A DNA stretch of 64,000 nt from Sthenelais limicola (Eukaryota > Annelida > Polychaeta > Phyllodocida > Sigalionidae), in contig OW804095.1 in the NCBI GenBank assembly GCA_942159475.1, positions 55,332,773 through 55,396,772 on the forward strand, in the 5' to 3' direction. Position 1 is the stretch's first letter, and each line of letters starts with the position of its first letter. Of the stretch, positions 1 through 64,000 are shown piece by piece. The position numbers were made by a program, and so were the translations under genes. Below the pieces are notes generated by a model that saw only the letters and a program-made list of their open reading frames with translations, had not been told where the DNA came from and did not search any database.

Positions 1-1224
1 TGCTTACTAACTTTCTTTTAATATTAAGACTATATGTACATAAGTCTACGTGCTTCGTTTTAATTCCTCTGGACACCTATCTTCTGTACTGATCCCTATA
101 CAGTCCAGTATTGAAAACATGATAATACATGATATAGGAACTCTGATTAAATGTTAAGGAGCAATCTGATTGTAATCTCTGCCTTTCTGGTTAGGTGACA
201 GTTTGATTCCTTATAGAAGTGAACCCTTGAATTTTAATCGAGTTAATATTGGACATTTGAGGAGTCAATTCCATGCCTCAAGCAATACAATAAATAAGCA
301 CCACCGCCGCTTGAGAATTATCTTGATGAATCCCTATTTCAACATGCTGCTCGCATTGCCACCTATAGAAGGAGGGAGTATTACACATGTTCTGAACACG
401 AGCAATAGATCGTTGATATCTATATAACAATACACGTGGGTCCTTGGGAAAACTAAATGACATTCATTGGTATTGTGGAGCTGACATATTATTGAACTAG
501 TCCTTACAGCGATTGGATGATGCAGAAAATTGCCGGTTAACACGGAAATATCAACATTTGCTAGTAGCTTGCCATTTCCCTTTTACCCCTCACGCTTAAA
601 TTCGGATTTGCATAATCAAAGAGGCCTTCTTCTCAGGCGAAAACATCAAACATCGATGTGAACGCCCTATGTCAGATGTTGCATTAGCTCCCGATCCCGG
701 ATACAGCACACACAAGTCAGATTTCCACTTTGAGATACAAACGAATGCTTAGACTCTAAGGTCTGAGACTACAATCGTGTATAATCTGTCGCCAATGTAG
801 AATCAATTAAAGATAATCCTTGGAAACAAATTGTTCTATTCGGCTCCTCCTTTGTTCGCTGCTTTTTGCATTCGACATGAAACTGAACCGCTTTTGAAAA
901 CAATTTCCCCAACAAAATGATGCCATTTTTCCTGTCATATATATATCATATTTACCTGCAAATATGAATAACATAATATGCCATATTTATAATGACCGCT
1001 TGTCGAAGCATAATCAGAGGGCGAGAGTGATTATTACAGCATTAGTAGGACAACAGTTTCCCCGTCCTGGCGCCCATTGATTGAAAACATGGGACAGGGA
1101 GATGCAGAATCTCCATGGCAACCATTGATAGGATAATTTTTATCCAAAGGATGCGGATGATAGCGGCATGGTTGGTGATGGGGGGAGTAGCTCGAATTTA
1201 CCCGAATCTAGGCACTTGTGATTA

Positions 1225-1280
1225 GAATGGATAAATATAATTCTCCCATTTATTTAGTGATTATTCGGAGCGGTCACAGC
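1225..1280 (+). repeat. Dispersed direct repeat, copy 1 (about 55 bp)
   Basis: About 55 bases beginning agaatggataaatataattc recur at 1684-1737 with only a few differences. Both copies lie in the same intron, 460 bases apart. This looks like a fragment of a dispersed element or an old local duplication; no element family was recognised. Confidence 0.7.
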
Positions 1281-1683
1281 CAGTAGAACACATATGGTGT
1301 CTGGCTAGCTGCTTCTTGTGAATCTAGTTTTTAAAAAAATATAATTTCTAATGGATAAATACCACTTTAGATAACATTCACGCCACTTTGCTATTGTTAC
1401 TGAACCGTCATTTATGTTGGTCAGCAATTCCAAATTCATTTGAAAAACCGAGTTTCATAAGGACTTATTGCGCTGGGTATTTCCCCAAATGTACACACTC
1501 TGTACTGGGCTTTTCTGCGTGGCGATATAAATGTTGGCATCAGTGACATTTCCACCGCATATAATGGCCGGATTCTAAGCAATGGTTCTCATTGATGTAC
1601 ATGATCCGTCGCTCTGAAAAGCTATCAGCTGATAAAATATATAAGAGATGTTATGTTACTGTGCATGACCTCGGATGGGATAA

Positions 1684-1737
1684 GAATGGATAAACATAAT
1701 TCTCCCATTTATTTAGTGATTATTCGGAGCAGTTACA
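1684..1737 (+). repeat. Dispersed direct repeat, copy 2
   Basis: This is the second copy of the element at 1225-1280, beginning agaatggataaacataattc. Similarity ends abruptly after about 55 bases on both sides. Confidence 0.7.
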
Positions 1738-4460
1738 GTTAGGAGCAACGAAAGTAACTGGTTATTGTCAATAAAACGTATGCCTTAGTATGTACTAAGA
1801 AGTTCTGTCAATGCCCAATAGCACAGCCGAGCAAGGGGATTAGTTAAACTAAACCTTTCTCAAATGATTCCCTATCCAAAATCTCCAATTAAATTACAAA
1901 CAAATGCAAAGCCTATGTTAAATAGCTTTAATAGAGTCATATCATACGTTTCTCAAGCTTAAGTCTGTCGGCTTCGGTGAGGTGACATTTATAATGTCTC
2001 CACTTCTTTAAAATTAATGATCAAGTCTCACACAATTATATACGGAACTATACCCCTAGTAGGCCTACTGTGGGCACTCATAGATTGTAAAATCATAATG
2101 TCTTACCATTTATGTAGCTCTATTCTGACATAAAGCCCACTTCAAAATAGCATACAAGATTCCCCATGTTAATGGAACAAACGTTCGAAATTAGAATAAT
2201 GGTGGATGGAGTCATACGCCACCTGTAACATATATCACTCCAAGACTCACTCTTTCTTGTCCATTCACCTCATTAAATAATTCAACAAATAGGTCCAGCA
2301 GGGAACGGATTCATTCATGCACAGGGCAAGAATTGTGTCTTCAAAATTATTCCTGTCTCAGCACTTTCTTCATACCCACATGTCATGGAATTTAATTGAG
2401 CTAATATTCGATGATGAGGTATAACATGGTGTTAATCATAAACCTGGACGTGGCAATGAACTAGTGCTAACGAAATCACCTTGTGGTGTTTCGGATAGGT
2501 ATCCATTGCTGCCATGTCAGCACTAGTCTGGGCCTTTGCATCATTGATCGGTATGATAGTTGACACATGGTTATAGGTATTTTCTATTGTGCACAAGCAG
2601 AGACAGTGTTCCCAAGCGAGAGTCAATAATTAATTGAGTGCGAGGATGCTGAATTATTCCCTGTGAAGTGGCAGGCTTGCCCTGACACCTGCAGGAGGTT
2701 TGCTGTACTGGAGGCTCTCCCGGGATGGCTAGCTAACGACCTTCAATCGCTAAGTCCATGGTATTACATCAGGGTTTCCCATGTCAGCATAGCATCTTTT
2801 GTGTCCTCATAATTCGATATGTTAGCGGGATAGCTATACATACTGAGGCCTAAGTATCAAGGATATAAATGATATATTATGTAGGCTGCCATGCAGTTTG
2901 CACTGTGCCAAAACATGTGAAAGTTCGTTTTCCCATTCAAATCCGAAAACCTGGATGTAGGTGGACTTTAAAATAATCATACAATAATAGCAGACCATTG
3001 GAACTTGCGGCGTGGAATTGCATTCCCCTCATTATAGAGATATTTGTAATATTGTATTCGCATTATCATTTTTTTAAATTTATTTTATCAATATGTAAAT
3101 GTGTTTATTATTTCAAACGAAGAAAACTATATAATTGTAGTCTTCCTATTGCAGTGTTGTGGGCCAGTACTTATTATATGTATACCGTTCATCATTTGGC
3201 TTTAATGATATAATTTTTGATGTTCTTTAATGATAATTACTGTTAAATAGGAATATAATATGGCCCATTACAACAGCATGGGTATTGTGGGGCTGCCATA
3301 TTATTGAACGCATGAGATGGAATAGCTATTGCATTGTCTTCGAACCTTGTTACAACATTTCCCTACTCACGAATGTTACTACCATTCTGGGCTAGCGTCA
3401 AACGATCTAATTAAAGATCCATCATTCAAAAGATTTCAGGAATAAAATTATGTTTAGGAATTCAAATAATGATCTCTAAAGATGATGCAATATGTTTAAT
3501 TATGAATACAAATAACTCCGTACCATAGTCATTTTGATTACAATATGGTGGTTGATTGTGACCTTAAATATGTCAGTCAATGTGATTTTTCTTATTATTA
3601 TGGCATCCCTTCTTTTCCTTCGTATGCCCTCCTTACTAGAATTTATTTCAGTTGAATCAATGGAAGGTAAGATCTTGTCTATTCATACTAGCTGTGGGAT
3701 GTTGGTCATATATTTATTGATTGATTTCTTCTTTTTCCATTGGACTGTGTACTTTCGTCCTTTTTCAGTTGCCATTGGTGCAGTGGGCCGGTGTAACGAT
3801 CATGGCAAAACACTGGCAGATTCTTGTCGCGGTAGTTCTGGCTCAAATAAAAGATATATATAACACTTCCGGTCGTCCACGTGCAGTGGTACTCTTACTA
3901 TTCTAACTGGGAATGTCAAGTGCCCAATGCAGACTCAAATCTTTTTCACTCGCTTAATATCATGCACCTAGAATTACACCTTTCATCCTACATTCTGCAT
4001 TTCTCCATCCATCTTGCCTGCGAAGCACTCTAAAACTAAAACTCTTGTATCATATAATAACCCTTAGCCCTATTTGTAATATATTTAACAATCAACATTT
4101 TCAACAGTACAACATTATGGATTATTTTTTTGTTTTGATGACACAATATAACCAAATAAAAATATACACACAGTGATACATACTTTGAAGATTTTAATAT
4201 TTTGACTGCTGTTTGTCAACAGGTATCAGTACATAAATATACAATAGAGGCATAGTTTGCAAGTTAGTATGCTTATGGTAACAATTCCACTCTGTTGGGT
4301 TCAATGTAAGATGTTGGGCCACAACTTATGCGATCGAGAGATGCAATGTTTTTCAATGATCCCTTACTAGGTTTAGTGGAATGGATCTCTAGACCTCCTC
4401 AACAGCGTCTTCTAACAAGTGTTTAACCTCAATCCTCTGCTCTTTTTGTCTGTTTTTCAG

Positions 4461-4553
4461 GTGATCAGCCTTGAAGGTTGGGTTGATATCATGTATTTTG
4501 TCCAGGATGCCCACTCATTCTGGGATTGGGTATATTTTGTGGCACTTATCGTG
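4461..4553 (+). CDS. Cav3: Domain I selectivity-filter exon, version A (glutamate form)
   Basis: 31 codons, phase 0 to 0, residues 1-31. It covers the filter, the second pore helix, the short turret and the start of IS6. The motif LEGWVDIM carries the canonical domain I filter glutamate (codon 4473-4475), which in the family coordinates permeating calcium together with E, D and D of the other domains. It is followed by QDAHSFWDW and the hydrophobic start of IS6, and continues in the exon at 8523. The acceptor is a strong pyrimidine tract ending tttttcag; the donor is gtaagt. An alternative version lies only 62 nt downstream (4616-4708). In mammalian Cav3 the same place reads [17 protein letters not shown], so version A is the ancestral-looking form. 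Confidence 0.96.
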
Positions 4554-7500
4554 GTAAGTACTGCTGTCATTAACTTAGATTTTTCATCGATTTTTATTCA
4601 CTTTCTGTTTTTCAGGTCATAAGCCTAGCGGGCTGGGTAAATATAATGTATTATGTACAGGATGCACACTCTTTCTGGGATTGGATATATTTTGTTTCAC
4701 TAATTGTGGTAAGTAAGATACCATGGCATGGTTCTTCTGCATCCTGTTTATGGAGTCCCCGTTCTCCATACATGTATGAGAGCACAATCCTAGAGCTGTA
4801 GTTCTAGAAGCATTTCAACTCAATTATCAGAGCATTGGAGCGATGCTCTCTCAATCTTTTTTTATTACTTTTCTTCATTATATATTATCTAATGTTTAGT
4901 CTGATAAAGATCCTGAAAACACCCAGCCTACGAACAATTTAAGAGCTAGAACAGCACCAACCAGCAGATTGCCCCTTCTTGTGTATGGGTTTTAGGCCTG
5001 GTCACGGCCTGTATATATATTATATACATATACTTTACGCATACACCTATACAAGGGATGTTGGTTATGGTATTCTGGTGCGTCCCCATGTTGATTAACG
5101 CTGGGCATCGCTTCACCATCAGGCTCGAGTAGATGCTTTTTGGTTCATGTCGTGGACTGTTTTCGAATGATATGCACTTATTATATATGTCAGTTGCATT
5201 AGACAGCTTGCATTGTATTTCCTGTGTGTGCTGTGTGACGCTATCTCCGTTATTCTACCCTCTCTTACTCCGCTCTCACCTTCATTTTCGCCTAGCCTTT
5301 TTCTCCTGCTACTGCTTTATCCCTGTTCTAAAGTGCGCTCAATGTGCTACTTAAGCCTGTAAACAGCAGTGACCCCTCGAATGACATAATCCAGGGTGTA
5401 TACCTCCATCTACCTACCACTCCCATGCATTGACCCCCTGATACGTGTACGCATTCAATTACCTCCCTACATTGACCACCTTACTAACATGAGCAATTTC
5501 TCTCCTCCAGAGACATGTAAGAATCCTTTCTCTCCATGAAATACCACTGGTAAACATTGACAGACCAATACTAATTCATATTCATTAAGTTGTCCTCGGT
5601 TAAATTTGAACCTGTTATGCGTGGGTCCTGCATCCCCAAGACACTCTCCATCTCAATCTAAATGTACAGTCCCTTCTGTTCTGACCTCCGACCACTGCAT
5701 GATATGTTAGAGAAGGCCAACGAACATTGTGAGATATCCATATTCAATCATTACTCCATCTCGACTAAGAAATTATAACACAATGGCGTGTTCCAATATT
5801 CTGGTCAACATTAATGCAATGGCACTGTTTTGCATGCATGTTTATTATCCGTATAAAGCACAGTTTCCTAATTTGCCATCATCATCTATCTAGACAATCT
5901 TCAAAAATAGGGAGGAATGCATGCCTAAAAAAACTGCCTTCAAACACCTATAAAAATATGAAATTCTGAAGGACATAGATTCTGTGAAAAATTGGTCTGT
6001 GTAAAATAGCTCAGAATCTATACGCATTGCTGATATTATCAAGTATTATCAAGCATTGGATTATAAGGTACCACGGTGGGAACATGGTATCTTAAGAAAA
6101 CAATGTTCTTGCATAATACATTTGATTAATCGTAAGCACTTCAATGCCCCTCAATGCAGCCCTGCCTGAATTTTATCATCCTGGCTCAACTGTTTCTCCT
6201 TTCGCTACACTTGACTGATACAAACACTCAATAAGACATTGCTGTGTAGGTATTTGTTCAAATGACTAGCTCCGTCATCGCCATCGTTAGGGCCCAATTT
6301 TGCTCCCTAACCAACACCAGTTGCCGCATTTTGGTTCTATTACACACTTTTTTGCTGAATTGTAGCAACGCACCGACTTGTGAACCCGTACTTCGCCCGT
6401 ACTTATTTTTTAATCCTTGACATACCTGTGAACAACCCTCTTCATGCATATCTAAGGAACAGTCCACATTGAAATTATTAACAACATAAATTGATTTACA
6501 GGAATATATTCCTTTCATCGCAAAAATATTTTGTTGGAGATTTTTTGGACCTACAGCCTTAGAACCTGCGTGGCTATGTGTAACCAGGTTCCGGTTCCGG
6601 TTTTTGTTAACCCTTGTGACTTTGGTGACCTATCAACTGAACATATTGGTATTGTTCCTGTCTCTTGTACAAAGGAAAATCTCTAGTCCCTAAGGATTGT
6701 CTATGTCCTCTGAACAAAGATTCTCTAGTCGGTTTATATACTGTATATGTAGTCTCTGACGAAATATTGCCAAATCCATTCATCCATGGGTTTTGGGAAA
6801 GGATGTACAATAATTGGTTTGTGTCTTGTCTCGTTTCGGTTCTTCTGTCATGGTGAAAACTCCGGTCATTTGTTCAATAGGGTAGTTTTCAATTAATAAT
6901 AATATTACAATTTAACGCGTTGTCTCAATTGTCCATGTTGCATACCCATACTAAGGATTGAACTAATTTCTTTCAACATGATACTCATAGTAATTATCCC
7001 ACGAGTGCACTCTAAATGTAATATGAATTATGAAACTATAATGCGGAAAATAACAAATGAAAAGGTATCAGATGATATGAATGCATGGAGTCACGACTCC
7101 AAAAATTCCTAATGTAATTACTGCTGAGAGTTTTCCTTTCCTCAGTAACAATCAAATACGGCCATAAAAACCTAATGCAAGTTTGTCGTAGACCTGCGCC
7201 CCTTAATGTAATGTACGCGTTATGATGTTTCCACTCTTTGTCATTGCTTGGCTTTGAGTAATGCAAATATTTGCGCCATATTGAAACATCTCAAAATAAT
7301 TTTTAAGTTCACAAAGATGCTGTTTTGCACTTTTGTTTGCGTTCAATATAATCTGCTTCAAGTGTAGGTTAACTCACTTAGATGGCTTCTTTTCGATCAA
7401 TTCCTTTCGACGATAATTAATTTTAAGATTTACAAAAATAGAAGTTTGTAATAGCTATTAGTGCCCAACAATCTACATAAACCCTATTGTTTTATAGATA

Positions 7501-10500
7501 TCCATATATTTACATGTTTATAAAGAAACAGTATTTCCAATATCTAATTTGATGTACAAAGCAAAAATGATTTATTATTCATTAAGTATTGTGCTCGTGG
7601 AAACTATATAAAACAATAATATGATTCAAAATTGGAAATTCGATTTTTTAAATTGATTTCACAAATGTAATTATAACAAATGATAGTTGTAGGAATATTT
7701 TCCTGAATGTATAAACCAATGAAATCCTACTCTGAGTCACAATTAAGAATTAGAGATTCAGGCCTATTTAGGGGAATGGTAAGTTGATCAAGAATTGTAT
7801 TGTCGTAGAATGGTAAGTTTAAGAAAGTACATATACAAGCATTATTTAATTATTCTGAGGATATTTTAAGCTCTGAATCCTTTAGATCTGAGGTGTATGA
7901 AGATGTAGATTGTTAAAGACAGCAGCAAAACCAACCTCTATGCATGCTCGGACTTTTACATGAACTTTTAAAAAGAACTAGCAATGGATATTATTGAACA
8001 GAATCACCGTGATCCGCCAACTTTTTGTTTTTGCGGAAGATATCTCTGGGACCTTATCTTTTGGGGAAAACTTTTTCTAGGCTGAGAGGTCTTATTTGTG
8101 AATCAATTTTTCCAAGTGTGAACATTTTGCTTCGCCGATTTATACCCCAAGTGAGTCTGATTGTTTTTAGGCAACAATATGAGAGGATTTCACATTAGAA
8201 CCACCTGAATGTCCATCGCGTTTGGCATTATCAGTCCCCAAACGACCCTTTATAAGGGCTTCACGTCACTTTTCGTCTCATGCACCGGTTCAAATGGAAT
8301 ATTTTAGAGACACAGACTTTCACTGATTTTAGCATGGTGTGTGACTGAATAGACACACTGCTAGTAGCGTTGTACCTGTATAGGTTGTAATACATGTTTT
8401 GGATTTTGCCTTACAATTTTCAAGAATGCCTTTGCAATAATTTTTCATGTTTTGACCACCAAAGAAATGGGAAGTTCTATGAATATGATCTAACTCGTGA
8501 ATATTTATGATCTTATTTTCAGATTGGAGCCTTTTTTATGATCAACCTGTGTTTAGTTGTCATAGCAACACAGTTTTCAGAGACAAAAAAGAGAGAGACA
8601 GAACGGATGCTGCAAGAACGTAAGCGTTTTAACTCTAGTAGTACACTTGCTAGCAACTCTGAGCCTGGTGGCTGTTATAACGAAATATTAAAATACTTGG
8701 CACACTTGTGGCGGCGGGCAAAAAGGAAAATAAACAGATTATGTCGCCGTGCAACTGGCAGGCGTCAACGCAAAGTCACCCCCGAACGTGCAATATCTTT
8801 ACGACGCAAGAGGAAGAAAAAGAGAAAAGGTTTGCCCCCAACATCACTACAACTGCAAGCACTTCACCCTCATCAACAACAATTACACATCACCAATCAT
8901 CCTAGCAATGCCGAGATGAGCCCCAAAGCTCCTAGGGCTAGTCCAGAGGTATCCGACATCGACCCAGTGTCGTCGCCTCGGCGGCCCAATCAACTGACAG
9001 TTACAGCGGGCGACGGGAGTGCGAATCCTTCAACTGAGTCACTTCACACAGTGACTTACATGACGGAGTGCCTCGCGCCCCATGACCCGCTCCTGTTAAA
9101 ATCCACTAACCACCAGGGGTCTCCAAACAACAACATGACCCCTGGTAGTGGGATACTGCCCCCACCGATGGGGGCAGGTGGTCCAGGGGTAGGAAGTGCA
9201 ACAGCAGGAGGTACTTCCGGAGGAGGTGGAATAGGAAGTGGAAGTAACGGCGGTGCACTGACTGTCAGTGTCAGGAGACAGTCTTCATTCAATAGTCGCA
9301 GTAGTAGTAAGGACTACCCAGCCCCACCGCCGGATCTTGTGACAGCACATGGAGCAAGACACCTCCAGCAACCTCCTCCAACTGCTGATTTTGACAACAA
9401 TAGACTTCACCCCTGTACTGCAGAAGGTAATTACCATATATGATCATAGAACCCATTGACAGCTTAGGGAAAATAAATTATATTATAAATACAATGCGTA
9501 CCAGACATAACAAAAAGGGCAATGACATCGGCCTTGTGCCGTTGGCTACCTATTTGCCTTAATCAGAATACATTATTTCTTTTATACAACTCGGTTCTGG
9601 TTGGGTTTTTTTTATCAGAGATTGGAGTATTCCTGTTCATCATATAGCAGATTGATATGTAAATGTTTCATTATCAGTGCTTTAAATTACTTTATTCTAT
9701 CTTCAATGACTCCATATATAGCTATGTTATGTTTATTATTATTTCTCGCTATACATACCTTACCAATGATCTAAGTACTGATCTCGTATACAGTGGGACC
9801 TCTCTATTGAGACCACCCTTGGGACCGAACGATTTGTGGTCTCATAGCGGGGTGGTCTCATTAGAGGGACTGAGGTATCTAGGTATTCCATCGTTATACA
9901 TACCTTTTACCAGGAATAAAACATCGCATTCATCCTGCCACACAATGAGCCAGAGGGGATGTGGGGTGGTCAGGTGGTCGGCTCAGTCTCATGAGTAGCA
10001 AGCATGTTGTGGGTACAGTTTCACCTCTTCCCCCAGGTACTAGAGGAAGACCACCATTGCGGTGCTTTAGTCTTGGTAAAAAAAATGTAAGAATAATAAA
10101 AAAAGGGCTGGATGACAAGGTTTATCACATCAAATGGCATATCATTTTATATTCAGGCAGAATACCCCAAAGCAGTAATACGGCAGTAACCTTAATCATA
10201 TGTTGAATGCTTTGTTGCAAGATTCATATTTCATAGAAGCATAGGTGTTATTCATGTCCTTGTCCTGCTCTTCATCTTTAGTTGTCGAGAAACGCCGATC
10301 TGCAAGCTTCAGTGATTACGATCCACACAGTCAATCTGAGTGCAACTGGAGCGAGTCTGACTCTGAATCGTCTTCCGACTGGGAGGACGAAGACGAGGAA
10401 CCGAGGCGAAAGCCATTGAGTAAGTTGAATTTACGCAAACTTCCTGTTTTCTATTTCCTCTCTCACTCTCCTTTCATTCAGATCTGTCTATGTAGGAAGA

Positions 10501-13500
10501 AGAAAGAACGGTTCTAGGACTGCACCTATTGTTAGTTCAAGAGGTGTTTGAAGCATGTTCGTCACAACATCTTTATAATTATATCCTGGGTATTCTGTTT
10601 TTTATCTGGTCTTATATATCTATAGAGAGAATATTGCTCACTCTAAATGGAATATATCAAAGATGTATTTTGGTGTGTCATGCAATCGTCAGTGTCGACA
10701 TTCATGTAATATATTCATATCAATGTGATTTTAACGGATACAATCGCATATATGTAGGTTCTTGCTAGATTTTGACGTCGGCATTTCACTCATTCGTTTC
10801 ATTCATTTCTCTATGTGTAGTAACGGTTTCATATATTACGGTTTCAATACGGAGGTCTAAACTATTTGCATGGATTCTTTATGATACTGATGAAATGATT
10901 ACCTGACCTGGCCTGAAAAGGATCATAGATAGATATAATATAAGGATTGATAAAGACCTAAATATTTCTATGCTTGATTTCTCAAGATCAAGCGTTGTTT
11001 TCCACAATAAATAAATGTCATTGCAGTATATGTTTGAGTGAAATGTTGTCCACTTTATGCATTCCTTCTATTCCGGCTTAGAAAACCTAGGAAATCATAG
11101 TCAGTCATACCTGAGATATTATTCATCATTCATTACACTCAATATGAATAGAGAGACATTCGAGAATGCTTATTTCTTGTTCCGATGAAAAATTCTTTTT
11201 CGATAATGAGGAATGCTCGGATCTTAACTAGTACACGAATCGATGAAACCCAATATGGACGGACCTTTGAAAATAATCTTTAGTAAAACAAATAGTAAAC
11301 AATTTCCATAAGCATTCAGTGTGATATTTCGATGTAGTTTATTTTAATGGAACATTCTCTGATGAGATCATTATGCATACTGTGTTTCTTCAGAATGGCA
11401 AGATGAACCGGACAACCTGTCCAGATCGACTGCTTCTTCGGAAGCTTCGATCCAATGGTGTACCTTGTGCACACCGCAATGTTGTAGGAACCGAGAGACT
11501 CCCTGTGAGTAACGGTTCTCGTGGTATTCAAAAGCTACTGCCTCAAATCACGCCCTATGACGTCATCATGCTTCCATGTTCAAAAATCCCTTTCCTCCCC
11601 ACCAACTTCACTCACCCTGCACTGGTGGGCGAAAGAAGGAGTGAAGTTCCTTTCATCTGTCTTAATCGGAAATGAAAATTTTGTGTTGTTTTTACTGATT
11701 CCTGAGAGAAAGGGAATGCATCCCATGCCCAGTGGGAGGTAGTATCTCTCTGCCAGGAAGAAGGTGAAATGAGATTTGTATTGAAACAACTGGTGATAAA
11801 CTCTAAATTTAGCCTCAAGATCGATAACATTTGCCCCGAGCTTCTCTCGATTACTTTATCTCTTTGGCAGTGAACATAGACATTATACAGTGGAGCATGA
11901 TACGGTTATGAGGGCAGCAGCGAATTGGTCTTTTCTAACATGAGTTTTGTCCGTAGACTTACATATTACATATTTGGTCATCGTGGAAAATACCCACCGT
12001 CTGCTTTCACTTAGCTTCTGCAGCAGGTGTTGGGTTGCATTGACTAATAGACTATGCATCAAATTAATACCACCAATTTCACAAAGTCATTGGAATTGTG
12101 ATTTTCATTATCATTAGATGACATAGAAAAATTACACTTTTTCTTACATTATCTACATTTAGATGGTATGATATCAAACGTTGTTGATCTGGATATTATG
12201 ATGGTTCACAAGGTTCAATGTTATTTGAATATACCTTAATTTGATCTTCAGTGGTTTGTAATTAAGTTATGTTAAAACACAATTTGGCCTGTACTTTGAC
12301 TGGTTGAAGACGAAAATATATATTTCACGTGTTCACAGGGTGTGAGAAGATTTGTTTGAAATTTCACGTTTTGATCAAGTTTTGGTTGAATCTGAATCAC
12401 TGTGTGACGTATGTAGAAATGATCAGCAAAGGAACCTCTCGTAAAGATTAACAATGTTCATGGCTTTTTATCGTGATAATTATGTGCTAAAATAGCAAAA
12501 AGCCAAACAGTGTGTTTCATTCTCTTATACTTGGTGTGCAACTAACAATGCTTGGATTAAGATAGCAATGTGGGATGTGTCGATGTACGTTTGATTCGTA
12601 AAGATTGAGGGTTAAACGTACGTCTACGTCGACTCATATATATAACTGCTGTAAATATGATGCCATGTACGTTGCATACTATAATAGATACTACAATAGA
12701 TCATACTAATCAAGACAGTTTGTACTTTTTTCTCTCCGTCCTATATATACTCCCTGGCCTTCAACTGATTCTCTATGTACCTGTCTATGAATCCCTCTTC
12801 CCCGTAGTGTCTCGAAGGGCTTGACCATGAAGGACCTACTAGCTAAGCTTAATGCAGCCTTGGCATAGTATTTTGAGATGACTTATAGCTGATGGATTGG
12901 GTGTTGAGCCCCGCTTCCCACGGCAATGTATTGTCCCGATGGGGACTTGTCATGTCCAGTCTCATGTAGAAGGTGTTGGGCATCCGCGCAGCGTTCTGCG
13001 TCACTTCCTGTCTGAGTGACAGCGACACCAACGGACTAGCTCTTACTCAATGCCTGCTCACCTCTGACTGCAGCACGATCTGACGCTCCGGGGTATTCGG
13101 TTACGCGGAGAGTTTGCACAACCCTTGCAGAGCCTTTACATTTTGGGGGGAATCTGGTTGTACTTCTTTCAGAGTGTTTGCTTAGAGATGGATAAGGACA
13201 GTCGTTACTCAGCTAGGTTTTATGATTGATGGTCCGAATCAAGAACGCTAGATTGTTTACCTGTTCAATAACACATATTGTCATCTGAGATTTAGCAACA
13301 ATTATCACTACATAACCCCATTCTTAAGTAGATATCATTTTCACCTCGCTAGATGTAGAGTTCAGGTGGTAGCAGCACTTGTCGATGGTTCGTACAATGA
13401 AACCTCCATGATAATTGAGATTCATGTGGGTGACGAAAGAGACATTTAGGTTGGAGAAGATTGTCAGTTTTCCACTTATTCAGGCAAATTAATGCATTAT

Positions 13501-16500
13501 ATATGACAACTATTGCTGGGCTCTCCATTTACAAATTATCTGGTGGTGCAGTGATCATGATTATCCAACCGACTATTGATGGCAAAACTAATGAAGCAAA
13601 TAACTATCGAAATAGATGCATTTCCAGAGCTGCACACGCATAAACGTAAATCACGACACGTATGAGTGTCTATATTGTGTGAATTGTACACCCCTCCATA
13701 GAAAATCTGTGTACACGCAGTTATATATATCTACAATTTAATCGGGCCTACATTACCTTACTCCCTACATTTCTCGACTCCCCTTTCACTAACTTTACAT
13801 TACTACAGGAAATTGGATACGATGATTGTGATTCATCTTTTGAATGAATTCATTCATTATTTATCATAATTGGAGACAAGACAAGAAGGAGATGTGCTTC
13901 TGGTACAGATTTTGAACTCGAAGGATATTTTAGGCACTGCTAATTATACATAAGGAACCTGTAAAGAAGGCCCTCCTCTGACATTTTACCTATAGGCCAG
14001 TTGCAGCACACGGCTAAATGGTTAATATAATACATTCTTGCGAATAGTATCTTGCAACTCAGGCGTTTTAGATTCCCAGTTGTGGGAGTGCAGGGAAGGA
14101 AGAGAAAGAGGACAAACTGGTAGTATTTAATCACACCCAGGTGGTGTCTTGGCTCAGAATAATCCATCAAAGAAAGGGGCCTCCACGGGTTGGGACTGAC
14201 TAGCTAGCGCCTCCAGGCTCTTGGCTAGAACAATAGCTCCAGATTACCGCGGTCCAGGAGGAAATCATAGAGACCGCTTACAGCCCTAGGATCACTGGCT
14301 TCACCAAAAATTGACTAATAATTACTTAACAAGATTTGACTACTACCTGTATACTTCTCAACGGTTCCCCCGCAAGACTTTCCTTGTTCGCTTCCACTTA
14401 TTTCAAATGAGCGAAAACGGCGACAGTTGCCACCTCCGAATAGACAATCATTAACGTTTGTTTTTGTTTCTATCTCTAATTTTTCATTATTTGGTTGTTT
14501 AATTTTAATTATTAGGTTCCTTTCAATCTAAACCAATACATATACACTAGATTGGCATATCACGGTCACATTACCTGCACTCGTGGATCTTGATGATAAG
14601 GTCATCTTTTATTAATTTTGAGGTGCCCTTCTCTCCTTCGTTTAACATGAGCAACCTCAGATGCACCCAAGGCTGACCGTACATGTGTACCCAAGATTAC
14701 TTTGCACTCTTCAGACCAAGTATTATTTGTCATAGGAAGGTCATTAGACGGCATGGGCCTTCATGAATGCTTATTTTCTCGGATACTTTCAAACGCCCAT
14801 GCTCCATGTCATTTCACTGCATTCTCCTTGGCAATAAATCGCCTATTACTTGTGTTGTCATTGAAGGAGACATTAACGAATCTCAGAGGTCTTTAAAGAG
14901 TGAAAGATCCGTGCAGAGAAGCAAACCTGTAGCTGATGTTTTAATTCACAAGGGAACTGCCAGGAGACAGCTCATGGCGCCCTCTACCGACTCTAATTAT
15001 GGTTAGTTCGCGTGCCTCCGCTTGGGTCGCAAGGCGGGCTATGGATGCAGTAATCGGATCATAGCGAGCCGGTATTAAGCGCAGCCAATGTAGTAACAGG
15101 CAAATACTGCATGTTGGGCGAACCGAGCGCAAATCGTGTTTAGACAAATCTCTGACAGAATACGCTTTTATAACTATTGAAGCTTATGAGGCAAAGCCAG
15201 AAGATAAGAATGTGGTTATGCCTATTATTACCCGAAGTAGTAGGATGATATGCTTTGAAATATACCATAATATATAAATGTGCTACGTAGCCTACCGCTA
15301 GCTTCCGTAGATCGCCGTTATAACTTACCAGAGAGCAAAGCAAATACCTATATATACAACTGAGCTTTAAAATATGCACTCTATGTCCTATCCTTGTTTA
15401 AATAGACTATGCTTTGCCTAGACAACAAATGAGGCATTATTTAAATGGCTTGCTTTACAGAACGTTGATTAACCGATAATTGGTAGTACTTAATATCGTT
15501 AACAAGATGCCTTTCGATTTCTAAAGGCTTTTGTCTCGGGCTATACCCGAACCATCATTTTGTTTACTTCATTTCTAAGTTTGATTCATTTGGCATAAAT
15601 GCTATGACTAGGCAACAAAGCACGAATATCTTCCGCACGCGCTTCCGATAAACAACCTTCTATGTAAACCTTGTGCAGCTGCTACAAGGATATATTATAT
15701 ACTGATGTACCTGCGTCCGTTTATAATCTTTATCATAATCGCAGTCTTCATGAGCGCAACCATAATACCATGATGTTATAAACGTTCTTTTTCTTAATTA
15801 GGTTTCATCAAGAGAAAAATGGATGGTAACTATCGATGAAACCCCTGCATCGGGGGACAATACATTAATTATTTGTTTCTTTTTTTTCATTTCCCACTAA
15901 TGAAAATGGAGATCGCGCGGCAGATCTCCAATATTAATTGACCAATCTTTTTAAAACTAAGAATTTTTATCTTTTACGTTACGCATTGTCTTGGCCACTA
16001 ATATACTATTTCATTACAAAATGATCTTTCCAATATCAATAGGGTTTTTCCTGAATCTCAATGCTCTATTTAAATATCATTTCCAACATTCCAAGTAAAG
16101 TGTGATCCATAATTACTATCTCCTACTAATCTGTAACCCAATGTCCCTTTTCCGGATTATGACTGTCTACGAAGGAATAATTCCCGTGAATGAAACGGGG
16201 CTAAAACTTATTTTAAGTTCTCCTGTTTAAATGAGACCGATTTGAACGATGCAAGGTTTGCATTTGCTGTGCATAATTATAATATACCAATTGATTTAAA
16301 TCTGTCCAGTTTTCTCAGGTGCTTGCTAAGACAAAACCGTTGATTAGAAATAAATTACATGTTTCTCTTAATTAAGTTTCATTCTTCTAGCTTAGCTCTC
16401 TATGGACCGTCCAAAAGCGGACCGTCAAACTGCTGCAATATTTTCTGACATTCGACAATTAAGCTGCATATCTTAACTACATAACTATTTAAACCATGAC

Positions 16501-19500
16501 TTTATTTCTTTTCTCTTTATTCTAACGTTTATGTTAGTATTTCATATTATCAGACGATAAAAAACCGAGTTACTTTGTCTTCTGTTAACCTTTTACAATG
16601 GGATTTCTGTGCAACATGCTAACCCTAAACCTGCAATTAATATTTATGGAACTCTTTTACTTTGTGTGATAACTAATTTTATCTCCTTTCTTGAACAGAT
16701 TGGTGGGGACAGTTTCGCAAGTATGTGAAAACAATAGTTGACCACCGATTTTTCCAACGAGGAATATTAATAGCCATCTTAGTCAATACACTTGGTATGG
16801 GCATCGAATACCACAACCAGGTAAGTCATTTTTCAAAATCCCGCTAATTGATGCTCGATAACCTACTATCTAGTATGATAATTACAAATTGTTCCTTTTG
16901 TAAATGACTGAACGCACCATGAAAGGCCTAAAGGCCCTAGTCCACTAAGCCTATTCTCATGCGATTTTGCGCCGCAGAGGTCTCTTTTCCACTAAATTAT
17001 GTGAGAATCGCATGAGAATCGGCTTAGTGGACAAGGCCCTTAATCCTGTCCACAGTCACGAGGGGTCTAGGGAATGTAGCGAAAGAATGTCATGGACGAC
17101 ATTCCCTTGTTTCTGTATCATTTATTCAAGATGTGCATCACAAGGGTATTATGTTAATGCCACCTGAAAGGGTTAATTCATTTACCTCCATAATAAACGA
17201 ATCAGTGAAGACATCGAGTATTTTAGGAGTCCGCTGTGGCACCCTCTCTGAAGAGAGATGCATTGGTGTTACCAGAGGGAGCAAAATGGCAATGGTGACC
17301 CATTTATCCTAGCTACTCTCCAGACTCTACAAGCACCCTAAACAACTCACACAGAGAGAAATATTGCATGTTTGATGCCATAACCTCCCTGGGTTCCTCT
17401 GGTGCCATCTGGCTTCGCGTGCAAGGGACCAAAGGCAGCTCCCTCCAATTTGTGAGCTACTCAATATTTTGTCCTTGCGACATTCAGCACCAAGGGTGTG
17501 CTTTTGGAGAAGCCTAAAAAGGAAGGTCCACGGATTAGTAGTCAGCTGCACTTTGACTTCATAAGAATACGTAGTAATCTCTCCTCCTTTCCCCCTAGAC
17601 TTCATGTTGCAATCGTTTTGCTTCAATTCAGGGCGGAGTCATCAATTGTTTTCCTATCAAGTTATTTCAATTTGGGAGATAAAACGTAATCATATTGATA
17701 AGCAATATTTAGATAGAACAAATCTATTGTAAATGTACTTCGTTACGACCCTGCCCAAAACCATGATTGACATAATGCATTTTATAATGCTCAGCATAAC
17801 TATATATATACCCACAGATATTATATTCAAGTGGGATATTACTATGATGATATGTTTTTATGCTGATGATATTATCTTCAAGCGGATTGTATGGATGCAA
17901 TTGCGAGGTCTTGCAGAGTAGTTGAAAATGTAGCAAAAGGGTGATTTTTATACTGGAAGTCAATGAACCTTGATGTCTACCTGTTTTACCCCGCAATGCA
18001 ACGACCAAGAATATGCAAATAATCTTGCACCCGAGGAGCCCAATTGAACACCAATAATCTACTGTATTGTAGTTTATGTAAAGATTCAATGACAAACCTC
18101 GCATATTTACATTTATAAGGATTTTTTATGGCATTGAAATCAGGCAGCCTGGTAAAAAATCCTATGATGGGATAATCACTGAAACAAGATTGTTACACAT
18201 GCAGTTAGAAAATTGATAGTTACGAAAGTAGTAAGCTAAAATATACCCACAGTTAAATAAAATCGTGAATAAATTATCTACCATATATTCTCACATATTA
18301 GTGAAATGGATGTGCATGGGTTCATGGTACTATTAAATACAGTGCGTATGTAGTATAGATCAGAACGGTTGCCTATATGGCGTGAGAAAAACGCCCAGCT
18401 CTGGCTGTCATGGTTAATCAGAGTACTGTGTGTACTCATTCCCCTTTCTCCCACACTCATCGCTCACCTTCCCTATTAATATCCATATACTTTGATCTTG
18501 ATTTTTCCCCTCTGTTCTCACGTTAAGTATTAAAGACAGCTTACGCCTAGTTGGTGATCGTCCATTTTTAAGAGAACCCGACGAAAGTAAGAATCATGGA
18601 TGGTCGTGACTTTTCTCTCGACGCTTCCAGTTTTGCGTAGTCGCGGGGGACTTTGGTTGATGCATCATGGAGGGGTCGGGTGGGGTGGGGTAGGGGGTAG
18701 GGGGAGGCTGAACGTTCGATACAATGTGTGCCGTGTTTAACATGTGCCTGTTTGCTAAAGGCTTCTAAACTGCACTGTCTTTTCTTAAACTATTTGATGG
18801 AACATTATAGCGGAAATCCACTAGATGGAAAAACGGCGCAACAAGTTTTGCTGTTACCCACTAATTTGTTGCAACAACCTCCACACAGAAACAACAGTTC
18901 CCAGAGAATGTGGCAACACATCTGACATTCATGCATTTGCGTTTTCATTGCAAACATGAAATGAACTGTTGTTAGTGGGCAACAACAAAACTTGTTGCCG
19001 CCGTTTTTCCTCTAGTGGAGTTTTGCTATTGATTATGTATTTATTTGAAAGCAAGGGCTATCCTAGAAGAACACTACCTTTTGTTCGAATTATGACTACA
19101 ATAATTCATTTGCCATTTGACTTTTGTTCAATGTTTCCCTCATTTCATTTTTCAGCCCCTCACTCTCACATTGGTGCTAGAATACAGCAACCTCTTCTTC
19201 AGCGCATTGTTCGCATTAGAAATGTTGATGAAAATCATTGCAGAAGGGCCGTTTGGATATATTAAAAATGGTTTCAACGTATTTGACGGATTCATCGTCA
19301 TTCTCAGGTGAGTAATCGTGGTTAAGAAGCATGGAATATGTTTATATGTTTTGGTGCCTATGGATTAAAGTTGCACTCTCTGTTAACATCAGTTAATACA
19401 TAATACATATGAGTCATAATATGAGTAAATTTGGTAATACTTCTTTTGTCGTAATAGCTGAGAATGCAGCTTTAACAATATACATAGACAATAGATCTAT

Positions 19501-22500
19501 GACTTTCGATCCACAGTCCTTTTATTTAGGGGATACCGTGGAATGATGAATAATTATACTGGACATTTAATCGAGGCGACCTTGAAATCCCATTATGGAA
19601 TAGCCATTTCATATATCATATGTAGTTGAGTCCTCGGCATGCAGAATAATCCTCGGCAGCAATATAGGTTCTCATTCCAAAGTATTTTGTGTGGAACCTG
19701 GTCGAGTTTTATATCAGCTTATAGTGTGTAGGTTTAGGTTCATGTAATCGCTATTATAGATCATAATCATGCCATCGTTCATCACAGCCAGTCACATTAT
19801 TAGGCCGTTTATCACTATCATGTTTGATTTATGATCATAATCTCAACGATATGTTCTATGTGGTGGCCCCAGTATGCCAAGGCTGAAACAAGCATTCTTT
19901 TACTAGCCACAAGGGACAGGGTTATATTCTAAGTTATAACATTTATAAAGGCGCCTTTCTGTGAGATTACTTACACTGACAGATGCATTTACTTAATCTT
20001 AGGGGCATTCCTTTATTTAAGCAATTTGTAATCATGGGCTATTAAACTCCCAACGTCTGTCGCCATTACTATGCAAGTAGAGTGCTACCAATGTCCATCC
20101 ACTATGGGGTGTGTGTTACAGAGCGCATTCTTGGATGTCACACGGTATTTATTGATCGCCATTTGATAGAATTTACAACATCAATTCTTCATCCTGTTTC
20201 TGGATAAGTGTTTTGTGGGATGGGTAATTTACCATGATACTTGAAATCGTTATGTTGCTGTGGGTCGGAAATAATAGATAACCTAGGTCGATTTCACCGT
20301 AATATTATCATCTCCCTCCTCTCCGACATATATATCTTCTCTAATATAAAGTGAAATCTGTTTAGGGGGCACAAACAAAATAAGACATGATTAGGGGGCA
20401 TAATTTGTATACCTCACAGAACGATTGAAAAGGTTTCATATTTTGCCCTTTTGGCCCTTTTTCCCTATCAGTAATATGTTATAGTTTCATCTAAACTTAA
20501 TTGAAGTTTAATTAGTTTACAGCATCTTTAATTCCCACTGCATGAAACAATGTTGAACTGAAAGCGTATTGTGAGGTACATGTACATCTTTGAAAGTACA
20601 TTCATCTTTAATTCCTACTGCATGAAACAATGCTGAACTGCAAGCGGATTGTGCAGTACATGTATATCTTTGATCGTACATTCATCTTTGATTCCTACTG
20701 CACGAAACAATGCTGAACTGCAAGCGGATTGTGCAGTACATGTATATCTTTGATCGTACATTCATCTTTGATTCCCACTGCATAAAACAATACTGAACTG
20801 CAAGTGGATTGTGCAGTACATACATATTTGATCGTGTATTCATCTTTGATTGCTAGTCCATGAAACAAGGTTGAACTGCAAGCGGAATGTGCAGTATATT
20901 CAGTCTTGTCAGGAACCCATATCAGATTCAAATTCGGTTCTCTGATAGAATAAATAAGTATCATATTTCAACATCCCCAAAGAAATAATGAGTTAGAACC
21001 TGTTGCCAGTGCAGACCTATACTTAATTATAAATCATACAGAATCTGAGATGTAAAGTTATAATTATAGTATTTAGATACATGCTTAGGGTAGGACAGAA
21101 AACGGCTGAAAGACCGAGAGTACACTATAATATTATCTGAACCAAAAAAAAAGTGAAAATAAATGAATATAAATTTTTCATCCGAAAAATAAACAACAAA
21201 ACCTTGCCATTTACTTCAACTTGGTGTCAGGGTGTATTATATCCTATTGGGTAGATACCAGGTGTATTTTCTGGGGATATATTGTCCGGTAGGGCTTTTC
21301 ACCCAACACCCACTGCCCTGCACAAGATCTCCCCCAAAGAGATATAGTATCCCTTACATCGTAGCAGGACGAAAATTCGTCAATGCGAGTAGTATATGGA
21401 ATGTTGTTTTCGACTCGGGCACGCGGCAGCACTTTGCTGGCCCGACACATGCATGTTTCATAGAATATCATGACTGGAGTACATGCATAAATTATATTTT
21501 AATCGTTGGAAGGGGGGTAATTTTCTTCTTTTTTTCTAGGGGGGGGTGTTCTTGCTTTTTTTTCTTTTTCTTCTTTTCTTTTCTTTTTTTTTTTTTTTAC
21601 AAATTGATGCCTCTATCTTAGTGTGTTGGACAGATTAGGAAAGCATATTAATTTTTAAAAAGGACTATTAGCCAACCAATTCAGAAACCTCTATTTATGT
21701 AGCCTAGTAGAGATGATATCGCCTTCAACAATTCATTTAAAACATTTGTGTCTGAATTCCTAGAATAGTTGCGTCCATTGGGCGGATGCTATTGAATATT
21801 TTAAGGTACTATGATAGACTGGATGGCATTGAGTCATTCTAAATTAGGAGCAGTAAAAATAAAATCTTGCTTGGGATAAGTACTCATCTATACGAAGCAA
21901 TAGTTAATGAGCTCAGCTTTTTCAAAGTGTGTACATTTTAAAATGTCAGCTCCTCCTAATTTTCTCCTAAAGAGGTAGTTATACCCATAGAAAATGGCAT
22001 GGAGATAGTCAGGGTCACTTGAAGTGCCCTGCATACTGTTATTGAATGTTTGATTGATTGGTACAGTAATCATGAATGAACGATGACTTGGGATGAAAAA
22101 CAGGCCAGGCCATGTTGTGCACTTATAGGAGATTAGAGCCGAGGATCCCTATTCACTCGCCCATATTATGTCTGGGTTATGACATGTACGAATCCAGCCA
22201 ATCAACAAAGGGCGTCCATTAACTTAATTTGAACGTGCTCTGTCGTCAGACATAGTTCTACGAAGGCTTCTGGCTTGGTGTAACAAAGAGAACCTTCACT
22301 GATCAGACCGTGCGATATCGTAGATCTAAATCGTTCTCTTTTATCGCATCGCAGAACTGGCTATACATCCCTAAGATGAAAGGACAGTGATGGGAGTGGG
22401 TGGGGTGGTGAAGAATCATGGTGTTGGCGATGCAATCCTATCCCTCTTGGCTAGTTGTTGTTAGTGTTAGGTGGGGAATGGGGATGTAAATACAATGAAG

Positions 22501-25500
22501 GAATCAGTCTGAGTAAACTGGAACTCTGAAAGCTGCATTCTAAAACCAAGAGATAACATTTACTTCTTAATGTATGTCCCTATCCAAAGAGCTAAATGGA
22601 TGAAATCATTAATGATATTGTTGGAATTAGAATAATGTTTAATACTGGGAGAATTCACCATGAAACCTATAAATTCGATTGGCATTCTTTTCTACCAAAT
22701 TGGGCATGTCTTTCCGAATGCGAAGACAATGGTGAACGTATGAACATGTTAATGTATAAAAATGAACACAGATTTTTCTTCTAACATCAGTGTTCGAATC
22801 TGTCGAGGTTCGGGGTTATTTGAGGAAAAGAAGGCAGTTTTAAGTGTAGCTTGTTCTTAGGTGACAAACACACATCTATGTTTCTATTACAGATGTAGTT
22901 AATCACAGAAATAAAGAGAAATTCTGATGTGGGAATTGACCATGATATGACAACAAAATTAATAAGTTTAGAGCCAATTGGTAGTATCCACACAGTCATA
23001 ATTATAATTCTTTTCTACTTGAGGATTATCTACGATGTTTCCCATTTCTATGTTCATGCTGTCCAGGTCACATGTACTAACTGGTCAAACTAATTAACTA
23101 TCTCGTTTTTCTTCCCTTTCAGCCTTGTTGAATTGGTTGAGGGCGGTTCCGGAGGACTATCGGTGCTCCGAACATTCCGTCTTTTAAGAATCTTAAAGCT
23201 AGTACGGTTCATGCCTGCACTGCGATACCAGTTAGTAGTTATGTTACGAACAATGGATAACGTGGCCACATTCTTCGCATTGCTCATCTTATTCATATTT
23301 ATATTTAGGTAAGTTCAAATTCTTATGCCGTAAAATATATTCTTATACCGTAATAGATATTGTTACCATCTGAGAAAAGATATTCAAGTATTGTTATAGT
23401 CATCTCAATAAATTATGAATCAATACAACCTTCAAGTTAGAAAAGAAATAAATCTTAATTCCATGAACTTAGTGCACTTGAAATTCTGTAAACTGTCATT
23501 TATGAAGTGTTAACTTTCATCATATAATATAAAACAATACACCAGTCCTAGATTAAGTCTACCCTTATATCCCAAATTAGATGTAATTACTGAACCCTAA
23601 TTTAATTAATGGAAGGAATCCCTCAACCGGGGAGCACCGATACCCAGTAATGATCCTTATAATTCAGAGAGAACTTGGATGAATACTGTGGTACACTAGC
23701 CCTCCGTTCAGGGAGATCTTCAATGCATGGATACCCTTTATCCTTTAAACACTGTCAAGCCCTTTACTAAACTTAATGATTTACGCCCAACCTATAGTCA
23801 ATAGGCATATCAGGTCCAGTTTGTTTTGTGAAATTAACGCTTAGGTAAAATCTTTTGCAGATAGGACTAACAATTTTTATTGTTAAAATGATTAAAGGAG
23901 AATTAAATGCAGTGATATTTCCCTCTTTTCCCAATGCGGAAATATTGGTCCCTCGCTGATATCCGCTTGATAGTGACTCAGGCATAAGAATAACTCTCTC
24001 TTCTGCACCTTGTTCCATAGCTCGTTCTCTTCCCTCATTCTCATTTCTAACTTGCTTGGTCCTACTTTAGCTTTCCAACTGTTATGTACATTTTAAAATG
24101 AATTAATGACTAGTTTAACCAGTTTCACTAAGTATTACGTACCATGAATTTTGATTTTGAAATGTAAATGATGCTATATGTTCGATTTGCTGAGTATTAT
24201 CCGTCGCCGCAAGGTATTTCAAGCAATTATCGTCATGTACGTGTGCCTTACGAATATAGTGTAAACAAAAGTCGAGCGAGATTAATTTTGGGCACCTCAG
24301 GTATTAATTTACACAGTTAGTGTAGTGAAGTGAAATGAAACAACTGGGAAGAGGTATGTTCAACACAACTAAGTTTCTTCCATGCACGGGCTTCTGTGAC
24401 GTAGGTTACTCCCTTAATTAATTCAGTGCTACATCACTGTCGTAGCACAACACGTTTATGGGCATTGGTCACACATGTCTCGCAGTATTGTCGCAGTAAT
24501 ATCTCACAGTATTGATATAAACCTCATTCTGCCTGGAAACTCCATGCAGTCGGTAGTATTTGATCATCTCATTTTCTCGAATTTCCTGGAATGATTCAAC
24601 TAAATTACTTTCAGTAAAAAGTAAGACTCGTGTACCGAAGACAATGAATGAAAAAAAGCCTTGGTAAAAGAAAGAAGCCTAGTTTGCCGGGGATAACCAG
24701 TTATGTGAAGCCCATGCTCAGAAAGACCAATTATACCTGCACCCAACTATGCTTACTTACATCTGTCTGCTTCCGGTTGCATTGCACAGCATTCTGGGTA
24801 TGAACCTGTTTGGGTGCAAGTTTTGCGAGAAGACGAAATATGGACGAGTAAAATGCGGCCGCAAGAACTTTGACTCGTTACTATGGGCAATAGTGACTGT
24901 ATTTCAGGTAGTAAAGTTTTCGGGCACATTAGTTTCGGCCCGCACTCTGCATGATGAGCAGGAACCGTATTGCCACTTGATAGTGCAAATACCGCTCAAT
25001 CTATATTTGTCTGGTTTCTGGCCTCCTTTCTGTTATACCTTTTTTATATGTAAAACACTTCCATTATCTTGTTTTATGGTTATTCTGTTGTCCGTATACA
25101 AAATACATACTGTAGGTGACAGTGAGATGTTCCAAGCCTTTCAGTTCGTACACGTGGTGAAACTATTACTATTCAAGACGTGTTTGTACTACTGTAGAAT
25201 GAGAGAGAAAAGGGTTGTGGTTACGCAATGACTGTAGTGTCACGTTATATGCCTTGCAATTTTGTGAATGCCCCCTCCTTGTACATACTAAATATCATAT
25301 TCGCTTAAGTTGAGTAACCCTCCTTGACTCCCTCTCAGAGTGCCGTAGATTCACGCTGACGCCTTGTGACCCAACCTGGAAATCTAACTACTGTCGGTTT
25401 TTTGCCCGATGGAAAAATCTCAACACTTGTCTTCTTTGCTTTCACAGGACATGAATTTTGCTGTGTCGCAAGGAATGATGCCCCTCGTACATGACTCAGA

Positions 25501-28500
25501 GTGACTCAGTCCGAACATGGGGCTTCATTCCTGGCACGTCCGGTCTAGTTACTAAAAGTATATTTGTAGAGAAACATTTTGACAATTTTGACCTAAGACT
25601 TTTCGTCCTATTTTTGTAATCTGAGATAGGATCTTGCCCATCGTATATATACCATAAAGAATTAAAATAAAGGGGTCTAAATTGTGTAACAAAGAAATTT
25701 CAAGGCCATAGCAACCGGCATGTAATTCATATTTGAAGCCATTGCAACAGGAACGCCTATAAAAGGCTTATATATCCGGTCATAATCTAGATCGATGTCT
25801 CCCATAATCCCTTATTGCTTTCCCATGGTATATATATGTTGCGCATGATCTCATCCTTCTCCCTCTGTTAACTAATACCTCTTTCCCTTCCTTATACCGC
25901 CTTTGATGTTGAGCCAGTCTCGGCTTGCAGAACCCTGCATATTAACCATGTACAAAGAATCCTCCCCTCAGCTTCACCTTCCCTATTCTATTGTCAATAT
26001 TGGTCCTACATATTTATATACCATCAGCCACATAAACAATGTTTCCTTTTATTCGTACTTGACATGAGGAGGCAATGAAACAAGCGTTGTCCTCCTTCCT
26101 CAACGCAGAGGTCAATTCTGTGTAATCAACTTTCATTTTGGTCAAGGTGTTGTTTTTGTTTGCATGTGCAGCGTACTTGGCATGCACTTATTTGGCGGTA
26201 AGTTCTGTGAACAGCCCGATGGCACCCCTTGCTCGTGTGAAGACATCCGAAATGGCACCATTTCATGCAAGGTTGACCGCAAGAACTTTGATACACTTCT
26301 TTGGTCCCTTATAACCGTATTTCAGGTAATTATGAAAATACAAGTCAGGATGCTTGTAAAAGATCTCTATTTAAGTATCTTAACACGTACGGATTGTTAA
26401 CAATAATAATCACTCTTACATCATCTTGATGGTTAATTTTCATCTAAAGTTTTTGCACATTCTTCTGCAATAGTCAAAAGTTTCTTTTTTCATTACAAAT
26501 AAGTGTGTGATCTAGTAATAATCAAGATTGCCGCCTGTTTTTATTATGCTAGAATGAGTAGACTTTGCACACTGATAGTTCTCTAGGAAATTCTTATTAT
26601 CATTGAAATTTGTAATCATACCATTTTAATGAGCAAAAATTACTATTATTTTGTCATTTCTGTTCTGGATTAACTCTCCCAACAATCGATATTCCTGATA
26701 CTCATAAAGGAACTACATTTAGCGAAATTATAATCAGAATTACTCAACCCCCAATCGAAAGTATTTAAAAATGTCATTAAATATAAGTCATTTTCAAGAC
26801 GACAGCATTAGCGAAAGGTATTTTTATTGTCGTGAATATTGTTATGCATTATCTCCATTAGCAAGTATGTAGAATGCATGAATACATATCGTGGGATGAT
26901 GGTAATTATCTATATATAACTCATGTGGAGAATGCTTTTTGAATGTAAATTGTTTCATCATTTAGCTCCTTGTTACCCCACTCATTCGTCTAGGAGCCTA
27001 GGTATTTTCCCAATATCTGATACGAAAGGAATGATATCACACCATACTTTCACAAAAGCCACTCCCATGTCAAAGGGCTGCATATAGTAGCCCATATTAC
27101 CTTGAATTCTACCAATCAGGAAATTATTTTAAGTACATGTTATTGACCGACAATATTACTATGATATATAATGTTATCGGTTAATATGAAATGTGCATAT
27201 CAGTTATCTATCTTCGGAGTTGTCTGCTGCGTTGATTATAAACCCTAGCGATGTCCAGAAGCAATAATATTATCACATGTGTACATAATGCACATGGGCC
27301 AAAGCTTGCTTTATTCAATTGACAGCGTATTGGCTTTTAAAGCATGAGCCCTAGTTGCCTAGTACCGAGTAGTGTAAGACCATTATGTCCGTCGTAGACA
27401 GGAAAAGTGTCCCAATAGGAAGACCATTTTCCGGTTATTTTGATCCGTTTCTCTATCTGCTATCCCGATGACAATATGCGGTATCTTGTCGCTGAGTCTC
27501 CAGGCGATAATAGGCGCCGATAACAGCGGCGAGCCGCGTTAGCCGCACAGTTGTGGACGGTGACGGAAAGATGGAGAAGATTCTCAAAGATTCTATTTGG
27601 CTCCATGCTTCTTTCTAATCCCGTTAGGTACGACATTTAGCTCATCTGCAGCCTTTCAATCAGAATCCTAGCATCCTCTTGCAAATAGCATCAGCTGGCT
27701 ACCGTCAGCGAGACCATGGAATCCACTTACCTCTGGCTAAAAGCTGATAAGTGAATTATCGCTGAATGGGTTAAGAAAGATGCATTGTCAGACTGGATCT
27801 CTGTGAACAGGAGTCTGTGGTTTTGACGTAATCCATACTCCAACATTCAGATTTGCACAAGTAAGTTCTCTATCAGACAACGTAGTTGTTGTTGGAGGTG
27901 GTGAATACTTGTCAACCAATAGAAATGTATAGGTCCAATTGGTTGGCAGTCAACGCATTAAAAATCCTGATGATGCCTGCAGCATATCAGTGATGCCAGG
28001 ATGTCCCTGAATTACATTCATCCATAGTGATTTACTAGGGCCTATCAGCCCTAAGGGTTTGATTCATCAACAAATAGAACAAATGACGCTATTCACCAAG
28101 CTTCTTTGACAAAGGACGCGTGATAGCAAGGGACTCAACGGGTGGCATTGATTGTGGTACAGGGAATCACTTGTACATGGCGTTTCATGGAAAGCGTCTG
28201 AGCCAATGCCTTTCTCAGTAGAACAATTCAGACAAGGACAAAGGAAATAAAACAATAATAAAATACTTTTTATTCTTAACGGTTTCCTGGTGACCCTAAT
28301 CCTTGGGGGTATTTTGTAGGTTTGCCCTTCTCATGATAATCCTCCTCCCGTGCCTTGAGGGGAGACTTTCCAGGCCTGAAAGCGAGAATAATGGCATTGA
28401 AAGTGATAACATTAACAGTACTTCCCCTCTGTTAATCTAGTCATCCAGCCGAGTGGTTCAAGTGAGCCGCTCTCTGTGGTCACATACAACCTCAAAAATC

Positions 28501-31500
28501 CATTTCAATGCACCTCATGATGCAATGAAAATCCATATCATCATACGGAACCCATAGATTCCTCATTGATACACCCTTCCATCGCAGCCACCACGTGCGA
28601 AGCTCGAAGCTAGAAATGAATAGGTCCCCTTGTTTTTACCCGAATATGCACTATAGTGACGGGGGTGAGCGACCAGAGAAGAATTATTTTCCAACTGCTA
28701 GCATCAAGGTCTGTGGAGGCAATGAAAGGTATGGTGGCATCTCTTGAGAAAATATGCTGAGCAAGCGGAATTTTATTAGCCATGACACTAACAATGTGGT
28801 TAGGGACATCCCCAGAGGCATGTGACCTCCTCCTGCCTGAAATGCCCATCGGGGTATTAATACAGAAGTCCTTAGTAGTTCCCATGTATGACCTAAGTAA
28901 TGGGATGGTGTAATACCATTCATTCCAGTACCATTGTCCCATAAAATGTATTACAGATTTGATGTATGAGGCAAAAACATAGATGTAGCCCTTTGACGTG
29001 AGCGTGGCCATGAACTAAAACTCATTTTACCAGTGCTAGGTCTCTTATTGCACGTATGCTATATTACCTTATTATATTATCACGGTGCTATGTACCCATT
29101 ATTGTAACAAGAGGTTATCAATATCACAAATATCCTATTAGTGAGAGCAAACGTAAATGAAGATTAACTTATTAAATGACGGTTACTATAAATACAAACA
29201 CTCAATATCAAATGATAAATCCTTGTCTTTGAGAAATACATAATAATCCTGTCTGTCTGTTATTCTTTAGATCCTGACACAGGAGGACTGGAATGAAGTA
29301 TTATACAATGGAATGCATAAGACCTCCGCATGGGCAGCTTTATATTTTATAGCCCTCATGACGTTTGGCAACTACGTACTCTTCAATCTGCTGGTTGCCA
29401 TTCTAGTAGAAGGATTTTCCACTGAGGTAAGACCTTTGTTTTGTTTTGAATGTTCTATTAAAGTATGTTGATGATTATTGCGCCTCTGTCTCCATTTATG
29501 CCACATATGGTATATATTATATCAATGGCATTGTACACTCAACTAAGCTCATCATGTGTTGCGATTTCTGAAGGTTGTTGAATCCATGATTATTTGATAT
29601 TCTAAAGAATGCATGGCCAAAGATTGTGCTGTCTGTCCTCGCAGCTAGTACGCACTCCGGCCTCTCCTTTAATCTTTAACGGGTTTGTGAATCGATAAGC
29701 TTCAATTGAGTTATGAAAGGTTTCTGGATTATGTTGTTACATTGGATTATTTCCAAGAAATCAAAGGGTTAAATTTTGATCATTGATATCCAATTAGGCG
29801 GAGATCTCTTGAGGGAAATTCTCCTTTTCTCCACTTTGCTAAATACGACTCCCAATATAACACGTTTTGTTCCTCCTTTCATTTATGCAGTGGATAAGAA
29901 ATCCTGTCTGACAGGGTTTTCATTTTCACTCTTCAGCTTAAAGTATGGGTTTCTGAATGTCTGAATATCTCAAGTAGCCTACAGGGAGTAAAAGAATCTC
30001 GATGATAAAAATGTATTTGAATAATCTTTACTTATGAGTTCCAGGGCTGTACGTTATAACTTTGACATCAATGTGGTGTTTGTTCGTGCCAAATTAATCT
30101 TTCTTTCGGCTTCCCAATGAAACTGGAGTCTCGTTGGTGTTCCCACTGCAAAAATATTAGTAGGTTTTCATTCTACTATGTCCCATAACTTCCGCTATAC
30201 TCGAAAACACAAGGTGTGCATGTGAGGAAAATCGCTTTCACGGTGGGGATTACCCAGAATGAACGCATGCTCTAGCTACACCTTGTAAATTTAACAAGCC
30301 AGCTTCAGCATGTCCTTAAAAGTCTAGGAGTTAACGATGCCATTACTCATGGTTCCATCGGCAAATACGACATGAATTGTGTCATCATGGCTTTTAGCGC
30401 GCTAACATTAAGGCAAGGTCTAGCTGAGAAAGGGAATTAAGATAGCATTGCGAGCGTGGCTAAAGCGGCGGTTACTAGGTAACTGTCCCTGAACATAGCA
30501 GGTGTGCCTGATCTAGAGACGAAACCCTTCAACCTTTAGACTAAAAAATCAATACATCCTGTCAACCCAAATATACAGGTTTAAATGTAATTCAGCACTG
30601 AATGTCTCACGAATTTCAACAGGTAAATGGAACACCTGCTGCGGCGAAATATCTTGATAGTATATTCCTATTGTATTTGTCCCTTTCTTTAATTATATTA
30701 AGAAATAAATTGGAGAGCCCTTGCAGAAACATTGTATATTGCTGTTACCCGTTTAAATGGAGAACACACGTATTATATATGATGACTGTTTTTATTTGAA
30801 GTTGAAATAAACGGGTGAGATGTGCAGGTATTCTGCCCCAAACAGAAAAAGAATTCATTAAACCGTGTCGAAGCAACGTATTATAAGTGTTTTCTTTGTG
30901 CGCAACATTCTCATATTCATTATATCCCCTAAAATTACGAGATATGTGTTACATTGACACAAATAACACAAACACATTTTTCTTTGTCGGTCTATATGTT
31001 GGGGTTTTGTACAATTATCATTTTGTATACATTTATATCATTGGGGCAAGCAATGCCTGGTTGACAAGCTTTTGCTATTAACCTTTTCAAGGATATGTAC
31101 TTTCCATAGTTCCGAGTATTTATTTTAGATTTTTATATTACCGATCATACGTATCAACTTGGTCGTTCTGCATTGTGTGTTTACATTAAAAACAATATTA
31201 TTCTAAGGGCAAAGAGTCGAATGACTCCTGAAAAGGGATTTATACCAACGAGCATACATTGGGATAGTCTCGTTGTTTATACCAAAGGAGAAGATTTCTT
31301 CCAGTGTATCTACCGGTCAGACTCTGACACTATATATTGGTACTCCAACGGACTTTGCGCAGATCGATATAAACCCATCTTTCTGCATTGGTCTCCTCAG
31401 ACGGGAAAGGTTCTGACCCCCTAATCCCATTTTCCCATAGGAGTAGTAACGGTTCGACCCCCTCGGTTACCATTCCCTCTCTAAACAATTGTTCTGTTGC

Positions 31501-34500
31501 CCTTCGTCCTCTAATTGATCGCTGTAAATAGAGATCACGTTTAAAACTGAGCTGCCCTGATCTTTAAAGGAGGATGAAAAGGCAAAGGGCTCTATTGACG
31601 AGGAGGAGAAGGAAGGTGGCGAGGAGGGAGAGGAGACAGAAAAACAGGACGACGAAGAAAAGAATACATCCATTGGTTGGACAGGACAGGTATCCACTAG
31701 CAAGCACCACGCACTCCCATGCGTGGAAGCACTCCTATACTTCTACTAGATCTATCCTTTCGTTTCAATGTGATAATCAGGTAGATTGAGGATGAGAAGC
31801 AGCAGCTTGGTGCTACAGTCACACCGACCTCCCTCAATGTACACTACGCCAACTAAATCACATGTATATACTCAAAAAACATCCTATCTGCAACATGCAC
31901 TATGCGGATACATTTCTCGTTCAGTTATTTAACTCGTATAGTGGAATAGCGGCCTAGAAATTACGCCCTATTTAGTTCCATATATAATTATGTTCTTATT
32001 AAGATCTTTTTTCTATTTTGATAATTGATGTCTTTTTCTCCCAATAAAAAATGTGGCAAAAAGCAACTTAGAAATAGTCTGAATTAATCCATGCATATAC
32101 ATGTGAAATAGTAGGTCGTTACTGAATGAGGTTAGGGTTAAGATAAACCACCAGGATGCTCCTCCCTCTAGCATGGTGTTGAGAAACGAAGTAGCGGTTT
32201 CTGTTTTGAAGGTCACGCTTCCAATTGCCAAAGTCATAGTGCACAGCCTGACCATTACAGGGCATACATCCTGCAAGAACACAGACGTCTACTATCCAAC
32301 CACCCACCCCTTACTTCTGTTTTCCGGGAGAAGTAAAGAGCCAGAGAATTGACCTTACTAATTTCTCTGACTGCGACCACAACCACGCTATAGAGACCTG
32401 TCTGTAATATATAATATATGATGTGGATTGCACTGCACTGTCTATATATATAAACGTAACTAGGATTTTTAATATTGATTTATCCTCAGTTCGCTTTATT
32501 ATTTTGTACGCCAGTTAGTGATAATCATAAATTCTTAAGAAACTTTGGAGAGTAGTTCGTAACATATTTAGTGAACTATTCTCTTTTCCTAGAAAATGTC
32601 TTTGCATTGAGCTTTTTAATGAGGCATCAATAAATTCTGGGTTGATTTAAGAATTGAGAGGATGCTGTGTTGTATTGGCATCGTTTTATTTTGAGTGTAG
32701 TGTATTTCTCTGCAAATGTTGAACAAAACCAGCCAATGCTTTAGATTCTAGTTTCCTGACACTTCGACCGTGATGCTGTCACTTATTTTCTTTCACTTCT
32801 GGGCATTGCAAACGCGCACAAGTTGAGTTACAGCTTGATGCATATTTACACTTCATGCCAATCTTTTCCCCTGGTAGGGAATGGGCGTTGACTGCCTTTT
32901 TGATTTTGATGTTTGACATAAAAATGCACCCAATTCAATCCTATAAATCATCACGAAGTAAGAATGATAGTCTCACGACATTGTCATTAAAATTTGGAGG
33001 CTTTCGGGTAATTTGTATTTTTATCATGATATTATTTTACCTCATGGATTGCATCTGTAGAAATCAAATCCAAGTCTGCATCTGAATGAAATTCGATGTT
33101 ACGTTACCTCCCCTTAACTAGAAACCCTTGTCTGATTCATGACTTAAGTGACCATCTAGTATAGCAGTCTACATTTAAGAATGCTATGTGTTTTTACTTT
33201 TAAAATATTAATTATGTAAAAAGGAATAAATCAGAAAGTAATGAGATTAGAATCTGGAATTTCGTTTACGAAGGTTGCATGTGTGCATGATGTTCTACTT
33301 TCCTATTAGGAAAAGGAAAGAGAGGATAGAGGGCTAATAGCATTGGATCTCGCAGAGAAAACTGCAAAGAGATTGGTCGAATACCAAATGGAAAAGAAAG
33401 AGGTTGTAGAGGTAATGAAAATCCGAATTGCAATAGAATAAAATGTCATATATCATAAAAGCTTATATTTATATTTTGTTTTAGATCTTTATTTTAAAGC
33501 ATAGCTTGAGAAACGTGTACCCTTGCGCAACTTCAGCAGGGGTCGTGTGTTTTCAAGCATACTTAATTCTGGCTTCTATGACTAATGCTTGCGATTCAAT
33601 TCCAGGATCCACATACACTTTGCCCTTGTAATTCTATGTCATGTGTAATAATCATGTCGAGAAAATGTCTCTCAGTGTACTACATACAGATTTATTCTCA
33701 CAGTCAAAGGACGGTTGCAGTTTGATGTTATTGTTGCTATGTTCTGTTTTGTCGTCGAGGAAACCAAAAACTGCATTTTGCAGGATAATGCCAATAATGA
33801 CAAAATGAAGCTCACTGGCTTCGAAAAAAATACATAACTAGAAATATTCTTTATATGACATGCATTCCAATTGTCAACCAATATTCTCTCATCCCTGGTG
33901 CATAATAATCTCTAAGTTTGTGAAAGCTCAAAACGTTATATCCTTTATACCTATATATTGTATGTGTGTGTATTTGAGTATGTGTGCACAGTATAAACCA
34001 GTTAACATAAAGCAATTGGAACAACGACGGTCTATCTTCTAGAAAGAAGTATGACCCTACAACTGAAGATTGGAGGTCGTGAAATGAATGAGGGTTCGGA
34101 AGATTAATCATCAGCACTATTGTAATATAAACATCTGAATCTCATAGGGAGAAGACCAGAAAAAGAGAGAAGAGCAAGAAAAGGAGAAACTAAAGGAGGC
34201 TGAGGCAGCCGCGATCGAGGCGAAGAAATTAGAGAAGGATACCAATAAGCATGTGATGAAGCACAAGGTCGTCAAGGTCAACGAGGACCCTAGCTGTGAT
34301 CTGAATGAAGACCCAAATGATGTCAAGAATAACAAAGAAAAGGGTAAGACACATTTCTTATAAAATACCTGTTTGATATCATCTAATTCAGTGGTCTTTC
34401 CCTGATTCTCAATAGTAGAAAAGAGTGACCATTGCCATTTCATGTTAAATCATTGAATGTTCCAAGGCCTTTAAAGTCCTAGCTAGTTTTCGCCCGCAAA

Positions 34501-37500
34501 TATAAGACCTCCGCTATATTGTTCCTTTCATTTGAGGGGGAATATTGGATGATGAAGCAGTAGTGACAAAATAAATACGGTCATCATATGTCTATGAGGA
34601 GAGAATTCCTGTGTAGCTATAAGAAAGCAAGGCAAATGTTGGTGAGCTTTATGGACTAGGGCACTGTTAGGGTGGTGATTTATACAGGTTGAGGGCCCTT
34701 CTAATCACACTAAGGGTTGTTGAAGACAAGCACATGGTCGCAGCGACTAGAGTCCAGCATTTGGACCCTTTTCATCCTACTCATACCCTATTGATGAAGC
34801 CAGCCTACCCTAAAATCCCTCTCTGACAGGGGGAGCTAAGAAAAGGTTTGCCAATAGGGATGGTCTTGCTTGCATGTAGACAGCTACTTAGGTTTTTTTC
34901 ATGTGCACTTCCCTGTAGGCCATCATTAAACCCCTACCCCTCGACCCTGAGATCTCCCACCCCCATGATCCATACTGCCACTGTGAACGCCATGACACGC
35001 CGTATTGCTCAGCGTTTAATAACGTGCAAGAGAGAAAGCAACTGAGGTTTCAAAGAAGAAAATGGCGCTTCGTGTGTTTTAAACACTGGGGAGGTTGTTT
35101 TCAGTCGGGGCATTGATCCGTTACTCATCGTTGTTACAATAGGCGGCTAATCCAAGACATGCATCAGATCTATACCAGGAACTGAATCCCATGTCTTGGT
35201 AATACCGCCTTTTATTGAAGGCGACGTGAGAAAGAAGTAGGAGAGAGCGAATGGGGGGAGACATGCAATGTTATATTGAGCAAGCATGCAGCGATTTCAA
35301 AATAAGATTTCTGAGGGGTTTTTTTCTAACATTCTACATGTATACGTTTGTATAGAGATTTCAACTCACACATTCTGAAGGTTTAGCTCTGAAGTAAATG
35401 ATCTTTTGACTAAATTTTATTTCCATGCCATACCCCGTGGTGTACATGGTTTTCATTGGAGCATAATACACTAATTTATGAACGTTATGTTTAGAATATT
35501 GCCTCCCTACATCAATATCACTGATATGTAAGGAGAAAATATTACAATTGATATTACCAGCTCAATTTAGGTATTGGTCTTTGGGGTATAGAGCAATTGG
35601 CCTTGTAGGAGGATATGGCCTGTTAGGAACAATTGTTTGTCCTCTGCACCATCATCGCTTGATCAATGGTGGGTTGGTAGAAGGTGTGGTAGGACTGCTG
35701 CCTGTTTGGCAAGACCCTGTTGATAGATGACCAGTGTGCATTCTATGAGGCATTCCCTCCATGGAAAAAGGAAAGCTCTAATCCATTGAATTGCATTTCC
35801 AGGACATGGTATCTCCAGCTTCTAAGAAATCCTTTATTTGTATTGATTCGGTGTATCACATTAAGGATAAGAAGTGTCTATTCGTACGTTGCAATGGAGT
35901 GAAGTAAGAAATGGTGTCTCAGTGATTATGTATCCTCTAAAAAAAAGACGTTTGTAAGAAGAAATGTTTCCTATAGTGAATAATAGAGTTCGCAGAACAA
36001 CATGATTATGAACCTTTAGATATTTCCTTTCTCTTCAAAATATTTATTTTTTTCTTCAGAGGAGCACGGTGATTCAAGTAAGTTTATAGTCAAAAATTGT
36101 AATATATTTCTATAGAAGTCACTGTGATTAACTAGACGATTTACAGGGGTCGGCTGTGCCTCGATGTAACAAGACTTAACAAATCAAGGGCGTGGGATGG
36201 CTGGATCAATGTTATTTATTAGTCATAGCCCTATTTCTCATAATCTAACCCCTCTGAAGAAGGCCTATGAGTATACGGTGTATTGCTAATGGTTAAGGTT
36301 TTGAAATATTTTTCATTGTCTGCTATGCCTAGTCTTTGTATTTCAATCAGAATAGATGAATGATAATCTATGATAAAACACGGTAACATCAACAGGACAC
36401 TCTAGTCCCAATTACTTCTTGCTGAATGAAAGCATAACCAACAGAAAAAATGAATAAGATTTTATGGAAGGGCAATATCATGCGTCCTATCATGTTCGTT
36501 TGTGTTTGAGTACCAATTCAAGTGGCCGCAATCGGTGTGTGACAGGCCCTTGTGCTTTGTTTCCAATCGAAGTCTAGGAGGATTGAACTTTGGATCCAAC
36601 AAACATAGTATCACCAGGTCGAGTACCTAATAGTGAATCCAATACCACCTGATCCGGAGTTACAAATGAAACATTCTCACTTTCAAATATTTCTTCTTGC
36701 AAAACATATTTTAATCGCTAATTAAATACAAAAGCTTAAAATTATAGATGTATGATTTTGTTTGCACAAACAGTGCAATCTGGTCCCATATGAGGATCAT
36801 GCCAGCGCAGATAGTCTGTAAAATAGGCATCAATATTTAAGCCAGACTCCGCTGCTAGACGAGGTCGTGATAATTTTATCCACAATACCTGTCCAAATGT
36901 GAACCTGACCTCATGGCATCATGCTATTCCTGGGATCCAAACCCTGACAAATTAAGAACTATTCAGTCATGCTTTGTAACGTTCAAGTATTTACATCAAA
37001 ACAAGCTTTAAAGAAAAAAATATTTAACAAATTTAACATATATCCTCAGCTGTTGTCATGGTTTTTCTGGTTCTTGGAAGTGTAAACTGACAAAGAATAA
37101 AAGTATTCATCCTCCTCACGTGGCCTAGAAACAATTCATGTGTTGCGAAATAGTATCAGTATCATACAACATGATAAATTCGCAAGACGTCAAAAACTGG
37201 TACATATAATATCATGATATTTGCTAAGAAACTATATCATAACTCATAACAAAGAACTGTACATACTTAACACAAACGCTGTTGTGCAGGGAATAAACCT
37301 GTTCTGATTACCTTTGATTTATATTTTGTTTGGGCCTATTTGCTGTTGCTTTGTATATTTTATTTCTTGATCGTGCACACCAATTCTGAGTTGATTGCCA
37401 ACCAATAACTAACAAGCTGGACCTCTGATTCTTATTTATTTTATAGAAAAGAAAATGCTCGGGCTGCCTCCATCCGTTTCTGTCACAAAGGACGAGAACG

Positions 37501-40500
37501 TCAATATGCCCCTGTCACTGGCTGTCAACTTCCCTGACAGTGGGCCTCTCAACCCTCCCATCATCACGCATACGGCGGCTACCCCGGCCAATACTCCACA
37601 AGGGTCCCCTAATGAAGCCTCTAACAACAACAAAGACATGAAAAACAGTCTCTCTGTGGCGAGAGCATTTGACATAAGCTCTCTGTCCATCGACTCTATA
37701 GACAAAAGCTCGGTAAGTCCTTATTCTTACTTCAGTAGATTCTATTTAATGCATGGAAGGGAAATCTACATCAAGATGGCAAGACGTCCATTGTGTGATC
37801 CAAACTCCGCCCATTTTTTACCCGTTGTTGTAACTCGTCAGATGATGGCAGAGTCTTTGGTTCTTTAAACTTCGTTCTCCCTAAAATGCTTCTTCATTCA
37901 GTCAGATTTGTGCCTATATCTACTATTGGTTTTTGTTTAAAGGGTCATTAAACCCCGAAATATTATTTCAAAATCATATTCTTTGCAATTATTCAGATGT
38001 AACGTCCCCAGTGGCACCTGACATTCAGGGAGCCACTGTTAACCTATGTCATAATGTGGCTAAATCTTGAAATGAACATGCAATGTATATACTAACAAGT
38101 CAGGAGGGGCATCATGTACATTTGAGGCGCCACATTCTGATGTATGTCACACAGAACCCCCCAATGCCCTGCTCTGACCATAACTTTCTCAGTTGGCCCC
38201 GCTGAGTTCATATAAGTCAGTCAGTCATAAATGAAATATTAAAAATTGAAACTTGGGTGTGTACTCATGGATCCATAACGTTTTCTACCCCAAAAGTCAC
38301 AATAAACCGATTTAGTGGCCCTTTAAGGCACCGCCAGATTGTTTTCAATCTGTATTTATTCCTGTAACATCAACATTTCAAATCAACCTTGAAGAATGAA
38401 TTGGGGATGTGGATAATAAACAGTTGGTAATAGTGTCCAGGCTGTTCTATAGGTATTTGGTCTACAGACGTTAGGGCCCAACGATGCTAGGGCCCACTTT
38501 CGCATAGGCCTATTTTCAGACATATTCGGTGAATTTAATCAGGCGAATGGTAACTTTTTTACTAGGCCTATATGGAGATGCAATTACAAGTTTAGTTTAT
38601 GCATCTTTTTCGGCGACATATTTTGCACTTTTCTCAGAGATCACTGAGTTCATCTGAAGTTGGGTGAAGGCGGTTGGCTCCGACAGTATGAATTCAAATG
38701 CTTTATCAAACTGTCCAACCGCTCTGACCTTTGGCCCGAATGGCTCGGACTAAACAAAAAAAACGATGGTAAAATCAAACAAACTCATGCTTGTTGAATG
38801 GTCTGAATGGTTACGCCATGGTAAATTGTATAGCTGTCTAGACTACTATATGTACTGGTCGGACTACTTAATCGGTTCTTCATTGTGCTTTCATTTGCAA
38901 AACGCATAATAAATGTTATACTATTGATAACAATGTGGTTAATCACTATTGCATTCTACTTATGTAATATGATATAACATCAAATATATTTTACTGTGTT
39001 TTTAGAATGAACAATTTAGCAACAATTTATTTTCATTAATGTCACACATATAGTTGAATGTCATTAAAGAAGAATCACATTCTCACTTTCTAATGGCGTT
39101 GGGGGTTCTCGCGGTCCACCGAAAGATACCTAATTGCCTATATAATACATTTTCATGTGTTTCATTCTCTTTTCAAACTATTTTCCAGTCTACCCTCAGC
39201 GTTAGGAGTTCACCCAAACTATCTCCTGGCCTTCAACGAAAGGAGAGCACAGGCAGAAGTCAGCGAGGGTGGCTTGGTATCTTGAAAAACAAAGAGGATA
39301 ACAAGAGCTTAGTGGATAGCCAATCAGATAGCGGTGACGAAGGCGAGGGTGACGCAACAAACAACAATAAAGCATTGCCTCGAAGAAATTCAACAGCAAA
39401 CAATTACAGGTAAATATTATCAGCAAAGATCTTTGCTTCTCTTAATTTTGTTACATTTCACATTCGTTTTTCCACATTTCTACTTTTTGTACCATTTGGT
39501 ACAGTTATCTCGATTTCCGTAGAAAGTAGAAATCGTATTGGTAATTATGTTTAACTAGTCTACTTGGGATATTCCATATCAGATTTTATATTAATTCGAA
39601 GTTTTTAAGTTAGCATTGAGATTGTTGCATTCTTTATCCTAATGTATCCAAATGCAGGTCAACAAAAAGTTGATTTCAATTTTACTTGAATCTTACAATT
39701 AAAGAATCGATCATACAATTTTATTCTATAATTTATCATGCCCGAATACTGTTCCTTTGAACCTTTTTGCTTGCACTATTAACATGAGGGCAACTTTTAG
39801 TCTTGCCCGAATGAATCCATTTTACCTCATAGCTACAGCTTTGATTATACTTCTATTATAATTACTTACAAATCAGTATAATACCAAACAATGTTACATA
39901 AACACACAACGGCCCAAGAAGCGCAATGTCCTCTGATTCTACTGGACTTCTGGTTGTGTTTTGCGATGCCTTGAGTGCGATCTTTATATCAACTAATCCG
40001 CATGGCCTTATTATGTAGAATTATAACATTGCCCAGCCTTTTACTTTACTCGTTTGATATTCTTTAATTGTTAATCTATATTATACATATTAAACAATTA
40101 TCCCAAATTTATTTAGTTTTGTTCCTATCGTTTACAAATAGTTCTAAAAGGAATTTGGGGCCATAACGCTTTATTTTTTATTATATTTATTTAAACGGGG
40201 TTTTCCATACATCAACATCTATAACCAATTAAAATGAATATATACAATTACGTTGGAAAAAATCTAATTTGTCAATTGTAGGAGCAGATGATGTATAGGC
40301 TTGTGCACTGTGTTAAAGAAAGTTGTACTGTTGTATGGTTTAAATAATGGAAACAACGAAATTAGCTGCCACGCCCACAAGAACATTAGCTTGTAAATTG
40401 CCTGATAGAGTTGTGGTTACAGGGTCTAAAGCTACTAGAGCTGGACCTCTGACTATTAGATAAGATCATTTACGATTTCTTATGTTTAAAATGTCGTCGA

Positions 40501-43500
40501 AATGCTTGTAACGCGATGATCAATGTTTGCCGTGAGATACAGCTGGCATTATTTTTGTATTATTTTTCCGAGTATACTTTCAGAACATCCTATAGTCAAT
40601 AGTGGGGAAATTTGGATTTCATTGATATTTCGTTTCGTGTAAACTAATTTACAGACTTCCGATTCATTATCCGTAAAAAGAATACTTATGATAAATATCA
40701 TAATTTATTGGAAACAAAGCCAACGGCAAATGTTATTCATCTTAAAAGAGTTTGATATGACTGCCTACTGACTCTGGCCACGATGTGCTTTCTCTCTCTC
40801 CTTCAGCTACTCTGTAACCTATGTTTTCAGGTATGAACTTTGATTGCTTCCTTCGCAGTATACTCTTCATACACAAATGAGGATACTTTTTTCCGCGAAT
40901 GGTGTCCACCAATTCATTTATATACCAAAACCCATGAACAACCTCATATTTATGAACCCATATATATATCCCTTTCTTTCTCTCCACCACCACTTCCACC
41001 ACGAATCACCAACCACAAACGCTTGATATCATCATGTGATAATATCATGTTTGACGTGTCATGCTATGCACGGATCATGATCCAACATCATCCAAACAAT
41101 CCATCCAATCTATCCAAACGCCGAACACGACACATCATACCTAATACAAATCCAGCAAAAAGTTTAAAGTCAAACTGAGAATAAATTAAATAAAACATTT
41201 AAAACCATCATAATCACACCATAAAGCAATTACAATAACACATAAAAACATTCTTCCCTGAATAAAAATATAAAATAAGCAACAAAAAATCACCAGCTAC
41301 AGGTAAAAGTGACAGTGCAGGTCCAGCTTTCTTCCAACTTGGCCTTTAATAAATCAACGGCTGATTCTCTCTTTTTTTGACAGTTTGCCGCACCCCGTAC
41401 TGCCTCCTGCCCGATATATGGTTCTTGAGGTCCCCTCGAGCATACAAGACTCATATAAATATTCATTAATTTACACTAGTCGACCAGTGACACCCCTAAG
41501 CCCTCCTCCGCATAGGTAGAACTATTGATTGATGGTTTATAACTCGTTCTCTATTATATATCTCTATATGCACACCTCTGGTGTCTTTGTTTGACCCTTC
41601 CCCTCATTTGGATATGAATATGCATGGCCAAAAACCGTGATTGGTTGATATTTCGACTCACTCTGATTGGCTGATTAGTGAATGGAGTCCAATTAGGTGA
41701 TATGGTTTGATATTTCCCACATCATAATCCCCTTTAACTTTTATTTATTTGAGTACGGCTAATGTGATGTTATGATAATTTATCGTCTTGAATTTAGTGA
41801 ATCTTTTCATTTTCCCCTGGTTGACTTTTTATTCACATATCTTATCATTTTGCCTGTCCTTATCCTTTGATTTGGCGATTTTCGCAAAATTCTTTGTAAA
41901 TACCTATACATCGATGTGATCATTTCCTTTCAAAGAATTAATTACCTGTTAGAATCATCATTATTATACATTATTTAAATCCATAATTAAACCCTAAGTT
42001 TTTTTGCCTTAGGTGTATATAGCCTCATATTCCCATCTAAGTTACGATACGAATATTTTATTTTAACATGTATATTCATAAGGATAATTAACCTATATTG
42101 ATGTGGTTATTTGTATATTTTCTCCAACCCTCGGACAAAGGATTACCGACCCTCACAAATAGCAATCTCATTTAATACCTGATTTCTAATGCCCCCTTGC
42201 TCCTACCCGCCCCCTCCCCCTATTTAGGGACTGTCTTACACTACCTTTGGAAATTGTTTTAGACGGAAGGGATGTCCTCATCCATTGCAACCCCCGAACA
42301 CACATCTATGCCCACATAATATATACACACAAATGTTAAGAAAATTTGTACGAAATCATGAAGAAAATTCGTTGTTTCCTTAATTGTATTAGCCATGTGA
42401 TAAATCAGTGTAATGATATATTAGCAGGACTTGTCGACATGGTTGTTGCTAGAATTTTTTTTCGTGTTAAGCAAGCATACTGTTTAATTGATACGTATAC
42501 ATTAAACTTAAGATCAAAGACTGCAGGACTTAAACCTTTACCATCCTTCCCTTTAATTTGGTTTTGGTGTAACACACATATATATATATTACATTTGGGG
42601 CATGAACATCAATGTTGTTCTTCTCCTCAGGATGCTTAAGAATCTCAGCCCATGGTCGAAAGCACTGTTATATTTGGGACAATAATTTTCTCTACGGACT
42701 ACACCAAATTGGTGCTTCTTTGTGTTACGAGAGATGTGGTCCCTCGAAAATTCCTTTACACACAGAATTAAGTCAAGAGTTATGGTATAATTTAAACAAC
42801 AATATCACTCCCCTCGATTGTAGATTATTACCGAGTAGAAAGTTTTAATCATCCATCTTTTAAAATTGGTAATTTTGCAACTCAATCGGTAAAACTACTC
42901 TCAACGTCTGTGAAGAGGCTTCCGGTTCCTCTCGAAATGAGAAATATGACAATGTGAAAAATTCTGGAAATAAATTATTCAAATAAAAAAAAAGAATAAA
43001 AAAAGATGTAAAATATCGTTTTGAAAGGTTCTTTGAGCAATTATGCTGAAAAAACGAAAGGTGGTCGCGATTATACATATCTGAGGTTCAGCATCCTGAG
43101 TATCTGTTCAAACCCCAAACCTATTGATACAAGATGGTGTATGTAGGACCCCTAAGTGATTCCCGGTCTCCTTCCATTTCCTTATATAATATATGTGTAT
43201 ATACATATAAAGATACTCATAGAAGGTATAGCAACTTCTAATAATGATAGGAACAGCATGATACTGAATTTAACTTGTTCATCTTGACTCAGAGTGTTAC
43301 TGATGTTCCATGCTACATTATTCACAAAATGCATGTGTATGGCATAAACAATATCTGACGAAGCAGGCTACCCTTGCCCATGGCTTATTGCTTGTTGTAA
43401 TATTGACCAATAACGAAATGCAAACGAAATGCTGATATTAATAAATGTTCCAAGTATTAGGCTTATCACTTAGCATCCAATATTATTCTAAAGCATGCTC

Positions 43501-46500
43501 CAGCTACAAGACCTTTGTTGATAGAAACCTTATCGAGCACGTACTATTACTACAAGGACTAATTTTATAATCAGATTAAACTCTAATCTATATTTGATAA
43601 TTACTTGTAATCAATTACCCTTCCTTTATAATGTACGAGATGGCACATACAATTCTTGTGCACATTGTTTGACCGCTCTTCAATCTAACTCAGTACTGCA
43701 TGAGGATTTGCTTGAGTGATACCGCATGCCAGTGGTCATGACATGTAGTGTTGGTGACATTTCACAAGTGTTTCTTGTCCCCAGTAGGGAAACATTGAGC
43801 AGATGTATTCACTCTTGTGTGTACCATTTCTACCCTTTCTAGCGATTGCAATGGCCATGCACCGTTGAATAATCAGCGAACTTTGAGTCCTCAAAACTCC
43901 ATAAAAAGCTATCATACTCTAAGTCCAAGGAACTCGATCAAGAGTCATCAGAGTCTGAGTCGCCAGAATTCCCTAAGCAGCAAAGGATGCAGTCGACATA
44001 ATTCCTTCAGCCTGAGTCGCCAGAATTCCATTAATAGTCACAGGACATTGAGTCCTCAGAATTCAATAGGCAGTGGGGCGCCCAAGGATGAGTATAAACC
44101 TAATAATCTAACAGGAACATCCAATCTAAAGGCCCCCGTCGAGGATGGAGAGAAAGATGAAACGGACATTGGTGAAGACAAGGTATTTATGAGTCATGTA
44201 CCTTTCAAATGCTAAAGAAATCGCCCAAGGAATAGTGAGATAAAAGAAACTGCAGCGTTGCCTTGTATTTCGATGTATTTTCACTATTCAAAAAAAGTGG
44301 TTCGCGAGATTTTGGGTGGTTGATATGTGCATGGATTGTAGGTAATTAATATATCATGCTTCGAGCAAAATAAATATACTCTTCCTATGTTCCTGTTTTA
44401 CTTATTTCTATTGCAGCAATGTCCGTGCAAGTGGTGCCCAGAACCCACCGGGTGCTTTTACGATCGCCGTCACTGGCCTCTTTACGTCATCCCCCCTGAG
44501 AGTTATATACGACGAAAATGTGGCGACCTCATTGAAAAAAAATGGTTCGATTATACAGTGCTCTTTTTCATCGCATTGAACTGCATTACGCTAGCAATGG
44601 AGCGGCCTGATATTCCAAGGCGTAGTGTGGTAAGATCTTCCACCGTCTCAAATTCCCTCACTATATACAATACTGCTTTATACTATTATTCATTTAGTCT
44701 TTTTGCGAAACCTATTCGCTGGATAGTAAACGTAAAGTCATATCTATGATTAACCACCGGACAAGACTTTCGGATATAGTGTTAGTTGGAGATTGCATTA
44801 TATATGTCTGGTGGCGATAAAACATCTCCCGTATACAAATATAGCAAGTATCTGGTATATATTAGTGGTACTTCTACATTTATTGTTCGGTTTCTGAATT
44901 CCGGGCATTCATGCAATAAATACCTATTTTCTTTTCACTTGCAGGAAAGAATGTTTCTCATCGTCGCAAATTATTTGTTCACCGTCATATTTGCATTTGA
45001 AATGGTCGTAAAAGTAAGTCATATAAATGTCCTTAGCATTGTAACTGTTATGATATTTCCCAAGAAAAGGGTACTATTAAGAAATAAAACAACATTGTAT
45101 CACAGTCAGCGCAATTTGTGCATCCAAAATACTTAGTAAATCAGTGATTTATGAGATAGAATGTTGACTGCCATACGAACTTACTGAATCTATTTTGTCA
45201 CAGGTTATAGCATCTGGTTTTGCTCTGGGTCCCCGCACATACCTTAAAAGTGGCTGGAACGTCATGGACGGATTCCTCGTATTCATATCCATTATTGACA
45301 TCATTGTATCAGTATCTGCTACTTCTGGCAGTCCCAGGATCTTCGGCATCCTCAGAGTCTTCAGGCTTTTGAGGACATTACGGCCGCTAAGGTAAACCGA
45401 CCGTTTCTTTTGTCTATATGGTTCAGATTTTCAGAAAAAGCACAATCTACAGTTCTACACATCTCTCAAATCCTGCTAAATTAGAGTGGAAATTGATACT
45501 AGGTATATCTGAGTACATTCTGTATTGTATTCATTCAATTAATCTGTCTGGTTATGTTGAACTGTATTTTGAAGCTGATTTTCCTCTTAAATTTGGGTTA
45601 TTTGAGAGGTTTGGTCAAGGCCAACCGTACGTTTATTGAAGATATGACCTATATATTCTGTAAACGTATTTACTCTCCGATTTCTCGCGCGGATAAATTT
45701 CCGCGCAGTTAGTACTTTGACACCTTTTCGGATTTAAACCAACGCAGCAAGGAAGCCTGACACCTTGTTTATGCAATAATCTTACCTTTCGCGCAGGATT
45801 TATTTTCGCGCACAAAGGTCGGTGCGCTAAAATAGCGGAAATAAATACTGCGCGAACATTGATACGTTTACAGTACCTCTCTAATCAACAGATAAGAGGT
45901 AAACAACAAAAAAAGGTTTGCAATTTCAAAATGACAAGTACACATTCTATTCTGAACTTGATACTCTCATCATAATTGTAAACTTTACATACGTAAAGTG
46001 CAATACTTTAGGTTTGATGCATGCAACGGGAGTGAACTCTCGTTGATGCATGTCAGTGATGGTGCAAATTGTATTTTGGTGCACAAAAACATAATGATAC
46101 AAAGTGTAGACAGGGCTCATGTGTATAGATCTGATCCCTGGCTAATTTAGCAAGCAAGAACGTCCCTGATTTCCTGATTTACAAGAACTTGGACAACCAC
46201 ATGATTGATTTTATATTGTCTAACCCCACCGTTGTGTTATTGGAAGACGGGCAGGCTATTTGGCTTCGATTGGAATGGCATTACTTCATTGTAGAGAAAT
46301 TACAGTGTAAGGTGTAAGGAAAGGAGGGAGGATGTAAGGGTGTAAAGGTTGCTCATCCCCACTGGGTATGCCAAACTGATACAGCTATAATTAAAAGACT
46401 GGCGCTCATTTGCCTCTGGGGATTCATCTAAATAGAAACCAATTTGTGGATAGTGGAACGCTCTTCCGATGTTCTAACACCCGCATAGTGCTGATCAAGC

Positions 46501-49500
46501 AATCTATACTGTCATCAACAGTTTCAGGGCTCTGTATTCTAAATTGATTACACCCAGCTTTCTTGGTTAGGAAAAAGATGAGGCAGTTGTTGTATCCTTT
46601 ATGAACATACCTTGAGCGACATGCCAATTAATTATGCATCTGAAAATGCACGTCAAAATCCATTATAGTCAATACGATAGTCATTGCTAAATGACTTTCA
46701 TAAATTATATGTTCATGACAGCACGACATCGATTCATACCAGGCAGTCTATGAACCGGAAAATGAATATTTCACCTTCGAACGTTTTCAACCTATTGTTC
46801 TCTTTTTTGGTGATGATTTGTAGGGTGATCAGCCGAGCTCCTGGGCTGAAGCTCGTTGTACAAACTCTACTATCATCCCTTCGCCCTATCGGAAATATTG
46901 TACTCATCTGCTGTACATTCTTCATCATCTTTGGCATCCTAGGTGTACAGGTAAAGTTTGTCCTTGGTTATTGATCGAAGTAAAAGGAACCAAATTAATA
47001 ATGTAAATATATTATTGAAATAAAAAATGTTAATTATGATGGATATAATAATTATTCCATCACATAATGATATAATAGCGGAGCATTGCGAAACACAATT
47101 AAGGGACTTTATCTATTCCATTTTTTAAATATCAAATTAATGTAATTAACATAATTAATAGTATTTAACATAATTTATGTCAGAAAATAATGATGTGTTA
47201 TAGAATCTAGCTGTAATAGTAGTATAGTGTTTTATTGAAGGCAACGCGTGAGAACATCAATGTAGGAAACTGCGTTTTTTATATGTAACTGTGATTAAAT
47301 GTTATATTGGCCTAAATGAAAAATAATAATAATTAAAAAATCTGTTTACAGTTATTTAAAGGGACATTTTACTATTGTGAGGGACCAGATGTCCATGACG
47401 TCAAGAATAAAACAGACTGCATCAATAAAGGCCCACCTTTCCGGTGGGTCAATAGGAAATACAATTTTGATAATTTAGGGCAGGTAAGTTGTAACTGTTT
47501 ATAAGATGATGGAATAAAAATTCAATATACCTGGTACTCTCCACCTACAGAATCATCGCAAGGCTTACCGCAAAGCTTACCGTAGCCAATTGGAGACCCC
47601 ACTTTAAACATTATGACCCAGTAGCAAGAAAAATCTAAAATCGGTGTCTTATAAACCGATTTATATTTTAAGAGTAATTAATCGGAAGCCATGTTCTTTG
47701 TCATTAGATTGCATTTTGATTGCATGATTAATTCCCCTTTGAATTTCGCCATTCGGCCGATGCTTGACTGGTTCTGGAAATGTTTTACAGGCACTGATGG
47801 CTCTTTTTGTGTTGGCCTCGAAAGACGGTTGGGTGAATATTATGTATACAGGACTGGACGCGGTAGGAGTTGACCAACAGGTAGGGCTGTTTTTTTTTTG
47901 TTTTTTTTTTTAAAATCTTATTGACACAAATTTCACAAGTTGTGATACGCATCATCTATAGCTTTGGAAAATCGTAAATGAATCAACATTCAAGATAGAG
48001 AAATGATTACTCTAATTACTTGCACGCAATTGTCGCTCTTATATATTAGTGAGTTAATCAATGTCGAATTTCAAAAAGACAACTTTATGAAGAAATGATA
48101 AGCCACTGACGAAAACATGTGTTGAACATTGACTGACCCCTTGTATGTATTTCTGTCCGTCAGCCCATAGAGAACTATTCGGAATGGCGCTTGTTCTACT
48201 TCATCTCCTTTCTGCTGCTTGTCGGTTTCTTTGTGCTCAACATGTTCGTCGGCGTGGTCGTGGAAAACTTCCACAAATGTCGCGAGAGTCAGGAGCAAGA
48301 GGAGCGAGCCCGGCGAGCTGCCAAACGGGCCAAAAAGCTGGACAAGAAGCGGCGAAGTATGAACTCCTCATCCTCCTCTGAGAGTGATAGTGGAAAGTCG
48401 AAAGGCACTTTCTCCATGTGTACTGAGTCTGGCGCAAATGATGAGGCTGCTACACTACCAGGTTTTTGAATGGAATCCATTCTATTTCACTCTTCCGCTG
48501 AACAAATATTGACACACCATTTTGTTAATTAATGCTAATTATGCTAATTAAAATGGTTGTGGCCTCCATCCTGCATTGTGTTGGGAAAAGCTTGAAACTA
48601 ACCCTTTCTTGGCTTATGAATTGGATACTAAATTTCCTTCAACGAATGTTATGATGAAATTGCTTTGGTTCTTAGTTCTTTTGCTTTGGATACCACATTA
48701 AATACCTTTACTAATCCGGGTGTTAAATAGAGTATGGCTTTTGGGCATCAATATTTCTTTGGAAAACTGTTTATTTGAAAATTAAAAGTTTCTTTTCAAA
48801 GCCATAGTGGTGGCGGTGAAGATAGTGAACATGAATATGAACATGACTATTTAATGGTTTACACCAAACAATCAGCCACGTTTCGAACATTGTCGTAAGA
48901 ACGTGAGTTAATAGCCTGGAAGCCTCGTTTTATATCAAATGGTATTGTACGTCTTGTGATAGCAGCAGATTTTAGATTTTGTACCTGTAGATGATATTTA
49001 CTACAGACTTAATTTTGCATGTTATCACCCATGCAGCTCTTTTAAAAGCAGTCTTTCTAGTTGAGAACTGCGTATATAGCATATGGCGACCTCAGATACA
49101 CACATAATAGTATGACACGATACTATACATAACGATACGTGGATTTTGGACCGCCAAAGCTTAAGCTGTTCTATTTCTAGATTTAAAGATGCTTATTTAT
49201 TTAACATTATTTTCCAATGTTTTACAAGTTATTTTGTAGAAGATAGGATTCGTGTCCTGCGAAATTAAGTAGCGCTTGTTATGGATATAATTATTGGATG
49301 ATTGATATCAGTTTAATTAGTGTTTGTTGTATTTTGTATCGTGACCACGTGTGAAAAATGCATGCATTCAAACATCTATCCCCAGGATCATGACGAACCA
49401 ATCAAAATGATCCAAATATCAGTTTTACTTTCTTTGATAGGCGTATACGTTTCCAAAGCCAACCCCAACATTTCCTATTATATTATAAACGTCTAAATAC

Positions 49501-52500
49501 ATATATAAGTAAATTCGGCCCAATCTAGTAACCTAAAGTAGCCTAAGTACAATTCTAGCGATAGTGTTCTTGTACCAATCAATAATGCAGACAGTTGGGT
49601 TCGTCACGATTTGCCTATCATTTCCACAAATAATATTTCGTCAACGTTTAACTTACCACCGTGTTACTCTCCCCTCGTTACTTATATTTGTATCTCCTGT
49701 TGAGTGCGTGTTGTTAAATATGAAGTGTTCATTGTTGTAAAGACAACACACCGCCAGACTCAGTACCAAGGGAAGAACATTTCCACCGACGTAGCCAGCC
49801 ATTTTCTATATTTCCGTGACTTTGATTATCTTGAACTATAAACAAGATAAATAGACCTGAATATCCTTAGAAGTATGCTACACAAGGTACCTAGTTTAAG
49901 ATGAATTCAGATAATGTTATTAGTTATGTAGCTTGTCATGTAGATTATTTTCCAGAGGTATGAGAACGGGAATTCAAGTGAGACGTCATATAGTATTGCC
50001 CACAAATTGTTTGACCCCTGACTTAAAACTGTTCTGTTTTTTTCAACCTTGATTTTTATAAACCAAACATGTACATGTGATCACCCTTACCGATATTTAA
50101 GTTATGAGAACGGAAATTCAAGTGAGACGGCAAATAGTATTGTCCACAAATAATATTATTGTTTGACCCCTGACTTAAAACTGTTCTGTTTTTTTCAACC
50201 TTGATTTTTATAAACCAAATATGTATGTGATCACCCTTACCGATATTTACTATCTAATGATTTCTTCAAATTAAAATGCTAAATCCATGGTACAAATATT
50301 CCCTATCCATGCATTTGAAGCTTATGAATCCCTTCCATGATCGGCTGAAGATAAACAATCTCTGAAGTATGAGACCATGTCTGATTCACCTTCTAACATA
50401 TTAATGCAGCTCACGACATAAATGCATCTTTATGTACAGGGACATGCGTGTGAATCGTGTTGAACATACCATGTGAAAAGTTGTTGCATAGATGACATTT
50501 GAAATATAGATAAGCACCGAATGTCAAGTCGATATAAAAGTTTGATCTTCTGGATTTGAGAATGTTCTGCCTAGGAGAGTTGCGACTATCTTCTATCGGA
50601 CTATGCCCAACCTTATCTAGGGCTTTTATTGGGGGCAACAAGGTTTGCATGGTGGGGGTAGGACATCTTTTAAATCAAACATTAAGGCATTTTCATGAGA
50701 GTAGCTCGAGCCGCGCTTTTTAACGCAAACTTTGAGCTTGCGAATGAAACTTTAAAAAATGTACGCGATGCTTACCTATATTGCAACTGGTGAGGGGTGG
50801 CAACTATCTATTACTAAACCTGGTAAATCGAGCATACGATGGAAGTTGGTTCATTTTGCATTTCCTATTTGTGATGGTATAGTCTAAATTAGCTTTTCAG
50901 TTAATGGGAAATTAAGGTTGTTTAAAGAAATAATATTATCAACACATATAATATATATTATACATAAGTTGTATATATTATCTTGAAGAAGATAATGTAT
51001 GTGAATGAACCTTTCCTCCACGTTTATTCCTTACTTTCTAGAATATGTATTATAATATGCGTATTGCTTTTTGCCCTGCTTCAAAACAGAGATGCGAGAG
51101 CCGCCATATTGGTCCAATTATTCAACCTGCAGAATGCTCATCCATTCCGTCTGCAACAGCAAATATTTTGACCTTGCCATTGCGGGAGTCATCGGACTCA
51201 ACGTAATAACCATGGCCATGGAGTTCTATATGATGCCCGAGGTAGGAACTGAACATATATCACCCTATTCTGTCTCTCTTCCAGTAACATATGTTTCGGT
51301 TTTTATTACGGAGTCATGTCTCTGTGATCTCCTTTGCTGTCAACGTAACAACTCATGGTATAATAATATTTATATGGACATACTCATTCCAAATGCCTTC
51401 GATGTATTAGAGTGTCTAATCGGTGAGAAGATTGGAAACATGAAAGTTAGAATAGACGCTATCGTCAGGCAGAACATTAATATAATGATCAAGCGTCTGT
51501 AGGGACATGCCCACCTTCCTAATGAATGCCATTTTCTACTCGTTACAGGAGCTACAGTTCGCATTGAAAATATTCAATTACTTCTTCACATCTGTGTTCA
51601 TTCTTGAAGCAATTGTCAAAATTATCGCATTAGGGTTTTGTCGCTACATAAAAGACAGGTATGTATTGATCAAATCATATTTCTATGATTATGTAAAGTT
51701 TATACAACAAAATCATTGCATTGCCCTACCTGCAACTCGCTGTTAGTTGATAACAATTGTGGAAATCTTCATCTACATCATAGTTCTTTGTTCCCGATGG
51801 TTGATTCACTCGAGAAAGTTATGTTGTTTTGTCCTTAGCCGTTGACCCGATTATACAACCATCCTAAAATGAATCTCTATACCTGATGCTGTAATTCTCG
51901 CCCAAGTGTTCTTTGACTATATATGTTCTGTTTTAAGTGCATTTAAATAGCATTTGCTGCATTTGGTGTAAATAATATTCGCCTGCTTGAAAGTTTAGAC
52001 CATAGATCGATCGTACCAGTGGGAACTTTTTATTAATAACTCCATAAATCCATAACCGCAATTCTCAAAAGAATATGTACCAAAATTCCCCTGGTTGTTG
52101 AAATATCAGAATTCTGATTATCTTTTTACCTTACTATGCTTATCATCGTTCTGATTTGAAAAATGTGGACATAAGATAACATTTTACTGATTACTATTGT
52201 ATTTGGTGACCTTTTAGCGGGTAAGTCTGGATGGATATAGGATAAAAAATAAATAGACTAGATCTAATGTCTTCCCTACTTACTTAGGGTCAAGGTGCCC
52301 TTTGTATGCAGGTTAATGGACGAAGGGTCCCACTCCTTTATTAAGTTACCCTTGTTTGACTCGTTCAAATTGGTTGGAGTTTCAATTGGATTGAGTGTTC
52401 TATGTATTAATTTTAAGGGTTGTCCATGTTCATCATTTAAAATTCTCTAGGAATGCTGTGCATCTGTATGAGTTGATAAGATACCTTCTTACTATGTCGA

Positions 52501-55500
52501 AACTTCTGATGATAACCCTTCTTCTTTATTCTTAACATCCCCACTAACATTATAATTTAAAAGTGTAAACGCACTGGGCGAATAGAGCAGATAAAGGAGA
52601 GGGACAACATGTGTTCAATTTCTGCAGAGCATTACCGAGTGTTCCTTCCGTCTGTTAACTTTACGAAATTGGTGTGTTTTGGGAGTGGGTGATGAAAATG
52701 TGCTCATGAAACATTTGTGGGGCTTTAAACACCAGTGCAGTTTGCAATTTCATATACGAACAAAGAGTTGATTTCTGCTAAACGCACGCCGTGCAGCAGT
52801 GTAGTTGAGATTCTTCTGTTCACTCTATCGAAGTAAATCATCTTAATGCTTATGATATGCTTCGCTTTGGTCGATAATATTGACATTTTTTTTGTGGTGA
52901 TTTACACTACACCGTTAGAAATATATTGCACTGGAACGGAGGATTTATTTTATCTTTCATTGAGACTACTTACTTCACCATTGGTATTCAATAGAGGTGA
53001 TTGATATGCATTTTGAGATTCATGGTAAATTTAACGAGCTGGATGACTGTACGAGGAAAAACGTTTGTGTGTCCAAAGTCAATTGATTAGTTCCAATATA
53101 GAACATGCAGTATATTGGTTCATCGTGGATTGAAACAGGAGAGGAACGCCTTGATTGCGATGGTTTTGTGAACAAAGAACAAATTGATACAATCAAATTA
53201 GTTACCACATATTATAAACGTAGTTAATTGATCCAACAATCATCAATGGATATAGTATTCCACATAGCATTGATCCATCGACGGAATTCGCGGATGTATT
53301 TGTGTCCAGTGAGCCCTCTCATATGTGGATGCAATAAAAGCAATACGTAATAGGAGGCTGGAGAGAAAAGCAGCACAACTAGTTTCATATAAATGATAAT
53401 TTAGATTTAAAATATCACTAAATACGGAGTTTGGTGTGGAGGAGCCAGTTTTAACCGCCAATGTCCTCCTAAGATTGTGAGGCCAGCATTGCCATAGACA
53501 TTTGTATATTACACACATTGCACTCCCCTCTCACCACTACCCATAGGTAGAGCCACTGAACTTCCTAACCGAACCCCACGTAGTTCATGTGTGCCCCCAC
53601 ATAGTGTCACTAAATACATCTGATTTAGATCTCATAGCTGCTTGTAGTGATATTGATGCTTCTGTAGCTGATTATACAAACAAGGCCAATGATAATTTTC
53701 AAGGCATATATTCATAATTTTTGCACAGCAAAGATGTTAAGGCCCCCCGTACAATAATCACATGGTTGTGATCATTGTCATATGCATACATAATATATAT
53801 ATGTACGTATTATGTCTTTCTACCTTATAACATCACTGCTTTTGCAAGCTCAACTCAGATATTTGATATACCAGAGTTCTTGCATAAACTCCACGAGTCC
53901 TCTTTAAATGTGTTTTTCTCCTCTCGTTCGTTTGCCACCGCCACACAACAGTGAAGGGTAAAGATGAGTGGGAACTCGGAATCCCACCTCTGTTACTACA
54001 TCATATATTGTGCTATATATATTAACCTTACAACTTTTACATATTTACCTATTCTACTCACTGACAAGCAAACACTGGCTTTTGTCATTGTTTGGGATGT
54101 ACAGCTTGATTTGGTTCTTATTCAGAGTGATTATAAATGTATTTGGCTGAATCTTCTTAAAAGACTAATGTAAAATAATGTTTAATCTATAATTGTTTGC
54201 TCTTGTCTCTTTCGATGTTAAGAAACTATTTCTAACATACTCTCAATAATTAATTGGTTGGTGTGTTGTGCTGTACTCACACTACGCCGTGTGTGTAAGC
54301 AAATGATCCAATCTAAATCCTAATGTAAACAATGCATGTTCAGTCGGAACTCACTCGATATATCGATATCTTAGAACATGCAGGACAAAGCTCATTCTTT
54401 TTATTTAGGATTTGTGAGCAGCATGTATTGGGTGTGTGACTTGCTTCTCGGTTCAGTCAGTTTTCTTAAAAGTGAGCTAGAGCCATACATCGTATGCATG
54501 TCTTGAAAATCATGATCTCATTTCTTAGCATCATTTTGGTTCAATTCTTCTGGTTAATTAACGAGAAGTAAATTGAATGTTTATGGAAATAGCATTAGGG
54601 AAATAGGCCAGTCTGCAAAGTGTTTAATGAAAATCAACGAGGAGAAAATTTTGTAGTCCAGTTTGTCTACTTTGATACAATATATTTAACTCAATAAATG
54701 CAGCCAAATGTCATTTTTGATATATACAAAAGAACTAATATACGATAAGACAGAAACATATATGTTGATATATATTGCATGTTCGTGCCCTGTTAACCAA
54801 GCATGATTGAATTCCGTATCCCAGAATCCTCCTCATCCTCCATCACTTGAGTATGTGTCCCCAAAGCACCAATGCACGGCTTCCCCTCGCTGACCTTCAC
54901 TCTCTGTGTGCCCTTCTCTGCCTTTAATACAGTTCTCTAAGGATTTAACTATATGTCATAAACTTGCTGTTGTTCATCCATTCTCTCCACCTCTCTAGGA
55001 AACTTATAATAGATAATTTCTGGATATATATGCAATAGTCGAAAAGCTGACAAAGATATCCTTTCCACAGCATTATAATCATACATGATTAGCCGACTAC
55101 ATATTATATCATATGGAACATCAATCACTACAATCCATCGAATGTTCAACAACATGAAACATGAGCATTAATCATGAATAACCACGAGACATTACTCATG
55201 GAACTTCCGAAAAGGAAAACGCGATTCTATAAACGCCGGACACAAAACTATAGTGTACAACAAGGTCATGAACAGTGGCCTGACAGAAAGAGTAAAATAG
55301 GAACCTAGTTTGTCCGAGATAGTGCCTAGAGTGTATCAAAAATAGCCATCAATGAAACCAAATTATGTAGCCTGGATATGATTCACTTTCTCTTCACTGT
55401 GTTTATTCATCCTAGCACACATTAGAGTACTAACTCAAGAATTCGTCTATGCACCTTGTATAGAATCACAACGGTTTAACACTGATCTGAAGCTTTCGTC

Positions 55501-58500
55501 ACAGTTGATTCTTGTTTTCCCATGAAAATTTAGCCTTTGTTTCAGAGGCCTTGCATTTGAATAGATTGTATTAACTAACCATCTAACCCGTCCTCCAACG
55601 AATATGTTTCAAGTATGCTCGTCAAGACTTACCGTTCATCTTCTATTCATAAGGAATAATTTATATAACCTGACTGATAATGCTTTGCATAAGCGCATCG
55701 TTGATTGTCGGCAGTGTTCTTGACGCCGAAGCAGGCATTATGATAAATTAGTGGGTCAATTCCCACAGAAAATAGGCATTAGTCAATCTGTATGCCTTTC
55801 TAGTAAATATTCCCATGTTCAGGACATTGTTTATATAAAAAAAAAAGATATTCAAATAAAGATTTCTTCCTATAAACTACTTCTCACATTTAAAAAAATA
55901 TGGCACACAGAATTTGTTCCTCAAGACACTTTATTATTTTTAACAACTCACTCTGTAATTGATTAAGATTGTCCACCTCAAAACTCCCTTACCACCCTAA
56001 CACAAACACATAAAACTTTGTCCCCGACCTTAGGTGCTATACATTGAAGGCAAGATATTAATTTTGTTATTTTGTATCTTAAACATGTTTTCCAATATGT
56101 ACCGTATGCACTGATGTTTTCCCCTGATTTCTAGGTGGAACCAGTTGGACATTGCCATTGTCATATTATCTATTATTGGAATTGTGCTTGAGGAAATGAA
56201 ATCTAATGTTATTCCTATCAATCCGACTATAATCCGTGTAATGCGGGTGCTTCGAATAGCCAGAGGTAAGAAGAAATTAAAGACTTCTAAAACTTTAATT
56301 TGACTTAAGCATTCCACATGAAAACAAATATAATGTAAATTAAGCTATTGGTACCGTGAAACAGATGGTGGCTATTATATGACTTTGGCATGTTTTTGTC
56401 AGACTATCTATACCGCAGTTCCTAAATGATTAAATGTAATTGTCAGTTGTCTCCTTACTCATGAATTATCCATTTCAGTCCTCAAATTGCTCAAAATGGC
56501 GAAGGGTATACGAGCCCTTCTGGACACGGTTGTCCAGGCGCTCCCACAAGTTGGAAACTTGGGACTACTGTTCTTCTTGCTATTCTTCATATTTGCCGCA
56601 CTAGGCGTGGAGCTGTTCGGCCGATTAGGTGAGGTTTTCTCCGGCATGAATCTCTCATGTTACAGTTTAGATATATATATATATAATAGTATGCTCTTTT
56701 ATCATATTGTGTTGTTCAAGATGTTTCAAAATATGCATTCATAATGAAAAACTATTCATTTTCGCCGGACTTTCGATTGTGTTATGCTGCTTACCACTGT
56801 TACAATCGAACTTAAATCTAAAACCCGGGTTTCACTGAGCAGACTAAAGATTGGCCGGGTCTCTTTGGGGCCCAAGAGACGATTGGACGCGGCCAATCTT
56901 GACACATGAAAAGACTGGTCAGCTGCTAGGTGGTGATGCGTGTCCACTAGCTGTGTCCACTATCTGGACCCTAACAAGCGAGTCTGCGTCCCATTTACTA
57001 GACTGGAAAAACAGTTCAATGTACCCCCAGACTTTAGAAGTCAGACACCATACCTCATAACACCAAATCTCTTTTCTCCATTGCAGAATGCTCGGTAGAT
57101 CATCCGTGTGAGGGCCTGGGCAAACATGCCCACTTCCAAAATTTCGGCATGGCCTTTCTGACTTTATTCCGTGTTGCCACTGGTGATAACTGGAATGGAA
57201 TTATGAAAGATACTCTACGGGAGGATTGCGATCCTTCAGATAACTGTGTCCGAAATTGCTGTGTTAGTCCAATCATTGCACCAGTCTTCTTCGTCGTTTT
57301 CGTGCTTATGGCACAGTTCGTTCTTGTGAACGTCGTGGTCGCTGTTCTCATGAGGCACCTTGAGGTAAGTGTTTTGAACTCTCATACATGAGAGCTTACG
57401 GATAAATTAATTATCTTTTTGCAGAATGCTAAGTTATATCACAAGTATTGAAATTTCAACAACTTATTAACTAATTATATTATATCATTCGGGACTTCTT
57501 AATATCTAGATCTTGAATTTCAAATATAGATATGTATTGATAAGCGTAATTTAAATGATTCCCGTTTAACTGTCGAAATATGTAATCATTAAATAATGTG
57601 ACTTTTAATTAAAACGATGAATTGTTAAGAATTTCTAGCTATAGGTTACCACGTAAATTAGAGTTTTACCACTTCTTATATTACACTTTTAGCATATTTT
57701 AGAGTATAAGTTTGATAGCACATTGGAACCTCTTCTATAATTACCATATCAAAGCGAGTTTTCACTAAGTATTATTTGACGTGAATCCGTTAAGACTTTA
57801 AGATTTATCTTTATCTTTTTACTCTTGCCATTCACATTTGAATCCTTCGGCACATTTTCCTATGCACAGTTAGAGTATTTTAGACAGCACCTAAGTTCTG
57901 TTTTTTGGAATTTTGAGAGAGTACTTACCTCAACCATCAAAGTTTTAAATCTTCATTTAAACCTATATGCAGGCTTTATGAACAGATCTACCATTCACCC
58001 AAATGAACATTGGTTTTTCATGAAAAACATTATACACGGCCTATAGAACATTATTTGGCAACAAATAATCAACTTGCTTTTCCCTCCCCCACCTCTTTCT
58101 TTGGTTATATATTACCCCAGCGCGGTATTGGCAGTTAACCATTTTAGCTTCTATTCTGAAGATATAGAAATGATTCGAAAGATATGAAAGAAAGTGGTAC
58201 GTCATTTGATGTCTTGCTATCTGAATAAGTTTCTGAAAGAAAACATCTCGACTGGTGTTATATCAATATAGGAGTCGCACAAATCGATGGACGATGATGC
58301 GGAGCTAGAAGCTGAAATCCAGCGGGAGATAGAAGAGGAGGCTCGCCTAAAGGCAGAACAAGAGGCGGCAGCCCTGCGAGAAAAAGAGGATGTAAGTCTG
58401 AAACCAGCGGGCCCCCATCCATTGACCTGAAACCCAATATTCCATTTCTACTACCCACCCACCCACTCCTCGTATTCTACTCCTCCCCGCTTATACCACC

Positions 58501-61500
58501 TCCCTTTCCCTTCTCCTCCTTTCCTTCCTTCTCAATTTCCATTTTTCAGGAAAAAAAGAACCAGTCAATATGATTCACACGGTCACGTAAAGCGCCAAAA
58601 CACTTCCTTGTAACTGTGACGTCACACACTAGGATGATACAGCTTATCATCCGTCACTTGTATCTCATAACATCATCAACACCATCCACCACGATCACGA
58701 TGGTCACACAATGTCACTTTCACCTGCATATATGTAATCATAATTTGGGTATCAATCATCGTGGGTATAAATGTTTATTTTTTTCACGCAGGTCAGCTTT
58801 AGATGAACATATTCTGTACATTATATTCTGTACATTATTTTGCGTTATTCAAGGACAGCATGTGCATGCTTATTATCTTAGAAATTTCAATAACCGCTGG
58901 GAGTTTCACAGGACATTCCGAAGAGTTATAATTATAATGCTAGTCATGTCCATGAGCATTCGCTGCGTTGAAAGGTGAATGCAGTGGCCTGAAGGTCTCA
59001 TTTGATACTAGCTACCACTTCGCTGGAATAACCTGTCAGGCACCTGGCAAAATTTAAAATATTGTAACATAATTGTTATAAACACCTCATTCGCGTTCGG
59101 TTGGAATTATTTGTGTTTTCGTTGCTTTTGAATGGTTCCTCGACCCCGGAGACTTATTAGTAACCGAGTACCGTTTGGCTGCTCCACGCTTTGCTTCTTT
59201 GGAAATCAAAGTCTGGGTCACCAAATCGAGTAAAGAGATATGTGGACACATACTTAAAGGGAGGCATACGCCCTGGAACTATTTTCAAGTGATTTCTTGG
59301 GTTTGGATTTATTTTATTTTCTATTCACACCGTTTGTTCACTACTTAAACACCAAGGCACACTGCCTGATCACAAACCACTTTTGGTGGTCGACACGCAG
59401 TGGCCTTTCTTTGCATGGAAAAATGATTCACTCTCACGACGGATTCCACTTTTGTACGGTCAAAACAGCGGAGGAGATAGGATGTGTAAGCCATGCAAAT
59501 ACACTCACAATTCTTTTGAATTCTTAAGAGATAGGTGTGCTACTGCCTTAGGTCTAGATGGGCAAGGTTTTCTTCTAATAAGTGGTTCCGAGTTTAAGTT
59601 AATGAAATTATTATTATTCCTGTGCCAATCTAAAGGACGGCGAAGAAGAAAAGAAGGCCAACGAAAAGTTATTAGCCGAGGGAGGCCAATCAGAGGGCAA
59701 CTGGTGTGAAGAAGAAGGGGTGAGACAAGACTTACAAAATATCTTTGGTTTTTCTCGCATTCGGAGGAAGTTTCTATGTGATTTTTACATTCTTCTCTCA
59801 CTTCTACCACTACATCTTCTCACCCCATGTGTTCTATCGCATTTGGGCTAACTGCGGCACAATTTGGTTCGTTGGCACACGGTTTCAATGAAGTGCATAC
59901 GTTTCTGGGCGTAGGACACTAGCTAAACGTGTACAGTCTATATGAGAGCATTTACAGTTCAGTAACTTTCTAGATTAAACATTCAGTACAGGCTTTTAAC
60001 TTTCGGGACCTAGATGTATTGTTGTGATAATTGAAATAGTGTCGCAGTCCTAGGTATCATGCATACATTGCCATGCCATGCTGGATATATCATGTATAGC
60101 ATTTGGCATGACACAGTGTTCATTCAGGAAAGGTTGACAAAGGTTGGTTTGGTGTTAATTAATTAAAAAAATGTAATTAGCAAACATGCACTTTGGAAAA
60201 TACCGTAATTTTATCAGTGTTAGGTAATGTTATAAGAAATAAGAGTTAGCAATGATGAGTAAACGTTTGCATATAACTCCAACCCGTTTGTTCTGTGATG
60301 CAAGTACTGTTACAGGAGCATTATTAAGCTCCCTCGTCAATGTCAATGGTGTACAGCAAATACGCCAAATCTTCCCGAACAGGTTCCTTTGAATTTCCTA
60401 CCGTTTGAACTGTCCCTTAGCAGTACACAACATGCTTCGGATTTCTTTGTATTATATTAACAACCTCTTAATCATTCGATTAAATTGATATTGAACATTG
60501 AAATATTGTAATCTCCATCTAGGATTCGCAATTAGCATATCGATTTTATGACATCAAATATCTGTAAACATATTGTTCATAGCATTCTTTCTGGCACCTC
60601 ATAATATTAGCCCTGATGCAATGTTGTATATTATTTTCATTTAGAACGCTTACAACGATTCCTTTTTGGATGAGGCAGCCAAACGAAAAGCCTTATCCAA
60701 GCAGACGTCGCTTCCTCCGAACTTCTGCTTCAACGTACGACCTCCGAGTCCTGATCCTAGTTGCCTGGAGGATGACATTTATGGTATGTAATTAGTTGTA
60801 ATCATAATTATAATTATCATTTATATATCATATGTATTCAACTTTGTTTCTATCACATGTTAGTGTTCAACGTATATTCATAAATGTCTTACTCTGAATG
60901 ATTAATTTGAGTGAAACGTAGATCATATATCTTCAGTGCATGATTTCTTTATTATTTTTCCTTATAATCTAGCTTCGTTTAGGTTCTCTGTTTTATTTGA
61001 ACGTTGTGTTGATGTTAATATTATTTGAATTGTCACTGACATAAGTAATATATTGTTTTTAGTTATATTGTAGACTGTATGCTTGGATTTTTACACTAAA
61101 TGTAATTAGACTGAGATTAGACCTGGATGATGTCTAATCTCAGAGAACATTTTACAAAGATGGTAGAGTAGATGTAATGTGTCTATACCAATTTTTACAG
61201 CTTTAAAAGGCCCCTATCCAGTGGGTCTAGACATTGACCATTTCCATCAGACTCTTATAGGTTTGTCAACACACTCATTGAACAACCATATTTCTAAAGT
61301 AGATTTTCATTAACCTATTTAAACAACCAGGGTGTGGTCGGAGGTATTTTTTCAGACAGTATTTCCGATGAATTTATGTGATAGAAAAAATGACAAAAAT
61401 ATCAAATTACTGCATGAATTAGTAGGTAGTAGTAGTAGTAGATAAAATAGATATATTATAACAAAGACGAATACACAATTGGGAGAGCAAGGGTATTTAG

Positions 61501-64000
61501 CTGCAATGTAGTAAAAACTAATATATTAGCACACATAATAGCACAAATATTCAATAGAACACATCACCGGGTTTAGGGCTATCGCCTGTAAGAATCAACA
61601 ATCACGTTGGGTAAGAATAAATTGTCAAACAATGGACAAAATGATGTCGGATTTAATTAAGCATTATTAAGTATAAGTCTTTTTTCAGGTGTTGAAAAAA
61701 CTACAATACCTATCTGTCTATCGTAATAAATAATTCAATGCATTGAGAGATTGTTTAATTAGTATGAGAACTAGCTGCTTACCGGCAGGTGAAAACATAA
61801 TACTCATCTAAATCTCTATTAAGCCCAAGTTCCACTTGTCTGAACAATGCCAATTTGTGAAGCATACATTGGCAGAAGAAAGACTTCACAGTTTTTTCTA
61901 TCAAGATTTCTATTTGAAGTGTCAGCACTCTGCTGAAAATGCATGTAATCAGAGCCATTGCAGTCACAGTCCACTGCCAGTTGGCTGTGACCATAATTAT
62001 CTGATCAAAACACTCGGTTTGCCCCAATCATTGGCACCAAGCATGTGAGGGAAGAGGCAATCATTGATTCTGCCAATAACATTGCACAGAGACACCTATC
62101 ATAACGCCAGTTTCATATTATTAACCATAACCATGTTGTATGACTTGTAGTAGGTACAGATTGTCGCTTAACATTTTTGTTTAGGTAGGGCAAGAACATA
62201 GCCTTCCTAGACATACTAATAATACATTCGTTTTTGGCTGTTTGTTCCCCATGTGAACTAATTCATGAAATAGATCTATCGAACAAAAACTTGAAAAGTT
62301 CTTCTTTTTCCCTGCAGCAATATCTATGAAAATAGGAGCCGTCTATTTGGTATCCAGTCTCATGCAGTAAAGCTTAGTCAAAAAGCCGAACACTGCATGA
62401 AATGTGCACGAATAATTCAGGGGAATGGCGATATCACATAGAATACCAACACCTTACACTATGAACCCACGACATTCACTTCGTACCTGATATTTACTTA
62501 TTTACATTTACTCTTATTTTGTTAGATTGGCGTTTAACACCTTCCGCCATCGAGTTAGCCCTCCAGAATGAGCTAGAAGAGCGAGCGCAAGCGTCGAGTT
62601 ACTTGGATGATGATTACCCACTGACCCTAGTAGTTCCTCAACTGCCTGGCCACGACTGGCCTCGCCATGAAAACATCCCCAGAAATGAATACAGATCGCC
62701 ATCTATCGAAGAGCAAAATGGCCACTTCAAGCCAAGGCCTAAAGTTGGGGGACTGGGATATCTGCCCAGGCAAGACGCTCTGTTACAAGGTAGCAGCGGC
62801 AGCTTGGCATCTGCTATTAGTGAACCTGCATCTTCACTCAGCTCTAGTTCTCACCTCGTGCCGAGAGACAGCACCACGAGTCAAAACCTCCACGGGAGCG
62901 TGCCAAATTTGATAGCTGGCGCACGTGCTTCGGGAGAGGACCTCGTTGTAATGAGACACCACTCACAACCTAGCCTTTTCTGCTATGACAAACCACAAAG
63001 ATCTACTGCAATTAATACTACTGATGATGCAACGATTTCTATACCGCCTCCTCCGCCTGCGGAACACCGATACTCTACACATACTAATGAATACTTCCCA
63101 ACAATACCACCACCTCTTCAAGAGGAAGACATCTACGAACACCAGATGCTTCCTCTCACTACTTTCAACATTGATGATGACAGTGAAGAGGAAAGTGATG
63201 AGGGAAGTGACCAAGATCTCCTTAATCCTCATACTATATTTGCCCCACGTGAAGATGGTGCTCCAGAGTCATATCATGCTGACAATGGTCCCAAAGTATC
63301 GGAAGATGTAGAGGAAGAGGAGAAAGGCGTGCTATCCAAGAATGACACTGACAATGATGAGAATGCACCACAACCCCATAATAGCAAAGCTGCTATTCTT
63401 GGGATCAGCGTAGAAGATAGTAAAGCTGAAGTCAAAACCACTTCCGGTGATGAACCACAACTTCAAATGATAAATCAGAATTCTGAGAAGACTGCATTTA
63501 GCAGCAAGACAGAAAATCCTAGCGTAGTCAATGTTTTTAAGTTATCACTAGACCAGGCTGATGTAGACGATGATCATCATCGGAAATCTTCAGCTAATGA
63601 GGATGATTACAATACTCATGAATCATGTGATGATGATGTGGAACTACCTGACCCGAGTGCAGGAGACCATGAACCCACAAGTATGGAAAGTAATGGTGAC
63701 CCTCCCCCTCCTCAGTGTGCTTGTACCACCCCCAGTCCTCCCCCATATGAACAAACTGCTTTTTATCCCGACAGATCCCCTGTCTCTTCACCAAGCCGAG
63801 ATTGTCCCAGGACGGATCAAGCAGTAGTAGGCAATGAGCAGTCCCAGCTACCTATAGACGAGTCTAGTACTGCTCCAAATCCGACGCTGACGTCAGCAGC
63901 AGGAGGACTGGAAATAGCTGATGTTGTAAACCAAGGAAGTATCGCGTCTGTGGATGATATAGATGTAAAAGTAGATGAATCTGATGACAGAGATACATCA
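4461..64000 (+). CDS. Cav3: Cav3 T-type voltage-gated calcium channel alpha-1 subunit, multi-exon, both ends off the window
   Basis: Four-domain pore-forming subunit of a low-voltage-activated calcium channel of the plasma membrane, which in this family carries pacemaking and subthreshold calcium current. The call rests on the order and content of the exons. The domain I pore has LEGWVDIM, domain [10 protein letters not shown], domain [12 protein letters not shown] and domain IV TGDNWNG. E-E-D-D in the filter is specific to Cav3 (Cav1 and Cav2 have E-E-E-E). Voltage-sensor S4 helices with arginines at every third position are visible in domains II, III and IV. The cytosolic linkers lack the beta-subunit interaction domain of Cav1/Cav2. 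Joining 32 exons at GT-AG sites with matching phases gives 6894 nt, exactly 2298 codons, without a stop. IS1-IS5 and the N-terminus lie upstream of base 1; the tail runs beyond 64000. It is probably the single invertebrate co-orthologue of vertebrate CACNA1G, H and I. Residue numbers in other entries count from the codon at 4461. Confidence 0.97.
4554..4615 (+). promoter_or_regulatory. Cav3: 62-nt intron between the alternative filter exons
   Basis: The intron begins gtaagt and ends in ctttctgtttttcag. The most likely branch-point context (ttaac, about 4570-4575) is less than 25 nt from the 5' splice site. In many animals that is too close for the first splicing step, so joining A to B would be blocked and the exons made mutually exclusive. 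This is an inference from spacing; some animals do splice introns of this size. Confidence 0.5.
4616..4708 (+). CDS. Cav3: Domain I selectivity-filter exon, version B (alanine form), alternative to version A
   Basis: 31 codons, phase 0 to 0, exactly the length of version A and 26/31 identical to it. Two changes fall in the filter: LEGWVD becomes LAGWVN, so the domain I filter glutamate is alanine (codon 4628-4630) and the next acidic residue is asparagine (4640-4642). The other changes are conservative (F to Y, V to I, A to S). The acceptor (ctttctgtttttcag) and donor (gtaagt) are as good as those of version A. Of 18 nucleotide differences in 93, 12 are synonymous, so the copy is constrained and not decaying. 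If spliced to 8523, it gives an A-E-D-D filter, which family knowledge predicts would weaken calcium selectivity. It could also be included together with A, since the frame would hold, but that would duplicate the filter and is unlikely to give a working pore. Confidence 0.88.
4709..8522 (+). other. Cav3: Intron in IS6
   Basis: A 3.8-kb intron. There is an AT-rich simple repeat near 5013-5035 and a pyrimidine-rich stretch near 5240-5320. No exon, RNA gene or mobile element was recognised. Confidence 0.7.
8523..9426 (+). CDS. Cav3: IS6 and proximal I-II linker exon
   Basis: 904 nt, phase 0 to 1, residues 32-332. It opens with [18 protein letters not shown], the inner half of IS6, then [30 protein letters not shown] and [18 protein letters not shown]. 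In mammalian Cav3 this proximal linker forms the helix-loop-helix gating brake that keeps the channel closed; the same segments are present here. Then comes a very basic stretch ([23 protein letters not shown]), a low-complexity region rich in H, Q, N, P and S, a glycine run near 9166-9255 and a consensus basophilic kinase site (RRQSSF) near 9271-9290. The beta-subunit interaction motif of Cav1/Cav2 is absent, as expected. The acceptor at 8521-8522 follows ttattttc; the donor is gtaatt after cagaag. Confidence 0.95.
9427..10281 (+). other. Cav3: Intron in the I-II linker
   Basis: An 855-bp intron containing the fold-back repeat at 9792-9870. Nothing else was recognised. Confidence 0.7.
9792..9870. 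repeat. Short fold-back (MITE-like) element
   Basis: The left arm agtgggacctctctattgag (from 9792) continues to gaccacc at 9817. It is nearly the reverse complement of the right arm ggtggtctcattagagggac at 9851-9870. Hairpins with this 'gtgggacctct..gaccacc' wording are, from memory, frequent in marine invertebrate genomes. The full element may be longer; its outer boundary on the right is unclear. Confidence 0.55.
10282..10419 (+). CDS. Cav3: I-II linker exon, acidic serine-rich
   Basis: 138 nt, phase 1 to 1, residues 333-378. It reads [13 protein letters not shown], then a serine and acidic run ([17 protein letters not shown]) and PRRKPL. RRSAS fits a PKA/CaMK-type site and the acidic run suits casein kinase 2. 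Both ends are phase 1 and the length is a multiple of three, so skipping it would keep the frame. The acceptor is tcatctttag and the donor gtaagt. No known domain is present. Confidence 0.85.
   Translation: MSRNADLQASVITIHTVNLSATGASLTLNRLPTGRTKTRNRGESH
10420..11393 (+). other. Cav3: Intron in the I-II linker
   Basis: A 974-bp AT-rich intron; nothing recognised. Confidence 0.65.
11394..11504 (+). CDS. Cav3: I-II linker exon with a cysteine cluster
   Basis: 111 nt, phase 1 to 1, residues 379-415. It is flanked by tttcttcag and gtgagt, and the frame set by its neighbours is open. It reads [18 protein letters not shown] then [18 protein letters not shown]. The cysteines (C-x2-C-x3-C-C) sit about 15 residues before domain II. 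A comparable Cys cluster precedes domain III (exon 44417), and mammalian Cav3 has cysteines just before IIIS1. This could be a palmitoylation or metal site near the membrane; that is inference. A longer open frame exists here in another phase but does not join its neighbours. Because the length is a multiple of three, it could be a cassette exon. Confidence 0.7.
11505..16698 (+). other. Cav3: Intron before domain II
   Basis: A 5.2-kb intron with a short poly-T tract near 15880. I saw no exon that fits phase and neighbours and no recognisable element. Confidence 0.65.
16699..16820 (+). CDS. Cav3: Domain II S1 exon
   Basis: 122 nt, phase 1 to 0, residues 416-456. [19 protein letters not shown] is the pre-S1 amphipathic stretch, followed by IIS1 with [19 protein letters not shown]. 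Mammalian Cav3 has the same layout, ending in a GIEYH-like motif before the S1-S2 loop. The acceptor is cttgaacag and the donor gtaagt. Confidence 0.95.
16931..17042. mobile_element. MITE-like fold-back element, about 110 bp
   Basis: The left arm (16931-16966) reads aaggccctagtccactaagc then ctattctcatgcgatt. The right arm (17004-17042) is nearly its reverse complement, with atcgcatgagaatc, ggcttagtgg and acaaggccctt. The arms make up most of the element and there is no coding capacity, as in a non-autonomous DNA transposon. The target-site duplication is not clear. Confidence 0.75.
18672..18706 (+). other. G-rich run with G-quadruplex potential
   Basis: Six closely spaced runs of three to five G separated by one or two bases (ggggtcgggtggggtggggt and on) on the sense strand of the intron. 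The pattern satisfies the usual G3+N1-7 rule. Any effect on splicing of the nearby IIS2 exon is speculation. Confidence 0.6.
18809..19027. mobile_element. MITE with long terminal inverted repeats, about 218 bp
   Basis: The left arm (18809-18864) begins agcggaaatccactagatgg and runs through aaaaacggcg to cccactaa. The right arm (18972-19027) starts ttagtgggcaacaacaaaac and ends gtggagttttgct. About 55 bases of each pair with few mismatches. TA flanks both ends if the termini are read as GCGGAAATCC and GCAAAACTCC, which would fit a Tc1/mariner-type target site. No transposase is encoded. Confidence 0.82.
19156..19307 (+). CDS. Cav3: Domain II S2-S3 exon
   Basis: 152 nt, phase 0 to 2, residues 457-507. 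[20 protein letters not shown] is IIS2 with its conserved acidic residue (FALEM). [19 protein letters not shown] follows, then the start of IIS3 (FIVIL). Mammalian Cav3 has a closely similar [17 protein letters not shown]. The acceptor is tttttcag and the donor gtgagt. Confidence 0.96.
20523..20905. repeat. Tandem repeat, 80-bp unit, nearly five copies
   Basis: Units begin with catcttt at 20523, 20603, 20683, 20763 and 20841. The first three periods are exactly 80, the fourth 78, and the last copy fades out near 20905. Shared landmarks are actgcatgaaacaat, tgaactgcaagcgg and cagtacatgtatatctttg. Copies 2 and 3 are nearly identical while the outer copies diverge, which suggests recent exchange in the middle. 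A short open frame on the minus strand comes only from the repeat. Confidence 0.9.
21510..21600 (+). repeat. Low-complexity pyrimidine tract with a G run
   Basis: A run of T/C (cttttttttctttttcttct type) of about 70 bases interrupted by an eight-G run near 21540. Simple sequence; an open frame rich in F and S across it is an artefact. Confidence 0.85.
23123..23308 (+). CDS. Cav3: Domain II S3-S4-S5 exon (voltage sensor)
   Basis: 186 nt, phase 2 to 2, residues 507-569. [20 protein letters not shown] is the end of S3, the loop and the start of S4. [18 protein letters not shown] completes IIS4 and the S4-S5 linker, with basic residues spaced by three. [19 protein letters not shown] is IIS5. It matches the mammalian segment almost position for position. 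The donor is gtaagt after tatttag. This exon must splice to one of two turret exons (24790 or 26172), both entered in phase 2. Confidence 0.97.
23309..24789 (+). other. Cav3: Intron before the domain II turret exons
   Basis: A 1.5-kb intron; no element or exon recognised. Confidence 0.65.
24790..24907 (+). CDS. Cav3: Domain II turret exon, short version (three cysteines)
   Basis: 118 nt, phase 2 to 0, residues 569-608 in this path. [18 protein letters not shown] ends IIS5 and starts the extracellular S5-pore turret. [20 protein letters not shown] leads into the first pore helix. Three cysteines are present. [16 protein letters not shown] and the GCKF start resemble mammalian Cav3. Invertebrate Cav3 genes are known to use two alternative exons here (called 12a and 12b in the pond snail), which change sodium versus calcium permeation; this is that pair. 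I do not assign which one is 12a. A TGCATG motif lies 41 nt downstream of the donor. The frame stays open past the donor to 25231, but the next exon's acceptor is elsewhere. Confidence 0.94.
24948..24953 (+). promoter_or_regulatory. RBFOX-type motif downstream of the short turret exon
   Basis: TGCATG 41 nt after the donor of the exon at 24790-24907. In other animals RBFOX proteins bound downstream of an exon promote its inclusion. The motif is short, so chance is possible (about 16 expected per strand in 64 kb). Confidence 0.45.
26161..26166 (+). promoter_or_regulatory. RBFOX-type motif inside the acceptor region of the long turret exon
   Basis: TGCATG between the pyrimidine tract (gttgtttttgtt) and the AG at 26170-26171. 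RBFOX bound immediately upstream of an exon usually represses it. Together with the site at 24948, the arrangement would favour the short turret where RBFOX is active. Confidence 0.5.
26172..26325 (+). CDS. Cav3: Domain II turret exon, long version (four cysteines, glycosylation sequon)
   Basis: 154 nt, phase 2 to 0, so it replaces the exon at 24790 with 12 more codons. [20 protein letters not shown], then [12 protein letters not shown], then [17 protein letters not shown]. It has four cysteines and an N-glycosylation sequon (NGT) absent from the short version. Both turret exons have length 3n+1, so including both, or neither, shifts the frame before the filter exon at 29271. The reading frame itself thus enforces one or the other. 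The acceptor is unusual: TGCATG interrupts the tract just before the AG. The donor is gtaatt. Confidence 0.94.
26326..29270 (+). other. Cav3: Intron before the domain II filter exon
   Basis: A 2.9-kb intron. A GC-rich patch lies near 27490-27560. A minus-strand open frame at 28610-29011 has no recognisable domain and is about what chance allows. No element was recognised. Confidence 0.6.
29271..29426 (+). CDS. Cav3: Domain II selectivity filter and IIS6 exon
   Basis: 156 nt, phase 0 to 0, residues 609-660. [15 protein letters not shown] carries the domain II filter glutamate. [18 protein letters not shown] and [17 protein letters not shown] are IIS6 and its cytosolic end. It is nearly identical to mammalian Cav3 (LTQEDWNKVLYNGM..). 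The II-III linker starts after VEGFSTE. The acceptor is tattctttag and the donor gtaaga. Confidence 0.97.
29427..31569 (+). other. Cav3: Intron at the start of the II-III linker
   Basis: A 2.1-kb intron; nothing recognised. Confidence 0.65.
31570..31689 (+). CDS. Cav3: II-III linker exon, glutamate-rich
   Basis: 120 nt, phase 0 to 0, residues 661-700. [20 protein letters not shown], then [20 protein letters not shown]. More than a third of the residues are acidic. The acceptor is ctttaaag; the donor gtatcc is weak. The frame fits both neighbours. It is divisible by three, so it is a plausible cassette exon, and the weak donor supports partial use. No domain is known. Confidence 0.72.
31690..33309 (+). 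other. Cav3: Intron in the II-III linker
   Basis: A 1.6-kb intron; nothing recognised. Confidence 0.65.
33310..33411 (+). CDS. Cav3: II-III linker exon, charged helix
   Basis: 102 nt, phase 0 to 0, residues 701-734. [20 protein letters not shown] then [14 protein letters not shown]. Heptad-like spacing of L, I and V with charged residues between suggests an amphipathic helix that continues into the next exon. The acceptor is tcctattag and the donor gtaatg. It is divisible by three. Confidence 0.82.
33412..34147 (+). other. Cav3: Intron in the II-III linker
   Basis: A 736-bp intron; nothing recognised. Confidence 0.65.
34148..34343 (+). CDS. Cav3: II-III linker exon, predicted coiled coil
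   Basis: 196 nt, phase 0 to 1, residues 735-799. [20 protein letters not shown] and [20 protein letters not shown] form a long uninterrupted charged helix, then [20 protein letters not shown]. The K/E/A composition is typical of a single alpha helix or coiled coil. Such a helix is not a feature I recall in the mammalian II-III linker. The acceptor is ctcatag and the donor gtaaga. Confidence 0.85.
34344..36059 (+). other. Cav3: Intron before the microexon
   Basis: A 1.7-kb intron; nothing recognised apart from a strong pyrimidine tract (ttatttttttcttcag) at its end. Confidence 0.65.
36060..36077 (+). CDS. Cav3: 18-nt microexon in the II-III linker
   Basis: Six codons (EEHGDS and a split codon), phase 1 to 1, between tttttttcttcag and gtaagt. 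It was found because the exon before ends in phase 1 and both splice sites here are strong. The frame would also hold if it were skipped (34343 joined to 37447). Microexons in animal channels are often neuron-specific; that is inference here. The tiny size means the call rests on splice sites and phase alone. Confidence 0.6.
36078..37446 (+). other. Cav3: Intron in the II-III linker
   Basis: A 1.4-kb intron; nothing recognised. Confidence 0.65.
37447..37712 (+). CDS. Cav3: II-III linker exon with the conserved IITHTAATP motif
   Basis: 266 nt, phase 1 to 0, residues 806-894. [20 protein letters not shown], then [20 protein letters not shown], then an N-rich stretch and [29 protein letters not shown] matches the PPLIIHTAATP block of the mammalian Cav3 II-III linker. 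It is the one clearly conserved anchor in this otherwise variable region and confirms the order of the linker exons. The acceptor is ttttatag and the donor gtaagt. Confidence 0.93.
37713..39188 (+). other. Cav3: Intron in the II-III linker
   Basis: A 1.5-kb intron carrying the TTAA-flanked element at 37937-38326. Confidence 0.7.
37937..38326. mobile_element. MITE with TTAA ends, about 390 bp
   Basis: The left end ttaaagggtcattaaa (37937-37952) and right end tttagtggccctttaa (38311-38326) are inverted repeats with 14 of 16 matches. Both outer edges read TTAA, as expected of a TTAA target-site duplication (piggyBac- or Kolobok-type). The interior has no coding capacity, so it would be a non-autonomous copy. 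Confidence 0.75.
39189..39409 (+). CDS. Cav3: II-III linker exon, basic then acidic
   Basis: 221 nt, phase 0 to 2, residues 895-968. [70 protein letters not shown]. It contains several R-x-x-S sites (QRKES, PRRNS). The acceptor is ttttccag and the donor gtaaat. The S/R-rich layout parallels the mammalian linker region rich in SRRSS and RRS motifs, without close alignment. Confidence 0.88.
39410..43842 (+). other. Cav3: Intron in the II-III linker
   Basis: A 4.4-kb intron, very AT-rich, with small AT simple repeats near 42580. No exon or element recognised. Confidence 0.65.
43843..44182 (+). CDS. Cav3: II-III linker exon with [13 protein letters not shown] repeats
   Basis: 340 nt, phase 2 to 0, residues 968-1081. 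It starts [11 protein letters not shown], then about six imperfect repeats of about 12 residues: [57 protein letters not shown]. The NS after R/Q fits basophilic (CaMK/PKA/14-3-3) sites, SRQNS and SRHNS best, and SP fits proline-directed kinases. The tail [17 protein letters not shown] is acidic. Mammalian Cav3 has SRRSSRNSLGR in the corresponding region, so the repeats may be an expansion of one phosphosite. The acceptor is accctttctag; the donor gtattt is moderate. Confidence 0.92.
44417..44629 (+). CDS. Cav3: Domain III S1 exon with preceding cysteine cluster
   Basis: 213 nt, phase 0 to 0, residues 1082-1152. [20 protein letters not shown] has C-x-C-x2-C-x5-C just before the membrane. [18 protein letters not shown] follows, then [20 protein letters not shown] (IIIS1) and [11 protein letters not shown]. 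Mammals have a CC..D.WSAY.FPP layout here, with the same FNCITIAMERP-like S1 end. The acceptor is ctattgcag and the donor gtaaga. Confidence 0.96.
44630..44944 (+). other. Cav3: Intron in the IIIS1-S2 loop
   Basis: A 315-bp intron; nothing recognised. Confidence 0.75.
44945..45013 (+). CDS. Cav3: Domain III S2 exon
   Basis: 69 nt, phase 0 to 0, residues 1153-1175. [20 protein letters not shown] then VVK. This is the S2 helix with the conserved FAFEM acidic residue of the charge-transfer centre. The acceptor is cacttgcag and the donor gtaagt. Confidence 0.95.
45204..45391 (+). CDS. Cav3: Domain III S3-S4 exon (voltage sensor)
   Basis: 188 nt, phase 0 to 2, residues 1176-1238. [40 protein letters not shown] (S3) and [19 protein letters not shown] (S4, with five arginines spaced by three). 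It is very close to mammalian Cav3 IIIS3-S4. The acceptor is tttgtcacag and the donor gtaaac. Confidence 0.97.
45392..46823 (+). other. Cav3: Intron after IIIS4
   Basis: A 1.4-kb intron with the MITE-like element at 45658-45873; otherwise nothing recognised. Confidence 0.7.
45658..45873. mobile_element. MITE-like element, about 216 bp, CpG-rich interior
   Basis: The ends ctgtaaacgtat (45658-45669) and atacgtttacag (45862-45873) are perfect 12-bp inverted repeats. The interior has several short cgcgc motifs (ctcgcgcggataaatttccg, tttcgcgcagg, ttttcgcgcac), striking in an AT-rich, CpG-poor intron. There is no coding capacity. Confidence 0.7.
46824..46950 (+). CDS. Cav3: Domain III S4-S5 linker and S5 exon
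   Basis: 127 nt, phase 2 to 0, residues 1238-1280. [20 protein letters not shown] is the S4-S5 linker. [20 protein letters not shown] plus VQ is IIIS5. It is nearly identical to mammalian Cav3. The acceptor is atgatttgtag and the donor gtaaag. Confidence 0.97.
46951..47351 (+). other. Cav3: Intron after IIIS5
   Basis: A 401-bp, very AT-rich intron; nothing recognised. Confidence 0.75.
47352..47483 (+). CDS. Cav3: Domain III turret exon
   Basis: 132 nt, phase 0 to 0, residues 1281-1324. [44 protein letters not shown]. Two cysteines and an N-glycosylation sequon (NKT) are in the extracellular loop. Mammals have LFKGKF..C, NKSDC, RW and KYNFDNLGQ at the same places. The acceptor is gtttacag and the donor gtaagt. 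Confidence 0.96.
47484..47790 (+). other. Cav3: Intron before the domain III filter exon
   Basis: A 307-bp intron; nothing recognised. Confidence 0.75.
47791..47880 (+). CDS. Cav3: Domain III selectivity-filter exon
   Basis: 90 nt, phase 0 to 0, residues 1325-1354. [20 protein letters not shown] then [10 protein letters not shown]. The domain III filter aspartate (SKDGW) separates Cav3 from Cav1/Cav2, which have glutamate. WVNIM here matches the WVN of the alternative domain I exon B. The acceptor is gttttacag and the donor gtaggg. Confidence 0.97.
48164..48461 (+). CDS. Cav3: IIIS6 and III-IV linker exon with two possible donors
   Basis: The upstream donor at 48357 (gtatga) ends the exon at 48356 (193 nt, phase 0 to 1, residues 1355-1418). 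[20 protein letters not shown] and [19 protein letters not shown] give IIIS6 and the linker start, then a basic run ([15 protein letters not shown]). The frame stays open for 35 more codons: [20 protein letters not shown] and [14 protein letters not shown], up to a second, weaker donor at 48462 (gttttt). That site is also in phase 1, so both forms join the exon at 51090 in frame. Mammalian and snail Cav3 have an optional segment in this linker (exon 25c). The extension would add a phosphorylatable acidic-serine segment. A stop follows at 48467. Confidence 0.9.
48462..51089 (+). other. Cav3: Intron in the III-IV linker
   Basis: A 2.6-kb intron with a 143-bp tandem duplication at 49961-50250. 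No further exon recognised. Confidence 0.7.
49961..50250 (+). repeat. Tandem duplication, unit about 143-147 bp, two copies
   Basis: Copy 1 starts tgagaacgggaattcaagtg at 49961; copy 2 starts tgagaacggaaattcaagtg at 50104. Both run through tttgacccctgacttaaaac and end near ttaccgatattta. Differences are few (a short insertion aatatta and scattered changes), so the duplication is fairly recent. Confidence 0.9.
51090..51241 (+). CDS. Cav3: III-IV linker end and domain IV S1 exon
   Basis: 152 nt, phase 1 to 0, residues 1419-1469. [20 protein letters not shown] then [20 protein letters not shown] (IVS1) and [10 protein letters not shown]. Mammals have PYYSDYSRFRLLVH.LC.SHYLDLFITGVIGLN. The acceptor is gcttcaaaacag with a poor pyrimidine tract; the donor is gtagga. 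The weak acceptor may be relevant to regulated splicing of the linker. Confidence 0.95.
51242..51548 (+). other. Cav3: Intron in the IVS1-S2 loop
   Basis: A 307-bp intron, open for much of its length but with no homologous content. Confidence 0.75.
51549..51658 (+). CDS. Cav3: Domain IV S2 exon
   Basis: 110 nt, phase 0 to 2, residues 1470-1506. [20 protein letters not shown] then [19 protein letters not shown]2 with its conserved glutamate (FILEA), then the S2-S3 loop. Mammals have [21 protein letters not shown]. The acceptor is ctcgttacag and the donor gtatgt. Confidence 0.96.
51659..56134 (+). other. Cav3: Intron between IVS2 and IVS3 exons
   Basis: A 4.5-kb intron; AT simple repeats but no exon, RNA gene or element recognised. 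Confidence 0.65.
56135..56265 (+). CDS. Cav3: Domain IV S3-S4 exon
   Basis: 131 nt, phase 2 to 1, residues 1506-1550. [20 protein letters not shown] (S3), then [20 protein letters not shown] and IAR (S4 start). It matches mammalian [20 protein letters not shown] and [16 protein letters not shown]. The acceptor is tgatttctag and the donor gtaaga. Confidence 0.97.
56479..56628 (+). CDS. Cav3: Domain IV S4-S5 exon
   Basis: 150 nt, phase 1 to 1, residues 1550-1600. [50 protein letters not shown]. It holds the end of S4, the S4-S5 linker and S5; almost invariant with mammalian Cav3. The acceptor is catttcag and the donor gtgagg. Confidence 0.97.
56629..57086 (+). other. Cav3: Intron in the domain IV turret
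   Basis: A 458-bp intron with an AT repeat near 56674-56686 and the fold-back at 56847-56900. Confidence 0.7.
56847..56900. repeat. Fold-back hairpin, 54 bp
   Basis: aagattggcc (56847-56856) pairs perfectly with ggccaatctt (56891-56900). Inside it, gtctctttggggcccaagag (from 56859) is itself nearly self-complementary. Probably a MITE remnant. Confidence 0.6.
57087..57364 (+). CDS. Cav3: Domain IV turret, selectivity filter and IVS6 exon
   Basis: 278 nt, phase 1 to 0, residues 1600-1692. [40 protein letters not shown] (filter aspartate in TGDNW), then [20 protein letters not shown], and IVS6 with [18 protein letters not shown] and RHLE. The pore-S6 loop has four cysteines (DC, NC, NCC) where mammalian Cav3.1, from memory, has two. 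Cysteine-rich domain II and domain IV loops are a reported Cav3 feature and may bond with the turret cysteines of the exons at 24790 or 26172. The donor is gtaagt. Confidence 0.97.
57365..58271 (+). other. Cav3: Intron after IVS6
   Basis: A 907-bp intron; nothing recognised. Confidence 0.7.
58272..58391 (+). CDS. Cav3: Proximal C-terminal exon, charged helix
   Basis: 120 nt, phase 0 to 0, residues 1693-1732. [20 protein letters not shown] then [20 protein letters not shown]. It continues the IVS6 helix into the cytosol as an acidic coiled-coil-like segment. Mammals have [20 protein letters not shown] here. The acceptor is tcaatatag (poor tract) and the donor gtaagt. Confidence 0.94.
58392..58549 (+). 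promoter_or_regulatory. Long pyrimidine tract before a possible alternative last exon
   Basis: From about 58444 to 58549 the intron is about 100 bases of nearly pure C and T (ccctttcccttctcctcctt type) ending atttttcag. It is the strongest acceptor region I see in the window and could bind PTB-type regulators. Confidence 0.6.
58550..58573 (+). CDS. Cav3: Possible alternative terminal exon (EKKNQSI then stop)
   Basis: In phase 0 after 58391 the frame reads seven codons and TGA (58571-58573). Using it would end the channel about 47 residues after IVS6 and remove at least 558 residues of tail. I see no canonical AATAAA soon downstream, so a complete last exon is not proven. Alternatively it is a poison exon leading to decay, or a decoy acceptor. 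Confidence 0.35.
   Translation, partial: EKKNQSI
58574..59635 (+). other. Cav3: Intron (or alternative 3' UTR) in the C-terminal tail
   Basis: About 1.06 kb; if the exon at 58550 is used, this may be partly 3' UTR. No other exon or element recognised. Confidence 0.55.
59636..59719 (+). CDS. Cav3: C-terminal exon, acidic
   Basis: 84 nt, phase 0 to 0, residues 1733-1760. [20 protein letters not shown] then GNWCEEEG. It is flanked by ccaatctaaag and gtgaga. Composition continues the acidic helix of the previous exon. Its length is divisible by three, and the acceptor is not strong, so it may be a cassette. Confidence 0.72.
59720..60644 (+). other. Cav3: Intron in the C-terminal tail
   Basis: A 925-bp intron; nothing recognised. 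Confidence 0.7.
60645..60783 (+). CDS. Cav3: C-terminal exon
   Basis: 139 nt, phase 0 to 1, residues 1761-1807. [46 protein letters not shown]. The acceptor is ttttcatttag and the donor gtatgt. The open frame, phase fit and proline/serine-rich content support it. No domain is known. Confidence 0.88.
60784..62525 (+). other. Cav3: Intron before the long tail exon
   Basis: A 1.7-kb intron holding the perfect hairpin at 61111-61143 and a short TAG repeat (about 61423-61442). Confidence 0.7.
61111..61143 (+). repeat. Perfect 12-bp hairpin
   Basis: ctgagattagac (61111-61122) and gtctaatctcag (61132-61143) are exact reverse complements around a 9-base loop. It could be a transposon remnant or an RNA structure in the intron. 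Confidence 0.7.
62526..64000 (+). CDS. Cav3: Long C-terminal tail exon, acidic and proline-rich, runs off the window
   Basis: At least 1475 nt, entered in phase 1 after gttag, with 491 codons open to the end of the window (residues 1807-2298 and on). It starts [20 protein letters not shown]. Then come a serine-rich region ([15 protein letters not shown]), [22 protein letters not shown], acidic runs ([21 protein letters not shown]) and [25 protein letters not shown] (63734-63751) is a PPxY motif of the kind bound by WW domains of NEDD4-type ubiquitin ligases. It does not align with the mammalian tail beyond composition. Because it is entered from a splice site and has no stop here, an ATG-to-stop search would miss it. 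Confidence 0.93.

Follow-up and report, generated by a model that had tools for sequence, protein, structure and literature searches.

Can a single calcium channel gene decide by splicing whether the selectivity filter of its pore contains the domain I glutamate? The question is raised by a 64,000-nucleotide stretch of the genome of the polychaete Sthenelais limicola (contig OW804095.1; hereafter the window), in which a first-pass annotation had described two adjacent 93-nt exons that code for one and the same part of the domain I pore in a T-type channel. The Cav3 (T-type) gene lies on the + strand, extends from 4461 to approximately 58.3 kb and fills most of the window; the portion contained there is the larger part of the gene, running from the P-loop of domain I as far as the proximal C terminus. 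In our analysis the coordinates of the two exons proved exact and their translations, containing LEGWVD and LAGWVN, were confirmed. The domain I region is arranged as follows:

4461..4553, + strand: exon A, domain I P-loop and filter (LEGWVD, with the filter Glu) and the start of S6; 31 codons, phase 0
4554..4615, + strand: intron between A and B, 62 nt, in which the adenines at intron positions 20, 33, 43 and 47 are branch-point candidates
4616..4708, + strand: exon B, counterpart of the exon A segment, in which Ala occupies the filter position and Asn the +4 position (LAGWVN); 31 codons, phase 0
8523..9426, + strand: next exon, domain I S6 and the start of the I-II linker

The two exons stand in tandem, are of equal length and begin and end between codons. 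The splice sites of both are intact (tttttcag before and gtaagt after each exon), and either exon can be joined in frame to the exon at 8523..9426. A tblastn search of the window with the A and B peptides revealed no third copy, the other matches being either short or located in the domain II and III pores. The exon preceding A, expected to end in a sequence like FDNIGLAWVAIFQ, was absent from positions 1-4460 in a six-frame motif search and with a probe, and therefore it probably lies outside the window. We also noticed that 4.7 tandem copies of an 80-bp unit, with 89% matches, lie at 20523-20896, between placed exons of the gene.

Between exons A and B, 18 of the 93 bases and 5 of the 31 residues are different: E5A, D9N, F13Y, V24I and A28S. 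In an alignment with the Cav3.1 (alpha-1G) chain 6kzo_A, the first of these residues falls on residue 354. According to PMC7382465, E354 is the domain I filter residue of Cav3.1, and together with the domain III Asp (D1463) it defines the narrowest point of that channel. The assignment to T-type channels held up as well: the top four PDB matches of both the A and the B segments are alpha-1G (two chains), alpha-1H and alpha-1I, so that the best matches among solved structures are Cav3.1, Cav3.2 and Cav3.3, and the tree described below places the window sequence among spiralian Cav3 proteins. The filter residues of the remaining domains are encoded by three exons further downstream:

29271..29426, + strand: domain II filter exon, TQED, with the filter Glu and the +1 Asp
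47791..47880, + strand: domain III filter exon, SKDGW, with the filter Asp
57087..57364, + strand: domain IV filter exon, TGDNW, with the filter Asp; exon ends placed by eye

With exon A, the ring formed by its Glu and by the residues of TQED, SKDGW and TGDNW is E-E-D-D, the combination which two reviews describe as "always" (PMC10120453) and "universally" (PMC6259924) present in Cav3. With exon B, the ring is predicted to be A-E-D-D, as the first-pass annotation had proposed: the domain I Ala breaks the EEDD pattern and domains II-IV are unchanged. By its predicted translation, exon B is an exception to the invariant Cav3 filter. It also lacks the acidic residue located four positions downstream of the filter, where the Asp at +4 is replaced by Asn.

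The gene contains another pair of alternative pore exons, whose types are named after PMC4436565 and PMC7382465:

24790..24907, + strand: alternative exon for the turret of domain II, known 12a type; short, with three cysteines
26172..26325, + strand: alternative exon for the turret of domain II, known 12b type; longer, with four cysteines

Both exons of this turret pair are open, and the 12b-type exon has four cysteines compared with the five described as usual. The A/B pair is not of this kind, as it sits in domain I and alters the filter; it is likely to be a splice-made filter switch in Cav3, placed beside the known 12a/12b switch. In principle, the domain I pair together with the domain II pair would allow four pore combinations. 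In a protein of Lymnaea stagnalis (P0154), with ESWVI in domain I, turrets of the 12a and 12b types are both present in one model, and therefore gene models alone cannot prove exon choice.

The divergence of the two exons bears on whether both have been maintained. The first-pass annotation had counted 12 of the 18 nucleotide differences as synonymous and had concluded that both exons are kept by selection. We find the same 18 differences and 12 codons with silent changes, whereas the Nei-Gojobori method assigns 13 of the 18 to the silent class, because the Glu/Ala codon differs at its third base too. For 18.5 silent and 74.5 replacement sites, the 13 silent and 5 replacement differences correspond to pS of 0.70, dS of approximately 2.07, dN of 0.070 and a ratio of 0.034; dS is near saturation over 18.5 silent sites, and its value is therefore rough. 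When sets of 18 random substitutions were simulated 20,000 times, starting from A or from B, none produced five or fewer residue changes. The flanking introns of A and B retain little common sequence, their best local alignments being only the 12-nt acceptor stretch TCTGTTTTTCAG and GTAAGTA. The near-saturated silent divergence, combined with the low dN, argues that the duplication is old and that both copies are under purifying selection, in agreement with the earlier conclusion.

The short intron between A and B suggests how the two exons would be used. At 62 nt it is the shortest of the 15 gaps between placed exons; the other 14 measure 190-6279 nt, and some of these may contain further exons. 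All four candidate branch points, of the YTNAY type, are located 20-47 nt from the A donor. Such short distances between donor and branch point are known to hinder splicing, as a general rule rather than one specific to annelids. With every branch candidate at most 47 nt from the A donor, the joining of A to B would be hindered, and from this short intron we infer that one exon would be chosen at a time. Joining both exons or skipping both keeps the reading frame, and therefore nonsense-mediated decay cannot enforce the choice. The pair is likely spliced alternatively, with one gene giving rise to channels that would differ in the ions they pass.

To place the pair among its relatives, three protein searches were carried out, which yielded 242 distinct proteins (120, 120 and 53 listed, overlapping; the first two are the best 120 of 4000 and the best 120 of 4141 passing). 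The protein database was clustered at 90% identity, and splice forms of one gene may hide within one cluster. The domain I motif was readable in 238 of the 242 proteins, the remaining four starting inside the exon, where they cannot be scored. Among the matches listed, the Glu is kept in 236 of 238, and the filter Ala is present in two, P0056 (Owenia fusiformis) and P0034, both with AGWVN; among the shorter database proteins, none of the 49 readable (of 53) has the Ala filter. Absence of exon B from all close relatives had been named in the first-pass annotation as an observation that would refute its claim; this is not what we see, since a B-type segment is found in P0056 and P0034. Both proteins contain four Ion_trans stretches, and in both the AGWVN segment runs directly on from FDNIGLAWVAIFQ. 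Their domain II-IV filter residues are E, D and D, as in the window, and compensation for the lost Glu by another domain was rejected, since these residues are unchanged in all three channels.

The proteins of Capitella and Helobdella have EGWVD (the A type) alone, and those of Owenia and P0034 have the B type alone. A and B occur together in the window only, in a comparison made with the proteins of the relatives; the genes behind the Owenia protein and P0034 may be without A, and those of Capitella and Helobdella without B. This restriction would be in line with exon B being a decaying relic or an assembly artefact; however, its frame and splice sites are intact at near-saturated silent divergence and the identical Ala/Asn pair is found in two other channel proteins, and we regard such an origin as very improbable. 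A chance duplication or artefact was likewise rejected on the basis of the divergence, the intact splice sites and the relatives. The search of viral contigs found no relative.

Three further proteins, P0003 (Pollicipes), P0121 (Oncorhynchus kisutch) and P0193 (Zophobas morio), were considered as carriers of an A/B pair and rejected, as the two copies of the segment within each protein are identical peptides. In a gene model of Ephemera danica (P0194) the domain I pore exon (EGWTD) occurs twice in tandem, with an identical peptide and with an apparent read-through intron between the copies; this doubled exon would be either an artefact of the assembly or a tandem duplication that arose independently.

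A tree of 28 rows and 1465 columns, from which the A/B exon itself was excluded, was obtained by a quick search with SH-aLRT support only. The window sequence grouped with P0034, Capitella and Helobdella (98), then with Owenia (92) and then with the nemertean Tubulanus (96), with the molluscs apart (98). The branching within the group of four is unsupported, and the Helobdella branch is long. The presence of AGWVN in two further proteins, together with the grouping of the window with annelids, suggests that exon B is probably old. Owenia is a member of the earliest annelid branch. If exon B arose once, it would predate the divergence between Owenia and the remaining annelids in the sample.

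We also noticed that the Asn at +4 is common to exon B and to the mollusc and rotifer Cav3 proteins, whose domain I motif is mostly ESWVN. Ser or Asn directly follows the domain I filter Glu in 34 of the 238 readable Cav3 proteins, among the matches listed (e.g. P0004, P0012, P0015, P0129, P0131 and P0173). Thirty of these have ESWVN, and ESWVI (Lymnaea), ESWVT (Brachionus), ENWVN (Rotaria) and ESWVD occur once each; 30 of the 34, and 27 of the 30 with ESWVN, are named as molluscs or rotifers. The Ser or Asn at +1 departs from the glycine that is stated to fill this position in domain I of Cav channels in a review (PMC10120453). One reading is that an old spiralian exon pair existed, different members of which were kept by different lineages; convergence is equally open.

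Several known systems resemble the A/B pair. In NALCN, also a four-domain cation channel, the adjacent duplicated exons 15a/15b (domain II) and 31a/31b (domain III) switch one filter residue from Glu to Lys, and 15a/15b are mutually exclusive in snail cDNAs and found in annelids and molluscs among others (PMC3557258, PMC4436565). The A/B exons are likewise adjacent and homologous, in frame with common neighbours and different at the filter residue; in contrast to NALCN, where the change is Glu/Lys in domain II or III, here a Cav3 gene exchanges Glu for Ala in domain I, and the acid at +4 is also lost. The invertebrate Cav3 exons 12a/12b (LCav3) belong to the same channel family and set the preference for Ca2+ or Na+ by an alternative exon (PMC4436565, PMC9694082), but the part they alter is the turret of domain II, and the filter ring stays as it is (PMC4436565, PMC9694082, PMC10017353). 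In the anthozoan Cav3a and Cav3b a pore acid is also neutralised in one of two forms (the domain II +1 Asp to Asn; PMC9694082), but these are two genes, not two exons, and the position and domain are different. The Nav2 ring (DEEA), like the predicted A-E-D-D, combines three acids with one Ala and is described as non-selective for Na+ and Ca2+ (PMC10120453); its Ala, however, is in domain IV and fixed in the gene, and the channel is without the domain II +1 residue.

The statement of the first-pass annotation that no exon is known to replace a filter residue has to be narrowed accordingly: it does not hold for the four-domain family, in view of the NALCN Glu/Lys exons; for Cav channels, no report of a filter-swapping exon was found in the open-licence literature, searched mostly at the level of titles and abstract beginnings, a result that does not prove absence. 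No open-licence paper was found that names an "AEDD" ring with a calcium channel. Filter-swapping exons are already known in the wider family, and the claim of novelty has to be limited to Cav channels.

The loss of two acidic side chains in domain I, the filter Glu and the Asp at +4, would weaken the high-affinity Ca2+ site. On the basis of Cav2 E-to-A mutants and of the behaviour of Nav2, we predict that the B form would pass monovalent ions better and divalent ions worse. As reported in PMC6899504, Cav2.2 E314A, mutated at the corresponding filter position, retained little inward Ba2+ current and carried a substantial outward one, mainly of Cs+, and the surface expression of the domain I E-to-A mutant fell by 53.5% in N2A cells and by 76.3% in hippocampal neurites; in Cav2.1 the E-to-A change markedly decreased the inward current, gave a substantial outward current and lowered surface expression by 33.5% in N2A cells. 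The functional precedent is therefore Cav2 and not Cav3, and these mutants also lost surface expression, so that reduced trafficking of the B form would be a real alternative to an effect on selectivity. The loss of surface expression and the small inward currents would fit a B channel that conducts or traffics poorly and serves to tune the amount of T-type current rather than to switch selectivity. We consider this unlikely, as exon B is open and spliceable and its protein is nearly unchanged despite near-saturated silent divergence, the Ala/Asn pair recurs in two other proteins, and the outward monovalent current of the mutants was substantial.

It may also be asked whether the B form, although used, would leave selectivity almost unaltered and act mainly on gating, on inactivation or on block by drugs, protons or divalents. 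This possibility would agree with the position of F13Y, V24I and A28S, three of the five changes, outside the filter. The fungal channel Cch1 bears an NEEE filter. In PMC6259924, NEEE is listed among calcium or non-selective filters; this listing also counts against the predicted shift in selectivity, since a channel with a neutral residue in domain I may still select for Ca2+. However, the two strongest substitutions each eliminate an acidic side chain in or close to the filter, and the narrowest point of Cav3.1 is defined in part by the domain I Glu, as noted above; an effect mainly on gating, inactivation or block is, in our opinion, distinctly improbable.

Our preferred explanation, which we hold with reasonable confidence, is that A and B are two intact forms, placed in tandem, of the Cav3 domain I pore segment, one or the other of which is likely spliced in, and that exon B would give an A-E-D-D filter with weaker Ca2+ binding and greater passage of monovalent ions such as Na+. 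A broader proposal seems to us possible rather than probable: the annelid Cav3 may have a two-switch pore, in which the domain I filter exon (Glu/Ala) and the domain II turret (12a/12b) would yield four pores from one gene. The A-E-D-D form would then be a naturally occurring channel, produced by splicing and weakly selective for Ca2+, and no earlier Cav channel would be known in which splicing chooses a filter residue. The pair may have originated in early spiralians, only the "WVN" copy (ESWVN) having been kept in molluscs and rotifers.

A conserved exon B without the domain I Glu is, in effect, mutagenesis performed by nature on the central element of Ca2+ selectivity, and the A/B pair makes it testable whether a working Cav3 pore needs four acids. 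It would also be a further case, after NALCN, of a filter residue edited through duplication of an exon, this time in a voltage-gated calcium channel.
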